Shown piece after piece: positions 1 through 51,761 of a stretch of DNA of 51,761 nucleotides. The DNA comes from Leptolyngbyaceae cyanobacterium CSU_1_3 (GTDB taxonomy: Bacteria; Cyanobacteriota; Cyanobacteriia; Leptolyngbyales; Leptolyngbyaceae): contig JAAUOZ010000010.1 of assembly GCA_012034655.1 (NCBI GenBank), positions 1 through 51,761 on the forward strand. Reading direction: 5' to 3'. How positions within the stretch are numbered: position 1 is the stretch's first letter; each line of letters starts with the position of its first letter. The notes under the pieces were generated by a model, which did no database searches, was not told the origin of the DNA, and saw only the letters and a program-made list of their open reading frames with translations. The position numbers and the translations under genes were made by a program.

Positions 1-1035
1 GGTCGGAGCTAGGGGGAGTGGCGCTGCTGAGATAGGGCTTCGTTTTTTGAGTTGCAAAAGCCCTAAGTCGAGGCAGAGTCCGCCGTTGCGGTATTCGGGT
101 AGGCCAGTCATTGCGTCTAGATGTGTGATTTCTAGGCCAAGTTCCTGTAGGGGTTCTAGGAGGGAGTAGGTGAGCCATTGGGAGAGTTTGTGAAAAGGGA
201 CTAACTGACTGCCAGGTGCGGCGATCGGCAGGGCAGAGTGTGGCCAAACATCTCCCAAGTTTACCCCTGCCAGGGTGGTTCGCCCAGACCAGATGTCTCC
301 TAAGCCTTCTAGAACGGTGCTCAGCACGGTTGTGGCTGGGAGTTGATTGGCTTGAGATTGTTGCACAAGATAGTCTACGAGATTGCCCAGTCGAGCCGGG
401 CTGCCAAACAGATCGGGACGGTTTTGCAGAGTTTGGGCGAGTTTTTGCAGCAGTTGCGATCGTCCCTCCAAGCCGATGAGGGGGTTTTCTGTGCTGACTT
501 GAAACTCGGCTGCGAGAATTTGGGGGGTTAGGGTTTGAAGTCCGGGGGCATCGGCTTGGTAGGGGTTTGCGGGGTTGCTAGAGAATTTGCCCTGGCAGAA
601 TAGGTCAAAACTGGCGATGGCGAGACCTTCCGATCGAGTCCATTTCTGCCCTGTGGCCGGTTCTAGATATTGCCAACGATCGCCCGCGCCCGCATCTAGC
701 AGCACACTGGGGATCACTAGATCAAATTTTGCCTTAGCTGTTTCTAGGGCAGATTGTTTCGCGAGAAGCTGGTCTAGCTGGGCCATACGGGCGATGTTTC
801 CCACTTCAAAGTGTCGCCAACGGCTGTGAAATGGGATGTGCAGGTTGGGATAGGAAGTGCGAGTTACTTGCAGCACATAGTCGGCAACTGGGGCGAGTTG
901 AGTTAAGTCGCAGCGAAAATATTGCGACTGCCCAGATTGTGCCAATACGAACAGTTGTCCGCAGCGATCGCGGATGGCTTGGGGAGAACGGAGGTAGGCG
1001 ATCGTCGATCGGTCTTGAGAGGTGACAGAATCCAT
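1..1035 (-). CDS. urc4: URC4/urg3 family protein (DUF1688), C-terminus cut off by window edge
   Basis: I translated this frame by hand: an ATG at 1033-1035 opens a frame that stays open to base 1, giving 345 residues with no stop. The middle reads LLDAGAGDRWQYLEPATGQ, then RSEGLAIASFDLF and FSSNPANPYQADAPGL, and near the cut LDAMTGLPEYRNGGL; these are the conserved blocks of DUF1688 (URC4/Urg3). In yeasts URC4 is needed for the URC pathway of uracil breakdown through a ribosylurea intermediate; its chemistry is not settled. Bacterial homologues usually sit beside URC1, the GTP cyclohydrolase II-like enzyme. Here URC1 lies 12 kb upstream on the same strand (13139-14422), with accessory genes between. 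The family is somewhat longer than what is seen, so the C-terminus continues outside the window. The family assignment is firm; the role in uracil use is inferred from homology and context. Confidence 0.85.
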   Translation of the reverse strand, partial: MDSVTSQDRSTIAYLRSPQAIRDRCGQLFVLAQSGQSQYFRCDLTQLAPVADYVLQVTRTSYPNLHIPFHSRWRHFEVGNIARMAQLDQLLAKQSALETAKAKFDLVIPSVLLDAGAGDRWQYLEPATGQKWTRSEGLAIASFDLFCQGKFSSNPANPYQADAPGLQTLTPQILAAEFQVSTENPLIGLEGRSQLLQKLAQTLQNRPDLFGSPARLGNLVDYLVQQSQANQLPATTVLSTVLEGLGDIWSGRTTLAGVNLGDVWPHSALPIAAPGSQLVPFHKLSQWLTYSLLEPLQELGLEITHLDAMTGLPEYRNGGLCLDLGLLQLKKRSPISAAPLPLAPT

Positions 1036-1089
1036 AGAGTGAGGCTAGCAGTTTGTCAACGCAAACAAAAAATAATAGAACTCTTGCAT

Positions 1090-1225
1090 GAATACTCTAC
1101 CCTCACCATGCCGGAGATTTTCGCCCTCCCCTAACCCCTTCTTGGGGGGCGGGTGTCTCACCCGTTCGGGCAGGCAAGATGCCCGTCCCACAAGAATTGC
1201 AGTTCATTAAATCCACGTTCCTTAG
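1090..1225. mobile_element. Dispersed TIR-type repeat, copy A (left end degenerate)
   Basis: The right end reads AATCCACGTTCCTTAG at 1210-1225, matching the terminal inverted repeat of copies B-E elsewhere in the window. The left part (CCGGAGATTTTCGCCCTC, about 1111-1128) resembles the interior of the copies at 14.6 and 42.4 kb, but no left terminal repeat is visible. The right half (gggcgggtgtctcacccgtt onward) is nearly identical to the copy at 43.5 kb. This copy therefore looks like a recombined or decayed element. It fills most of the 250 bp gap between the URC4 start and the nSTAND stop. Confidence 0.6.
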
Positions 1226-1285
1226 GCAATTTCTGATCAAAATGTGACCTCTGGCAAGGGCAGGGCAATGTTGTAATTGAGGGCG

Positions 1286-4200
1286 CTACTTTAACTCAGA
1301 ATTTGGGTCGCCAATCAGCCATTCTCTAGGAACCTTAAACCGTCGGCTGTTATTCCAATAGAAATTACTGGGAGAAGCGACCACTGGGTAGCTATGGGTC
1401 GCAGTGACTGACGGGATTCTGATAATTTTTTTAGACAATACTTCATCTCTGCGCTCCAGGCTGCTTGCTTCAATTTTGGCAATCACATCATACTGCCCAT
1501 AGACAGTGGCGGCTTCTGAAACTTCGGGCACATCCATCAAGCAAGCAACGAGACGATCGGAACTCAAGGCCGGGGCTTTGATTAATACATAGACTACAAA
1601 TTTCTCTTGAGGTTTGGAGGAAAGTTGCCGACACCAATAATATTGAAGCGGTTCGTTAACCACAATAAAGGTTCGAGTTGACTTTACCCAACCCAAGAGT
1701 TGAATTTTGCTAATTAACAACTCATTGAGTGCTTCCATATTTTCAGCAATTACTTTAATTAAGACATCGTAGTCTCCTTGGATAACTCCGCCTTCAACCA
1801 CTCCGGAGACGGCATCTAGTCTCAGGTCGCGAAGTTGTTTGGTTCTAGAACGATCGGCATCAACTGAGGTATCAGCCAATCCTTTAATGAGAATGTAAGC
1901 CAGAAGGGGATGAGAATCTTCTGACAATAGCTCTGGGGCGTTGTTTCCCATTTGCAAAATTGCCCGCCGCGCTTGAACTCTCACGCAGCGATGCCCAGCA
2001 TGGCATTTAGTCAGCAAGTTTGCTGTTGCAGGTTGGTATTTTAGTTGACCCAGTAAATTTGCTGCATGAGCTTGAATGATAGGTTCTGGATCAGACAAAC
2101 CTTTTTCGAGCAGTAATCTAGCACCTTCTTCGTCTTCATCTTTAATCTCAGAAAGTGTCTTAAAAATTTGCCAGCGCAGGCTGACCTCGTGGATTGTATG
2201 CTCTTTTTCTAGCAAGCTTTTGAGTGGCTTAATAGCTTGGGGGTTGTTGAGTTCGCCCAGCTTAATCACCGCATCTAATTTGTCAAATAAATCGCCTTGC
2301 AGCAGTCGATTTCTAAGTTGATTAATCTTCTGCCCCAAGTCTTCAAATCGTCGATTATATTCTTCGCGAATGTAGGCTACAAGATAATCATGAATGAGTT
2401 GATAGTAGACTTTAGAGTCTTCTCGCAATCGTGATACTAATCCTGAATAAATTAAGACTCTGAGAATAAATTGAATTTGCTCAAATCGTATACTTGAAGG
2501 GGCAGCAGACGAAGCACTCATCAGTTCACTGCGAGTTCTAATCGTGCGAGTGTTTTCTTTGTGGGTGAGCAGATATAAAACTTTCCAAGCAACGTCTCTA
2601 TTTGCAAAACCGCAATCTTTAATAACTTGATCGAGCCAAGATTCAATTAAGGTTTTGATTCGTTCTTCAGCGCTTAAGTTTTTTTGTTTCTTGTATTGCT
2701 GAAGCGTTGTAATTTGCTCTTCTTCAAGCTGTGATCCAACAATTTGTAGCTCGATCGGGCGAATTTCTCCTAGCTCGTGAGCCAGATCTTGAACCAGTTG
2801 ATCTACCAAATTGTCTTCTAGGGGAAATTCAGTTCTTTGGGTCAAAGCTTCGATCACAGCTTTTGCATCTTTTTTAGAAAAGTTACCCAAATAATAGAGT
2901 GTGTTTTGTGTGAGAAAATCACTGCTGATGGCGCTGAGATTGACACTACGATCGCATTCAAACAAGTAATACAAGTAGTCTTGACGAATCGAGAAAATAA
3001 CTTTTACAGCAGGAATTTCCAGGGCATTTCGTAGAAACTGATAAAATTTTTGTCGCTCAGATGGAGATTTACAAACGAAGAAAAACTCCTCAAATTGATC
3101 AAAGATTAGAACTGAAATTAAGTTGAATTTTCTGTTTTCTTCTAGATAATTGAGAATGCTTTCTGCTGAATCTAGCAGCGTACTAACTTCACGAACAGGG
3201 TGCAAATTTTCCGACAAGAGCAGCCCTAAATCTTTTTCCCATCGTCCGCTACCATATTTTTGCATCACGATCGGAGGTAAAAATCTTTGCCCTCTCACTT
3301 TCGATTTTTTCTCTAAAGCGGGAATCAAACCTGCATGAATGAGAGAACTCTTTCCCACCCCAGACGGCCCATAAATCACAATTAAATTATGGTGATGAGT
3401 GCTAATTTTTTGCACCAAAGTTTCAACATCCTGGCTGCGACGAGACACTTGAATTTCTGGTGCGACTCGATTGACAAAAGCCAACCCTCTCGATCGACTG
3501 CCATCTGCTCCCTCCTCCGATCGACAGGGTTGCAAATATCCAGCACCAACAAATGCTCGAAAACCATATTGTTGCTGAACTGAGTACAGCTTGCGTTTGG
3601 TGTGAAAGGCTTTGCGATAGTCGCCCTGTTGTCGATAAATCTCATGCAATTTCTGGAGGATTTTTATATAGAGATGCGCTGTGAGTTGATGCCCAATTTT
3701 GACAGCGTTTTCTAAACTGTGAATGGCTGCCTTGGTCTGTTCAAGCTCCACCTGAGCAGTTGACAGTAACAATAAATACCAGCCGTAGTTGGTCTGCTCT
3801 TCCCAATCTAAAAGAGAGTCAGTGGTTTGCTCTGGGTTATTTTGATCTAGACCGCTTTGATCAAAGTTGTTTTGTAGATGATTTGTCTCTTGAGCATTTT
3901 TTAAGACTTGTATGGCTCGTTCGGCAATTTGTTTTGCCTCTGGCCACTCAGCCTTTGCCAGAGCGGCTTCTGCTAATAGCCCATATGCAAAAGCAAGTCT
4001 AATGGGATCACGATATTGAAAATGAAGTTGAATTGCTTTTCTCGCAACCCTTGTCAATTCATCCCACTGGTTACGTCTTTCTAATACTTCTCCCCAAGCA
4101 TTGATAAATTTAGCAACTAAATGAGGGCATTCAGCCCGCCTGAACGCATCAATACATTGCTGAAAGTAGGTTTGCGCGGTTGCACAGTGTTGATCATAAT

Positions 4201-4495
4201 AGGAGCGATCGAGGGAAGCCTGCTTGCGCCACCAAAACCCTAGATAATAGAGCAAGCATCCCTGTTGCTTTAATTGATGCGACGATTGCCAAAAGGTCAG
4301 ACTTTGCTCAAACTGTGAGCGAGCGATCGCCATCTGCCTATTAGACAATGCATCGAGACCTAGCACAAATGCCAGCCGCGCCGCTAGCTCGTCTGCCAGG
4401 GAAATAGTGCGCTCGTGCAAATCTGCACGGGCAGACTCAATCTCCAGGCGACGCTGAAAGTCTAAAGTAGTTGAGGGGGCAAAAACGATGAGCAC
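1286..4495 (-). CDS. TPR - nSTAND NTPase - HEAT - RAM (Lrp/AsnC ligand domain) protein, main part
   Basis: This is a 1069-residue protein. Residues 60-310 are helical and TPR-like. Residues 376-384 form a Walker A motif (GPSGVGKSS), followed about 85 residues later by an acidic Walker B (VLIFDQFEEF), as in nSTAND NTPases of conflict and signalling systems. Residues ~650-720 look winged-helix-like. Residues ~760-870 carry HEAT-like repeats. The C-terminus has two RAM domains (the Lrp/AsnC effector fold): QGDYDVLIKVIAENMEALN at ~915, and VYGQYDVIAKIEASSL at ~1015. The apparent GTG start is not real: codons just upstream in another frame (QQETDHVFATLLEMGAHRF) continue the family sequence and join this frame to the 154-residue frame at 4565-5029, which is in the same phase. 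I read both as one gene of about 1250 residues broken by two compensating indels, near 4580 and 4485. It probably acts as an ATP-dependent cytoplasmic sensor or switch; the ligand is unknown. Confidence 0.8.
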   Translation of the reverse strand: MLIVFAPSTTLDFQRRLEIESARADLHERTISLADELAARLAFVLGLDALSNRQMAIARSQFEQSLTFWQSSHQLKQQGCLLYYLGFWWRKQASLDRSYYDQHCATAQTYFQQCIDAFRRAECPHLVAKFINAWGEVLERRNQWDELTRVARKAIQLHFQYRDPIRLAFAYGLLAEAALAKAEWPEAKQIAERAIQVLKNAQETNHLQNNFDQSGLDQNNPEQTTDSLLDWEEQTNYGWYLLLLSTAQVELEQTKAAIHSLENAVKIGHQLTAHLYIKILQKLHEIYRQQGDYRKAFHTKRKLYSVQQQYGFRAFVGAGYLQPCRSEEGADGSRSRGLAFVNRVAPEIQVSRRSQDVETLVQKISTHHHNLIVIYGPSGVGKSSLIHAGLIPALEKKSKVRGQRFLPPIVMQKYGSGRWEKDLGLLLSENLHPVREVSTLLDSAESILNYLEENRKFNLISVLIFDQFEEFFFVCKSPSERQKFYQFLRNALEIPAVKVIFSIRQDYLYYLFECDRSVNLSAISSDFLTQNTLYYLGNFSKKDAKAVIEALTQRTEFPLEDNLVDQLVQDLAHELGEIRPIELQIVGSQLEEEQITTLQQYKKQKNLSAEERIKTLIESWLDQVIKDCGFANRDVAWKVLYLLTHKENTRTIRTRSELMSASSAAPSSIRFEQIQFILRVLIYSGLVSRLREDSKVYYQLIHDYLVAYIREEYNRRFEDLGQKINQLRNRLLQGDLFDKLDAVIKLGELNNPQAIKPLKSLLEKEHTIHEVSLRWQIFKTLSEIKDEDEEGARLLLEKGLSDPEPIIQAHAANLLGQLKYQPATANLLTKCHAGHRCVRVQARRAILQMGNNAPELLSEDSHPLLAYILIKGLADTSVDADRSRTKQLRDLRLDAVSGVVEGGVIQGDYDVLIKVIAENMEALNELLISKIQLLGWVKSTRTFIVVNEPLQYYWCRQLSSKPQEKFVVYVLIKAPALSSDRLVACLMDVPEVSEAATVYGQYDVIAKIEASSLERRDEVLSKKIIRIPSVTATHSYPVVASPSNFYWNNSRRFKVPREWLIGDPNSELK

Positions 4496-4564
4496 CCATT
4501 TCTAATAGGGTGGCAAACACATGATCTGTTTCTTGTTGCAGAACTGCAATCAAATCTTTGCAAG

Positions 4565-5029
4565 TTAACTCAAACTTGCAGGTGGTTGTCCAACTTTCAA
4601 AGTCTGCGACAACTCTACCAGTCTGTTGATCACTGCATCTGTGACCCAGAGCACGATCGGAAAGGGGAAATTCTGTCGAAAGGCTTCTCTAGCATAGTTC
4701 GTTGAAATGAGAATTTGATCAAGTGATTGCACTGCCTCTAGCCCAGTAACCATCAATGCTTGAGGCATGTTTTCTGGACTGGCTTGTGCAGAGATTTGAG
4801 TTGCGATCGCAGCATATAAACTTTGATCAGGTGGCAATTCCAGAGTTTGAATGTCAAGGGAGCAATTCTGTTGCAGCCATTCCAGAGTTTGTATTCTCAG
4901 CCTGCCATAGTTGCACCGAGCCAACACCATAACAAAGTGTCCTGCGGAAAATTCTAAAGTGCGAGTCAGGGCCGTCTGCGATCGCAGGTTGGCGATCGCG
5001 ACTTCAGCGTCCTCAGAGAGGGTTGTCAT
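4565..5029 (-). CDS. N-terminal part of the nSTAND/TPR protein (same gene as the downstream frame)
   Basis: This 154-residue frame starts with an ATG that overlaps the stop of the upstream ATPase by four bases (ATGA), so the two are translationally coupled. The sequence (FVMVLARCN near residue 32, PQALMVTGLEAV near 90, FPIVLWVTDAVINRLV near 125) matches the usual N-terminal domain of cyanobacterial TPR/nSTAND proteins: an ATPase-like fold without a Walker A motif. It runs out at PPASLS just where the family continues. The continuation (TCKDLIAVLQQETDHVFATL) is present in another frame at about 4500-4580, and after a second shift the reading returns to the original phase. It is therefore best read as the front of the gene at 1286-4495, not as a separate protein. 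Confidence 0.7.
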   Translation of the reverse strand: MTTLSEDAEVAIANLRSQTALTRTLEFSAGHFVMVLARCNYGRLRIQTLEWLQQNCSLDIQTLELPPDQSLYAAIATQISAQASPENMPQALMVTGLEAVQSLDQILISTNYAREAFRQNFPFPIVLWVTDAVINRLVELSQTLKVGQPPASLS

Positions 5030-6330
5030 ATAAACATTTCCGGAGCTTTGGCTAGGATGGGATTAATATCAAACCATGAACCTTGAGTGTCTCGATATTC
5101 AAACATCAGTAAAGTTCTCAGGAGAGTTTGATGTTCGGGTTCTGTCATACTTAACCATTTCTGTTGAGCCACTTGTCGTAGAAGTGCCCAGGCGGGTTCT
5201 CTAATTGCTAATCGGAGTTGTCCTTGTTTTTGGGCGATCGTATACTCTAGTGTGCTGCGAGAAATGGGCGGGTTCTCTTGTTGCAGACAGTTAAAGAGCA
5301 AGAAGAGCAAGTTTCGCACATGACCTCCACTGGCATTACATAAGCGAATGAGTGTATCTACCTCATCAAAGATTTCTGTTATTCTTTCTAGGCGCTGTGT
5401 AGGGGGCAATTCTGGAAAGGCTCTCACCAACACCATTTGTTGTAGAAGTGCCATTCCTTGGTGACAGGTGCTACCGTCGCGCATTTTAATCGGAACCATT
5501 GGTAACAATTTGGGTGTTCCCAAACGGTTGACTAGCTCCTCAAAGTGTTGAGAAAACGTCAGTGTTAGAGGAATGGTATAGACAACATGGCAGTGCAGCC
5601 GACTCAATTGTGCGCCTCTTTCAATGAAGAGATATTCTGGTTGAGAGCTTCCAGAGGGCATCGGTCGCGGATCTAGTCGTTCTAAGCCATCCACAATCAC
5701 GACTAGCCCGCGATTGCCTTGTTTTTGCAGTTTGCTATTGGCAACTTCTATTAAGTCTTGGTTGATGGCTTCTAATAGGTTTCGGGTTCGAGGTTCTAAG
5801 AAGTCTCGCAAGCGATCGCGCAATCGGGGATTGTCTTTTGTTTGCGCGGTGATTTTAGCAATGCCGATCGCCAGTTCTGTTTTGACCGTAAGATCGATCG
5901 GAGTCTGCAATACATCAGCAATTTCAGTAAACAAGTTTGCAAAATAGCCAGGTTTAAGTGAAATATTGATGGCATCTAAGCTTTCACCCACATGACGCGC
6001 GATCGCCAGCAAAATATCGCTGAGTTCAACGTTACTCATATCCAAGCCGTCGCTAACAATGTCAAAGTAGACGACATGAAAGCCCTGCTTTTCTAGCAAC
6101 ATTTTGAGCCGCAACAACTCTGTTGATTTGCCACAGCCCAAATGTCCTGTAAACAGTTGGCAAATGGTTCCATCCGAGAAGGTAATTGTTCTGTTGAGTT
6201 CTTGAATGATTTCGCCTCCTCGCACCGATGAAAAATCGATGTAGTATTTTTGGTCGATCGGGTTGCCCAGATTCAGAGTTCTCGCGTTGTTGCACGCATT
6301 AAAAAATTTGATCAGTCGTTCTCTGTCCAT
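5026..6330 (-). CDS. P-loop ATPase partner of the nSTAND protein
   Basis: This is a 434-residue protein with Walker A TGHLGCGKST at residues 61-70 and Walker B GLVVIVDGLERLDP near 209-222. A C-terminal helical, probably winged-helix region starts near residue 330 (NASGGHVRNLLFLLFNCL). The overall plan is that of AAA/STAND-type ATPases. No transmembrane segment is seen. The stop overlaps the start of the nSTAND gene by 4 bp, and the 75-residue membrane protein ends 22 bp upstream, so an operon is likely. ATPases of this type with a downstream TPR/nSTAND protein are recurrent in cyanobacteria; their function is not established. I infer that it works with the nSTAND protein, perhaps as a regulated switch or a defence module. 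Confidence 0.8.
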   Translation of the reverse strand: MDRERLIKFFNACNNARTLNLGNPIDQKYYIDFSSVRGGEIIQELNRTITFSDGTICQLFTGHLGCGKSTELLRLKMLLEKQGFHVVYFDIVSDGLDMSNVELSDILLAIARHVGESLDAINISLKPGYFANLFTEIADVLQTPIDLTVKTELAIGIAKITAQTKDNPRLRDRLRDFLEPRTRNLLEAINQDLIEVANSKLQKQGNRGLVVIVDGLERLDPRPMPSGSSQPEYLFIERGAQLSRLHCHVVYTIPLTLTFSQHFEELVNRLGTPKLLPMVPIKMRDGSTCHQGMALLQQMVLVRAFPELPPTQRLERITEIFDEVDTLIRLCNASGGHVRNLLFLLFNCLQQENPPISRSTLEYTIAQKQGQLRLAIREPAWALLRQVAQQKWLSMTEPEHQTLLRTLLMFEYRDTQGSWFDINPILAKAPEMFI

Positions 6331-6352
6331 GCTGATTTCCTCTTAAATCGGA

Positions 6353-6580
6353 CTACTCAACCGCTTCATAGATTGCTGTGATTGCGATCATCCAGACTAG
6401 ACAAATGCTAATTCGCCAGAGCCACTTGCTCAAAAACAACATCAGCAGTTGGGTAATGCCAAAAGCGCCCAGTGTGGCAGATAGCAGCAAAGCAGATCCA
6501 AAACCAACCAACAGAAATAGGAAGCCTTTGAAGGTGCTGCTAGACAGCCAGTAGAGTGCGGTGTGTTCAGTTTTTCTCAT
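6353..6580 (-). CDS. Small two-helix membrane protein
   Basis: This 75-residue protein has two strongly hydrophobic segments, about residues 17-40 (FKGFLFLLVGFGSALLLSA) and 45-70 (LLMLFLSKWLWRISICLVWM), joined by a short turn, with a basic N-terminus (MRKTEH). It lies 22 bp before the ATPase gene and 36 bp after the NfeD-like gene on the same strand. That tight spacing supports a real gene in the same transcript. It could anchor the ATPase/nSTAND pair to the membrane, but no family is recognised. Confidence 0.6.
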   Translation of the reverse strand: MRKTEHTALYWLSSSTFKGFLFLLVGFGSALLLSATLGAFGITQLLMLFLSKWLWRISICLVWMIAITAIYEAVE

Positions 6581-6616
6581 TTTTTTACTGATTGTTTGAC
6601 TGGTTTTTTAGTGAGG

Positions 6617-6889
6617 CTATGAAACGTCAATCAAGAGTGTGAGGTTGCGCCTGCCCACCACGCGAACGATCGTGCCTGGCATTAGCGTCACCACTTGCTG
6701 ACAACGAGCCTGCCAAAACGACCCGGCATGGTGGACACAGCCTGCTTGCCCGGCCGGGATCACGTCCGCTACTACGGCAGCATCTTCGTCTCCTTCCCAC
6801 AGGTCGTCTCGCGATTTGGGATCGATCGTCGGCAGCGGCTGGGTGAGCCTATCAATAAAGGTGAAGTGTTTGAGCCAATTGAGTTGCAT
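6617..6889 (-). CDS. NfeD-like OB-fold protein
   Basis: The C-terminal half (GQAGCVHHAGSFWQARC, then MPGTIVRVVGRRNLTLLIDV) has the pattern of the NfeD C-terminal OB fold: a Gly-rich loop, xWxAR, then GxxVxVVxxxxLTLxV. NfeD proteins usually partner stomatin/SPFH proteins in membranes; this one is only 91 residues and has no membrane segment. I chose the ATG at 6887-6889 because AGGAGA precedes it by about 7 bases; a longer frame (start 6985) has no such site. It is the first gene of the likely operon running leftward to the nSTAND gene. The role is unknown; the OB fold may tether the module. Confidence 0.65.
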   Translation of the reverse strand: MQLNWLKHFTFIDRLTQPLPTIDPKSRDDLWEGDEDAAVVADVIPAGQAGCVHHAGSFWQARCQQVVTLMPGTIVRVVGRRNLTLLIDVS

Positions 6890-7503
6890 TGCAGAGTCTC
6901 CTAGTGTGTAGGGATGAAGGGTTGCCTTGAGCAGGCGATGCGAGAGGGATGAAAGCTTAGAGGGCAAAGGATGCCTCAATTTCAAGATGGCGAGCTATCT
7001 GGTAGAGGGTGAGTTAAAAGCGATATCTTTGATTGATATCTACGCTTGACGATATCGTCGCTTGATATCAATAATTTGTCAACCAAATAATTGCAAATTG
7101 GGAGAATGTAAATTTGTAGTAATCTGGCAACGATCGTTGACGAATGATATCTAGCTGTGATATCGTAGCGAAGCATCAAAGCCACAGCCTGCTTGTTTCC
7201 TGAATCTGCACATCTACGTTTCGGGCAAAAGACCTAAATGCCTCACCAGAAATCGACTGGCGTGGCAGCAACTTTTGCTGACCGATGCTAGTGCTTTTAC
7301 GGATACTCAGGGTATGCTGGTAAGAACTCTTTTGCGAGAGTGATTTTTCAACACGCCTCGTATCCGATCTCAAATCAAACCTCGGTGCAAAAGTCAGTTT
7401 TGAAGCTTTGTGCACACACAACCTGTGCAGAAACTGCAAGACTTTTATTTGCTTGAGTAGATTTTGGGTTGGTTGCAGCTTTGATGTGCGAACTAAAGAC
7501 CCA
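6890..7503. other. Intergenic region between divergent NfeD operon and hicA-like gene
   Basis: This region of over 600 bp holds the GATATC array (7022-7164) and no gene I can defend. An open minus-strand frame at 7176-7511 (111 residues) has no recognisable domain or ribosome binding site. The promoters of both flanking transcripts should lie here. Confidence 0.5.
7022..7164. promoter_or_regulatory. Triplicated GATATC-N7-GATATC motif, candidate operator array
   Basis: GATATC occurs six times, at 7022, 7035, 7051, 7064, 7146 and 7159. They form three pairs, each with starts exactly 13 bp apart (a 7 bp spacer), so each pair is a 19 bp motif. The first two motifs are centred 29 bp apart and the third lies 95 bp further right. 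The third site is embedded in the perfect 12 bp palindrome GACGATATCGTC. The array lies 130-280 bp upstream of the NfeD-like start and 340-480 bp before the hicA-like start. This suggests a dimer-of-dimers repressor site, but no regulator is identified. Confidence 0.55.
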
Positions 7504-7805
7504 ATGTGCATCTACCATAGTTTATTCCATGAGCATCAAGAGATTTGGAACGCGATCTTTGAAGATCCTCCCCGCACCGATATTCTTTGGGCAGCCATTC
7601 GATCGCTGTTAGCAACCCTTGTTGAATTGAATGGAGGAAGTGAAGAGATCGTAGATGGCAACATTGTTTGTGTTTCGATCACTTATGGGAAGGAACACAT
7701 GATCTTTATCTTCCCTTATCAGCTGATCAGGCTTGTGCCACCAAGTCTCATATAAGCAAGGTCAGGAAGTTCCTACAGACCGTAGAAACCGAACTAGCAG
7801 ATTGA
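7504..7805 (+). CDS. hicA: HicA-like toxin (frame interrupted near 7722)
   Basis: The ATG at 7504 gives a helix-rich start (HEHQEIWNAIFEDPPRTDIL) followed by WAAIRSLLATLVELNGG, the layout of HicA mRNA interferases. The strand GKEHMIFIFP resembles the GSHxIFxHP segment that carries the HicA catalytic His. The frame as written runs into a stop at 7755. Adding one base near 7722 continues it as ADQACATKSHISKVRKFLQT to a stop at 7803-7805, which is the normal HicA C-terminal helix (about 100 residues in all). The repaired stop lies 3 bp before the hicB start, the usual operon arrangement. HicA would cleave translated mRNA unless bound by HicB. The identification rests on pattern and neighbour; the protein is divergent. 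Confidence 0.55.
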
Positions 7806-7808
7806 ACT

Positions 7809-8749
7809 ATGTTGAGTTACCAAGGCTACAACGCGGCCCTTGAAATCGATGAAGAATCAGGGCTGTTGGTGGGGGAAGTTCTAGATATCAGCAACGTGTT
7901 GACCTTTGAAGGTGAAACGTTTAAAAAAGCTGTTTTAGAGTTTCATAGGACGATCGACATCTACCTAAAAACCTGCAAGCAGAAAGGGTTGACTCCCGAA
8001 AAGCCTTTCTCAGGCAAGCTTCCCTTTCGGACAAGGCCCGAGATTCACCAGGGGCTATTTCTCGCGGCTCAGGCAAGCAAAAGCATCAACGCCTGGATGG
8101 AGGACATTCTCAGGCAAGCAGCCAACTATCAACTCAATCCCAATCAGACGGGCATCTACCAACCTCCCTATTTGAGCCGTGCATTTGCCGCAGATGACAC
8201 CGTTGAAGTGGGAGCCGCCAGCCTACGAAAATCATTCACCACACGTTGGCTGCTTCTGAGCAAACTGACCCAGGGCTAAAAAAGTCGTTTTTGGGCAAGC
8301 TCCCCTTTCGGACGAAACCAGAGATCCATCGATCGATTTATCTAGCGGCTCACCAATCCAAAAAAAGCATCAATGCCTGGATGGAGACCGTGTTAGTTTG
8401 GGCTGTCATTCACCACTTGAGAAATCAGTTGAGCGGCAACACCTGGGAAAGAGATAAGTTGCCTTCTAGCCTAAAGTACGGGCTACAAGACGTAGATAAA
8501 AGAGAGCGACTTCTGGATGAAATTATCTCAGCGCTCAATCAGAAAAAATCTTTAGATACCTATCAGCTTTTGCTTGCGATCGAAGCCTGTTTAGAAGGGG
8601 TTGATGGTATCAAAGCTTGTCTTGATCACCCAGAGCAAGTCTCAGGCGTGATGCCCATTATTTTGAACGTGGCAGACATAAAACTTACTTCTCTACCCCC
8701 AAAAGAATTACTCGTTCAACCACGAGCCTCGTTTCACAACAAACAGTAA
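7809..8749 (+). CDS. hicB: HicB-family antitoxin with tandem C-terminal DNA-binding domains (frame interrupted near 8240)
   Basis: Residues 1-60 are the HicB fold (MLSYQGYNAALEIDEESG, LTFEGETFKKAVLEFHRTID), which binds the toxin. Then comes an Arc-like ribbon-helix-helix domain, KLPFRTRPEIHQGLFLAAQ followed by SINAWMEDIL. Past a one-base shift near 8210-8245 the second frame repeats this domain almost exactly: KLPFRTKPEIHRSIYLAAH, SINAWMETVL. Another 110 or so residues of unknown type follow. The second frame has no good start of its own (only a TTG), so one protein of about 313 residues is more likely than two. Standard HicB has a single RHH domain and 110-150 residues. It probably represses its own operon and neutralises the HicA-like protein. 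Confidence 0.65.
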
Positions 8750-9686
8750 ATCATTTCCAGATCAGGCGTGGGGGGAAATTAAAGCAAACTAGATGCCGGG
8801 TTGAGCGCAGTCGAAACCTGGCTAGTGGTACATGATTAGCCCACAGAATCCTTATTTAATAGACATCTTCAGAAATAACAAGAGTACGCTACGAGTAGCG
8901 CAAATGACAGGGATTTTCCGCTTTTTAGGCGCTTCATTTAGCGTAGTTCTCTTATTCTTGAAGAGGTCTAATAGAGTTGTTGGGTAATAAACTCAAAAAT
9001 CCTTGAAACCTTTGCCTAGAAAGCGTTTTAGCAGTTTTCGATAAAAATCCTTGAAATCAAGTGTGTACAAGCGTTTCAGCGATTTTACCCGTTATTTTCC
9101 AACAGGTCTAATGATTCCAGCTTTCAGCCCTTCCTCTGCCGGAGCTACTATATCGCCATTCAGCGATATGCTAATTGTCCAACTGGCACATTTTACCTTG
9201 ATGAAATAATGAATGCACTTTAAACTCTCAGTGTTTCCCGCAGTATCCAACAAGTTTGCTTGACGACTCTGTAGGTCGGTGAGTATTGCATTTCTTGTTT
9301 TCATTCATGGAATCGATCGCTGCTATCAATCTGGCTCTTGACATAGTTACGACTTAGATCAGGCTTTAATTGAACAAAGCACTCTGATCCTCCAGATGTT
9401 AAAGAATGAGCGTGAGCATTTAGCAGGTTTCAGTTCTGTGCTGAAAGTCAAGTTATCAGACAATTAGCCAGTTCGTCAGTGCAATACTCCGGACAGTGTT
9501 TGAGGCGAAGGCTAAAACCCGCATCCCACCGTTGGCATTTGTCCAAGATCGAAGACTGAAATTCGCATTCTATCGTGGTCAATTTAAAACTGTCCGAACT
9601 GTTGTCAGTGTTCTCGCGCTATAAAAAGAAAAAAATCTACGTTTCAGCTTCTCACTTTTTAAGTCAGGATGCGGTCGTACTAACCA
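8750..9686. other. Gene-poor stretch with MITE and decayed short frames
   Basis: It contains the hairpin MITE (8858-8977). Just after it is a diverged direct repeat: AAAATCCTTGAAACC at about 8996 and AAAATCCTTGAAATC at about 9044, each followed by a GCGTTT(T/C)AGC block. Two short divergent frames (9092-9304 minus, 70 codons; 9307-9467 plus, about 53 codons if one base is added near 9354) start 2 bp apart but have no recognisable product. A further open fragment near 9470-9620 (LRTVFEAKAKTRIPPLAFVQ) is also unrecognised. They may be remnants of a lost gene. Confidence 0.4.
8858..8977. mobile_element. Hairpin MITE-like element
   Basis: Left arm 8858-8890 (TAGACATCTTCAGAAATAAC ... ACGCT) and right arm 8940-8973, whose reverse complement is TAGACCTCTTCAAGAATAAG ... 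ACGCT, form a roughly 32 bp imperfect inverted repeat. The total length is about 120 bp and it is non-coding. This is the shape of a miniature inverted-repeat transposable element, with no transposase in the window. Confidence 0.55.
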
Positions 9687-12302
9687 ATGAGAATTCTCTT
9701 AGGTCATGATCTCTTTTTTCACTTTGCCATCTCCCTGGGTGGTAAAGTGGTTGCAAATTCGTTGAAAGATCAAGCACAGCAAGAATTAGACCAAATTGAA
9801 GATTGGCTCAAAACACCATCCCCGCACCCATCCTACAAAGTTAAATCTGTCGGCTCAGATAGGTCTGCGATCGTTCTGCACGAGTCGTTAGATCACATTT
9901 TTTATACTCATTTTCAAACTAAAGATCTACCTCAAGAGATAATCGATCGCTACGTGGCAAGTGTGGTTGAGCAAGTTAAATCTAAAGGCATCATCCTGGT
10001 TCCAGACGGTGACTATCGATTTACGGGCAAGGCTTGCCAAAATATTGTGCAAGTGGAGCTAGAGTTTGCGTCTAAGAACGGGTGTAAAGTGCTGACCCAC
10101 GATCGCCCAAACTATCGATCGATGGATTGCAACAACCTGGTCTATTCTAGTCTGCAAGCTTTTCTACTAGACAGCGTACCTGTTGCTCGGTCTGAGAATC
10201 AGAAAGTGGGTGAAATTTATGGACAGCGTAGGGTTGAAAGTAGCGATCGCACTAGCTCTCAATCAGCCATTTTTAACTATCTGCAAAATCTACTGCTTCA
10301 AGGACTCAACCAAAAAACGACCTCTCCTAATTCTAAAAAACGCAGCAGAGGAAATTCTCATTGGCTAACCTGGTTTGTGCTGATCGTGATCATGATCCGA
10401 TTATGCGAAGATATTCTCGAAGGTCTGTCGCCCCAGTATGAATCTGAGAGCGATCGCGGCCACCATCGATCGCCTGATCCCGGTAAGATTTTTACACAAG
10501 AGCTTCCCTTTGCCAATCGATACAGCAACGCTCAAGGCATGATGCCAGATCATAGTTCTGCGAATGCTAAGGCGATTGCTAAAGTCGATCAGCCTGGTGA
10601 TGGCGAAGAAACGCCAGAAATTAAAGGATTGCCAACCAATCAGGCTATAAGAAACTCTAAGGTTGCTGGTGGCGATCGTCCAGTAGAGTCGCCATCTCAA
10701 CAAAGCGGCATTCAGAAATCAATCAGCTATGAATCTTCTAAAGCGCTCAGTTTTAGTGTTGCTGCGAATGCTCTAGCCAAAGGTTCTTCTCAACCAGGTG
10801 ACGATCAGGAGAATATTTTTGCACAGGTTAAGAGCAATACACTCAAGAATGAATCATCTCAGGTGTTTGATGGCAATGTGGCGGATGAATTGAGCGGTGA
10901 ATTAACGAGTGAGTTAGCGAATAAGTTAGCGATCGTAGACAACCCAACGATCGCTGCTCAACTTTCTAAAAATATACAGTCAGTTTCATTCGATAAACCA
11001 TCAGATGAAAAGCTGGAAGTCACTTCTCTGTCGGAAGATTTATATAACATTCAAGCTCCCTTGAAGGGTGATTCTATCCAAGGCAGTGAGCCTAGACTCA
11101 ATAGTTCTCCTTTCTCTATTGATTCTTCAAGTGGTTTTGCAGACGGCGCTACACCCAAGATTAACGGTAATGCTTATTCTGAAATTAAGACTAAGCCAGG
11201 TGACATTGAAACGCCTCTGATGTTTAGCACGCCCATCAGTGACCGATTCAACATTCAGGCGATCCCAACGACTCCAGATGTGTTTAAGGCAAACGCTAGG
11301 AGTTTTGTGAATAGCTCGATCGTCGATCAAGGGGCGGGACAAGCTGTACCTAAAAACGACAAGATTGATAATGCGATCGAGAACCCTATGCTCCGTGAAG
11401 GGGGAATAGCAGCGATCGACACCCAAACTATTCGTGATGCAATCACTACTTCACCAGTTTCTGCACCCAGCCCTAACGGGATGGAGTTTAAAGGTTCTGA
11501 GTTAATTTCTGCACCCCTACCATCCGAGGTTCCTGCAAATTATTCAGGAAGTGTCACCTCTCCCCAGCAGTCAGAGAACGTTTCCTTCCCACCTAGCTCT
11601 AGCAACGCCTACCCTGAACCTGACTCAAAACTGCTCCCTCGCAATATCAGCCCGCTTCCTACCCTGCCAAATCAAGAAAACACTACCTTAGATTGGATGA
11701 ACGCCAACCTGACCATCAGCTTGGGCAACGTGACTCTAGCGCGGGATGGAGAACGCTGGTCGGTGGTCAAATTGGGTGGCGGCAGCATCGTCGCCCAGGT
11801 GAATGGGCAAGTGTTCACTACTTATCTGAGCAGCTTCGCCCCAACTCGTGATTTGGGACAGATGACAGCGATCGATTTTAGCGGTGGCATCTTCAAGACC
11901 AATGTTGGCATTGCAGTATCTAGCTACTCTGCCGAAAGTTGTCTAGCTGTTCAATTTAAGGGCGGCACTTTAGAGGGCAACATTGGTAGTATCACTTCAA
12001 AGACCAATAGTAGTTTAGATAGTAGTTTTGATAGTAGTTTTGATAGTAGTTTTGATGGGTTGGGCGTTCAGTTTGGGGGTGGGGCGGTGCAGGTGCAATT
12101 TGGGGGTGGCTCCTTGCTCGATCGGTCAACAACTTCACCCCTTTGCTCCTCGACCCGTGGCAAATTTGAGCTTGCTCTGGGTGTCAACGCCAGTAGCTTC
12201 AACAAGCAATTTACAGTGAACACTTTCCTGCCTTATTTGCTGCAAGAAGTCTTAACAACCCATCAGATTCTACCTGACTTTCCCCAACAAACTGGACTGT
12301 GA
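9687..12302 (+). CDS. Large membrane protein: possible PIN-like N-domain, one TM helix, long disordered linker, beta-rich C-domain
   Basis: This is an 871-residue protein with no overall family I recognise. Residues 1-165 alternate helices and strands. The start ILLGHDLFFHFAI and the end VELEFASKNGCKVLTHDRPN resemble, weakly, the first and last acidic blocks of PIN nucleases. Residues ~224-245 (HWLTWFVLIVIMIRLCEDIL) form one transmembrane helix after a basic stretch. Residues 250-680 are low-complexity, rich in Ser, Asn, Pro and Asp, and likely disordered. Residues ~690-870 are Gly-rich beta structure (VKLGGGSIVAQVNGQV, VQFGGGAVQVQFGGG) with a four-fold SSFD repeat. The long open frame with HIP1 sites argues for a real gene. 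It sits among toxin-antitoxin and MITE remnants. The start is uncertain because no clear ribosome site is seen. Confidence 0.65.
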   Translation: MRILLGHDLFFHFAISLGGKVVANSLKDQAQQELDQIEDWLKTPSPHPSYKVKSVGSDRSAIVLHESLDHIFYTHFQTKDLPQEIIDRYVASVVEQVKSKGIILVPDGDYRFTGKACQNIVQVELEFASKNGCKVLTHDRPNYRSMDCNNLVYSSLQAFLLDSVPVARSENQKVGEIYGQRRVESSDRTSSQSAIFNYLQNLLLQGLNQKTTSPNSKKRSRGNSHWLTWFVLIVIMIRLCEDILEGLSPQYESESDRGHHRSPDPGKIFTQELPFANRYSNAQGMMPDHSSANAKAIAKVDQPGDGEETPEIKGLPTNQAIRNSKVAGGDRPVESPSQQSGIQKSISYESSKALSFSVAANALAKGSSQPGDDQENIFAQVKSNTLKNESSQVFDGNVADELSGELTSELANKLAIVDNPTIAAQLSKNIQSVSFDKPSDEKLEVTSLSEDLYNIQAPLKGDSIQGSEPRLNSSPFSIDSSSGFADGATPKINGNAYSEIKTKPGDIETPLMFSTPISDRFNIQAIPTTPDVFKANARSFVNSSIVDQGAGQAVPKNDKIDNAIENPMLREGGIAAIDTQTIRDAITTSPVSAPSPNGMEFKGSELISAPLPSEVPANYSGSVTSPQQSENVSFPPSSSNAYPEPDSKLLPRNISPLPTLPNQENTTLDWMNANLTISLGNVTLARDGERWSVVKLGGGSIVAQVNGQVFTTYLSSFAPTRDLGQMTAIDFSGGIFKTNVGIAVSSYSAESCLAVQFKGGTLEGNIGSITSKTNSSLDSSFDSSFDSSFDGLGVQFGGGAVQVQFGGGSLLDRSTTSPLCSSTRGKFELALGVNASSFNKQFTVNTFLPYLLQEVLTTHQILPDFPQQTGL
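12009..12056 (+). repeat. Four 12-bp tandem units encoding Ser-Ser-(Leu/Phe)-Asp
   Basis: AGTAGTTTAGAT is followed by three exact copies of AGTAGTTTTGAT, in frame within the large membrane protein. The unit length keeps the frame, so copy number could vary without breaking the gene. Confidence 0.9.
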
Positions 12303-12697
12303 TCGCCCCTTTACCTCCAACCGGGCTGGTATATTGAATCACGATCGAGGAAACAGTAGTCGGTGAGCTAGCAGAACTGGTTTGCAAAAAGGTTTCAAAA
12401 GTTCAAGACTGGAAGCTTTTTTGGGAACTTTTTGGATAGTCAATGACAACTTAAATAGAGTAGGTCTAGAGGGTCAGTTTTAGCAAAACTGTCAGAAAGG
12501 GTGCTAGTGGTCTGCCAAGAATTATCTTGTGGAGCAAGCCCCTCAAGATAGCCATCTTTCCCCGATCTCAAGCTCGCAAATTCAAAGATGACAAACCATT
12601 CGTTGAGGGTGATTGTGCGGTTTTTCAATTTCTTGGCAACCAGTCCATCATCCCACTGGAATGGAGTCTGTCAATCGCTCTATGCTCACGTTAAGCC
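12303..12697. other. Intergenic region, no defensible gene
   Basis: One minus-strand frame (12440-12628, 62 codons, with GYLEGLAPQDNSWQTTST in the middle) has codon patterns that could be a coding remnant, but it has no clear start and no recognised family. No toxin gene precedes the truncated hicB. Confidence 0.35.
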
Positions 12698-12934
12698 ATG
12701 TTGAAGTACAAGGGTTACACAGCCACGATCGAGGTTGATCTAGATGCGGAGATTCTCTACGGTGAGTTGCTCGGCATCAAAGACATCGTAACCTTTGAAG
12801 GGAGAACGGTTGCCGAGATCAAGCAGGAATTCTATCGATCGGTCGATGCTTACCTCAAGTTTTGCAGCCGCCTGGGGCAGCCGCCTAATTTGCCAGACGG
12901 TGGCGGTTTTGCCTCAGATGGTGCAGAAGGGTGA
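12698..12934 (+). pseudogene. Truncated HicB antitoxin, toxin-binding half only
   Basis: The 78 residues MLKYKGYTATIEVDLDAEIL, VTFEGRTVAEIKQEFYRSVD and AYLKFCSRLGQPPNLP are the standard HicB N-terminal domain and match the first 60 residues of the HicB at 7809. The frame then ends in a Gly-rich tail where the ribbon-helix-helix domain should begin (normally P-x-SGK/R-hydrophobic-R-hydrophobic). None of the three downstream frames contains it. There is no HicA gene upstream. It is either a decayed antitoxin or a solo HicB fold without DNA binding. Confidence 0.65.
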
Positions 12935-13098
12935 TAGATTGCCTCTGGGCTTTAGAGTTGCGATTTTAACCTGAATTCAATGCGGCTAAAAGTGCCTTCA
13001 TCCTCCCAACCTCCTGCTCCACCTCTGTGATGAATTGGCCACAGTTCAGCATAAGTTGTCTCGGTGAAGCAGGAATTTTAGAGGGCAATCTTTGGAAT

Positions 13099-13131
13099 CC
13101 CCCGCTATATCGGGACTCTGATTAGCGGGGG
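13099..13131 (-). terminator. Hairpin 8 bp downstream of URC1
   Basis: CCCCCGCTA (13099-13107) and TAGCGGGGG (13123-13131) form a perfect 9 bp GC-rich stem with a 15-base loop. It lies directly after the URC1 stop on the minus strand. There is no T-run, so termination is likely but not certain. Confidence 0.5.
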
Positions 13132-13138
13132 GAGGGTG

Positions 13139-14422
13139 TCAATCGCTCAATTCTCGTCCTCTGATATTGGCGAGCGACTCTTCGGTTAGCACATCGTCCT
13201 CGGTGTAGTAGCCTGCTGCCTTTTTGGCCTCGATTTCGACCCTTGCGTCAGCAGGAATCAGATCCGCAGGAATGGGCACTCTTTGAATCACTTGAATGCC
13301 CGATTGGGTGATAGCTTTGTACTTCATGTCGCTCATTGAGACCAGGCGATCGATGCGGGTAATGCCCAACCAGTGCAACACATCGGGCATCAATTCCTGA
13401 AAGCGCATGTCTTGCACCCCAGCCACGCATTCCGTTCGTGCAAAATAGGCATCGGCTCGATCGCCGCCTTCTTGGCGTTTTCTGGCGTTGTAGACGAGAA
13501 ATTTGGTCACTTCGCCGAGCGCTCGTCCTTCTTTCCGCAGGTAGACAATCACCCCAGCGCCGCCTTCTTGAGCCGTCTGAATGCAGGCTTCGATGCCGTG
13601 GACGAGGTAAGGACGACAGGTGCAAATATCTGATCCAAAAACGTCAGAGCCGTTGCATTCATCGTGAACCCTCACTGCGAGAGGCTTATCGGGATCGGCG
13701 ATCGTCGTGGGGTCGCCGACCATGTAAACCGTGAGACCGCCGATCGGGGGCAAGAAAACCTTCAGATCGTGGCGGGTGATGAGATCGGTAAACATGCCGC
13801 CCGTTTGCTCAAACAAGGTACGCCGCAGAATACTTTCTTCTACGCCTAGCCGTTTGGCAATGCCAGGGAGATACCAGACTGGCTCGATCGCTGCCTTCGT
13901 CACGACCAAATCGCCGCCCAGCTTCATAATGCGCCCGTCTTCTCGCAAGCGGCCTTTGGCAACGGCTTCTTGGAGTTCTGGCATGTTGATATGCGCCTGG
14001 GTAATGGCGATCGAAGGGCGAATGTCGTAGCCCTGCTCACAGAGGTCGGCATAGACCTCGCCTACCAGTGCGCCAAAGGGGTCGAGGGAGACAATACGAT
14101 CGGGATCTGACCAGGCAGGATGGGGCCCAATGTGGGCGGCGGGGGAGGTGTTGGTCAGGTCGGCGCGATGATTCGACTGAAGCTGGCCGCTGGCCACAGC
14201 CAGAGCACGATATACCGCATAGGAGCCGGAGTGAGTGCCAATGACATTGCGGTGGGCGGGGTTAAGCACTGTGCCAATGATGGGGCCACGTTTGTGGGGG
14301 TCGGCGGCTCCCCAGTGTAGGGCGATCGGTTTTGGCCCAAACCGCGTCGGGTGAGAACTCAAGACAATGTGCGTCTGCCTGGGCTTTGGACTCGGTTTTG
14401 GATTGATAGGTTCGCTGACCAT
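13139..14422 (-). CDS. urc1: URC1-type GTP cyclohydrolase II-like enzyme (uracil catabolism)
   Basis: The C-terminal half has the GTP cyclohydrolase II core: the zinc motif C-x10-C-x-C in ECNGSDVFGSDICTCRPY, then IVYLRKEGRALGEVTKFLVY in place of the usual RQEGRGIGL. The N-terminal 180 residues (PILWGAADP-like block at PIALHWGAADPHKRGPI, then HRNVIGTHSGSYAVYRALAV, and VSLDPFGALVGEVYADL) are specific to the URC1 branch and absent from riboflavin enzymes. In yeast URC1 is required to degrade uracil via ribosylurea. I chose the ATG at 14420-14422, preceded by GGGGAG 9 bases upstream; the longer frame would need a TTG. Its usual partner URC4 is 12 kb downstream on the same strand. Assignment to the URC1 type is strong; the physiology is inferred. 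Confidence 0.85.
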   Translation of the reverse strand: MVSEPINPKPSPKPRQTHIVLSSHPTRFGPKPIALHWGAADPHKRGPIIGTVLNPAHRNVIGTHSGSYAVYRALAVASGQLQSNHRADLTNTSPAAHIGPHPAWSDPDRIVSLDPFGALVGEVYADLCEQGYDIRPSIAITQAHINMPELQEAVAKGRLREDGRIMKLGGDLVVTKAAIEPVWYLPGIAKRLGVEESILRRTLFEQTGGMFTDLITRHDLKVFLPPIGGLTVYMVGDPTTIADPDKPLAVRVHDECNGSDVFGSDICTCRPYLVHGIEACIQTAQEGGAGVIVYLRKEGRALGEVTKFLVYNARKRQEGGDRADAYFARTECVAGVQDMRFQELMPDVLHWLGITRIDRLVSMSDMKYKAITQSGIQVIQRVPIPADLIPADARVEIEAKKAAGYYTEDDVLTEESLANIRGRELSD

Positions 14423-14559
14423 CGATAGACACTCCCCACTCGCCAGATTGCAAGCCAATTGTATTCTTCTACCAGTTTAAAGAGGAAATGCGATCGATGC
14501 TTTGCTGAACCTTCGATCGAGCGCAGCTTCTACGTCATCCAAAATCGCAACTCTAAAAT

Positions 14560-14733
14560 CTAAGGAATGTGGATTGATCAATACCGGAGATCTTCGCCCT
14601 CATCCCCTAACCCTTTTCCCAACCTGGGAGAAGGGGAACCGGACTCCTGCTCGCTCGCCCAGATTGGGAGAGGACTGGGGCGAGGGCAAGACCACCTTGC
14701 AGTGGACGGCATGATTGAATCCACGTCCCTAAG
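14560..14733. mobile_element. TIR-type dispersed element, copy B (174 bp)
   Basis: The left end CTAAGGAATGTGGATT (14560-14575) and the right end AATCCACGTCCCTAAG (14718-14733) are inverted repeats. The interior has nested hairpins (ccctaacccttttcccaacc, gattgggagaggactggggc) and is about 90% identical by eye to copy D at 42340. The phoH stop codon TAG (14729-14731, minus strand) lies inside the right terminal repeat. Confidence 0.75.
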
Positions 14734-15688
14734 CTTCAAACTTCTCGTAAGCTTCTACGATTCTTTGCACCATGGGGTGGCGTACCACATCCGCCTTAGA
14801 GAGATGGCAGAACGCAATCCCTTCCACCGATCGCAAGATTCTTTCTGCCATTCCTAACCCAGAAGATTGATTGGTAGGCAAATCGGTCTGGGTTAAGTCT
14901 CCAGTGACGACCATTTTAGATTTAAAGCCAATTCGCGTCAGCAACATTTTCATTTGCGCTGGCGTGGTATTTTGTGCCTCGTCGATAATCACAAAAGCGT
15001 TGTTTAGGGTACGGCCTCTCATATACGCGATCGGGGCAATTTCAATGATGCCGCGCTCCATCAAGCCTGCAATCTTCTCAGGATCAACGAATTCGTATAG
15101 CGCATCGTAGAGAGGGCGCAGGTAGGGATTCACTTTTTGTTGCAAGTCGCCTGGCAAAAAGCCCAGTTTTTCGCCCGCTTCTACGGCTGGGCGAGTCAAA
15201 ATCAACCGCTCATATTCATTGGCAAGCAGCGCTTGAACTGCCAAAACTGCCGCCAGATAAGTTTTTCCCGTCCCGGCGGGGCCGATGCAAAACGTCAGAT
15301 CGTGGGTTCGCACAGCCTGCACATACTGGCGTTGGCGAAAGGTCTTAGCCCGAATGGCATCCCCGCGTCGAGTGCGTGCCAGCATATCGCGTTGCAGGTC
15401 TTGCAGTTCTCCTTCTCGATGGGTATCTAACGCATGACGAGCCGTGAGAATATCTACACTGGCAATGGCTTTACCCTGACTCCAATAATCTTTGAGCGAT
15501 TGAACCAAACGATGGCACAGGTCGATCTGATTTTCGGTTCCAGAGATCAACAGTTCCTGACCTCGCAACACCAACGCTGCGCCGGTTTGTCTGGCTAAGG
15601 TTTTTAGGTTGTCCTCCTGGGTTCCCGATAGGGCGATCGCACTTTCAACACTCGGCAATTGAACGGTTAAAGTTTCTACCATGCACAT
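14729..15688 (-). CDS. phoH: PhoH-like ATPase with N-terminal KH-type RNA-binding domain
   Basis: The protein has 319 residues. Residues ~20-75 resemble a KH-like RNA-binding fold (LARQTGAALVLRGQELLISG). The PhoH P-loop domain follows, with Walker A GPAGTGKT at 136-143, RPAVEAGEKLGFLPGD at ~167 and the Walker B NAFVIIDEAQN at ~229-239, and ends in VRHPMVQRIVEAYEKFEA. PhoH proteins are cytosolic ATPases linked to RNA handling and phosphate or stress responses. In cyanobacteria this gene commonly follows rpsP and khpA, as here (a 103 bp gap with a hairpin). The start could also be the ATG two codons in. The stop codon falls in repeat copy B, so the element supplies the final TAG. Confidence 0.93.
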   Translation of the reverse strand: MCMVETLTVQLPSVESAIALSGTQEDNLKTLARQTGAALVLRGQELLISGTENQIDLCHRLVQSLKDYWSQGKAIASVDILTARHALDTHREGELQDLQRDMLARTRRGDAIRAKTFRQRQYVQAVRTHDLTFCIGPAGTGKTYLAAVLAVQALLANEYERLILTRPAVEAGEKLGFLPGDLQQKVNPYLRPLYDALYEFVDPEKIAGLMERGIIEIAPIAYMRGRTLNNAFVIIDEAQNTTPAQMKMLLTRIGFKSKMVVTGDLTQTDLPTNQSSGLGMAERILRSVEGIAFCHLSKADVVRHPMVQRIVEAYEKFEA

Positions 15689-15712
15689 CCAAAACCTAAA
15701 ATTAAAATGCTA

Positions 15713-15757
15713 AAGACACCTGAATTTCTGTCTAAATGTAGACTTTCCAGGTGTCTT
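15713..15757 (-). terminator. Hairpin between khpA and phoH
   Basis: AAGACACCTG (15713-15722) pairs perfectly with CAGGTGTCTT (15748-15757). An inner hairpin GTCTA-AATG-TAGAC sits at 15730-15743. Read on the minus strand it ends TCTTTAGCATTTT. It probably terminates or attenuates the rpsP-khpA transcript before phoH. Confidence 0.65.
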
Positions 15758-15790
15758 CTCAATTCTTATTGTGGCGTGTTTTTTGCAGAA

Positions 15791-16168
15791 CTACCTGTCT
15801 GTCTGCTGCTTGGGTCGAGGTTTGGGGATGCTGCGAGGAGCAGAATCGCTGCGCGAACTCAACGATCGTTCGTTGGTTGGCTCGCTCGATCGTTCTGGGT
15901 CGGCTTCTCGACCACTCTGACTGCCAAAGATATCTAGCACTGCGGAATAGCCTGCTGCTTTGGCCACCCCTTCTAAGGTCGAGCGAATTGCCTGAATATT
16001 GCGCCCACCCCGACCAAACACGCGCCCTTTGTCTGTGGCCTCAAAGGCTAACCGCACCCAGACGCGCGATCGATTGGCTGAAATTTCGCAGTCTACTTTG
16101 AGAGACTCCGGAGTCTCTAGAAAGGGCTTGACCAAAAATGTGACTAACCCGGCGTAATCTGGATTCAC
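15791..16168 (-). CDS. khpA: KH-domain RNA-binding protein KhpA
   Basis: The core YAGLVTFLVKPFLETPESLK, then RVWVRLAFEATDKGRVFGR and GGRNIQAIRSTLEGVAKAAG, is the single KH domain of KhpA/YlqC, with its GxxGxx RNA-binding loop GRGGRN. A Ser/Arg-rich tail of about 35 residues is extra. I chose the GTG at 16166-16168 because GAGGA precedes it by 7 bases; a longer frame starts with TTG at 16210 and would overlap rpsP by 32 bases. The rpsP-khpA order is conserved in many bacteria. KhpA binds RNA, often with KhpB, and affects translation and the cell envelope. Confidence 0.9.
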   Translation of the reverse strand: MNPDYAGLVTFLVKPFLETPESLKVDCEISANRSRVWVRLAFEATDKGRVFGRGGRNIQAIRSTLEGVAKAAGYSAVLDIFGSQSGREADPERSSEPTNERSLSSRSDSAPRSIPKPRPKQQTDR

Positions 16169-16178
16169 TAGAGAATCC

Positions 16179-16439
16179 TCAACCACTAACGGGTTCGGTC
16201 GGCGGTTCAAACACGTTTTGTTTTCGGAGAATGTTCCGAACGGTTTGGGTGGGTTGTGCGCCCTTTTTGATCCAATCTAGAATGGCGGGAGCATCTAGCC
16301 GAACTTCATCGGTTCTAGGGTTGTAGAAACCAAGCTCTGCAAGGGGTCTACCGTCTCGTCGGCTGGTGCTTTGCGCGGCTACAATTCGGTAGCTGACTTC
16401 GCGCTTTTTGCCATATCGCTTGAGTCGCAGTTTGATCAT
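16179..16439 (-). CDS. rpsP: 30S ribosomal protein S16
   Basis: The 86 residues starting [20 protein letters not shown], then [15 protein letters not shown] and [20 protein letters not shown], are typical S16. The length fits the family. It precedes khpA and follows ffh at a distance of 276 bp on the same strand. S16 is needed for assembly of the 30S body. Confidence 0.97.
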
Positions 16440-16715
16440 GCTGAGAAAGTGAACTCCTGTCGATTACAAAGTAATTACTAAGGTCAAGGGATGGGCCGCA
16501 GGAAAGATTCTGGGCTACTCATTCTATCACGGCTTAAGTTACTCGAACTAGGCCAGCGATCGCAAGTCTGAGGCGATTTCTCAAAAAACGCGATGTGCAA
16601 CTAGGTTCGCCCTCATCGCCTAACCCTTCTCCCACCGGGGGTTACTTGTTGGCTAGAAATCTCCTGAGATTTTGCTGGTTGTTGATAGGGCCAGACGGCA
16701 GGAGGGACGATCGGG
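16440..16715. other. rpsP-ffh intergenic gap with a repeat fragment
   Basis: Near 16600-16640 the text TTCGCCCTCATCGCCTAACC followed by CTTCTCCCACC matches the interior of repeat copies B and D. No terminal repeats are seen, so it is a fragment. No gene is visible. The rpsP promoter probably lies here. Confidence 0.5.
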
Positions 16716-18206
16716 CTACAAGTTGCCAAATCCTTTTTTCTTTTTGTCTTTGTTTTTCTTCTTTTTGTTGGGGTTGCCTGCGCCGCTAGGGTAGCCTCGC
16801 CACCCAGGAGGAGGAGCCTGCCCGTAGGGGTTGCCGCCGCCCATTCCTGGCATTCCACCCATTCCTGGCATTCCACCCATTCCTGGCATTCCGCCCATTC
16901 CGGGAAAGTTGCCCTGACCCATCTGCTGCATCATGGTTCGCATCTTTTGAAAGTTGCTCACCAAGTCGCTGACATCTTTCTCGATAAAGCCAGACCCTCT
17001 GGCCACGCGGCGGCGACGGCTTGGAGAACTGGCCAACAGATCGGGATCTTTGCGCTCTTGAATGGTCATCGAGCCAATCATGGCCTCTGCTTTTTTGAGT
17101 TGCGTTTCGCCCTGCTGGAGTTGTTCGCTACTCAGTTTGTTCATACCGGGAATCATCTTGAGAACGCCGCCCAGAGAACCCAGATTTTTGAGCAGACGAG
17201 TCTGTTTGAGGAAGTCGGTAAAGTCAAATTTTGCGGACAGGATTTTCTCCTGCATCTTCTCGGCTTCGGCAAAATCGACTTCTTCGCGGGCCTTCTCGAC
17301 TAAAGTGAGCACGTCACCCATGCCGAGAATGCGCGATGCCATGCGATCGGGGTAGAACGGCTGTAGGGCATCCACCTTTTCGCCCACGCCAATGAACTTG
17401 ATCGGCTGACCAGAGATGCGTCTCACACAGAGCGCTGCTCCGCCACGAGTGTCGCCATCTAGCTTGGTGAGAATTGCGCCTGTGATGCCGATTTGCTCGT
17501 GGAAGGTGCGCGTCAGATTGGCAGCTTCTTGCCCCGTCATCGCGTCTACGACAAGCAGTGTTTCGTGGGGTTGAATGGTTGCCTTGATTTGGGCGAGTTC
17601 GCCCATCATCTCTTGGTCAATTTGCAGCCGACCTGCCGTATCGACGATCACCACATCAAAGCCTTCTGCTTTGGCGCGTTCGACCCCTTGCCGGGCAATC
17701 TCGACGGGGTTGGCATCTTTGCCAAGCTCAAAGACGGGGATATTAATTTGCTTGCCTAATGCGACTAGCTGATCGATCGCGGCGGGTCGATATACGTCTG
17801 TCGCTACCAATAGTGTTTTGCGTTCTCCTTTGCGAAGATGGAGGGCAAGTTTGGCGCTGGCGGTGGTTTTTCCGGTTCCTTGCAGACCGGCCATGAGCAC
17901 GATCGTCGGTTTGGTCTCTGCCTCCGCAAGCGGGACGTTGGCTTCACCCATCACCTGGACGAGTTCGTTGTAGACGATTTCGATGAACTGTTGATCGGGG
18001 CGAATTCCTGAGATTACCTCTGCGCCCAATGCCTTTTGCTCAACCTCAGCCACAAAGTCTTTGACGACTTGCAGGTTGACATCGGCTTCTAGCAAAGCGC
18101 GACGCACTTCTCGCAGAGCATCTTTGACATTCGATTCTGAGATTTTGTCTTGACCCCGGATCTTTGTCCAGGCTTGTTCTAGGCGTTCGGCAAGAGCGTC
18201 AAACAT
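16716..18206 (-). CDS. ffh: Signal recognition particle GTPase Ffh (SRP54)
   Basis: The protein has 496 residues. The N domain is at ~1-90. The G domain has GLQGTGKTT at 107-115, then VDTAGRLQID, and TKLDGDTRGGAAL. The M domain (KMIPGMNKL, then a Met-rich region FQKMRTMMQQMGQGNFPGM) binds 4.5S RNA and signal peptides. The C-terminus is extended by GMGGMP repeats and a very basic lysine tail (KKKKNKDKKKKGF). Ffh targets nascent membrane proteins to FtsY and the translocon. It heads the ffh-rpsP-khpA-phoH block on the minus strand. Confidence 0.97.
   Translation of the reverse strand: MFDALAERLEQAWTKIRGQDKISESNVKDALREVRRALLEADVNLQVVKDFVAEVEQKALGAEVISGIRPDQQFIEIVYNELVQVMGEANVPLAEAETKPTIVLMAGLQGTGKTTASAKLALHLRKGERKTLLVATDVYRPAAIDQLVALGKQINIPVFELGKDANPVEIARQGVERAKAEGFDVVIVDTAGRLQIDQEMMGELAQIKATIQPHETLLVVDAMTGQEAANLTRTFHEQIGITGAILTKLDGDTRGGAALCVRRISGQPIKFIGVGEKVDALQPFYPDRMASRILGMGDVLTLVEKAREEVDFAEAEKMQEKILSAKFDFTDFLKQTRLLKNLGSLGGVLKMIPGMNKLSSEQLQQGETQLKKAEAMIGSMTIQERKDPDLLASSPSRRRRVARGSGFIEKDVSDLVSNFQKMRTMMQQMGQGNFPGMGGMPGMGGMPGMGGMPGMGGGNPYGQAPPPGWRGYPSGAGNPNKKKKNKDKKKKGFGNL
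16840..16904 (-). repeat. 18-bp tandem repeat in ffh (Gly-Met-Gly-Gly-Met-Pro)
   Basis: The plus-strand unit CCCATTCCTGGCATTCCA occurs three times in a row (16840, 16858, 16876; the last with one change), followed by a partial copy. It encodes the in-frame GMGGMP repeats of the Ffh C-terminal tail. Confidence 0.9.
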
Positions 18207-18432
18207 AATTCAAAGTTGCCAACGATCGGCTTTATTCAATGGACTTTATGGGAGTGGAAATGGCTGAAGCAAGCGGGGAGAATGCTTCTCTAATCAGATT
18301 AGCGTGTTCTGCCCGATCGCTGCCGAAACTTAGAGGATGTTTGAGTATCCTATGTTAATAACCGGGATGCCTGTCGGAGAGGGTAAGGCTTGTGGATTAA
18401 ATAATTTCGGAAAGCAATATCAGGATTTATCT

Positions 18433-19640
18433 ATGACCACGATAAGCCGCGACGTGATGACTCAGATTCAAGTCTTCAATCAGGGACGGAAGCCAGAATT
18501 GCTCAAGCTCAAATATCAAGCGATGGCAACGAATGCCTTTGTTTTTTTGCGCGGCAGTTGTCATCTGTTTTATGAAGATTTGCCGACAGATTCTCGACTT
18601 GATGCAGCGCCTCATACCTGGATTTGTGGCGATCTGCATTTGCAAAATTTTGGCAGCTACAAGGGCGACGATCGCCTCGTCTATTTTGACATCAACGACT
18701 TTGACGAAGCGGCTCTAGCCCCCTGCACCTGGGACGTGGCCCGCTTTTTGACTAGCGTTCTTGTGGCGGCCCACACCCTAAACGTGAATGACGAAGAAGC
18801 CACGGGACTCTGTGAACATTTTCTCGAAAGCTACACCACTGCCCTCCTAGCCGGCAAAGATCGCACCATTCACCACGAAACGGCCAAAGGATTGGTTGCA
18901 GACTTGCTAAACAGCCTAAAGCTCCGCGATCGCAAAGCCTTTTTGGACGATCGCACCGAGCTAAAAGGCAAACAGCGCATTCTGAAGCTCAACCCACAAA
19001 AAGTCACTCCCCTCTCTGAGGAGGAGCGATCGCAGGTGACATCGTTGATCGAAACCTGGGCAGAAACCCAAAAAATCCCAAGTTTTTCAAAGTTTTGGAC
19101 ATGGCTCAACGCATAGCGGGGACGGGCAGTTTGGGACTCGATCGCTACATTATTTTGGTCGAAGGAGATGGCTCTCCCCACAAAAATTATTTGCTCGATC
19201 TCAAAGCCGCTCGATCGTCGTCGCTCTATCCTCATCTGCCCATTCCCCAGCCCGACTGGATCAGTGAAGCAGACCGGATTACCAGTATCCAGTATCGGTT
19301 TCAAGAGTCGCCGCCAGCGTTGCTTAACCCCTTGCAGCTAGGGGGCAAATCCTATGTGCTGCGAGAACTTCAGCCGACTGCCGATCGCGTCGATCTCCAC
19401 GCCTGGAATGGCAAAATCAAGCGTCTCCAGCGCGTGATCCAAATGATGGCAGAGGTCACGGCTTGGGGGCAGTTGCGTAGCGGCGGACGGCAGGGATCAG
19501 CGATCGCCGATGAGCTAATTGCTTTTGCAAAAGATGCCTCAAATTGGCACACTTCCCTTTTGGAATACGTCCACACTTACGCGGCTCAAGTAGAAGCCGA
19601 CTATCTAATTTTTCAAGCAGCCGTTGGGGGAGAAGGGTGA
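18433..19640 (+). CDS. DUF2252 family protein (one-base frameshift near 19075)
   Basis: The first frame (to 19116) has YQAMATNAFVFLRGSCHLFY, then TWICGDLHLQNFGSYKGDD and LVYFDINDFDEAALAPCTWD. This GDLHxxNF plus DFDE pattern is that of DUF2252, an aminoglycoside-phosphotransferase/kinase-like fold. The second frame (19095-19640) continues with MAQRIAGTGSLGLDRYIIL. The A6 run at 19070-19075 is the likely site: one extra A joins the two as KFFKVLDMAQRIAG. The ATG at 18433 has AGGA 7 bases upstream and starts close to the family's own start; the frame is open back to 18337. The substrate is unknown. Confidence 0.85.
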
Positions 19641-19694
19641 AATAGAGTAGTAAATTTTGTACAGAATTCGCGGGCATTTCACCCCTTCCGCCTC

Positions 19695-22329
19695 ATGTGG
19701 CAACTTCTTTCCTATTCCTTCCCGCGTCGCCTCCAACCCAAGCAGTTGGCAATTTTTGAAGCCTGCCTAATTGGTCTGGTCTCCGGTTTGGCAGCCGTTT
19801 TGCTCAAGCAAGGAGTCGCCTGGATTAGTGGCTGGCGCTTGCAGGTTGCTTACCAGCATCCCGCTTGGTTTGTGTTGCCGATCGTCGGTCTTGTCGGCAG
19901 CCTCCTAGCCGGATTGCTCATCGAACGCGCTGCCCCTGAAGCCGCCGGAAGTGGCATTCCTCAGGTTAAGGCAGCTTTGGGCCATGTGCCGATCGCCCTC
20001 AATGCACGGGTTGCGATCGTCAAACTCATCAGCACCCTTCTTTCGCTCGGCTCAGGACTGACCTTGGGACGACAGGGCCCCACCGTGCAAATTGGAGCAG
20101 CGATCGCTTCCCAACTGAGCGCTTGGGTTCCCACGTCTCCCGATCATCGGCGACAACTGATGGCCGCCGGAGCCGCTGCCGGGTTGGCAGCCGGGTTTAA
20201 TGCGCCGATCGCGGGGGTGTTGTTTGTCGTTGAAGAATTGCTCCAAGATGTATCAGGGCTGACTTTGGGAACTGCCATTTTGGCCTCATTTGTGGGGGGC
20301 GGTGGTTTCTCGATTGCTAGGTGGGCAGGGGCTAAATGGCAGCCCAAATTGGCTGGGCGACTATACAAATTTTACAGCCGGGGAAATTCCCCTACTCATG
20401 GTATTGGGCGTTTTGGCGGGGTTGCTGGGGGCGCTCTTTAGTCGGGGAATTCTCCTCAGTTTGGCATTCAATCGGCGAATGCTGCGCTTTGGGTTGCCCT
20501 TGAGAATGGCTTGGGCGGGGCTGATTTCTGGCTTGCTAGTAGCCCTGTTGCCCGCAGCCCTGCGAGACACTGCCAGCCTGCAAGAAGTTTGGCTGACCAG
20601 TGACCTCGGTTGGGCGATGACCGCCGTTCTTTTTGTGACAAAATTTTTGCTGACTCTAGTTGCCTGTGGGTCAGGTGCGCCCGGCGGACTGTTTGCCCCT
20701 TCGCTGATTCTTGGCTCGGCGCTAGGGTTGCTAGTCAGCACGGCGGCTCTGGCGTTGCAAAATGCGTCTGGGCTTCCCCTAGGGCTAGATGGGAGCGATG
20801 GATTGGTGACAACCTGCGCCCTAGCAGGAATGGGAGCATTCTTTAGTGCTGTGACGAGAGGGCCGATTACGGCGATCGTGATTGTCTTTGAGATGACGGC
20901 CGACTTCAATCTTGTGTTGCCCTTGATGATTGGGTCGGTGATCGCCTATCTGGTGGCAGAAAGTATCTACAGTGGCTCGATCTACAAGCATTTGCTGGCG
21001 TGGAATGGGATTGAATTGCAAAAAACGGGCGCGATCGACACGCGGCTTTCTGGGCTGACGGCTGCCGATATTATGCAAAGCCGCGTCGAAACGCTATCTA
21101 GCCAAATTAGCCTAGATGAAGCAATCCAAGCATTTTCACGATCACACCATCGAGGCTTTCCGGTTGTGGAAGCGGGCAAACTGGTGGGCATTGTCACCCA
21201 AACCGACCTCGCCAATAATAGTGGAGAATGCCACTTCGCCAGAGATCAACCCCTCAGCAGCGTTATGACTCCGCAACCTGTGACGGTCAACCCGACTGAT
21301 CCGCTGACGCAGGTGCTGCATTTGCTCAATCGCTATAAAATCAGTCGGCTCCCCGTGGTCGATCGCCGCAAACTAGTGGGCATCATCACCCGCGCCGACA
21401 TCATTCGCGCAGAATCTGACCAACTGAGTGGCAAAACTGCCCAGGTGGGGCCGCAGCCCGAACCGTCCTATGTGGTGTATCAGACTCGCTCGCCTGCGGT
21501 GGGTCGAGGGCGCTTGCTGGTTCCGATCGCCAATCCCCAAACCGCAGAGGCGCTTTTGCAAATGGCCGCTGTAATTGCCCACGATCGCGACTACGAACTG
21601 GAATGTCTGCAAGTGATTCTAGTGCCTCGCTACCAGTCTCCTGCCGAAACCTCTGTCTCAACGACCCTCAGTCGTCGCCTACTCAAACATGCCACCCGTC
21701 TCGGCGAAAAATGGAATGTCCCCGTCCACACGGAGGTTCGAGTTACCCACGACATCGCCTACACGTTGCTAGAAGTTCTGAAAGAACGCCATATCGACCT
21801 GATCGTCATGGGCTGGAAGGGTGAAACAACCACCCCTGGCCGCGTCTTTGGCAACGTGGTTGATACGATCATTCGGCAGGCCAGTTGTGACGTGGTTTTG
21901 GTGAAGTTTGCCGATGCCCCTGATGCCGTGCCGCACTTCGATCGTTGGCTGATTCCGACCGCAGGCGGCCCCAACGCTCGTCAGGCTATTCGCTTTCTCC
22001 CTGCCTTCACCCAACTCGCCACCCGACCCGAAATTTTTCTGTGCCAGGTTCATTCTCCCCAACACAATCTGCCCGATGCCTCCGCCCTCGACGAAGCGAT
22101 GACCTATCTGGGTAAGCGGTTAGACTGCCCCGTGGCGCTGACTTCTCTCTGTGCTAGCTCGGTTTCTGAAGCGGTGATCGATCTAGCCCAAAAGGATCAG
22201 TGTGATGTGATTGTGCTGGGGGCAACCCGCGAAGGACTGCTCCAACAGGTGATCTACGGCAACATTCCCGAAGAGATTGCGCGACGCTGTGGCTGCACGG
22301 TGATTTTGGTTCGGGGGGCGATCGTCTAG
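19695..22329 (+). CDS. ClC chloride channel/transporter fused to two CBS and two UspA domains (frameshift near 20350)
   Basis: The ClC core has GSGIPQVKAAL, GRQGPTVQIGA and APGGLFAPSLILGSALG, the three ion-selectivity segments. Then come two CBS domains (LTAADIMQSRVETLSSQISL; SSVMTPQPVTVNPTD) and two universal-stress (Usp) domains (LLVPIANPQTAEALLQ; WLIPTAGGPNARQAIRF, each with a GxVxxxI-like end). The first frame stops at 20441, and the second, already open from 20290, carries on with NFTAGEIPLLMVLGVLAGLL. An extra base (or two missing) around 20340-20365 explains the break. The gating glutamate of GREGP is Gln here. The protein is in the membrane, with CBS/Usp parts in the cytosol probably sensing nucleotides. 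Confidence 0.88.
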
Positions 22330-22602
22330 GCAGACACTGTTAAATTCGCTGGCGCTGCTGAAGGAACGTGTTTAAAAACCCTCTGGCTACGATTGCGTCC
22401 CTAGATTCTGCAACGCCATTCGCTGACTTTGAAAGCCGGGCTAAAGCCAGATTTTAGAGAATTGCTGATCTCGATCGCCCTCTGTTACTGTGCTGGTCAA
22501 GCTCGATACATTTTTCGGCAGATCGATCGCGTTTAGTGAAAGAATCGCCCTCCTTGTTTGTTTCTACACACGCTAACCAGTCCGAATTAGAGAAAATAAT
22601 CC
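22330..22602. other. Intergenic region before the BMP lipoprotein gene
   Basis: About 270 bp of low coding potential with HIP1-like CGATCG motifs. It should hold the promoter of the nucleoside-transport gene. I see no riboswitch-like structure or repeat. Confidence 0.4.
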
Positions 22603-23870
22603 ATGAATTTTAAGGGTTTGAATTTTGTGAAAACGATGAGTCAGCCTGTAAAGCGGGCTGTTCCTGGGGTGGCATTGGGGCTACTGCTGGGAGCCTGCGC
22701 CAGCACGACGAATGCACCCACTGCTAGCTCTCCCACGGCGGCGGGGTCTCGGCAGCCGGAGGAAGCTTCATGGTGGGCATGGTGTTGGTGGGCCCCAAGC
22801 AAGATGGAGGCTGGAACCAATCGCACTTTGAAGGCATTGAAGGCGCGCTCAAAACCTTGCCAGGAACCACCCTAGAGTATGTCGATAAAGTCAACCCTGG
22901 CGATCGTCCCAATGTCAAAGGGTCTCAGGTTGCTGACGACCTGATTGCAAAAGGGGCAAAACTAGTCATCTTCAATTCCGATGACTACAAAGACGATGCC
23001 CTCGAAACCGCCAAAAAACATCCCAATGTCAAGGTGATCCACGCCTCTGGCGACTACGCCTGGAAGGAGGGCAAAAACTTCAAAAACCAGCCCAACCTCA
23101 GCAACATCATGGGCAAAATGGAGTACGGCAAAATGATCGCAGGCTGTGCGGCGGCTCTGGGAACCGAAACTGGCAAAATCGGCTACCTCGGCCCCCTGAT
23201 CAACGATGAAACCCGTCGCTATGTCTCCTCTGCCTTTTTGGGCGCAAAATATTGCTGGGAAAACTACCGCAAAAAGCCCGTCGCCGATCTAGATTTCAAA
23301 GTCACCTGGATTGGCTTTTGGTTCAACATTCCGGGTAAAACCCTTGACCCGACGAAGGTCGCCGATGATTTCTACAACGGTGGCTTTGATGTCGTGATGA
23401 GTGGCATCGACACCCCCGAAGCAGCCGTGCAGGGTAAAAAGGCCGCCGAGGCTGGCAAGAAGGTGAAATATACTCACTATGATCTGGCATCGGGCTGCGA
23501 TTTGGCTCCTGCAATTTGCTTGGGTGTGCCGTTCTACAATTGGGCTTCTCCCTATGCTGACGCGATCAAGCGGGCGATCGATGGCAAATATACAAGCGAA
23601 TTTGTCTGGTCGGGCCCCAACTGGCAAGACATCCGCAATCCGGGAACCAATATGATCGGGTTCAATCCGGGGATGGCTCTAGGCGCAGACAATCAGAAGT
23701 TTATCGATCAGTTTGTCAAAGGACTGGGTGATGGCAGCATCGATCCCTTGAAGGGGCCGATCAACTTTCAAGATGGGACTCCTTTTTTGAAGGCAGGCGA
23801 AAAAGCGACGGATCAGCAAATTTGGTATTTGCCACAACTGCTAGCAGGCATGGAAGGGCCCAGTAAGTAG
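22603..23870 (+). CDS. BMP family ABC transporter substrate-binding lipoprotein (frameshift at 22743-22746)
   Basis: The first frame gives a lipoprotein signal ending LLLGAC (lipobox) and a Ser/Thr linker. The mature domain is in another frame: MVGMVLVGPKQDGGWNQSHF, GAKLVIFNSDDYKDD, NPNV-like HPNVKVIHASG, and VMSGIDTPEAAVQGKKAAEA. This is the PBP1_BmpA/purine nucleoside-binding family. Adding one G to GGGG at 22743-22746 makes one protein reading GVSAAGGSFMVGMV. It binds nucleosides or a related ligand outside the membrane. The double ABC ATPase begins 158 bp downstream. The start may be the ATG at 22636. Confidence 0.88.
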
Positions 23871-24028
23871 AATGCTAAATCAATCAGTTGTGAGTTGAAA
23901 GTTAGAATAGAACCTTGGCGATAAAGTTAACTACTGAGCGATCGCAAATAGAATTCTATAAAACACTAGAGGCTCACAACTGAGATCGCTGAAACCTCAA
24001 GCTTCACACCAAAAATATCTGCAACCGC

Positions 24029-25537
24029 ATGAAGGTCGAACTCCAACACATCTGCAAACGCTTCGGAAGTGTTCAGGCAAACGATGATCTGTCGCTGACT
24101 GTTACTGCTGGTACAATTCACGGATTGCTGGGCGAAAACGGAGCCGGAAAAAGTACGCTGGTGAAGGTTTTGAGTGGGTTCATCAGTCGCGATTCGGGGA
24201 GGGTTTTGCTCGACGATCGCCCAGTCGAAATCCAAACCCCCGCAGACGCGATCGCCATTGGCATCGGCATGTTGCACCAAGACCCCTTAGACTTTCCCCC
24301 GCTCTCGGTGTTAGATAACTTCATGCTGGGTAAGCCAGGTGGCGGTTTTCTCGATCGGCGGCGATCGCGGCGAGACCTTCTACACCGAGCCGTGCAGCTA
24401 AACTTTAACCTCAACCCCGATGAAATTGTCGGCAACCTCACCGTTGGCGAACGCCAACAATTAGAAATTTTGCGCCTGCTCTCCTTGGGAGCCAAAACGC
24501 TGATCTTAGACGAGCCGACCACGGGAATTTCTGCCTCCCAAAAGACTGCCCTCTTTGAGGCAATGAAGCAGTTGGCAAAGGCGGGCAAATCGGTCATTTT
24601 TGTCTCCCACAAGCTCGAAGATGTAGAAGAATTGTGCGATCGAGCCACCGTTCTGCGACAGGGCAAGCTGATGGGCAATGCCAAAATTCCCTGCCCTGAT
24701 GCGGTGCTGATCGATCTAATGTTTGGCCGCAAACTCGCCCCACCCCTGAAGCCAGAAACACGCCAGCCACGGGTATCGCTCCACCTCGAAGCCGTCACTG
24801 TTTCCAACGATCGTATCACCCTCAAGTTGGGCAACCTCGCCGTTTACCGGGGCGAAGTGATTGGCTTAGCCGGACTCGAAGGCAGTGGGCAACAGCAGCT
24901 ACTCCTGCTGTGTGCAGGGTTGCTCAGAGCGTCGATCGGGCGAGTGATCATCGAAGACTTAGACATGACCCACAAACCCTACCGCGACTATTTGCAGCAG
25001 GGGATTGGCTACTTCCCCGCCGATCGGCTCAAAGAAGGATTGGTCTCCGGCCTGTCAATTCACGACCATGTGGCCCTTCGCACCCCCTCTCGCAGCCCGT
25101 TTGTAGACTGGAAAGACACCCTCAAGCAGACCATTCAGGCGATCGCCACCTTCAATATTCGCGGTAAACCCAATACGCGAGTCGAGCGGCTTTCCGGCGG
25201 CAACCAGCAGCGCACCCAGCTTGCCCTGCTCCCCGTTCCTTTAAATCTTTTGCTCATGGAACACCCCACCCGTGGATTAGACATCGAATCTGTGCTATGG
25301 GTTTGGCAGCAGTTGATCGCCCGATGTCAGGGCGGCACTACCCTTCTGTTTATGTCTTCTGATCTAGATGAGATTATGCAATATAGCGATCGAGTCATCG
25401 TTTTCAGTGGGGGCCGCTCTTCCGAGCCGATCGCCGTCTCTGACCTGACCGTCGATCGGCTTGGGCAACTGATCGGAGGCAGGCTAGAACGGGCGACCCT
25501 GCATCCAGAAGTCGCCAATCTTGAGCAAGCTAGCTAA
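24029..25537 (+). CDS. Double-domain ABC transporter ATPase of the nucleoside/sugar uptake type
   Basis: The protein has 502 residues with two ABC domains. In domain 1, Walker A is LLGENGAGKSTLVKVL, the signature is LTVGERQQLEIL and Walker B is LILDEPTTGI. In domain 2, Walker A is degenerate (GLAGLEGSGQQQLLLL), while the signature LSGGNQQRTQLAL and the Walker B-like LLLMEHPTRGLDIES are present. This is the YufO/NupO/RbsA-type plan that pairs with BMP-type binding proteins. No permease gene is found downstream: the next gene, the serpin, is on the opposite strand. The permeases must lie elsewhere. It energises import at the cytoplasmic face. With the upstream BMP lipoprotein it is likely a nucleoside importer. 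Confidence 0.92.
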   Translation: MKVELQHICKRFGSVQANDDLSLTVTAGTIHGLLGENGAGKSTLVKVLSGFISRDSGRVLLDDRPVEIQTPADAIAIGIGMLHQDPLDFPPLSVLDNFMLGKPGGGFLDRRRSRRDLLHRAVQLNFNLNPDEIVGNLTVGERQQLEILRLLSLGAKTLILDEPTTGISASQKTALFEAMKQLAKAGKSVIFVSHKLEDVEELCDRATVLRQGKLMGNAKIPCPDAVLIDLMFGRKLAPPLKPETRQPRVSLHLEAVTVSNDRITLKLGNLAVYRGEVIGLAGLEGSGQQQLLLLCAGLLRASIGRVIIEDLDMTHKPYRDYLQQGIGYFPADRLKEGLVSGLSIHDHVALRTPSRSPFVDWKDTLKQTIQAIATFNIRGKPNTRVERLSGGNQQRTQLALLPVPLNLLLMEHPTRGLDIESVLWVWQQLIARCQGGTTLLFMSSDLDEIMQYSDRVIVFSGGRSSEPIAVSDLTVDRLGQLIGGRLERATLHPEVANLEQAS

Positions 25538-25557
25538 CAATCGCCTCCTCACGACTT

Positions 25558-26822
25558 CTATTGAGGATTGACGATCGCACCCATAAACAAAACTGAACCC
25601 GTCTTATTGTCTCGAATCGCACAGAAAAACGGTCGATCGACCGTCATCTCGAAAGGGATGTTGTCGATTTGCACAGAGGTCGCCCGAATGCCAACCGATG
25701 TGACAGCCGCCGCTTCTGTGCCTTCTTCATTCACCTCAACAAAGGTTTTGTGCTTCACTTCGTCGATGCTGAGAGGCTCACGGCTGAGATTAGAAAAATT
25801 GGCCTTTTGGCGATCGAAGGCCTCACCCATCCCCAAAGCAGCCAGCGATCGCTTGAGTTGAATTTCATACTCCAACTTAAAGCGAGGAATCTGCACCAAC
25901 CCCTCTCGCTTGCCAAATTTCTTCATCCAGGTTTGCCAGTTCTCAGTCGTCAGTGTTTTCGAGAAGGCTGACAAATCAGAGTCTTTTTGGGCAGAAAAAT
26001 ATATAAACTGGTGCGACCTTTACCATAGGGCAGACTCACCGCTTGAAACTGATCGGTCTCGGCATAGCGAAATTCGCTTCGCTGTTGCATCATTGGATGC
26101 TGTTTTTGGCTACCATCCGTCAAAAAGAAGGGACGATCGCGGGTTAGTTTTTTGTCAAATTCAGCCGTCCATTGCCCCTTGAAGTAGATGGCATTGATGA
26201 GAAACATCACTTGTTCGGGGTTGATTTCATCCACAATTTTGCTGATTTTGCCGCGAGTGCTGCTGTTGACCCAGGCATTGATTTCTTGGGGGGCAGAGGG
26301 GCTGCCAAAATCTAGAGTCGTCACCTTGGCGTTATACGACTTCTTGTTTTGCTCAATAAAGCTGGCGTTGAAGTCAATGTTCTGCTTTGCCCAGAGAGAA
26401 TTGGCGATCGTCAACTGCACTTTTGGATCGCTCTGCTCTAAACTTGCCTGCAAATCAGCATTGGCTTGATTGACTTCTGCCAGGGTCAACCCCTTTAGCT
26501 GGAGCGCATTAGCCATGGCTTGTTGGGTGCTGCCCTCTGCGCCGTTGTAGGTCATCGAGAGGGCGATCGCGACGCTCGACGGTGACACAAACACATTCTT
26601 TTTGCTATCTTGCTTCAAAATTTCGGAAAATAGCTTAAAGCCAAATCGCGTGTTTGCCGCAACGAGTTTGGGGTTTACCACAGGTTTAGGTTTGGTTGGT
26701 TTGGCAACCGTAGGTGGAGTGGGAGATTTTGCGACCCGATCGGGGCTAGCCACACTCGAACAACTGACAGAACTGAGCGTCACGATCGCTGCCAAGAGGG
26801 CGATTCCAAGTCTGGTTAACAT
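25558..26822 (-). CDS. Serpin-family protease inhibitor lipoprotein (frameshift at 25984-25988)
   Basis: The upstream frame has a lipoprotein-like signal (LLAAIVTLSSVSC) and the serpin start (GFKLFSEILK; NVFVSPSSVAIALSMTYNGA). After FLPKK it loses frame. One T added to the T5 run at 25984-25988 joins it to LSAFSKTLTTENW and the C-terminal part. The hinge reads EVNEEGTEAAAVTS, the small-residue pattern of inhibitory serpins, and the end is the usual FMGAIVNP. Counted against antitrypsin, P1 is near the Thr of IRATS. The start is the ATG at 26820-26822 (a GTG at 26858 is possible). It lies 85 bp downstream of a secreted subtilase on the same strand. Confidence 0.85.
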
Positions 26823-26943
26823 AAGGAGAGATGGTGGATGAGGGGTTGGTTGCGCCACGCTGCGCGAGACGGAGGAGGGATGATGACTAGATCTCCCTTC
26901 TTTTCGCTACACTAAGCGATCGCTGCGTTCCAGTTTGGGTCGG

Positions 26944-28584
26944 TTACAGTTTTGGTGACGGTTTTTGGGAAGGAACCGTCCACCAGGATAAAGCATAGGG
27001 CTGAATTGGCTCATTGGCTTGAGCGCGAAACTGTACCCGAATCTTATATCGTCCGGTGGTGGGAATTTGATGAAAAATGTGCTCTACACTGTCTTTGTCG
27101 CTGACCGAAGACCAGACACTTTTGGCGATATCTGTGTCTTCGACGCGCATCAAGTAAAGGTCGAGATTGTTGAGACCCCGATCGCGAAATATTTCCCCTA
27201 GGTCGTAGTCTCCACTCTGATTTTTGTCCAACAATTCTACGAGTCGATTCCACACCAGGGTGATCGCCACAAAACTTCCTTGCTGCAAGGGTTTTTCTAG
27301 CACATACTCCTGAATGGTGGTCTTGCCGACGGTGGCGTAGTCCCATCCGATCGCGGGCACAGTTCCGGCTTTCCACTCCCCAGGGCTAAACTGCTGATAG
27401 GCACGAAACACATTCAACTGCCCCGCCCCCATCTGGATGTTGAGCGGAATTTTGGCATCTTTGTAAGCATCAGAATCGAGCCAGGTTTTGTTAGTTTTCT
27501 CAATTACGGTGCGCGTCATGCCCAGTCGCAATCCGTCGCCTTTGTCCTTAATTTTTTCAGCAGAATTGATCAAGACGGCTTTCATCACTTCTTGACGGCG
27601 GGCGTTGAGTCTCCAGGGGAGTTGGCAGCCTCGATCGCGCTGACAGCGAGTGCGGAGTTGGCGATCGCCAAATTCTTGTAAGAGGGCAATGGCTCCGGTT
27701 ACATGAGGAGCCGCGAAGCTTGTGCCTACGGTTGTCGATTGTTTACCCTCTAAGTTTGCAACAGGAATCTTACTGCCTGGGGCCAAAAGTGAGATGCCTC
27801 TACGATCGCCCAAAATCGTTTCTGTGCCGTCGTTGCGCTTGAGAATGCGCGGAGAATTGTCGCCAATATTTGAGAAATCGACCTTAGAAAAAATGCCATC
27901 GACCCGCCGACTGAAGGCAATATTCATGCCGTTAAAATTGTCAGTCGGAATCGAAATGCCGCCCTTGCCCTGGTTGCCCGCCACAACGTAAACCACGTTA
28001 TGCACCCGTGCCGACCAGTCAATACATTGCGTCAACAAAGCATTTCCATCCAGTCGAGCGTTGGGGCGTGGATCTTGCTGGAGAGATTCGCCAAAGCTAA
28101 AGTTGATCGCCCGCAGATCGCCTCCATTTTGCATCGCTAAATGTTGAGCGGCGAGGCATTCTTCTGCCTGCCCACTTCGATTGGGAATGGCGGCCGCCGC
28201 CGAATAGAGACGCGCATCAGGAGCAATGCCTTTCAGAGCTTTGCTGTTGCCAATCATGACACTAGCCACCTGCGCCGCATGACCATCTAGATTGGCGTTG
28301 GTTTTGGCAGGCTGATCTCTCAGAAAAGCTCTTGTAATGGCCACGACCTGATTGCGAGCCGCCGCCTTATCGATGCCGCGCATGGGGGGGCGACCGATCT
28401 CAACCTGCCCGATCGCGATCTTTTTGCCCGTCAAATTGTAGGGCGGCCGCTGCAACCTCAAGGCATCTACGCCATCTGCATCCAGGGAAGTATTCTGCAA
28501 AGTCGCCCCATGCACCCAAGAACTGGCGCTGGCAATTCCCACTACCCCCAGAATTGCCGATCGTCCCCATTTTTTCCCCACCAT
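26944..28584 (-). CDS. Secreted subtilisin-like (S8) protease
   Basis: The 546-residue protein has a signal peptide (basic MVGKKWGRS, then hydrophobic AILGVVGIASASSWVHGA). The His block is NLDGHAAQVASVMIGNS, the oxyanion Asn is in VYVVAGNQGKGG and the Ser block is GTSFAAPHVTGAIALLQ. The Asp of the usual DTG motif is not at its place: the matching block reads KKIAIGQVEIGRPPM, with Glu. Cysteines near residue 325 (RTRCQRDRGCQL) could form a disulfide. A C-terminal beta domain follows. It would act outside the cytoplasmic membrane. The downstream neighbour is a serpin lipoprotein, suggesting a protease with its own inhibitor. Confidence 0.88.
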   Translation of the reverse strand: MVGKKWGRSAILGVVGIASASSWVHGATLQNTSLDADGVDALRLQRPPYNLTGKKIAIGQVEIGRPPMRGIDKAAARNQVVAITRAFLRDQPAKTNANLDGHAAQVASVMIGNSKALKGIAPDARLYSAAAAIPNRSGQAEECLAAQHLAMQNGGDLRAINFSFGESLQQDPRPNARLDGNALLTQCIDWSARVHNVVYVVAGNQGKGGISIPTDNFNGMNIAFSRRVDGIFSKVDFSNIGDNSPRILKRNDGTETILGDRRGISLLAPGSKIPVANLEGKQSTTVGTSFAAPHVTGAIALLQEFGDRQLRTRCQRDRGCQLPWRLNARRQEVMKAVLINSAEKIKDKGDGLRLGMTRTVIEKTNKTWLDSDAYKDAKIPLNIQMGAGQLNVFRAYQQFSPGEWKAGTVPAIGWDYATVGKTTIQEYVLEKPLQQGSFVAITLVWNRLVELLDKNQSGDYDLGEIFRDRGLNNLDLYLMRVEDTDIAKSVWSSVSDKDSVEHIFHQIPTTGRYKIRVQFRAQANEPIQPYALSWWTVPSQKPSPKL

Positions 28585-28788
28585 TTTTCCCCACCACTTT
28601 TCTTTCTAATTCCCACTCTCCCAATTCTCCCCCATCCCTTTCGTGTCGCCTGCCGAAGGCTACCCCCCGCCTCTCAAACTAGGTATTTTTTCCTAAAACT
28701 TCACAAAGTCGTCTCTGAAAAATGATAGAAAATATTCACAATTTGTTAAACTAATCACAAATCACGAACCCCAACCGCATTACTCACC

Positions 28789-29490
28789 ATGAGCCAATCC
28801 CAAAAACCGATCGTCATTGCTCCTTCGATTCTCTCTGCTGACTTTAGCCGTTTAGGAGACGAAATCCGTACGGTGGATGCTGCCGGGGCAGACTGGATTC
28901 ATGTGGATGTTATGGATGGTCGGTTCGTCCCCAATATTACGATCGGCCCACTCATCGTAGAGGCAATTCGCCCGGTGACGCAGAAGCCCTTAGATGTGCA
29001 CCTGATGATTGTGGAACCGGAAAAGTATGTGGGTGATTTTGCTAAAGCTGGCGCAGACCATATTTACGTCCATGCTGAGCACAATGCCTCGCCCCACCTG
29101 CACCGCACCCTGGGGCAGATCAAAGAATATGGCAAAAAAGCTGGCGTGGTTCTCAATCCAGGTAGCCCTTTAGAGCTGATCGATTATGTGCTGGAACTGT
29201 GTGACTTGGTGTTGATTATGAGCGTCAACCCTGGGTTTGGTGGGCAGAGCTTTATTCCTGGTGTGTTGCCCAAGATTCGTAAGCTGCGTCAAATGTGTGA
29301 CGAGCGGGGTCTTGACCCGTGGATTGAAGTCGATGGCGGCTTGAAAATCAACAACACCTGGCAGGTGCTCGAAGCGGGGGCAAATGCGATCGTGGCAGGT
29401 TCTGCGGTCTTTAATGCGCCCGATTATGCAACTGCGATCGAGGGCATCCGCAACAGCAAGCGCCCGGCTCCCGAACTTGCTGCTGTTTAA
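28789..29490 (+). CDS. rpe: Ribulose-phosphate 3-epimerase
   Basis: The 233 residues include [51 protein letters not shown] and WIEVDGGL, the metal-binding and catalytic blocks of the RPE TIM barrel. It interconverts ribulose-5-phosphate and xylulose-5-phosphate in the Calvin cycle and the pentose phosphate pathway, in the cytosol. The length is normal and the frame is intact. The start is the ATG at 28789. A strong hairpin terminator follows 27 bp after the stop. Confidence 0.97.
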
Positions 29491-29516
29491 CCCCAATTTC
29501 AAGTTATTTGCACAAT

Positions 29517-29557
29517 AAAGAAGAGCCGATCAATCGATCGATCGGCTCTTCTTTTTG
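29517..29557. terminator. Bidirectional intrinsic terminator between rpe and the epimerase
   Basis: AAAGAAGAGCCGATC (29517-29531) and GATCGGCTCTTCTTT (29540-29554) form a perfect 15 bp stem with an 8-base loop, followed by T. It serves rpe on the plus strand and, read the other way, the convergent epimerase ending at 29589. Confidence 0.92.
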
Positions 29558-29588
29558 CTTAAAAATGCCTTTTTTACTAAGACTCTAC

Positions 29589-30554
29589 TTATAAGAGTTG
29601 AGAAGTCACCAATTCTTTGAGTGTTGCCTCTACTGAGCGCGGCTGCCATCCCAGTTGTTGCTTTGCTTTGGTGGCATCTACTCGAACACAACGATCGTAG
29701 ACATAATGCACTCGTTCACGATCGAGGGGCGGCTGCCAGCCTAGCGATCGACCGACTATATCCAACAGATTGCCAACCACTCGAACTAAGGGTTTGGGTG
29801 CATTATAAGGGGCAGGAATTCCAGTTTCTCGGCTGAAAATTTCAAACATTTCGCGAGTCGATAGATCGCCCGATGAAATAATATAATAGTCACCAATGTT
29901 GCCTTTTTCGGCTGCCAAAATCATCGCTTCTGCTAGATCATCGACATGCACAACGCCCGTAATTCTTTCGCCCCCTGCCCACAGTTTTAGTCGCCCTCTC
30001 AAGAAGGTTTTGAGCACAGGCATAAAGTGCGGATCGTCGAGACCAAAAATTCCAGAAGGTAATATGCTCACAACTGGAAACCCTTGAGAGGCTGATCGAT
30101 CGACGATTTGTTGCGCCTCATATTTGGTGCGATCGTAGGCTGAAGAAAAGCTCTTTTGAGTGCGTTGAAAGGTTTCGTTAATAGTCTGTCCTTGGGTGTC
30201 GCCAAAAACACCGATCGTACTGCAATAAACCATCTTAGAAATGTTAGCAGCTTGAGCAACTTCTAAGACAGCACGGGTTCCTTGAACGTTGACTTTCTCC
30301 ATACGATCGGCATCGACTAAACCTAGTTCTACATAGGCGGCAGTGTGAAAGATGGTATCGACCCCAACCATTGCTTTTTGAAGGGCAGTGCGATCGCAAA
30401 TGTCGCCGTAGATGAGTTCGATCTGAGTCTCTGCCAATCGGGAGAAATCGCTAGATTTTCGCACCAGCCCTACAACAGAATCACCTCGCTTTTCCAGTGC
30501 TTTCACCAAATGAGATCCTGTGAAGCCGTTTGCCCCCGTGACTAATGCTTTCAT
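29589..30554 (-). CDS. NAD-dependent epimerase/dehydratase (extended SDR, HpnA/dihydroflavonol reductase-like)
   Basis: The 321-residue protein has an NAD-binding GANGFTGSHL at residues 7-16, IYGDICDRTAL near 49, HTAAYVE near 70, and the catalytic pair YDRTKYEAQ (Tyr-x3-Lys) near 139. The C-terminus (ATKAKQQLGWQPRSVEATLKE) matches sugar epimerases. It may act on a nucleotide sugar or a hopanoid-linked sugar; the substrate is not evident. It lies 16 bp downstream of the GNAT-like gene, same strand, so the two are probably co-transcribed. Rpe converges from the other side. Confidence 0.85.
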   Translation of the reverse strand: MKALVTGANGFTGSHLVKALEKRGDSVVGLVRKSSDFSRLAETQIELIYGDICDRTALQKAMVGVDTIFHTAAYVELGLVDADRMEKVNVQGTRAVLEVAQAANISKMVYCSTIGVFGDTQGQTINETFQRTQKSFSSAYDRTKYEAQQIVDRSASQGFPVVSILPSGIFGLDDPHFMPVLKTFLRGRLKLWAGGERITGVVHVDDLAEAMILAAEKGNIGDYYIISSGDLSTREMFEIFSRETGIPAPYNAPKPLVRVVGNLLDIVGRSLGWQPPLDRERVHYVYDRCVRVDATKAKQQLGWQPRSVEATLKELVTSQLL

Positions 30555-30570
30555 CTAGATTTTTCCTACT

Positions 30571-31734
30571 CTAAACTAAACTTTTTTCATACATACGATA
30601 GGTTTTATAGATTTTGCCGCCGGAGGCTTCGATCAGTTTACGAGATGGAAAATTGTCTTCATAAACCCAAGAAAGTTCGGCTCGTTTGTAGGGTTTTCCT
30701 TTTTTAACTCCACCCGTCATCCCTAAATAGATGAGGCCTAAAGGAACCATCTTACGACGAAATTCTGGTAGCGAACAAATGGCAATGACTCGCCCTTGAT
30801 CGATCTGGCGACGATACCAGAGAAACTTGAGAATTCCTAACCAATTTAGTTTACCTTTAACGTGTTTTAGGGCAATGTTGTAGTCGGGTAAGCCCATCCA
30901 AAAGCCGATCATTTCACCCTGATATTCGGCGATCGGAAACACATCTGGATCGACTAAACTCTGTAGCGATCGTGCTTCCTCTAAAAATTCTTCTTGAGTT
31001 CGCGGTGTAGAACTCCAGTTATTAGAAAATGCTTTGGTAAATAACTGATAGAGACTAATGGCATCTTTTTCAAACCCTGCTTTCGTATCTAAAGGACGAA
31101 ACTTAACACCTGATTTAATTGCAATCTGATAACCCTTTTCAAACTCTGGGGGTAATGGTTTGTCGAGCGGAAAATTGTAAGCGTAAGCATCTTTTGCTTT
31201 GTGCCAACCCTCTTGCTCGATAAAGGTTGAATAGTAAGCAGGATTGTAGGGCATCATCACCATGGGTGGTGAGTCGAAACCGTCTACCAAAAATAGGCAA
31301 TTGTTATGGGTTGAAAGGTCGATCGGCCCCCTTACTTCTGTCATTCCCTGAGCTTTTAACCACTGACACGCCTCACTGAAAAGTGCTTGAGCAACTTCAA
31401 ATTCATCCACACATTCAAAGAAGCCAAAGATGCCAATTTTTTTGCTTTCTCGTTCAATTAGACGATCGTTGACTGCCGCCACAATTCGCCCGATCGCTCC
31501 TCCATTTCTCACAGCAATAAACTGCTGAAGTCTCCCATATTGAAAAAAGGGATTGTCTACCTCAAACTTTTTGGACACATCACTCCGCAATGGAGCAACC
31601 CAATTTGGATCGTTGGCATAGACGATCGCGGGCACATCCAAAAACTGCGCCTGCTTGTCCTTATCTGTGACCGGAAGAACTTGAAAGGAACTGAGAGATA
31701 ATTGGGCAGAATCTTGATCAATAGAAGGACTCAT
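30571..31734 (-). CDS. GNAT-like N-acetyltransferase superfamily protein (YghO-like)
   Basis: The 387-residue protein has an N-terminal block FLDVPAIVYANDPNWVAPL, then GRIVAAVNDRLIE and FGFFECVDEFEVAQALFSEA, the pattern of YghO-type GNAT-like proteins; the second half has a further acyltransferase-like block (YQGEMIGFWMGLPDYN) and ends VYEDNFPSRKLIEASGGKIY. This family is often near lipid or sugar genes; the acyl donor is not known. It precedes the epimerase by 16 bp on the same strand. Conserved acetyl-CoA residues are not obvious, so catalysis is uncertain. Confidence 0.75.
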   Translation of the reverse strand: MSPSIDQDSAQLSLSSFQVLPVTDKDKQAQFLDVPAIVYANDPNWVAPLRSDVSKKFEVDNPFFQYGRLQQFIAVRNGGAIGRIVAAVNDRLIERESKKIGIFGFFECVDEFEVAQALFSEACQWLKAQGMTEVRGPIDLSTHNNCLFLVDGFDSPPMVMMPYNPAYYSTFIEQEGWHKAKDAYAYNFPLDKPLPPEFEKGYQIAIKSGVKFRPLDTKAGFEKDAISLYQLFTKAFSNNWSSTPRTQEEFLEEARSLQSLVDPDVFPIAEYQGEMIGFWMGLPDYNIALKHVKGKLNWLGILKFLWYRRQIDQGRVIAICSLPEFRRKMVPLGLIYLGMTGGVKKGKPYKRAELSWVYEDNFPSRKLIEASGGKIYKTYRMYEKSLV

Positions 31735-31799
31735 GATCTTTGCTGAAGCCTAATCGAACTGAGTCTTATTCTAAGATGAAAAAGCTAGCTCATTGAACG

Positions 31800-34700
31800 T
31801 TATGGCTCAACAAAAATAATGCCTGCGGCAAGTTGAGTTACCTTCAGTTCGGTGTTGCGTCGATCGCCGATCAGCTTCTGCTTGAGCTCCAATTCTCGGT
31901 TCACCTTGCGGAGTTGGCCTTCTGTGGCAGGCAGCATTCGGAGTTTGCCAGATTGTTGAAAGGCTTGAATGCGTTCTTCGAGTTGATGGCGGCGACGATC
32001 GGCGTAGCTTTGGGCACTGCGTTGTTGAACGTCACAATGGTGGTAATTCTCAGCATCAAATTCTGCTGATGCCTGGTCAAAGGCTGCTTCTAACGCATCA
32101 TCACAATCGCTATAAAGTGCCAAGACTTGATCGAGATCTTCGATCAAATTAGACGCATTTGGCTTTGCCTTCCCCCATCGGGCTGCCCCATAGACGAGAC
32201 GTTCTGATTGATCGGCAGATAATAATTTACCATCCGAATATTGAGCAGCCTTGTAAGCAAGACGGCTCTCGGAGCGCAATCCTTTAAATAACCAGCGATG
32301 AATCGCATATATATATTGCCCCGGTGCGACATCTATGTCTGACTGCTCACAGCGAATTGCCGCGATCGGGTGCAACCTCTGGGCATCATTTTCGTAGCAG
32401 TCTCTAATCCATTGAATCAAGGGATGGGTTGGGTCAAGCAGTTCGATCGATTTCTCTTTGTCTGGGCCAGGCTGGTTTCCAAGGCGCGGGTCAAACAAAC
32501 AGAGAGCGGGCGATCGGTGTAAGCGAGTTTGAGTTGCAAATCGATGTTGCCTAAGAAACGACTCTAAATCGACTTTGGCATCTTCGGTGAGCTTGATCTC
32601 AAACACGGCTTCTTGACCCTGCATGGGTTTAAGGGTGGTTCCCAAATAGTAGCGGGCAAAATAGTCTTCAACAAAGGAGCGTAGTTCTTCTGAAGTTAGC
32701 CATCGGCCCTGAGTGCGGCTTTTGGTCACGGCATGGAGAATTTGATCTGAAAAGGCCATTAAGTTGACGGCTTCTTGTTCTAGCTGTTCTTGTTTGAGGC
32801 GTTGTTTGAGGATGGCGCTAGCAGTTTCGTCGGCGCGTTTGAGTTGTTCGGCATCGGTTAATTCGGATTCAAAAAGTGTGATGAGTAGTTTTTCAGTTGT
32901 CTCTCCGAGAATATTTTCTAGATCGCCAATGCTTTCTTGAAAAACATTGATGCGTTCATATAAACGATTGAGAATCCGTTCTTCGATCGTGTCTACCAAA
33001 CTGAAATTAATAATGGAGATGCGATCGGCTTTTTGCCCTAAGCGATCGATCCGTCCGATTCGCTGCTCGACGCGCATTGGGTTCCAGGGCAGATCATAGT
33101 TAATCAAAAATCGACAAAATTGTAAGTCAATCCCTTCGCTGCCGACTTCTGAAGATAAGAGAATTGAGGTGTTGCCCTGCTTAAATTGTGCCAGCACTTC
33201 TTGTTTCTGCTCACCCATACCCCCCAAAATCAAACTGGTCTGAATTCCATCGGCTTCTAAGCGGCGTTGCAAATAGTGAAGAGTGCCGCGAAAGTAGGCA
33301 AATAAAACAAATTGCTCGTCTGAATTTTTCTTGAGTTCGCGACGTAGAAATTGAACAAGTGTTCGATATTTGGTGTCTTCAGATTCGAGTTGAGTGTAGT
33401 CAATGTTTTCTAATGGGAATGTCTCCCGATCGGGCGATCGTTCAGTTTCTGAGGGCAGGGTTGAAATACCTGATTCCCAAAATAGTTCATCTTGAAATTC
33501 ATTCAAAACTCCCTGGTCTGACCAAGCTTGCAGCGCAGCGACGAGACAGCTTGCCATTTGCCGTTGACGAGCAATCAATCGAAACAGCAGAATGCCTTGC
33601 TTGCCTTTGCTTTGTTTGCGAATGCTCTGAGTTACCGACTCATAAATTCCTTTTTCTAAGGCAGAGAAGGGAACCGCTAATGTTTGGGGAGCACGTTCAA
33701 CCCGATTGGGCAGCACATCGCGTTTACGACTGCGGGTAAGATATGGGCTGACTAATGAAGCACTTTCTAGTTTATAACCGAGTCTGACTTGCATTTCTGC
33801 ATCGATCGCGTCTGGCGTTTCTAGCGTGTGTTGAATTTGCCGCAGCACAGAATTATGTCGAAAGTAATCGGACTGAAGAGCGCGATCGAGGTCACGTTTT
33901 GCCGCCCTAAAATCGGGAGGATGGCTCCAGAGCGATCGCAGCGCCCGAATCAGCGGCGCATTTGCCTCCAACATTTGCTGAAAGATGGTCTTGTCAAAAA
34001 AGTCTTCTGGGCTAATGATTTTCAGCAGTTGGTATAGATTAGTGTCCTCAGTTTGAATCGGGGTTGCCGTCAGCAGCAATAGATGACGAGCCGCATCTCG
34101 CACCAGTTGCCCCAGTCGATGATTGGCAGTGGCTTGGTTGCGGAGATAATGCGCTTCATCAATAATCACCAAATCAAACACGCTCGACTCATCGGCAGCA
34201 GGATTGTTATTGTTATCTAATAATCTTGCCAGTTTTGCTTTGGCCCCTGACGTGGTTTCATCTTCCCAATTGGCGCTGGGGCGAAGTCCTTCTAAACTGG
34301 CAATACATACAAAGGGGTGCTGAGATTGCCTTTGCAGAACGTGCTTGACTTCTTCTAAAAGCTCTTGGGCGTTGGTGAGTTTGGCAATGATATTAAATCG
34401 CTGTTGCAGGTCATCGCGCCATTTTTCTCGCAAAATAGCAGGGCAAATGATTAATAAACGACGGGCATCAGCCCTGGCTTGCAGTTCTTTCCAGATATAG
34501 ATGGCTTCGATCGTTTTTCCCAGTCCCACTTCGTCTGCAACTAGCAATCGTCCTACTGGAGATTCTAGAAACTTCAGCACAGGTTTAAATTGGTGCGCGT
34601 AGAAGTCGGTATGGCTCGACTCCATGCTGTAGAAAATGTTGGTCAGTTGCCCTTTCATCTTCTCAAACGTGAGAATTCGGCGCAGGTCATCGGCTCCGCT

Positions 34701-34928
34701 AAATTTTGCTTGCTCTAGCAGCGCCAAAATCCCCTCTGGTTCTCCACAAAGCTCTAAAAGGTTGTAAGGCTTATAGGATTTTTCGTTTGGGCTAAATTGA
34801 ACTTGCACTAATAGTCGAGTTCCAGAGGCGCGAGTTTTTCCGGTCGTGATGCCACGATGACCTGGATTGGCTTTCACGCGCACTTCTTGACCCAAAATAG
34901 CCGGGTTCCAAGTAATGATGTCGCTCAT
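31800..34928 (-). CDS. RapA-like SNF2 helicase, partner of the Hsp70-like protein
   Basis: The 1042-residue protein starts with a small beta domain (VRVKANPGHRGITTG) like the tudor-like part of RapA. The SNF2 motifs are I at ~131 (VADEVGLGKTIEAIYIW), II VIIDEAHYLRN, III LLLTATPIQT, V SSEVGSEGIDLQFC and VI RVEQRIGRIDRLGQKAD. The last ~350 residues hold no recognised nuclease; the end is charged and helical (VQQRSAQSYADRRRHQLEER). Its start codon follows the stop of the upstream gene with no gap (34928/34929), so the two proteins are produced together. It probably translocates on double-stranded DNA or displaces RNA polymerase or other proteins. Such pairs occur in defence islands, but the match to a named system is not established here. 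Confidence 0.9.
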   Translation of the reverse strand: MSDIITWNPAILGQEVRVKANPGHRGITTGKTRASGTRLLVQVQFSPNEKSYKPYNLLELCGEPEGILALLEQAKFSGADDLRRILTFEKMKGQLTNIFYSMESSHTDFYAHQFKPVLKFLESPVGRLLVADEVGLGKTIEAIYIWKELQARADARRLLIICPAILREKWRDDLQQRFNIIAKLTNAQELLEEVKHVLQRQSQHPFVCIASLEGLRPSANWEDETTSGAKAKLARLLDNNNNPAADESSVFDLVIIDEAHYLRNQATANHRLGQLVRDAARHLLLLTATPIQTEDTNLYQLLKIISPEDFFDKTIFQQMLEANAPLIRALRSLWSHPPDFRAAKRDLDRALQSDYFRHNSVLRQIQHTLETPDAIDAEMQVRLGYKLESASLVSPYLTRSRKRDVLPNRVERAPQTLAVPFSALEKGIYESVTQSIRKQSKGKQGILLFRLIARQRQMASCLVAALQAWSDQGVLNEFQDELFWESGISTLPSETERSPDRETFPLENIDYTQLESEDTKYRTLVQFLRRELKKNSDEQFVLFAYFRGTLHYLQRRLEADGIQTSLILGGMGEQKQEVLAQFKQGNTSILLSSEVGSEGIDLQFCRFLINYDLPWNPMRVEQRIGRIDRLGQKADRISIINFSLVDTIEERILNRLYERINVFQESIGDLENILGETTEKLLITLFESELTDAEQLKRADETASAILKQRLKQEQLEQEAVNLMAFSDQILHAVTKSRTQGRWLTSEELRSFVEDYFARYYLGTTLKPMQGQEAVFEIKLTEDAKVDLESFLRQHRFATQTRLHRSPALCLFDPRLGNQPGPDKEKSIELLDPTHPLIQWIRDCYENDAQRLHPIAAIRCEQSDIDVAPGQYIYAIHRWLFKGLRSESRLAYKAAQYSDGKLLSADQSERLVYGAARWGKAKPNASNLIEDLDQVLALYSDCDDALEAAFDQASAEFDAENYHHCDVQQRSAQSYADRRRHQLEERIQAFQQSGKLRMLPATEGQLRKVNRELELKQKLIGDRRNTELKVTQLAAGIIFVEP

Positions 34929-37160
34929 TTACCACGATCCTCTCATGTCTTCATAGTTAGGTGGTTGACCAGAGTCGTCTTGCTTGAAAGTTTTGGGCTT
35001 AACCCGCTCCATTTCGCTAGGGAGCCTGAGTTCGGGTTGCTCTCCCTCTGGAATCGACAATCCATAGGCGACGGCAAATCGATGAAACTCATGCTTGCTG
35101 ATGCCATTAGTTTCTAGATCTTTGGGAGATGGCAGCGATCGCCGCGTATACTCTGGAATTCCAGCATTCTTTTGTTGAAAGTCTTTGTGAGTCGAGATGA
35201 TTGTCTGCTCATAGAAAGCAATTTGTCCGCCGCCGCCGCCGATTAGAATCTCTAAAGGTTTCTCAAAACCTGGCCACGTCAACCTGAAACCATGCTCGCC
35301 ATATTTTTGGCTCCCATTGCAAACAACATTAGCAACCAGTCTTTGAATCTCTTTTCGAGCCATACTGGTTTGCACGCGATCGAAATAACGGGTTGAGGTT
35401 CCACAGACTGTGTTTTTGATATCTGTTTCTGCAACTCCTAATTCTTGTGCTAGCCGTTGAGAAAAGGCAGTGACACCCAAAGGATTGACTTTGCCAAAGA
35501 AGAAATCGACTTTCTTCTCGCCTGCCTCATTCCAGTATCGAAACGAGCTTCCGTCTAGCGTCCCATCCCCAACATCAAAGAGAATGTAGAAGCCTTCATC
35601 GACTTCACGAGAGTTGAGTAACGACCACACCTCAGCTGCAATTTCTGGAATCGCATGGCAATCGATCGTCGTCTCTTCCAGCTTTGCTCTCAGTGGTTTG
35701 ATACGATCACTCAAATTCTCGATCGTCATCCACTCAGTCTGAGGTTCATTACTCAATAACCAGGCGAGAGAGAGAACTTTTTGAAAGCGTTGAATGGCTG
35801 GAGAGTCACAATATTCCACAGGAACGCCAACGTTTGCAGTCCATCCAATCTTCTGGTTGATAAGTCGCTCTGATTTATTTTGACGAATCCAGGCTTGAGC
35901 GCGAATAATCACCCGACTTAAATAGTAGGCACAAAGATTTTCAACGGTTTCCTCATGACTCATTCCCGATAATTTTTCGAGCTGCCAGCTTCCTAAACCT
36001 TGAGGAAGATCAAAACTTGCCAGGCGCATTTTGATAAATTCCACCGTTGTCTGAACTTGGTTTATGTAAGGTTCCCACTCGGAAGCGGTTAGCCCAGTAA
36101 TCAATGTGCCGTCGGGCAAAATTCCAATTTTTGCTGGTAATAAAGCCTCTTCCAGACGAGTCACTTCGTCAGTGAAGGTGACGATCTCCGATCGATCTGT
36201 TGCCACATCTCGAAAGCAAACTTTTGTAAAACTCGTGCCAAAATCAATTCCCAAATTCAGCACCAAATCCTCTACGTCAAATTCTTGCCCCTCCGGAGGA
36301 AAAAGAATCGGAGTCTGCTCAAGTTCGAGTTTTGGGGTAGTCGGCACGTCTACAAATTCTGGTGCTGCCAGAGTTGGAAGCATCTCGATCGTAGGCAGTC
36401 GATTTTCGATTCCCCGATCCAAAGGTTCGCTGGTTTGTCGAGCTTCGATCGCCCTCAGTCGATCTTGAAGTTGAGCGATTTGTTCCGCAAGCCCAGGAAA
36501 TGCCTGTTGCAACGCCTCCAATCCATCCAGATTGAGAGTCGCCGCTTGTAGTTGTTGACGAATTGCCTGAATTTCTTGGGATAAGTTCTCTCGGACTTGA
36601 GAGAATTGTGCTTCTAACCCTGTCTGGCTCATCGTCGCCCCAGCCTGATGCTGCTGAATCGCCGTCAGCTGTGCATTGAGTTGAGATAATCGGGTCTGCA
36701 ATTGGCCCAGATCAGTCGAAGTTGCGTTTTGCGCTTGCTGCGTGGTCGTGAAGCGTTCTTGCAGTTGAGAAAGCTGCGATCGTAGTTCACTGAAATCGCT
36801 TGCTGTCTCATTTTGACTTTGCTTAGAGGTAATGAGTTGTTCGCTGAGGTGAGTAATGCGCTCCGTTAGACTTTGAGTAGTTTGAGTAGATTGTTCTAAA
36901 ACTTGTTGGTCGAGGTTTAACAGGCGTTGATCAATCTGAGCGATCGTTCCATTAAATCTCTGTTCTGTCTGCTGCTCAAAACGTCGCCGATTGACTAAGT
37001 TTAGACACAACGAGAGAGACATCGGAGCCGCTACGTACACAACTTGTTGCGATAGGGCCGAAGCGATAGCACCCACTACCGAAGCGACAGCCGAAGTATA
37101 TTCGATAACATGTAGGAGTCGCGATTGCTGGGTTCGTCGAGCGGAAAAAAGATTGCTCAT
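34929..37160 (-). CDS. Membrane-anchored coiled-coil protein with Hsp70/actin-like ATPase domain
   Basis: Residues ~18-60 hold one or two membrane segments (SAVASVVGAIASALSQQVVY, AAPMSLSLCLNLV). Residues ~65-260 form a long Gln-rich coiled coil. A Pro/Glu linker follows. Residues ~315-640 are an actin/Hsp70 ATPase: phosphate 1 LNLGIDFGTSFTKVCF, phosphate 2 YILFDVGDGTLDGSSFRY and adenosine LIGGGGGQIAFYEQ. The C-terminus is charged and disordered. I chose the ATG at 37158-37160, which puts the membrane segments near the start; a GTG at 37214 is possible. It abuts the helicase gene with no gap. It could sense a signal at the membrane and control the helicase. Hsp70-like with SNF2 is an uncommon pair. 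Confidence 0.85.
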   Translation of the reverse strand: MSNLFSARRTQQSRLLHVIEYTSAVASVVGAIASALSQQVVYVAAPMSLSLCLNLVNRRRFEQQTEQRFNGTIAQIDQRLLNLDQQVLEQSTQTTQSLTERITHLSEQLITSKQSQNETASDFSELRSQLSQLQERFTTTQQAQNATSTDLGQLQTRLSQLNAQLTAIQQHQAGATMSQTGLEAQFSQVRENLSQEIQAIRQQLQAATLNLDGLEALQQAFPGLAEQIAQLQDRLRAIEARQTSEPLDRGIENRLPTIEMLPTLAAPEFVDVPTTPKLELEQTPILFPPEGQEFDVEDLVLNLGIDFGTSFTKVCFRDVATDRSEIVTFTDEVTRLEEALLPAKIGILPDGTLITGLTASEWEPYINQVQTTVEFIKMRLASFDLPQGLGSWQLEKLSGMSHEETVENLCAYYLSRVIIRAQAWIRQNKSERLINQKIGWTANVGVPVEYCDSPAIQRFQKVLSLAWLLSNEPQTEWMTIENLSDRIKPLRAKLEETTIDCHAIPEIAAEVWSLLNSREVDEGFYILFDVGDGTLDGSSFRYWNEAGEKKVDFFFGKVNPLGVTAFSQRLAQELGVAETDIKNTVCGTSTRYFDRVQTSMARKEIQRLVANVVCNGSQKYGEHGFRLTWPGFEKPLEILIGGGGGQIAFYEQTIISTHKDFQQKNAGIPEYTRRSLPSPKDLETNGISKHEFHRFAVAYGLSIPEGEQPELRLPSEMERVKPKTFKQDDSGQPPNYEDMRGSW

Positions 37161-37541
37161 ACGACTGACTCTTGGAGAAGTAGTTGAGTAAGGAAGTTGC
37201 TCCCATACTGTCACATCATTTTCAGAACGTCAGAACAGACTGTAAACTGGTTCATCATTTGTTACCAAAAGCACCAAAATTTTACAGAGAGAATTAAAGA
37301 GTGTCTCGCGCATCTCTCTGAAAGACGTTAGTACTACAAATATTCCGTAGCAATCAGAAAATAAGGATGGACTGGCTCTGCCCAGGGGGTGTCTGAAAAG
37401 CATCAAAAGTTTCTTCGTTCCGAAAGTCACGGGTGGGATGAAACCGCAGCAACGGAGTTTTAAAACACCTCCTAGGGGGTTCAAAAAAATGACCGCCCTC
37501 CTCTGAGAACGATCACTGATTAATCAAACTGCATGGGTAGC
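37161..37541. other. Upstream region of the Hsp70-like/helicase pair
   Basis: About 330-380 bp without a supported gene, between the stop of the oxoamine synthase gene and this operon, all on the minus strand. A frame at 37230-37484 has no features. The promoter of the pair is expected here. I see no strong repeat. Confidence 0.4.
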
Positions 37542-38819
37542 CTAAGCGCTAATCGTTGGCTGATAAACCAGATCGCGCATCTTCACCATGCCTGTCACCA
37601 GGCGATCCATTTCTTCTTTGGTGTGCAGCGCATTCACCGTGATCCGAATTCGTGGCTTGGCGATAAACCAGATTGGCGACACCCAAACCCCAAAATCGAG
37701 CAGTTCTCTGGCGTACTCTTTAGGATTGATCTCTGGAGGCAACAAAACCGGAACAACGTTAGTTTCGCCGATCGCTGCAAAGTCGTTCGCCGCCAGCCGC
37801 GATCGTAGATAGCGAGTGCTCTCCTGCAAATCTCTGACGCGATCGGGTTGTTGCTTCACAATCCGAATGCTTTCTAAGGCGGCGGCCGTGGTCGGCGCAG
37901 GGAGAGAAATCGTTCCGATCGAGGTGGGTGACACATTCAAAAGCGGAATTAGCTCCGGCGCATGGGAGCTAATCGCCGCCCCTGCGGAGGCAGCAAACTT
38001 CGAGAACGTCGTCATGATCAAGGGGTTCACTCCCCGATCGATGGCATCTTGAGGCTTGAGATTGAAGTACTCGTAAATGCCGCGACCCGTTGCACCGATC
38101 GCCCCACTGGCATGAGCTTCATCCATCAGCAGCGTACTGTCGGGGTAGGCCTCCAGCACGTCTAACATTTGCGGCAAAGGAGCAATGTCACCATCCATCG
38201 AAAAGACGGCATCTGACACCACCATAATGCGATCGCCCGGTTGGGCATAGCGCTTCAGCTTTCTCGCCATATCTTCGATGTCACAGTGGCGATAGGCTCG
38301 CACTCGCACCCGTGGACTGTGCCCAAACATCTTGCCAGAGCGCGTTCCAGCATTAGCCAACGCCGTCACGATGCAGCCGTGGTTGAGCACATCAGTGAGA
38401 ATCAGCGTTTCGCGAGTGTTCTGAAACCCAGGCACAGGAATCGCCAGGTGGCAGAAGGCATCCATCAAGGCTTGCATTGCCATCCACGCATTCAGAAACA
38501 ATTGCGTGTGGGGCAGATGCTTGAAAGCAGAAATCTCGGTTTCTAGCTGACGGTGCAAATCAATGCGACCACTGAGCACCGACGTAGAACTATTGGAGGT
38601 TCCATACTGCAAGATTGAATCGATCGCCGCCTGCTTGACCGATGCTTCCTGGGTCAGCCCCAACACATCATTCGTACAAAAGGTGAGAACGGTACGACGT
38701 TTGCCCGTTTCAGCCTCTTCAATTTCGACAAAGTTTCCCTGGCGGCCGTGGCAGATATACTCGTCGGGGTCTAAACCGCTTTCGTACCAGCGCCGCACAT
38801 ACTCCTTGACAACTTGCAC
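37542..38819 (-). CDS. Alpha-oxoamine synthase (BioF-like, PLP-dependent)
   Basis: The 425-residue protein has NDVLGLTQEASVKQAAIDS, YGTSNSSTSVLSGRIDLHRQ, DVLNHGCIVTALANAG, the PLP motif TLLMDEAHASGAIGATGRG and the Schiff-base lysine in TTFSKFAASAGA. These are the blocks of BioF/KBL/SPT enzymes, which condense an amino acid with an acyl-CoA or acyl-ACP. It could be the 7-keto-8-aminopelargonate synthase of biotin synthesis or a sphingolipid-type enzyme; nothing in the window decides. The GTG start is preceded by GAGGAGC. No other biotin genes are near. Confidence 0.85.
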   Translation of the reverse strand: MQVVKEYVRRWYESGLDPDEYICHGRQGNFVEIEEAETGKRRTVLTFCTNDVLGLTQEASVKQAAIDSILQYGTSNSSTSVLSGRIDLHRQLETEISAFKHLPHTQLFLNAWMAMQALMDAFCHLAIPVPGFQNTRETLILTDVLNHGCIVTALANAGTRSGKMFGHSPRVRVRAYRHCDIEDMARKLKRYAQPGDRIMVVSDAVFSMDGDIAPLPQMLDVLEAYPDSTLLMDEAHASGAIGATGRGIYEYFNLKPQDAIDRGVNPLIMTTFSKFAASAGAAISSHAPELIPLLNVSPTSIGTISLPAPTTAAALESIRIVKQQPDRVRDLQESTRYLRSRLAANDFAAIGETNVVPVLLPPEINPKEYARELLDFGVWVSPIWFIAKPRIRITVNALHTKEEMDRLVTGMVKMRDLVYQPTISA

Positions 38820-39035
38820 AGTAAGCTCCTCTCACCTTTTTCTAGATCGCGATTCCTCTGAAACCTGAGTCAAATCGATCGCTCTGACTCACCAGTATAT
38901 TTGCCTAACGAAGAATTTCGCCAGCTAACCAGATACCAATCTGAATATTAGAAACATGGGTTTGATCGTCAATTATTCTGAATACAGCTTATCAGCAAGC
39001 ACTCGAAGTAAGGGGATAGAAACCAATGATTCATC

Positions 39036-39108
39036 AAAAAAGACCGCCTGTGATTCATACCAAGTCACGAGTCTAGGCTATGGCTATGAATTTTAAGGAC
39101 GGTCTTTT
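39036..39108 (-). terminator. Long hairpin downstream of the 295-residue hypothetical gene
   Basis: AAAAGACCGCC (39037-39047) pairs with GGACGGTCTTTT (39097-39108), one mismatch or bulge; an inner pair TGATTCATA / TATGAATTT lies within. On the minus strand the structure ends in a T-run (GGTCTTTTTTGATG), so it fits an intrinsic terminator 26 bp after the gene stop. The rest of 38820-39134 shows nothing else. Confidence 0.65.
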
Positions 39109-39134
39109 GGGGCATTTAGTTTCAGTGGGGATTG

Positions 39135-40022
39135 CTAAATTTCGGCGACGGCGCGCTCAATCAGGCGACGGGCGAGGGTTTGCGTTCCGGTATGCGTGTA
39201 GTATTTGACCGCTACATCCAAAAAAGCGCCCACATAGTCGAGTTTGTCGGCCGAGATATCGACGAACCCTTTGACGTTGTTGAGTAAGCTTTGTTGAGTC
39301 AGATTGCGCGACCCGACAAAGTCGCCCATCCAGCCCTTGACCGAATCGAAGCTCTGCGTGATGAAGCCCAACTGCCCAGCGGGGTTGCCTCCAGGAATGA
39401 GAGCACTCACACTCTTGAAGGTCTGGTTTTTTTCTAGCTCGTCGGGGCTGGCTTGGCTGATGGTCGAAAGCCCCATGTTGATGAAGTCTGGGCCTAAAGG
39501 GATGATGCCATCAAAGCAGACGAGGGCCGCCATCCGCATCAAGGATTCACCGCCATAGTCGCCTAGCGCTGCCAAAAAGTCGCCAATGCTGTCGCCAGGA
39601 ATGCCGTTAATTTGGCAGAATGCTACCAATTCTACGACCAGTTTGACGCACAAATCGAGGCTTTGGGCTTTTTCGGGTTTGGGAGTCAGGTTGCTCAGAA
39701 AGCCCAAAAATGAGATGTCTTGACCAATCTTGTTGGCCATTGCTGCTGCGCCCAAGGCTCCGGCGGCGTTATCTACCGTTTGGTAGAGCCACATGGCGCG
39801 CTGGTAGCCCTGAGATTCGTCGTTGTAGAGGTAGACGGCCCGATCGCCGATCGCCTGCACCATCGCTTCATCGGTTTCACCCGTCACCGTGCGAATAGTG
39901 TTGGTGAAACCCGTCAAGTTTTGCCACTGCCCTGGGATCACAAAGTCCAGAGAGTTAAGCGCCATGATTGTCGTGCCGCCTGTCGGCAGTTCGTCAACCA
40001 ATTCAAAAATGGGTTTACTCAT
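39135..40022 (-). CDS. Conserved cyanobacterial hypothetical protein
   Basis: The 295-residue protein starts ATG (MSKPIFELVDELPTGGTTIM), has no signal peptide, and is mixed helical with Gly/Ala-rich parts (TVDNAAGALGAAAMANKIG) and DISADKLDYVGAFLDVAV near the end. No catalytic motif or domain is recognised. It has its own likely terminator and sits alone between the oxoamine synthase and a lipoprotein gene. Function is unknown. Confidence 0.75.
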   Translation of the reverse strand: MSKPIFELVDELPTGGTTIMALNSLDFVIPGQWQNLTGFTNTIRTVTGETDEAMVQAIGDRAVYLYNDESQGYQRAMWLYQTVDNAAGALGAAAMANKIGQDISFLGFLSNLTPKPEKAQSLDLCVKLVVELVAFCQINGIPGDSIGDFLAALGDYGGESLMRMAALVCFDGIIPLGPDFINMGLSTISQASPDELEKNQTFKSVSALIPGGNPAGQLGFITQSFDSVKGWMGDFVGSRNLTQQSLLNNVKGFVDISADKLDYVGAFLDVAVKYYTHTGTQTLARRLIERAVAEI

Positions 40023-40111
40023 GAAAAATCCTGGTAATGGGTTGTGCTGAGGTTTGCATCTGACTCATGGTTTGGCTGTTTAGGTCAGGCGAGAGGCTCG
40101 ACCCACGAGGT

Positions 40112-40243
40112 TTAGGAGCGTGGATTCAATCATTCCGCCCACTGCAAGGTGGTCTCGCCCTCACCCCAGCCCTCTCCCAACTTAGGAGAAGGGGTGAGGG
40201 GAGGAGGGCGAAGACTCGGCATTCATAAATCCACATTCCTTAG
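40112..40243. mobile_element. TIR-type dispersed element, copy C (132 bp)
   Basis: The left end TTAGGAGCGTGGATTC (40112-40127) and the right end AATCCACATTCCTTAG (40228-40243) are inverted repeats. The interior (gccctcaccccagccctctc, cttaggagaaggggtgaggg) is like copies B and D in reverse orientation. The stop codon TAA of the lipoprotein gene (40240-40242) lies in the right end. Confidence 0.75.
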
Positions 40244-40773
40244 TTCAGCTTTTCCAGCCCTCTGAGGTCAAATTTTTGGAGCCAGGCTTGGCGATCGGCT
40301 TTGTCAAATGTGGGGTCTTTTGAGATCACTTTGATTTGATACTTGCCTACGAGCAAGCCAGTTTGGGTCGTTCCTTGCTCAACGGTGGGGTAGCCTGCTA
40401 CTTTCTCAGTGGCGCTTTTGTATTTGGCTGCGGCCGCCGGAAGGCTTGTGGTGTCGGAGATTGCCAGCAGGGCGACATCTTTGCCCCCTTGCTTGAGTTT
40501 GGCCTCTGCGAAGCCTTTTTTCTCTTGGGTAAAGACGCGCTCAAAGCCTCCACCCGGACGAGGAAAAAGTTTGTTGAACTCGCTACCCTGGGTAGCATCT
40601 TTGGCAACGGCTGTTACTCCGCGTTGGCTGCTGTCTTGCTGGGCTTGAGCAAATTGAGATGGGGTTTTGGGTTGGCAGCCCGTGACGAGTAAAACGACGC
40701 AGAGCAGCAGGGCGATCGCGCCTCTGTGCCAATTCTTGTGCCAACCTGGGGAAGTCATTGCGTTGATTCTCAT
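40240..40773 (-). CDS. Small conserved lipoprotein
   Basis: The frame starts at the ATG of MRINAMTSPGWHKNWHR (40771-40773); the frame is open further up to 40827. The signal has AIALLLCVVLLVTGC, with the lipobox LVTGC. The mature part (GFERVFTQEKKGFAEAKLKQ, DVALLAISDTTSLPAAAAKY) is a compact alpha/beta domain; I recognise no family but similar lipoproteins are common in cyanobacteria. The stop TAA lies inside repeat copy C. It would be anchored on the outer face of the cytoplasmic membrane. Confidence 0.8.
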   Translation of the reverse strand: MRINAMTSPGWHKNWHRGAIALLLCVVLLVTGCQPKTPSQFAQAQQDSSQRGVTAVAKDATQGSEFNKLFPRPGGGFERVFTQEKKGFAEAKLKQGGKDVALLAISDTTSLPAAAAKYKSATEKVAGYPTVEQGTTQTGLLVGKYQIKVISKDPTFDKADRQAWLQKFDLRGLEKLN

Positions 40774-40927
40774 AGGGCTAAGAAGAGAAGAGGGTGCTAA
40801 TGTGAATCGCACATCAATGGAGCGCAAAGAACATCCATTCTGTACTTCTGTAATTTAATGCGATCGCGCTTCGATGAAGCGATCGGGAAGACTACATTTT
40901 GCAACGATTAGAGAAGAATGTTGCAGT

Positions 40928-42028
40928 TTATGGTGCTGAAACCTCTGGATAAACCGATTTTGGGGTCTGCTGGGAAGGGTTTTGCGATCGCACAAAGGTT
41001 TCATACTGCCGCAAAATTAGCCGTTGGACGGCGATAATGGCTGGGTTGACCTCGACATAGCGACGCTGCGGATCTTTGAGGTAGTTTTCTTGTTCGCTTT
41101 CGATCATTTCCATGTCCTGCCTCAGAAAGCGCAGAAACAGCAGGTGAATAATTACCGGCTGCAAAACTGGACGCAAGAGATTAACCAGGGGGCGAGGCAG
41201 CCGTATTTTGAGAAACATAAAAGTAAACGATCGACTGGCGTGGGGGGCGATCGGCAGCCGCATCAGATACAGTGACGAAATCCCTTGCAGGTTATTCACA
41301 TAGTTGGGGTAGCGATAATCGACGGAGATGGTTTGAGTCGTGACACGATCGCCGACTTCGCTTAGCCCCAGAAATTTTGTAATCGGGCCCTGATAAGAAA
41401 CCTGGTAGTCTGCTGTCACTGAGTCTTCGGTTTCGCGCAGTTTTAGCAGCACGGGGTCAAACCAGCCTTGCAAATTTTTGTGTAGATAGCCATGAAACAC
41501 ATCCATTGTGTTTTCGTTGCAGATTGAGAAGTGTGCGTTGAAGTGAGCACCTACTGGAATCAGCAACCAGTCTGGGTCGTCGTATTCTGGCATAGTGGGC
41601 AACGGTTGGGTCGCTGCCAGGGTGGGGTCGCCCGGAAACAACCAGATCAGTCCATATTGTTCTTGCACCGGAAAGCTGCGAAGCTGGGCACAGGGTAGCT
41701 TTTGACTTGAGTTCCAGTAAGGGATGCCAATACATTCGCCTTTACTATTAAACTCCCAGCCGTGGTAGCCACAGACGATCGTGTCTCCCTTGACTTGCCC
41801 TTTGTCGATCGCGACACCCTTATGAGGACAGACATTCTCGACGGCATGGACTTGGTTTTGGCTATCGCGGTAGAGGGCGATCGCTTGTTGCCAGATCATG
41901 ACAGACAAAATTTTTTTGGGTTTAAGGTCTTTGGCCCATGCAACTGCATACCAGTGATTGCCATTGATGCCGACTTCCCGCACATGATTGCGAACTGTCT
42001 GACCTGTTAAAGTCGTTGCCAGTTCCAT
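40928..42028 (-). CDS. Rieske [2Fe-2S] mononuclear-iron oxygenase, PAO-like
   Basis: The 366-residue protein has the Rieske motif CPHKG ... CGYHGWEF (C-x-H and C-x2-H) at ~68-90 and the mononuclear iron motif in NENTMDVFHGYLH (Asp, then two His) at ~176-188. Near the C-terminus a hydrophobic stretch (PLVNLLRPVLQPVIIHLLFL) could sit in the membrane, as in pheophorbide a oxygenase and related enzymes. It oxygenates an aromatic or tetrapyrrole-like substrate with electrons from ferredoxin; the substrate is not known. It starts at ATG 42028. Confidence 0.9.
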   Translation of the reverse strand: MELATTLTGQTVRNHVREVGINGNHWYAVAWAKDLKPKKILSVMIWQQAIALYRDSQNQVHAVENVCPHKGVAIDKGQVKGDTIVCGYHGWEFNSKGECIGIPYWNSSQKLPCAQLRSFPVQEQYGLIWLFPGDPTLAATQPLPTMPEYDDPDWLLIPVGAHFNAHFSICNENTMDVFHGYLHKNLQGWFDPVLLKLRETEDSVTADYQVSYQGPITKFLGLSEVGDRVTTQTISVDYRYPNYVNNLQGISSLYLMRLPIAPHASRSFTFMFLKIRLPRPLVNLLRPVLQPVIIHLLFLRFLRQDMEMIESEQENYLKDPQRRYVEVNPAIIAVQRLILRQYETFVRSQNPSQQTPKSVYPEVSAP

Positions 42029-42339
42029 AGCTCGCTCACTCCTTATGGTTTGGTTGTGAATATTATCACTGATTAAAAATAGGGAGGCGAGGGGGCACGA
42101 TCGTCTGTAGGTTGGGCATTGAGCCGCATAAAATCAAGATCTCCGACTGGTGCGATCGAGCTATCAGAGACACGCGGATCAATCGTTGATGAAGTCACTG
42201 AGCTTGAGGGCTAACCTCCGACTTCGGATCAACCCTTGACTGACGTGAATTGAGAAGCGAAGAATCTGTTGTTTGCAAGTGCAGAAACGAACCATCCTTT
42301 CTCTTAGAATTTTGGCTATGCCTTGCAGCAGCAGCGAAA
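42029..42339. other. Intergenic region before copy D
   Basis: No supported gene. A minus frame at 42179-42382 runs into copy D and has no features. It may carry the promoter of the Rieske gene at its left edge. Confidence 0.35.
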
Positions 42340-42512
42340 TTAGGAATGTGGATTGATCAATGCCGGAGATCTTCGCCCTCATCCCCTAACCCTTCTCCCA
42401 ACTTGGGAGCAGGAGAACCGGACTCCTGCGCCCTCTCCCAACTTGGGAGAGGGCTGGGGTGAGGGCAAGACCACCTTGCAGTGGACGGAATGATTGCATC
42501 CACGTTCCTTAG
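42340..42512. mobile_element. TIR-type dispersed element, copy D (173 bp)
   Basis: Left end TTAGGAATGTGGATTGATCA (42340-42359), right end CATCCACGTTCCTTAG (42497-42512). It is the closest relative of copy B (14560) and carries two nested CCCAACTTGGGAG-type hairpins. After it comes a 14 bp tandem unit (CTCTCCCCCTAGCT, about two copies, 42529-42560). The sequence just right of it (GAACTTCTGCGCGAATACTC) resembles 1078-1099 next to copy A. Confidence 0.75.
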
Positions 42513-42611
42513 AACTTCTGCGCGAATACTCTCCCCCTAGCTCTCTCCCCCTAGCTCTCTCCCCAACGAGAGGGAATAAGTGCGCCGTATCTCCAACCCA
42601 GCGTCTGAACT

Positions 42612-43468
42612 ATGCCCCAACCTTCTGCCCCATTGCCCCCTTTTCTGATTCTCGATCGTCTTCTGCAAGACTGGCTCATCGAAGATGTGGGCCGCGGCGA
42701 TCGCACCACCAAAGCCTTTTTGCCTCTGCAAGCCACCAGGCGGTTTGGATCGCTAAAGAAGACGGAGTTATTGCGGGGTTGCCGATCGCTGCCAGGGTGT
42801 TTCACCTATTAGATCAGTCGGTGATTTTCAACCCGTTAGTGTCAGAAGGGGAAGCCTGCTGCACAGGGCAGATAATCGCCGAGCTTCGTGGCTCAAACGC
42901 TCTGCTGACCGGAGAGCGTGTCGCGCTCAATCTAGCCATGCCCCTGAGTGGAATTGCCACACTGACGCGCAAATATGTCGAGCAAATTGCCGATCTTCCG
43001 GCTCGGTTGGTCGATACGCGAAAAACTACGCCAGGGCTGCGACTTCTAGAAAAATATGCGACTCAAGTTGGAGGGGCGACAAACCACCGCTTTGGCTTGG
43101 ATGATGCCGTGATGATCAAAGACAATCACATTGCGGCGGCAGGTGGCATTGCAGCGGCGATCGCCCAGGTTCGGGCCCACATTCCCTACCCGTTGACGAT
43201 TGAAGTGGAGACAGAATCGATCGCTCAAGTGGCAGAAGCATTGCAGCACGGAGCAGACATTATTATGTTAGACAACATGCCCCTGAATGCCATGCGCGAT
43301 GCCGTCCACAAGATTCGCCAAACCAACCCGCGCATCAAAATCGAGGCTTCAGGAAATGTGACGATCGACACCATTCGAGCGATCGCAAAGACGGGTGTAG
43401 ACTTTATCTCTAGCAGTGCCCCGATCACGCGATCGACATGGCTCGACCTGAGTATGCGGTTTTCTTAG
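42612..43468 (+). CDS. nadC: Nicotinate-nucleotide pyrophosphorylase (carboxylating), frameshift at 42717-42721
   Basis: The start frame (ATG 42612) gives PPFLILDRLLQDWLIEDVGR, GDRTTKAF. The rest is in another frame: AVWIAKEDGVIAGLPIAARV, LVDTRKTTPGLRLLEKYA, HRFGLDDAVMIKDNHIAAAG and IIMLDNMPL. Adding one T to TTTTT at 42717-42721 makes it continuous (GDRTTKAFFASASHQAVWIA). The protein then has 285 residues, normal for NadC, which makes nicotinate mononucleotide from quinolinate and PRPP in NAD synthesis. It would be essential without salvage, so a sequencing error is the most likely cause. The TAG stop is in the left end of copy E. The open frame from 42494 begins in copy D and is not the true start. 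Confidence 0.93.
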
Positions 43469-43568
43469 GATTGTGGATTCAATAACCTGTGGGGCGGGTG
43501 TCTTACCCGTTCAGACAGGCAAGATGCCCGTCCCACAAGAATTGCAGTTTATTAAATCCACGTTTTAG
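43464..43568. mobile_element. TIR-type dispersed element, copy E (105 bp)
   Basis: Left end CTTAGGATTGTGGATT (43464-43479), right end AATCCACGTTTTAG (43555-43568). The interior (gggcgggtgtcttacccgtt, aggcaagatgcccgtcccac) is the same sequence as in copy A and contains a small hairpin. The nadC stop lies in the left end. Confidence 0.75.
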
Positions 43569-43587
43569 GTAATTTTAAGAACCTGGC

Positions 43588-44376
43588 TTACTTTTTGGAG
43601 ATGAAGTGTACCCAAAAGTTGGTATCGGGAATGCATAGGCGCTTGATCATGTCGTAGGAATAGTGAACATATTTGCCTTTGTTGTCTTCGATGCCAAAGG
43701 TGTTGCGATCGTATCCCCAGGAATACCACTCTCCGAAGGGGTCGTGCGCCAAAAAGCCTTGCTCATCAAAACCAGCCAGCACGACGATGTGACCAAAATC
43801 GGTGAAATATCCGTGAATGACAAGGGGTTTGTTGTCAGTGAGCCATTCTTTAGCCTGTTCGATCGTTCCATCGGTTCTAAAGTTGTCGCGACACCCATAA
43901 GCTTCAACGATCGTGGCCAAATCGTGGGGGTCGTGGCGGCTGAGGCGATTTTGCTCGGCGTATTCATAAAGCTCATCCTCAAACTGACCGATGTTATTTT
44001 TGCGTTTGGCCCCCAAAAATTCTAAGCACATCGCCAATGAAGTCACATTGCAGGAACCGTTGGGGTTGAGTTCGTTGTCACGCTGAGACTTGTAGGGAAT
44101 GTTGAGCTTGGTTGTGATCGGAACGGCTCTTGGAAACACGCGCGTGCCGTCTCTGCGAATCTCGGCATGTTTGCCAAAAACGTACCAAACATTAGTGTCT
44201 TTGAAGGTGTCCTTGGCAAAAAAGCAGCGAACGTGATCGCGCTCGACGGTAAAGGAATCGAGTTCGAGAATTCTGTCGGCGGCGATCGATTGCTTAAAAT
44301 CGTCGGGCAATTCTGAAGACTGGATCGGTTTACGCTTGAGAACGGTGGGGGCGAGGATTTTGAGTGTTAGTGACAT
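43588..44376 (-). CDS. C39-like cysteine peptidase family protein
   Basis: The 262-residue protein has an N-terminal SH3-like beta region (residues ~1-85) and a papain-like C39_2 domain: the Cys in NPNGSCNVTSLAMCLEFLG, the His in DFGHIVVLAGFDEQGFLAHD and the Asp in the last three letters of that block. There is no signal peptide. It could cleave a peptide or be a non-classical hydrolase. It stands alone on the minus strand, and copy E ends 20 bp from its stop. Confidence 0.8.
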   Translation of the reverse strand: MSLTLKILAPTVLKRKPIQSSELPDDFKQSIAADRILELDSFTVERDHVRCFFAKDTFKDTNVWYVFGKHAEIRRDGTRVFPRAVPITTKLNIPYKSQRDNELNPNGSCNVTSLAMCLEFLGAKRKNNIGQFEDELYEYAEQNRLSRHDPHDLATIVEAYGCRDNFRTDGTIEQAKEWLTDNKPLVIHGYFTDFGHIVVLAGFDEQGFLAHDPFGEWYSWGYDRNTFGIEDNKGKYVHYSYDMIKRLCIPDTNFWVHFISKK

Positions 44377-44539
44377 AGGACACCCGCTAAGTGAGGGGGG
44401 AAAGAATCTGAGATTTGAACCCTATTTTTCCCAGATTCTCTAAGGAGCAACAAACAAATGATCCACCCTTTTGGGTGCAGTTTCCAGACAACTTTATAGA
44501 TTGAAAAGAAAAATGGACGTTGCTGAATAAAAGGATGAA

Positions 44540-44660
44540 TAGCCCTCCTCACGCAGTGGGGCGAGAGCTTAGAGAAGGGAGCCAAAAGTCTGGTTCCCTC
44601 GACCTTTAGGAGAGGGCGAGGGTGAGGGTGAATTTGACGGTTTATCTCTAGATTCAGCAG
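44540..44660. repeat. GC-rich dispersed repeat fragment upstream of argS
   Basis: The text CTTTAGGAGAGGGCGAGGGT GAGGGT near 44609-44634 resembles, in reverse orientation, the hairpin-rich interior of the dispersed elements. No terminal inverted repeats are found. The remaining gap to argS shows nothing else. Confidence 0.4.
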
Positions 44661-44819
44661 CGCCGTTTTTGCAATCTAAACTCACAAATCTAGAATCTAA
44701 AATGGCACAATTTCCTGGCTGTTTCTTGCCCAAACGATCGCCTGTGCTCAATGATAGAGAGTCGAGTCGCTATTCTAGAAGTGACTCCCGACAATGTTCT
44801 GTCTGTAGGCCTTGAGAGT

Positions 44820-46607
44820 ATGGATGCCACGAATGCTTCGCAGTTTTCCCCAAACGGGGCGATCGCACAGTTGAGACACCGCTTTGAGCAAGCCTTGGTT
44901 GCTGCCTTTGGAGACGAACTCGCAGGAGCCGATCCACTTTTAGTGCCGTCGAGTAACCCCAAGTTTGGCGATTATCAGTCAAATGCGCCGATGTCGCTAG
45001 CGAAACGGTTGGGCAAAGCACCACGGGCGATCGCTGAAGCACTCATCCAAAACCTGGATGTGTCAGATTTGTGCCTGTCGCCCAGCGTGGCAGGGCCGGG
45101 GTTTATTAACTTAACCCTCAAGCCAGATTATCTAGAAGCGCGATTGAATGCGATGCACGACGACGATCGTCTCAGTGTTGCCCTCGCCCAAACGGCAAAG
45201 CGCATTGTAGTCGATTTCTCCAGCCCCAATATTGCCAAAGAAATGCACGTCGGGCATCTGCGATCGACCATCATCGGCGACTGCATTGCCCGCATTCTAG
45301 AGTTTCAAGGCCACGATGTGCTCCGTCTCAACCATGTGGGTGATTGGGGAACGCAGTTTGGCATGTTGATCACGTATTTGCGCGAAGTCGCTCCCGCAGC
45401 CTTGACGACGGCCGACGCGATCGACCTGGGCGACCTGGTAGCCTTTTACAAAAAAGCCAAACAGCGATTTGATGAAGACCCACAGTTTCAGGAGACCGCT
45501 CGCCAGGAGGTCGTGCGATTGCAATCGGGAGCGGCAGACACCCTACGAGCCTGGAAGTTGCTCTGTGAACAGTCTCGACGTGAATTTCAGGAGATTTACG
45601 ATCGGTTGGATATCTGCCTGACAGAGCGAGGAGAATCTTTCTACAATTCACTGTTGGCAGATGTAGTAGCAGACTTAGAACAAGCGGGTTTGCTCGTTGA
45701 AGACCAGGGGGCAAAGTGCGTCTTTCTCGAAGGATTTAGCAATCGCGAGGGGCAGCCCTTACCGCTTATTATTCAAAAGTCCGATGGGGGTTATAACTAT
45801 GCTACGACCGATCTAGCGGCTATTCGCCAACGCATTCACCAAGAACACGCCCAACGGTTGATCTATGTTACAGATGCGGGGCAATCAAATCACTTTGCTC
45901 AAGTGTTTCAGGTGGCGCGACGATCGCAGTGGATTCCTGCCACCGTGCAGGTTGAGCATGTTCCGTTTGGGCTGGTGCAAGGTGAAGATGGCAAACGGCT
46001 GAAGACACGATCGGGCGATACGGTGCGGCTGCGAGATTTGTTGGATGAAGCAGTGCTGCGGGCCCGGGCCGATATAGAGGCGCGTTTGCAGGAAAAAGAC
46101 CATCAAGAATCGGAGGAATTTATCGCCGCTACTTCGCAAATAGTGGGCATTAGCGCAGTGAAATACGCAGACCTGAGCCAAAATCGCACCAGCAATTACA
46201 TCTTTAGCTTCGATAAAATGCTTGCCCTGCAAGGCAACACTGCCCCCTATATGCTCTATGCCTATGCGCGGGTGCAATCGATTAGTCGAGAAGGAAAAAT
46301 TGACTTCCAAAACCTTGGATCTGATGCCAAAGTTTTGCTCAAAGAAGAAACAGAATTGACCCTAGCAAAACACCTGTTGCAGCTAGAAGAAATTATTCAT
46401 TTAGTTAGCCAAGATCTGTTGCCCAATCGATTATGCCAATATTTGTTTGAACTCAGCCAAAAATACAATCAGTTCTATGAGACTTGCCCTGTTCTCAAGG
46501 CTGAAGAACCGCTCAAAGCATCTCGCCTCATGCTCTGCGACCTGACCGCCCGCACCCTAAAACTAGGACTTTCCCTGTTAGGAATTTCAGTCTTAGAGCG
46601 AATGTAA
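44820..46607 (+). CDS. argS: Arginyl-tRNA synthetase
   Basis: The protein has the HIGH-type motif in [13 protein letters not shown], preceded by [12 protein letters not shown]. The class I block [15 protein letters not shown] follows, then [12 protein letters not shown], the KMSKS equivalent ([14 protein letters not shown]) and a DALR anticodon domain ([16 protein letters not shown] ... [12 protein letters not shown]). The ATG at 44820 is the start that best fits the family; a frame is open from 44751. It charges tRNA-Arg in the cytosol. YidD follows on the same strand 62 bp later. Confidence 0.96.
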
Positions 46608-46669
46608 TCAGACCCATATAATTGGCTGCAATTTGTAAAATATTGCTAGACCAAAGCATCATCATTGCC

Positions 46670-46894
46670 ATGAAAATTCTCCTGATTGGCTTGCTTCAGG
46701 GTTATCGATCGTTCATTTCGCCCTTACGTTTGCCCACTTGTCGATTTCAGCCCACTTGCTCAGAGTATGCGATCGTCGCCCTCAACCAATACGGCGCGCT
46801 CAAGGGCACTTGGCTAGCCACTCAGCGAATTTGTCGCTGCAATCCGTGGCATGAAGGCGGATACGATCCGGTTCCAAAGAAGGAGGAGGAATGA
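46670..46894 (+). CDS. yidD: Membrane protein insertion efficiency factor YidD
   Basis: The protein starts at ATG 46670 ([20 protein letters not shown]). It has the family blocks [19 protein letters not shown] and [18 protein letters not shown] longer frame from 46622 needs a TTG start. It has 74 residues, as is usual. YidD helps the insertase YidC; it is peripheral to the membrane. It lies downstream of argS on the same strand. Confidence 0.95.
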
Positions 46895-46949
46895 AGGCTT
46901 AGCTAGGCTTGGCTTGAGAGTTATGTTTGAGAGTAGTGCTCAAGATGTA

Positions 46950-46989
46950 ATGCCATTGTGCTGTCAGAGTCCCGACAGCACAATGGCAT
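46950..46989. repeat. Perfect 16-bp inverted repeat downstream of yidD
   Basis: ATGCCATTGTGCTGTC (46950-46965) and GACAGCACAATGGCAT (46974-46989) are exact reverse complements with an 8-base loop. No T-run follows, but a CATCATT direct repeat does. It could be a terminator-like structure, a protein-binding site or a small RNA element. The region 46895-47235 has no gene; the second structure in it is the minus-strand terminator at 47078. Confidence 0.7.
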
Positions 46990-47077
46990 CATTCTGTCAT
47001 CATTACCTGTTTGGGGCACTCCCAAAATTTAATGGATTGAAAAAATTTAAGTAAACGAAAAAAAATAAGTGAAAACG

Positions 47078-47103
47078 AAAAAAGTGGGGCCCTTCGACCC
47101 CAC
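47078..47103 (-). terminator. Intrinsic terminator downstream of the HetZ-family gene
   Basis: On the minus strand GTGGGG pairs with CCCCAC around the loop TCGAAGGG and is followed by TTTTTT (47083-47078). It lies 130 bp after the stop of the gene at 47236. Confidence 0.8.
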
Positions 47104-47235
47104 CCATTCACTACCAAAACTTATAACACCTGTCAGATTCCTAGTTTCTAAATTGTTGATTTGAGCCATCAAACCTTGGCTGACATTGAGCAAGAAATCG
47201 GAGGTTTTTGACGCTGCTACCCAACAAAAAATCCC

Positions 47236-48528
47236 TCATCCCTCACCTTTCATCCCTTTATTTTCCTTAGGTTGATTGCGCGTCTGACGGGCGGACTCTA
47301 GGAGAGTGCCCCAACGCTTTTGTAATTGCTTGGCAGTACATTTAAGTGCCTGCAAGATTTCTTGATCAGTGGCTGCCGATCGCTTGAGTTGGATGAGTTT
47401 CTGCTGCTCTGGAGATAGCCCCGCCAAGAATAGATCCCATTCCTGCGGCGACAGCCCTAGGTTTTGATCGAGATCCGCGCCCAGCCATTCGTGCACCAGT
47501 TTCCAATTTTGGGAGGTCGAAAACTTCTCAACGTGATACTTAAATCGCTGCTGCAAATAATCGCGCTGACGAGGCGTAAGGCTGAGCACCTCATCGATTT
47601 CTGGAACCGACAGATCTTGCAGTTTCAACGCCAGATAGCTGGCACAATCCTCCTGCCCCTGAGCTTCGAGATATTGCATAAGCTCGACAATGACTCGATC
47701 GCGCAGGGCTGCCTCAGACGGGTCAACCCGATCGGCAACCATCTGCTCACGAATCATCTGCATAATAGGCGATCGACCGTAGGCTTCTGCCTCGTCTCCT
47801 TTGGCCGATTCCATTGCGGTTTCGATGTCTACGGCGATTTCTTGGGGCTGGCGATGGGCAAAACGCTGGGCCCGGAGAATGATTAGCTGCTGATTGTGCT
47901 GGCTGGGTAAGGTAATGCGCCGTTTGGCATACTGCTCAGTAAAAGCCATATATTCTGCCAGTTGTAGCCGAGTCCGAGGTTGGTAGTCTTCTGGAAGCTC
48001 ATTCTCGCGGCGAAAGGCCCGCAGCGACTCGGTGTAGAACCCTTGCAGAAAATCTTCAATCAGCGTAAATCGGGCCTGAAAGCTCATCTGTAAATGGGCC
48101 GGCGCGATCGGACGATAGACCATCGTGCTCAGAGTGCTGTGTAGCTCGATTCGCCCCTGACGAGAACCGAGACGGTAGTAGTTGACGCACTTTTCTAGAC
48201 GATAGCGACCCAGCGTAATGCGCCAAGATCCTACTTCGCCAGAGGTCTGGATGCGATCGCTCTTGCTACAAATCCGTTCGACTTCGGCGGCAATGCGCTG
48301 GGTGATGGCCTGAGCGTTTTTCTCAGGAACTTGAATTTCAGCTTCGAGGTCGATCGCCAGCAGTTGACCGAGCTTATCAATGTTTGACTGATTGAGAGTA
48401 GATGGGGTGCGGTCATCTTCCGCTTGAGAATGGACTGTGTTGGATGCGGAAAGACCACCGTTGTCAGGGAGAGAAGCCGTATGGGGGCGGACTTCTTGCT
48501 TAAGAGAGTTGGCAGATTTTGCGTTCAT
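47236..48528 (-). CDS. HetZ-family regulatory protein
   Basis: The 430-residue protein has a low-complexity N-terminus (~1-50), a central domain (GSWRITLGRYRLEKCVNYYR, LGSRQGRIELHSTLSTMVYR, ARFTLIEDFLQGFYTESLRA), and a C-terminal helix-turn-helix part that looks like sigma region 4 (LTPRQRDYLQQRFKYHVEKF; SPEQQKLIQLKRSAATDQEI). This matches, by memory of the family, the HetZ/HetZ-related proteins, which in Anabaena regulate heterocyst differentiation and are also widespread in non-heterocystous filaments. The exact member cannot be told. A small inverted repeat sits upstream. Confidence 0.65.
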   Translation of the reverse strand: MNAKSANSLKQEVRPHTASLPDNGGLSASNTVHSQAEDDRTPSTLNQSNIDKLGQLLAIDLEAEIQVPEKNAQAITQRIAAEVERICSKSDRIQTSGEVGSWRITLGRYRLEKCVNYYRLGSRQGRIELHSTLSTMVYRPIAPAHLQMSFQARFTLIEDFLQGFYTESLRAFRRENELPEDYQPRTRLQLAEYMAFTEQYAKRRITLPSQHNQQLIILRAQRFAHRQPQEIAVDIETAMESAKGDEAEAYGRSPIMQMIREQMVADRVDPSEAALRDRVIVELMQYLEAQGQEDCASYLALKLQDLSVPEIDEVLSLTPRQRDYLQQRFKYHVEKFSTSQNWKLVHEWLGADLDQNLGLSPQEWDLFLAGLSPEQQKLIQLKRSAATDQEILQALKCTAKQLQKRWGTLLESARQTRNQPKENKGMKGEG

Positions 48529-48644
48529 TGTCAGACCCAGACTTGGTAGTGCACACCAGTCCCTACACCACGGCGTGGGATGACTACGGCGAATCCCGGA
48601 TGTGCGTATGGCAGTTTTTCAGTTGGACAGTAATCTCACCAGGT

Positions 48645-48660
48645 TGTCTACTGTTAGACA
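48645..48660. promoter_or_regulatory. Small perfect inverted repeat upstream of the HetZ-family gene
   Basis: TGTCTA-CTGT-TAGACA lies 117 bp upstream of the HetZ-family start, in the 278 bp gap before yciO. It has the form of a dimer binding site. The role is speculative. Confidence 0.35.
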
Positions 48661-48806
48661 GCCCTGTGCAAAGGGGCAAAGTCCTCCTAATTCAGCCCAG
48701 TGAGCGGCTCAGTAGGTACGATCGTCCGACTTGATCAAAAGTATACTACTGTCTTTCAGTGGACGGTTGCCCAGGTGACAGTACGGAGGATGAGTAATCT
48801 AGGGAT

Positions 48807-49445
48807 TTAGAGTTTGTTGACTACAGACTCCCATCCCAGACCTTGACGCACGACGATCGGTTCCTCACCTGCTAAATCAATAATGGTAGACACCTCATAG
48901 GTAGGCTCTTCGCCCGTGTCTATGATCAGGTCTACGGATTTTTCTAGACTGTCGAATAGGTCGGCTTGGGAGGGATACTCAATTTCTTGCCCTGCCTCTG
49001 CCTGAACGTGAGCAGAAGTTGAAATCACAGGGTTGCCCAAAGTTTTGAGCAGCGCGGCACAAAGGCGATGATCTGGCACTCGAATGCCTGTGGTTTTGCG
49101 TTTGGGATTCATCACAAGCTTGGGGACGAGCTTGGTCGCTGGCAGCAAAAAGGTATAGGAACCCGGAATTAGGCTTTTCATAAGGCGATAGGCGGGGTCG
49201 CTCACTACGGCATACTGAGAAATATCAGAGAGCGACGGGCACAAAAAGGTTAACGGCTTGTCGTTTGACAGTTGCTTGAGTTGGCGCACACGCTGCACGG
49301 CTGACTTGGAGTTGAGGTCGCAGCCGATCGCATACACCGTATCGGTTGGGTAAAGCATGACTGCCCCATTCCGTAAGGCCTCTACAATTTGTTGAATGCC
49401 GCGCGCCTGCGGATTTTGGGGATGAATTTTGTGAATCGTGGTCAT
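48807..49445 (-). CDS. yciO: YciO/YrdC/Sua5 family protein (threonylcarbamoyl-AMP synthase-like)
   Basis: The 212-residue protein has MLYPTDTVYAIGCDLNSKSA, LSNDKPLTFLCPSLSDISQY and KTTGIRVPDHRLCAALL, then NPVISTSAH. These are the nucleotide- and RNA-binding blocks of YrdC/Sua5. The pattern with KRKTTGIRVPD fits the YciO branch, which is shorter than Sua5 and whose cellular role is less certain than that of TsaC. It stands upstream of and divergent from larC (72 bp between). Confidence 0.9.
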   Translation of the reverse strand: MTTIHKIHPQNPQARGIQQIVEALRNGAVMLYPTDTVYAIGCDLNSKSAVQRVRQLKQLSNDKPLTFLCPSLSDISQYAVVSDPAYRLMKSLIPGSYTFLLPATKLVPKLVMNPKRKTTGIRVPDHRLCAALLKTLGNPVISTSAHVQAEAGQEIEYPSQADLFDSLEKSVDLIIDTGEEPTYEVSTIIDLAGEEPIVVRQGLGWESVVNKL

Positions 49446-49517
49446 ATTAAAAAGAAGACAGGTGTAGGGTAGGGTGTGAGAATTTCTGATGATTGCTTGT
49501 TAACGTTGCACTTTTGA

Positions 49518-50935
49518 ATGATGAGTAAAGTTGCTTATTTAGAGTGCCCGACTGGGGTAGCGGGGGATATGTGCTTGGGGGCGCTGGTGAGTGGAGGTGT
49601 CCCTTTAGACTACCTGACTACGAAGCTCGATCGATTGGGGATTGCAGAAGAGTATGAGCTAGGCACAGAACTGGTACATCGAAATGGGCAGCAGGCGATG
49701 AAGGTGCATGTCAAACTCAAGGATGCGACACCTGAACATTCTGTTCATTGGCAGGATCACCATCACCCGCATTCTCAAGGTCATGATCACCCGCATTCTC
49801 ACGAACCAAAATCTACCCAGTCTCACAGGTCGCGATCGCTCATCTACCTGAAATTGAACAAATGATCAAAGGGGCTGAGTTGCCTCCACGGGCGGAAGCC
49901 TGGAGTTTGGCAGTGTTTCAGCAATTGGCAGTAGCAGAGGGTGCGGTGCATGGCATTGCGCCAGAGCAGGTGCATTTTCACGAAGTGGGGGCGATCGATG
50001 CGATCGTGGATATCGTGGGAACCTGCCTAGGGCTGGATTGGTTAGACGTGGATCAAATTTATTGTTCCAATTTGCCAACCGGCGGCGGAACGGTCTGGGC
50101 GGCTCATGGGCGCTTGCCTGTGCCAGTTCCGGCGGTTCTAAAGCTCTATGAAATGCGCCAAGTTCCTATCTACAGCAATGGCATTGAACGAGAATTGGTG
50201 ACTCCGACGGGGGCAGCGATCGTCACTACATTAGCGACTCGGTTTGGCGCTCCTCCTAGCCTGACGCTGCAAAAAATTGGGCTGGGTGCAGGTTCGTTGA
50301 ATTTACCAATTCCAAATATTCTGCGGCTCTGGATTGGCGAAACTGACTCAAGAAGTGAAAAGCAAGAAAGCGAGCAAAAAGAACGTAAGCACACAAAAAG
50401 TGAGCACACAGAAAACGAACCCAAAGAACGTGAGAAACAAGAGGTACGATTGCAACCCAAGTCTCAAGCCCAAAATGCTTTCTTTCAGGATTCTATTGTG
50501 GCTTTAGAAACGCAGATTGACGACCTCAACCCTCAAGCGATCGGCTATGTGTTTGAAAGCTTATTTCTAGTGGGGGCAGTGGATGTTTTTACCCAAGCGA
50601 TCGGCATGAAAAAATCGCGCCCTGGAGTTTTGCTAACGGTAATTTGCCCTGCTGAGAAAGTTGCTGATTGTGAAAAAGTTCTATTTTGTGAAACCAGTAC
50701 TTTGGGGATTCGACACTCAGCGCAGCGACGCTCGATTTTGGGGCGAGATTTTCAAACAGTCAAGACAAAATATGGTTCGATTCAAGTGAAAGTGGCTCGA
50801 TCGCAGATGGGTGAAGTGCTCAATGTTCAACCCGAATATGAAGACTGTGCCCAGATTGCCCGACACCATAATATTGCCTGGCGTGAAGTCCATCGAATTG
50901 CCCTCCAAAGCTGGCATCATCAACATCATCAATAA
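49518..50935 (+). CDS. larC: Nickel-pincer cofactor biosynthesis protein LarC (frameshift near 49800-49840)
   Basis: The first frame ([20 protein letters not shown] ... [20 protein letters not shown]) has the LarC start and a His-rich loop. The second (from about 49840) has [56 protein letters not shown] and [20 protein letters not shown]. One missing base between them, probably near the AAAA at about 49807, joins the two. A Lys/Glu-rich insert (residues ~275-310) is unusual. LarC inserts nickel into the pincer cofactor of lactate racemase. No larA, larB or larE is in the window. Confidence 0.9.
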
Positions 50936-50944
50936 GCAAAAAAA

Positions 50945-50969
50945 CCAAGTAGATATATTTTCTACTTGG
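50945..50969 (+). terminator. Terminator after larC
   Basis: CCAAGTAGA (50945-50953) and TCTACTTGG (50961-50969) form a perfect 9 bp stem, flanked by A7 on the left and ATTTTT on the right. It fits a terminator for larC and, on the other strand, for the convergent lipoprotein gene. Confidence 0.75.
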
Positions 50970-51051
50970 CAACATTTTTAAGGTTTAGAGGAGATTTAGA
51001 CCCTACTTTGGAGCCTTTTTTCGCCCTGGCCAGCGAGTCTGAGCACGAGTT

Positions 51052-51744
51052 CTAATCGATCGTATTCTTGGTGGTTTGCTTCACCGCATCAGCAGCAGTT
51101 TCGCTGGCACGCTGTACACTTTTTCCAGCATCTTCAACCGTGCGAGAACCTGCTTTTGTTACGTCTTCTACCTTATTCTTAACTGCACCCACTACATCCT
51201 TCACACTTTGACCTACATCTTTGCCAGCTTGCTTGGCATTTTCTTTAACAGAGTCAGCGCTGGATTGCACCTCATCACCCATTTGTTTTGCTTTACTTAC
51301 TGCTTTATTTCTGTTAGCAGCAGCATCTTCGCTAATATCTCTGACATCTTCTTTGAGAGTGTTAGTTGCCCCTTTAACGCCCTCAATAACTTTGTTGGTA
51401 CGCTCTTGAATAGGTGCACCACTGCGATAGTTATCAACGTATTGATCGACACTATCAACGCGCTTGGTGTTGATATCTTTTCGGCACGATCGATCAGAGC
51501 TTTCGTTTTGGCTGCCGTTCCCTTAGCGGCTTCACCGGGGTCCGTATCGCTAAAATTGTTCATTCCGCCTTCGTAGGGTTGGGTTTGCCCCACGGGGTTG
51601 GGGCCGTCTCCCATTGTGCCTTTAGGCATTTTGCCTGAGCATCACCATTACAAGCAGTCGTAAAAAGTACCAAAATTCCTGCTAGAAAGACCGTTAAAAT
51701 TTGACCTAGACGAATTGATTTGAAAAAGAGATGATGTTGCTCAT
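51052..51744 (-). CDS. Helical lipoprotein, low-temperature/stress-induced type (three one-base frameshifts)
   Basis: The ATG at 51742-51744 follows GAGGT by 6 bases. Three runs, AAAAA at 51723-51727, TTTT at 51629-51632 and TTTT at 51478-51481, each lack one base. Adding one base to each gives one frame: a signal with LAGILVLFTTAC (lipobox), then MPKGTMGDGPNPVGQTQPYE, then DINTKRVDSVDQYVDNYRSG, then a long Lys/Ala/Glu-rich amphipathic helix region (AKQMGDEVQSSADSVKENAK; TKAGSRTVEDAGKSVQRASE). The last part looks like LEA/low-temperature-induced (CsbD- or apolipoprotein-like) proteins. It is exported and lipid-anchored; the role is probably in envelope protection under stress. The family name is from memory of such sequences. 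Confidence 0.7.
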
Positions 51745-51761
51745 AAAGTTACCTCGTTGAT

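What the first reader, a model, noticed from the sequence alone, without database searches (positions are those of the whole stretch)
31800..37214. Abutting Hsp70/actin-like membrane ATPase and RapA-like SNF2 helicase: candidate undescribed two-gene system
The stop of the membrane-anchored, coiled-coil, actin-like ATPase gene and the start of the SNF2 helicase are adjacent with no base between (34929/34928), implying coupled production. One protein has membrane segments, about 200 residues of coiled coil and a complete actin/Hsp70 ATP-binding set; the other has all SNF2 motifs and a tudor-like N-domain but no nuclease or methylase. SNF2 helicases occur in several defence systems (DISARM, Dpd, Dnd-like), always with other partners; an Hsp70-like membrane partner alone does not match one I know. 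A sensor at the membrane that licenses a DNA translocase is one reading.
Basis: partly seen in the sequence, partly recalled or inferred. Interest (0 to 1): 0.82.

Follow-up and report, generated by a model that had tools for sequence, protein, structure and literature searches.

The report
Hsp70-like ATPase paired with DNA helicase
Two adjacent cyanobacterial genes, an ATPase built like the engine of the chaperone Hsp70 and a DNA-translocase-type helicase, turn out to be inseparable neighbours across at least five bacterial phyla, often inside anti-virus gene islands, and no named system that I could find describes this pair.

Summary
In detail: two abutting, co-directional genes (TAA|ATG) at 31800-37214. 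The ATPase has the Hsp70 nucleotide-binding fold and catalytic residues; the helicase has full RapA-like SNF2 architecture and no nuclease. The pair is a real module: a scan of about 85,000 genomes with the ATPase alone gave 47 loci in five phyla, all 47 with the helicase family next door; the reverse holds in 22 of 22 cyanobacterial genomes. The helicases form one clade apart from RapA and DISARM DrmD, although PADLOC labels them DrmD. The window's copy sits in a bioF-GNAT spacer that is empty in relatives. Other copies often lie in defence islands (DISARM, Ssp, PglZ, Hma, Mokosh, Hachiman). The membrane/coiled-coil part is a cyanobacterial add-on that comes with reversed gene order, so 'membrane sensor' is not the core. 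Two lineages keep an intact ATPase with a helicase that has lost its motor, and a sister helicase clade uses an Hsp90-type ATPase. Best reading: a two-component defence module in which an Hsp70-type switch controls a DNA-binding SNF2 scaffold. The defence role is untested.

The parts
34929..37214 (-). Hsp70-NBD-type ATPase gene (761 aa from GTG 37214; more likely start ATG at 37160, 743 aa)
   Evidence: (homologues begin at residue 19)
36984..37115 (-). N-terminal hydrophobic hairpin (residues 34-77), borderline membrane segment; a module shared with other cyanobacterial proteins
   Evidence: hydropathy maximum 1.59
36432..36977 (-). Coiled coil (residues about 80-261)
34995..36272 (-). Hsp70 nucleotide-binding domain (residues 315-740, mostly pLDDT over 90); no substrate-binding domain
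36234..36251 (-). Phosphate-1 motif GIDFGT (residues 322-327), invariant except I323 (90% or more)
36030..36032 (-). K395, invariant, aligned with the Lys of Hsp70 'KRLIG' (catalytic Lys, K71 in Hsc70)
35643..35645 (-). E524, invariant, aligned with the Glu of Hsp70 'NEPTAAA'
35559..35576 (-). Phosphate-2 motif DVGDGT (residues 547-552)
35229..35240 (-). Adenosine motif GGGG (residues 659-662)
31800..34928 (-). SNF2/RapA-like helicase gene, 1042 aa; starts immediately after the ATPase stop codon
34749..34889 (-). N-terminal beta-rich (tudor-like) domain, residues 14-60
34512..34535 (-). Helicase motif I, DEVGLGKT (132-139)
34149..34160 (-). Helicase motif II, DEAH (257-260)
33042..33140 (-). 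Helicase motifs V-VI, SEGIDLQ...QRIGRIDR (597-629)
32151..32726 (-). C-terminal alpha+beta domain (735-926), retained in the motor-less partners of L108 and L117
37488..37517 (-). Terminator-like hairpin after bioF, suggesting that the pair has its own transcription unit (pattern match only)
37542..38819 (-). Flank: bioF/KBL-type PLP acyltransferase; in relatives directly next to the GNAT gene (empty site)
30571..31734 (-). Flank: GNAT-like protein, the other side of the empty site

Best explanation
A mobile two-gene module, most likely anti-phage or anti-mobile-element defence. The helicase is a RapA-architecture SNF2 DNA translocase without nuclease. The partner is a hydrolysis-competent Hsp70-type ATPase domain without a substrate-binding domain. 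SHOWN by sequence: obligate linkage, shared phylogeny, intact catalytic residues in both (except motor-less helicases in two lineages), mobility, and frequent placement in defence islands. INFERRED: the two form a complex in which the Hsp70-type domain is an ATP/ADP conformational switch docking on the helicase's N-terminal and C-terminal alpha+beta domains. Sensing of foreign DNA or an infection product flips the switch and lets the SNF2 part load on and remodel the target DNA, blocking replication or transcription without cutting, or exposing it to nucleases of neighbouring systems. In the cyanobacterial variant a coiled-coil/hydrophobic extension adds oligomerisation or localisation.
For: Linkage 47/47 from an ATPase-only scan and 22/22 from the helicase side in 291 cyanobacterial genomes. 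Genes within about 50 bp of each other or overlapping in most loci; distance matrices correlate at r=0.949, 0 of 2000 permutations as high. Single helicase clade. Hsp70 catalytic Lys/Glu/Asp and all SNF2 motifs conserved. Folds: DnaK at E 1e-12, RapA at E 6e-33. Defence neighbours: inside a DISARM operon (L081) and next to Ssp, Mokosh, Hma, PDC-S68, PglZ, type IV REase and Hachiman genes; 91 vs 15 PADLOC families at E<=1e-40 in 99 neighbour vs 99 control ORFs. Empty site. Conjugative plasmids. Motor-less partners that keep N- and C-domains.
Against: No phage-challenge data. The window copy and several others (L100, L108, L117, L127) have no recognised defence gene nearby among those examined. 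Defence islands also carry non-defence cargo. The complex itself was not predicted (no tool for it). The motor-less lineages argue that translocation is not always needed, against a pure motor-licensing model.
Confidence: 0.5

Rival explanations
1. Transcription or DNA-maintenance pair: a RapA-like RNA-polymerase recycler whose Hsp70-like partner helps dissociate stalled complexes under stress; defence-island location is incidental.
For: RapA is the best solved structural match over the full length of the helicase; an Hsp70-type NBD fits a disassembly role.
Against: Patchy distribution (22 of 291 cyanobacterial genomes), mobility and empty site, conjugative-plasmid copies, defence-gene enrichment, clade distinct from E. 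coli RapA.
Confidence: 0.15
2. It is a variant of DISARM: the helicase is a DrmD and the pair is a DISARM part that became separated.
For: PADLOC DrmD model PDLC02623 scores 1004 bits; the pair lies inside a DISARM operon in L081 and near DrmD/DrmMI homologues in L130.
Against: NCBIfam DISARM_DrmD is below its cut-off, 467 vs 610 bits; the tree separates true DrmD (support 100, branch 1.46) from the pair clade, and L081 carries a true DrmD as well as the pair; no DISARM genes flank the window and DrmA is absent from the genome apart from a 25-bit match in a YprA/MrfA-like protein.
Confidence: 0.07
3. Membrane-anchored sensor that licenses a DNA translocase, as the general mechanism.
For: N-terminal hydrophobic hairpin plus about 180-residue coiled coil in the window protein; a rough analogy to Zorya's membrane part plus SNF2 helicase.
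Against: 28 of 45 measured pairs have a short N-terminus (median 59 residues before the ATPase domain) and mostly no hydrophobic segment; the extension goes with reversed gene order in one derived cyanobacterial clade; the N-terminal module is shared with unrelated cyanobacterial proteins; hydropathy is borderline.
Confidence: 0.1
4. Accessory to other systems rather than a system in itself: the pair only boosts or regulates neighbouring restriction-like systems (DISARM, Ssp, BREX-like, Hma).
For: Tight co-operonic placement in several large defence operons.
Against: Many solitary copies, the window's included; no other neighbour family is conserved: the next most common occurs in 6 of 53 loci.
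Confidence: 0.18

Closest known systems
DISARM DrmD (class 1 DISARM SNF2 helicase)
   Same: SNF2 helicase of similar length and architecture; PADLOC gives the pair's helicase the DrmD name.
   Different: Separate clade, obligate Hsp70-like partner, no DrmA/B/C/MI required; DISARM loci can carry both.
RapA (E. coli RNA polymerase recycling SNF2 ATPase)
   Same: Best solved structural match along the full length.
   Different: Distinct clade, mobile, always paired with an Hsp70-type ATPase; RapA has no such partner gene beside it in E. coli.
BrxHII and helicases of BREX-related systems (PMC12839542)
   Same: Described there as TUDOR + Swi2/Snf2 + inactive REase-like + alpha/beta, parallel to RapA.
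   Different: Those act with methylase/PglZ-type partners; no Hsp70 or actin-like partner is mentioned in that paper.
Hsp70/DnaK nucleotide-binding domain
   Same: Fold and catalytic residues.
   Different: No substrate-binding domain, about 12% identity in the structural match, single sequences do not match Pfam HSP70, encoded only beside the helicase.
CoCoNuT CnuD Hsp70-like proteins (PMC11090510)
   Same: Hsp70-like NBD in a defence system.
   Different: CnuD is described as degenerate in its ATP site and linked to McrBC; here the site is intact and the partner is an SNF2 helicase.
Zorya (ZorA coiled coil/membrane + ZorD SNF2 helicase)
   Same: Coiled-coil, possibly membrane-bound protein plus SNF2 helicase, in the cyanobacterial variant only.
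   Different: No MotAB-type ZorA/ZorB homology; matches of a few members to ZorA models are weak (best E 6.6e-6) and most likely coiled coil.
Helicase + GHKL (Hsp90/sacsin-like) ATPase pairs (Ensifer plasmid L147; viral contigs L198, L202, L203)
   Same: Sister helicase family, also directly followed by an ATPase of chaperone fold.
   Different: The partner is GHKL rather than Hsp70 type.

Membership tests
DISARM | Core genes DrmA, DrmB, DrmC and a methylase (DrmMI/MII) in the locus | tested here: not met
   None of the ten flanking or member proteins matched DrmA/DrmMI over their length apart from the helicase's SNF2 match; the own genome has only a 25-bit DrmA match in a single YprA/MrfA-like protein
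DISARM | Helicase falls in the DrmD family | tested here: not met
   NCBIfam DrmD 467 vs cut-off 610 bits; separate clade. PADLOC PDLC02623 matches at 1004 bits, probably because such pairs sit near DISARM
RapA | Orthologue of E. coli RapA | tested here: not met
   Architecture similar, but separate clade in the tree and 157 bits vs cut-off 576 for NF003426
RapA | Binds RNA polymerase | not testable with these tools
   No interaction data
Hsp70 (DnaK family) | NBD fold with phosphate-1/2 and adenosine motifs and catalytic Lys/Glu/Asp | tested here: met
Hsp70 (DnaK family) | Substrate-binding domain and membership by Pfam HSP70 cut-off | tested here: not met
   The ATPase domain ends near residue 740 of 761; no HSP70 Pfam hit listed for any of 42 members; the own-genome HSP70 search does not list this gene
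PADLOC PDC-M61 | PDC-M61B profile at family level | tested here: not met
   28.9 bits for the window protein, 12 of 42 members at best E 3.5e-9; in cyanobacteria the same profile matches other ~530-aa proteins weakly, so superfamily-level only
Zorya | MotA/MotB-like ZorA and ZorB | tested here: not met
   No such family in the flanks; weak coiled-coil-type match only
Anti-phage defence system (general) | Protects cells from phage | not testable with these tools
   Only genomic association
Anti-phage defence system (general) | Patchy, mobile, enriched in defence islands | tested here: met
   22 of 291 genomes; empty site; 91 vs 15 PADLOC families

The most novel reading that the evidence does not exclude
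A previously unnamed class of bacterial immune system whose central switch is an Hsp70-type ATPase and whose SNF2 helicase is a DNA-reading scaffold with a dispensable motor; a sister class uses an Hsp90-type (GHKL) ATPase in the same slot.
Probability: 0.3. Interest if true: 0.86.

Novelty: new variant of a known kind. Interest (0 to 1): 0.72.

Why it matters
SNF2 helicases recur across many bacterial defence systems, but what controls them is poorly understood. A strictly conserved Hsp70-type partner over several phyla would give a simple two-protein case in which that control can be tested, would show an Hsp70 engine used as a regulatory switch on a DNA-acting enzyme (loosely parallel to actin-fold subunits of eukaryotic SWI/SNF remodellers, an analogy from general knowledge and not tested), and would correct the DrmD label that PADLOC gives this helicase family.

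Tried and rejected
RapA orthologue: rejected by the tree and obligate pairing. DISARM membership: rejected. PDC-M61 candidate system: only a superfamily-level match. Membrane anchor as a universal feature: rejected. A third conserved gene: none found; the next most common neighbour family is PDC-S68 in 6 of 53 loci. The long ATPase in L139 looked like a fusion but is a run of N. A viral-contig scan with the ATPase profile gave nothing; a helicase scan gave one ATPase-helicase pair (L199) and several helicase-GHKL pairs. Insertion-site duplication: not resolved, because the intergenic spacer is too diverged. Several wider bioF-GNAT intervals in relatives hold the same other genes in similar order, so they are older neighbours rather than evidence of an integration hotspot. 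Literature searches for an SNF2 + Hsp70 defence pair found no description; subscription papers are mostly not held.
Full report
OBSERVATION. On the minus strand, 34929-37214 encodes a 761-residue protein and 31800-34928 a 1042-residue protein; the first gene's TAA is followed directly by the second's ATG. Close homologues of the first protein begin at its residue 19, so its true start is probably the ATG at 37160.

THE TWO PROTEINS. No single ATPase sequence of the family matches Pfam HSP70, but the family profile matches Hsp70 chains in the PDB (E 2e-7). AlphaFold gives residues 315-740 mostly at pLDDT above 90, and Foldseek returns DnaK as best match (E 1e-12, probability 1.00). Across 42 members from several phyla the phosphate-1 motif, K395, E524, the DxGxG motif and the GGG adenosine motif are invariant. 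In the profile alignment K395 and E524 fall on the catalytic Lys ('KRLIG') and on the Glu of 'NEPTAAA' of Hsp70 (the catalytic role of these residues in Hsp70 is established knowledge). There is no substrate-binding domain. The helicase keeps all SNF2 motifs in 40 members, and its model matches RapA from end to end (E 6e-33), including the beta-rich N-domain. No nuclease or methylase domain is found.

THE PAIR IS REAL. A scan of about 85,000 species genomes with the ATPase alignment alone gave 47 loci with identities down to 21%. In all 47 the neighbouring gene matches the helicase profile. In 291 cyanobacterial genomes, all 22 that carry a helicase of about 47% or more identity with substantial coverage also carry the ATPase beside it; below that, intact helicase hits drop to about 31% over the motor. 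Fragments of either gene occur in a few genomes (G010, G070, G240). Two alphaproteobacterial plasmids that a single-sequence ATPase search missed also have the ATPase directly downstream. Distance matrices of the two proteins correlate at r=0.949 (36 loci, 0 of 2000 permutations as high). Clustering of all neighbours shows no third conserved family: the next is found in 6 of 53 loci.

NOT RapA, NOT DISARM. PADLOC names the helicase DrmD (1004 bits), but NCBIfam's DrmD model is well below cut-off (467 vs 610). A tree puts all 38 pair helicases on one side of a branch (SH-aLRT 85; 97 without the long L144 row), apart from annotated DISARM DrmD proteins (support 100, branch 1.46) and E. coli RapA (quick method, long outgroup branches, so deep joins are unsure). 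In L081 a true DrmD and the pair lie side by side in one operon. The own genome has no DISARM core.

TWO ARCHITECTURES. In 28 of 45 measurable pairs the helicase comes first and the ATPase is short (median 59 residues before its GIDFG motif). In 17 pairs, all cyanobacterial, the ATPase comes first and has a long N-terminal extension (median 321 residues). Those sampled in the tree form one clade (support 99). The extension is therefore an add-on. Its first about 60 residues resemble the N-termini of many other cyanobacterial coiled-coil proteins, and its hydropathy is borderline (maximum 1.59). This is why the membrane-sensor reading is not the core mechanism.

NATURAL EXPERIMENTS. In ESFC-1 (L108) and Spirulina CCY15215 (L117) the ATPase is intact, but its partner is a 457-478-residue remnant. 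It keeps helicase residues about 1-100, a degenerate piece of the first RecA-like domain, and the C-terminal alpha+beta domain (about 735-926), and lacks the Walker A motif, the DEAH box and the second RecA-like domain. These genomes have no full-length pair helicase elsewhere. A sister helicase family (Ensifer plasmid L147; viral contigs L198, L202, L203) is followed by a GHKL (Hsp90/sacsin-like) ATPase instead (the GHKL naming rests on my reading of the motifs). One viral contig (L199) holds an ATPase-helicase pair. I infer that the slot next to this helicase is for a chaperone-type nucleotide clamp, and that the N- and C-terminal helicase domains are the likely docking sites.

MOBILITY AND CONTEXT. 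In the window the pair lies between bioF and a GNAT gene. In G296, G095 and G015 the two flanks are adjacent, with a short spacer and no pair, and G095 carries its own pair elsewhere. Nearly identical helicases occur in Rhizobiales with different neighbours (L115, L119). Pairs lie on conjugative plasmids. Neighbours include DISARM (L081; DrmD/DrmMI homologues in L130), SspG-SspH-SspA (L082), Mokosh (L083), an Hma-like methylase with DpdF-like helicase (L080), PDC-S68 with DpdF/GajB-like helicases (L115), HmaC (L122), PglZ (L134, L144), a type IV restriction enzyme (L141), Dsr1 (L137) and Hachiman (L146). At E<=1e-40, 99 neighbour ORFs matched 91 PADLOC families, against 15 for 99 control ORFs from arbitrary stretches of genomes that carry the pair. 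Families overlap, so this is an indication of enrichment, not a test. The window's own flanks hold no defence gene among those scanned.

MECHANISM. Best reading: a two-component, nuclease-free defence module in which an Hsp70-type ATP/ADP switch and an SNF2 DNA-binding translocase form a complex that acts on foreign DNA, either alone or by preparing it for neighbouring nucleases. Linkage, shared phylogeny, catalytic integrity, mobility and island association are shown. Complex formation, the trigger and the antiviral effect are inferred. The main rivals are an accessory role to other systems and a RapA-like transcription role.

NOVELTY. Searches of the held literature found no description of an SNF2 + Hsp70-type pair; BREX-related and phosphorothioation surveys that treat SNF2 helicases in detail mention no Hsp70-like partner. 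The nearest published use of Hsp70-like domains in defence, CoCoNuT CnuD, is described as degenerate in its ATP site. Most subscription papers are not held, so a prior description cannot be excluded.

Noticed in passing
L108:8593-9966 and L117:3362-4798: Motor-less relatives of the helicase (N-terminal and C-terminal domains kept, Walker A/DEAH/second RecA domain lost) next to an intact Hsp70-like ATPase.
   Followed up: partly
L147:8809-15129; L198, L202, L203: A sister family of the helicase is followed directly by a large GHKL (Hsp90/sacsin-like) ATPase, in L147 also by a TM0106-type nuclease gene: possibly a second undescribed pair.
   Followed up: partly
window residues 29-80 of the ATPase (about 36975-37130); many cyanobacterial genomes, e.g. 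L031, L034, L036: A cyanobacterial N-terminal module (about 50 residues, 'E..S..ASVVGAIAS...YA.APLSLSL.LNL.NR..FE' plus coiled coil) is joined to many different proteins.
   Followed up: partly
L115, L122, L130, L133, L143: The PADLOC candidate PDC-S68 (RecD-like, about 1250 aa) is the commonest extra neighbour of the pair outside cyanobacteria.
   Followed up: no
L115:1282-6393, L129:5160-10250: A 1700-residue protein that matches DpdF-type helicase models in its N-terminal part and GajB/UvrD models in its C-terminal part sits beside the pair in Rhizobiales and a cyanobacterium.
   Followed up: no
L103:8123-11332: In Phormidesmis priestleyi the ATPase's coiled coil has grown by internal repeats (632 residues before the ATPase domain).
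   Followed up: no
L146 (Aminobacter plasmid pAA03): Compact defence island on a conjugative plasmid: RecB-like nuclease, restriction endonucleases, the pair, Hachiman HamA with its helicase, AbiEii.
   Followed up: no
window 40928-42028 and 29589-30554: Rieske oxygenase and epimerase-type genes resembling sterol demethylase SdmA and SdmB/HpnA, both below curated cut-offs.
   Followed up: no
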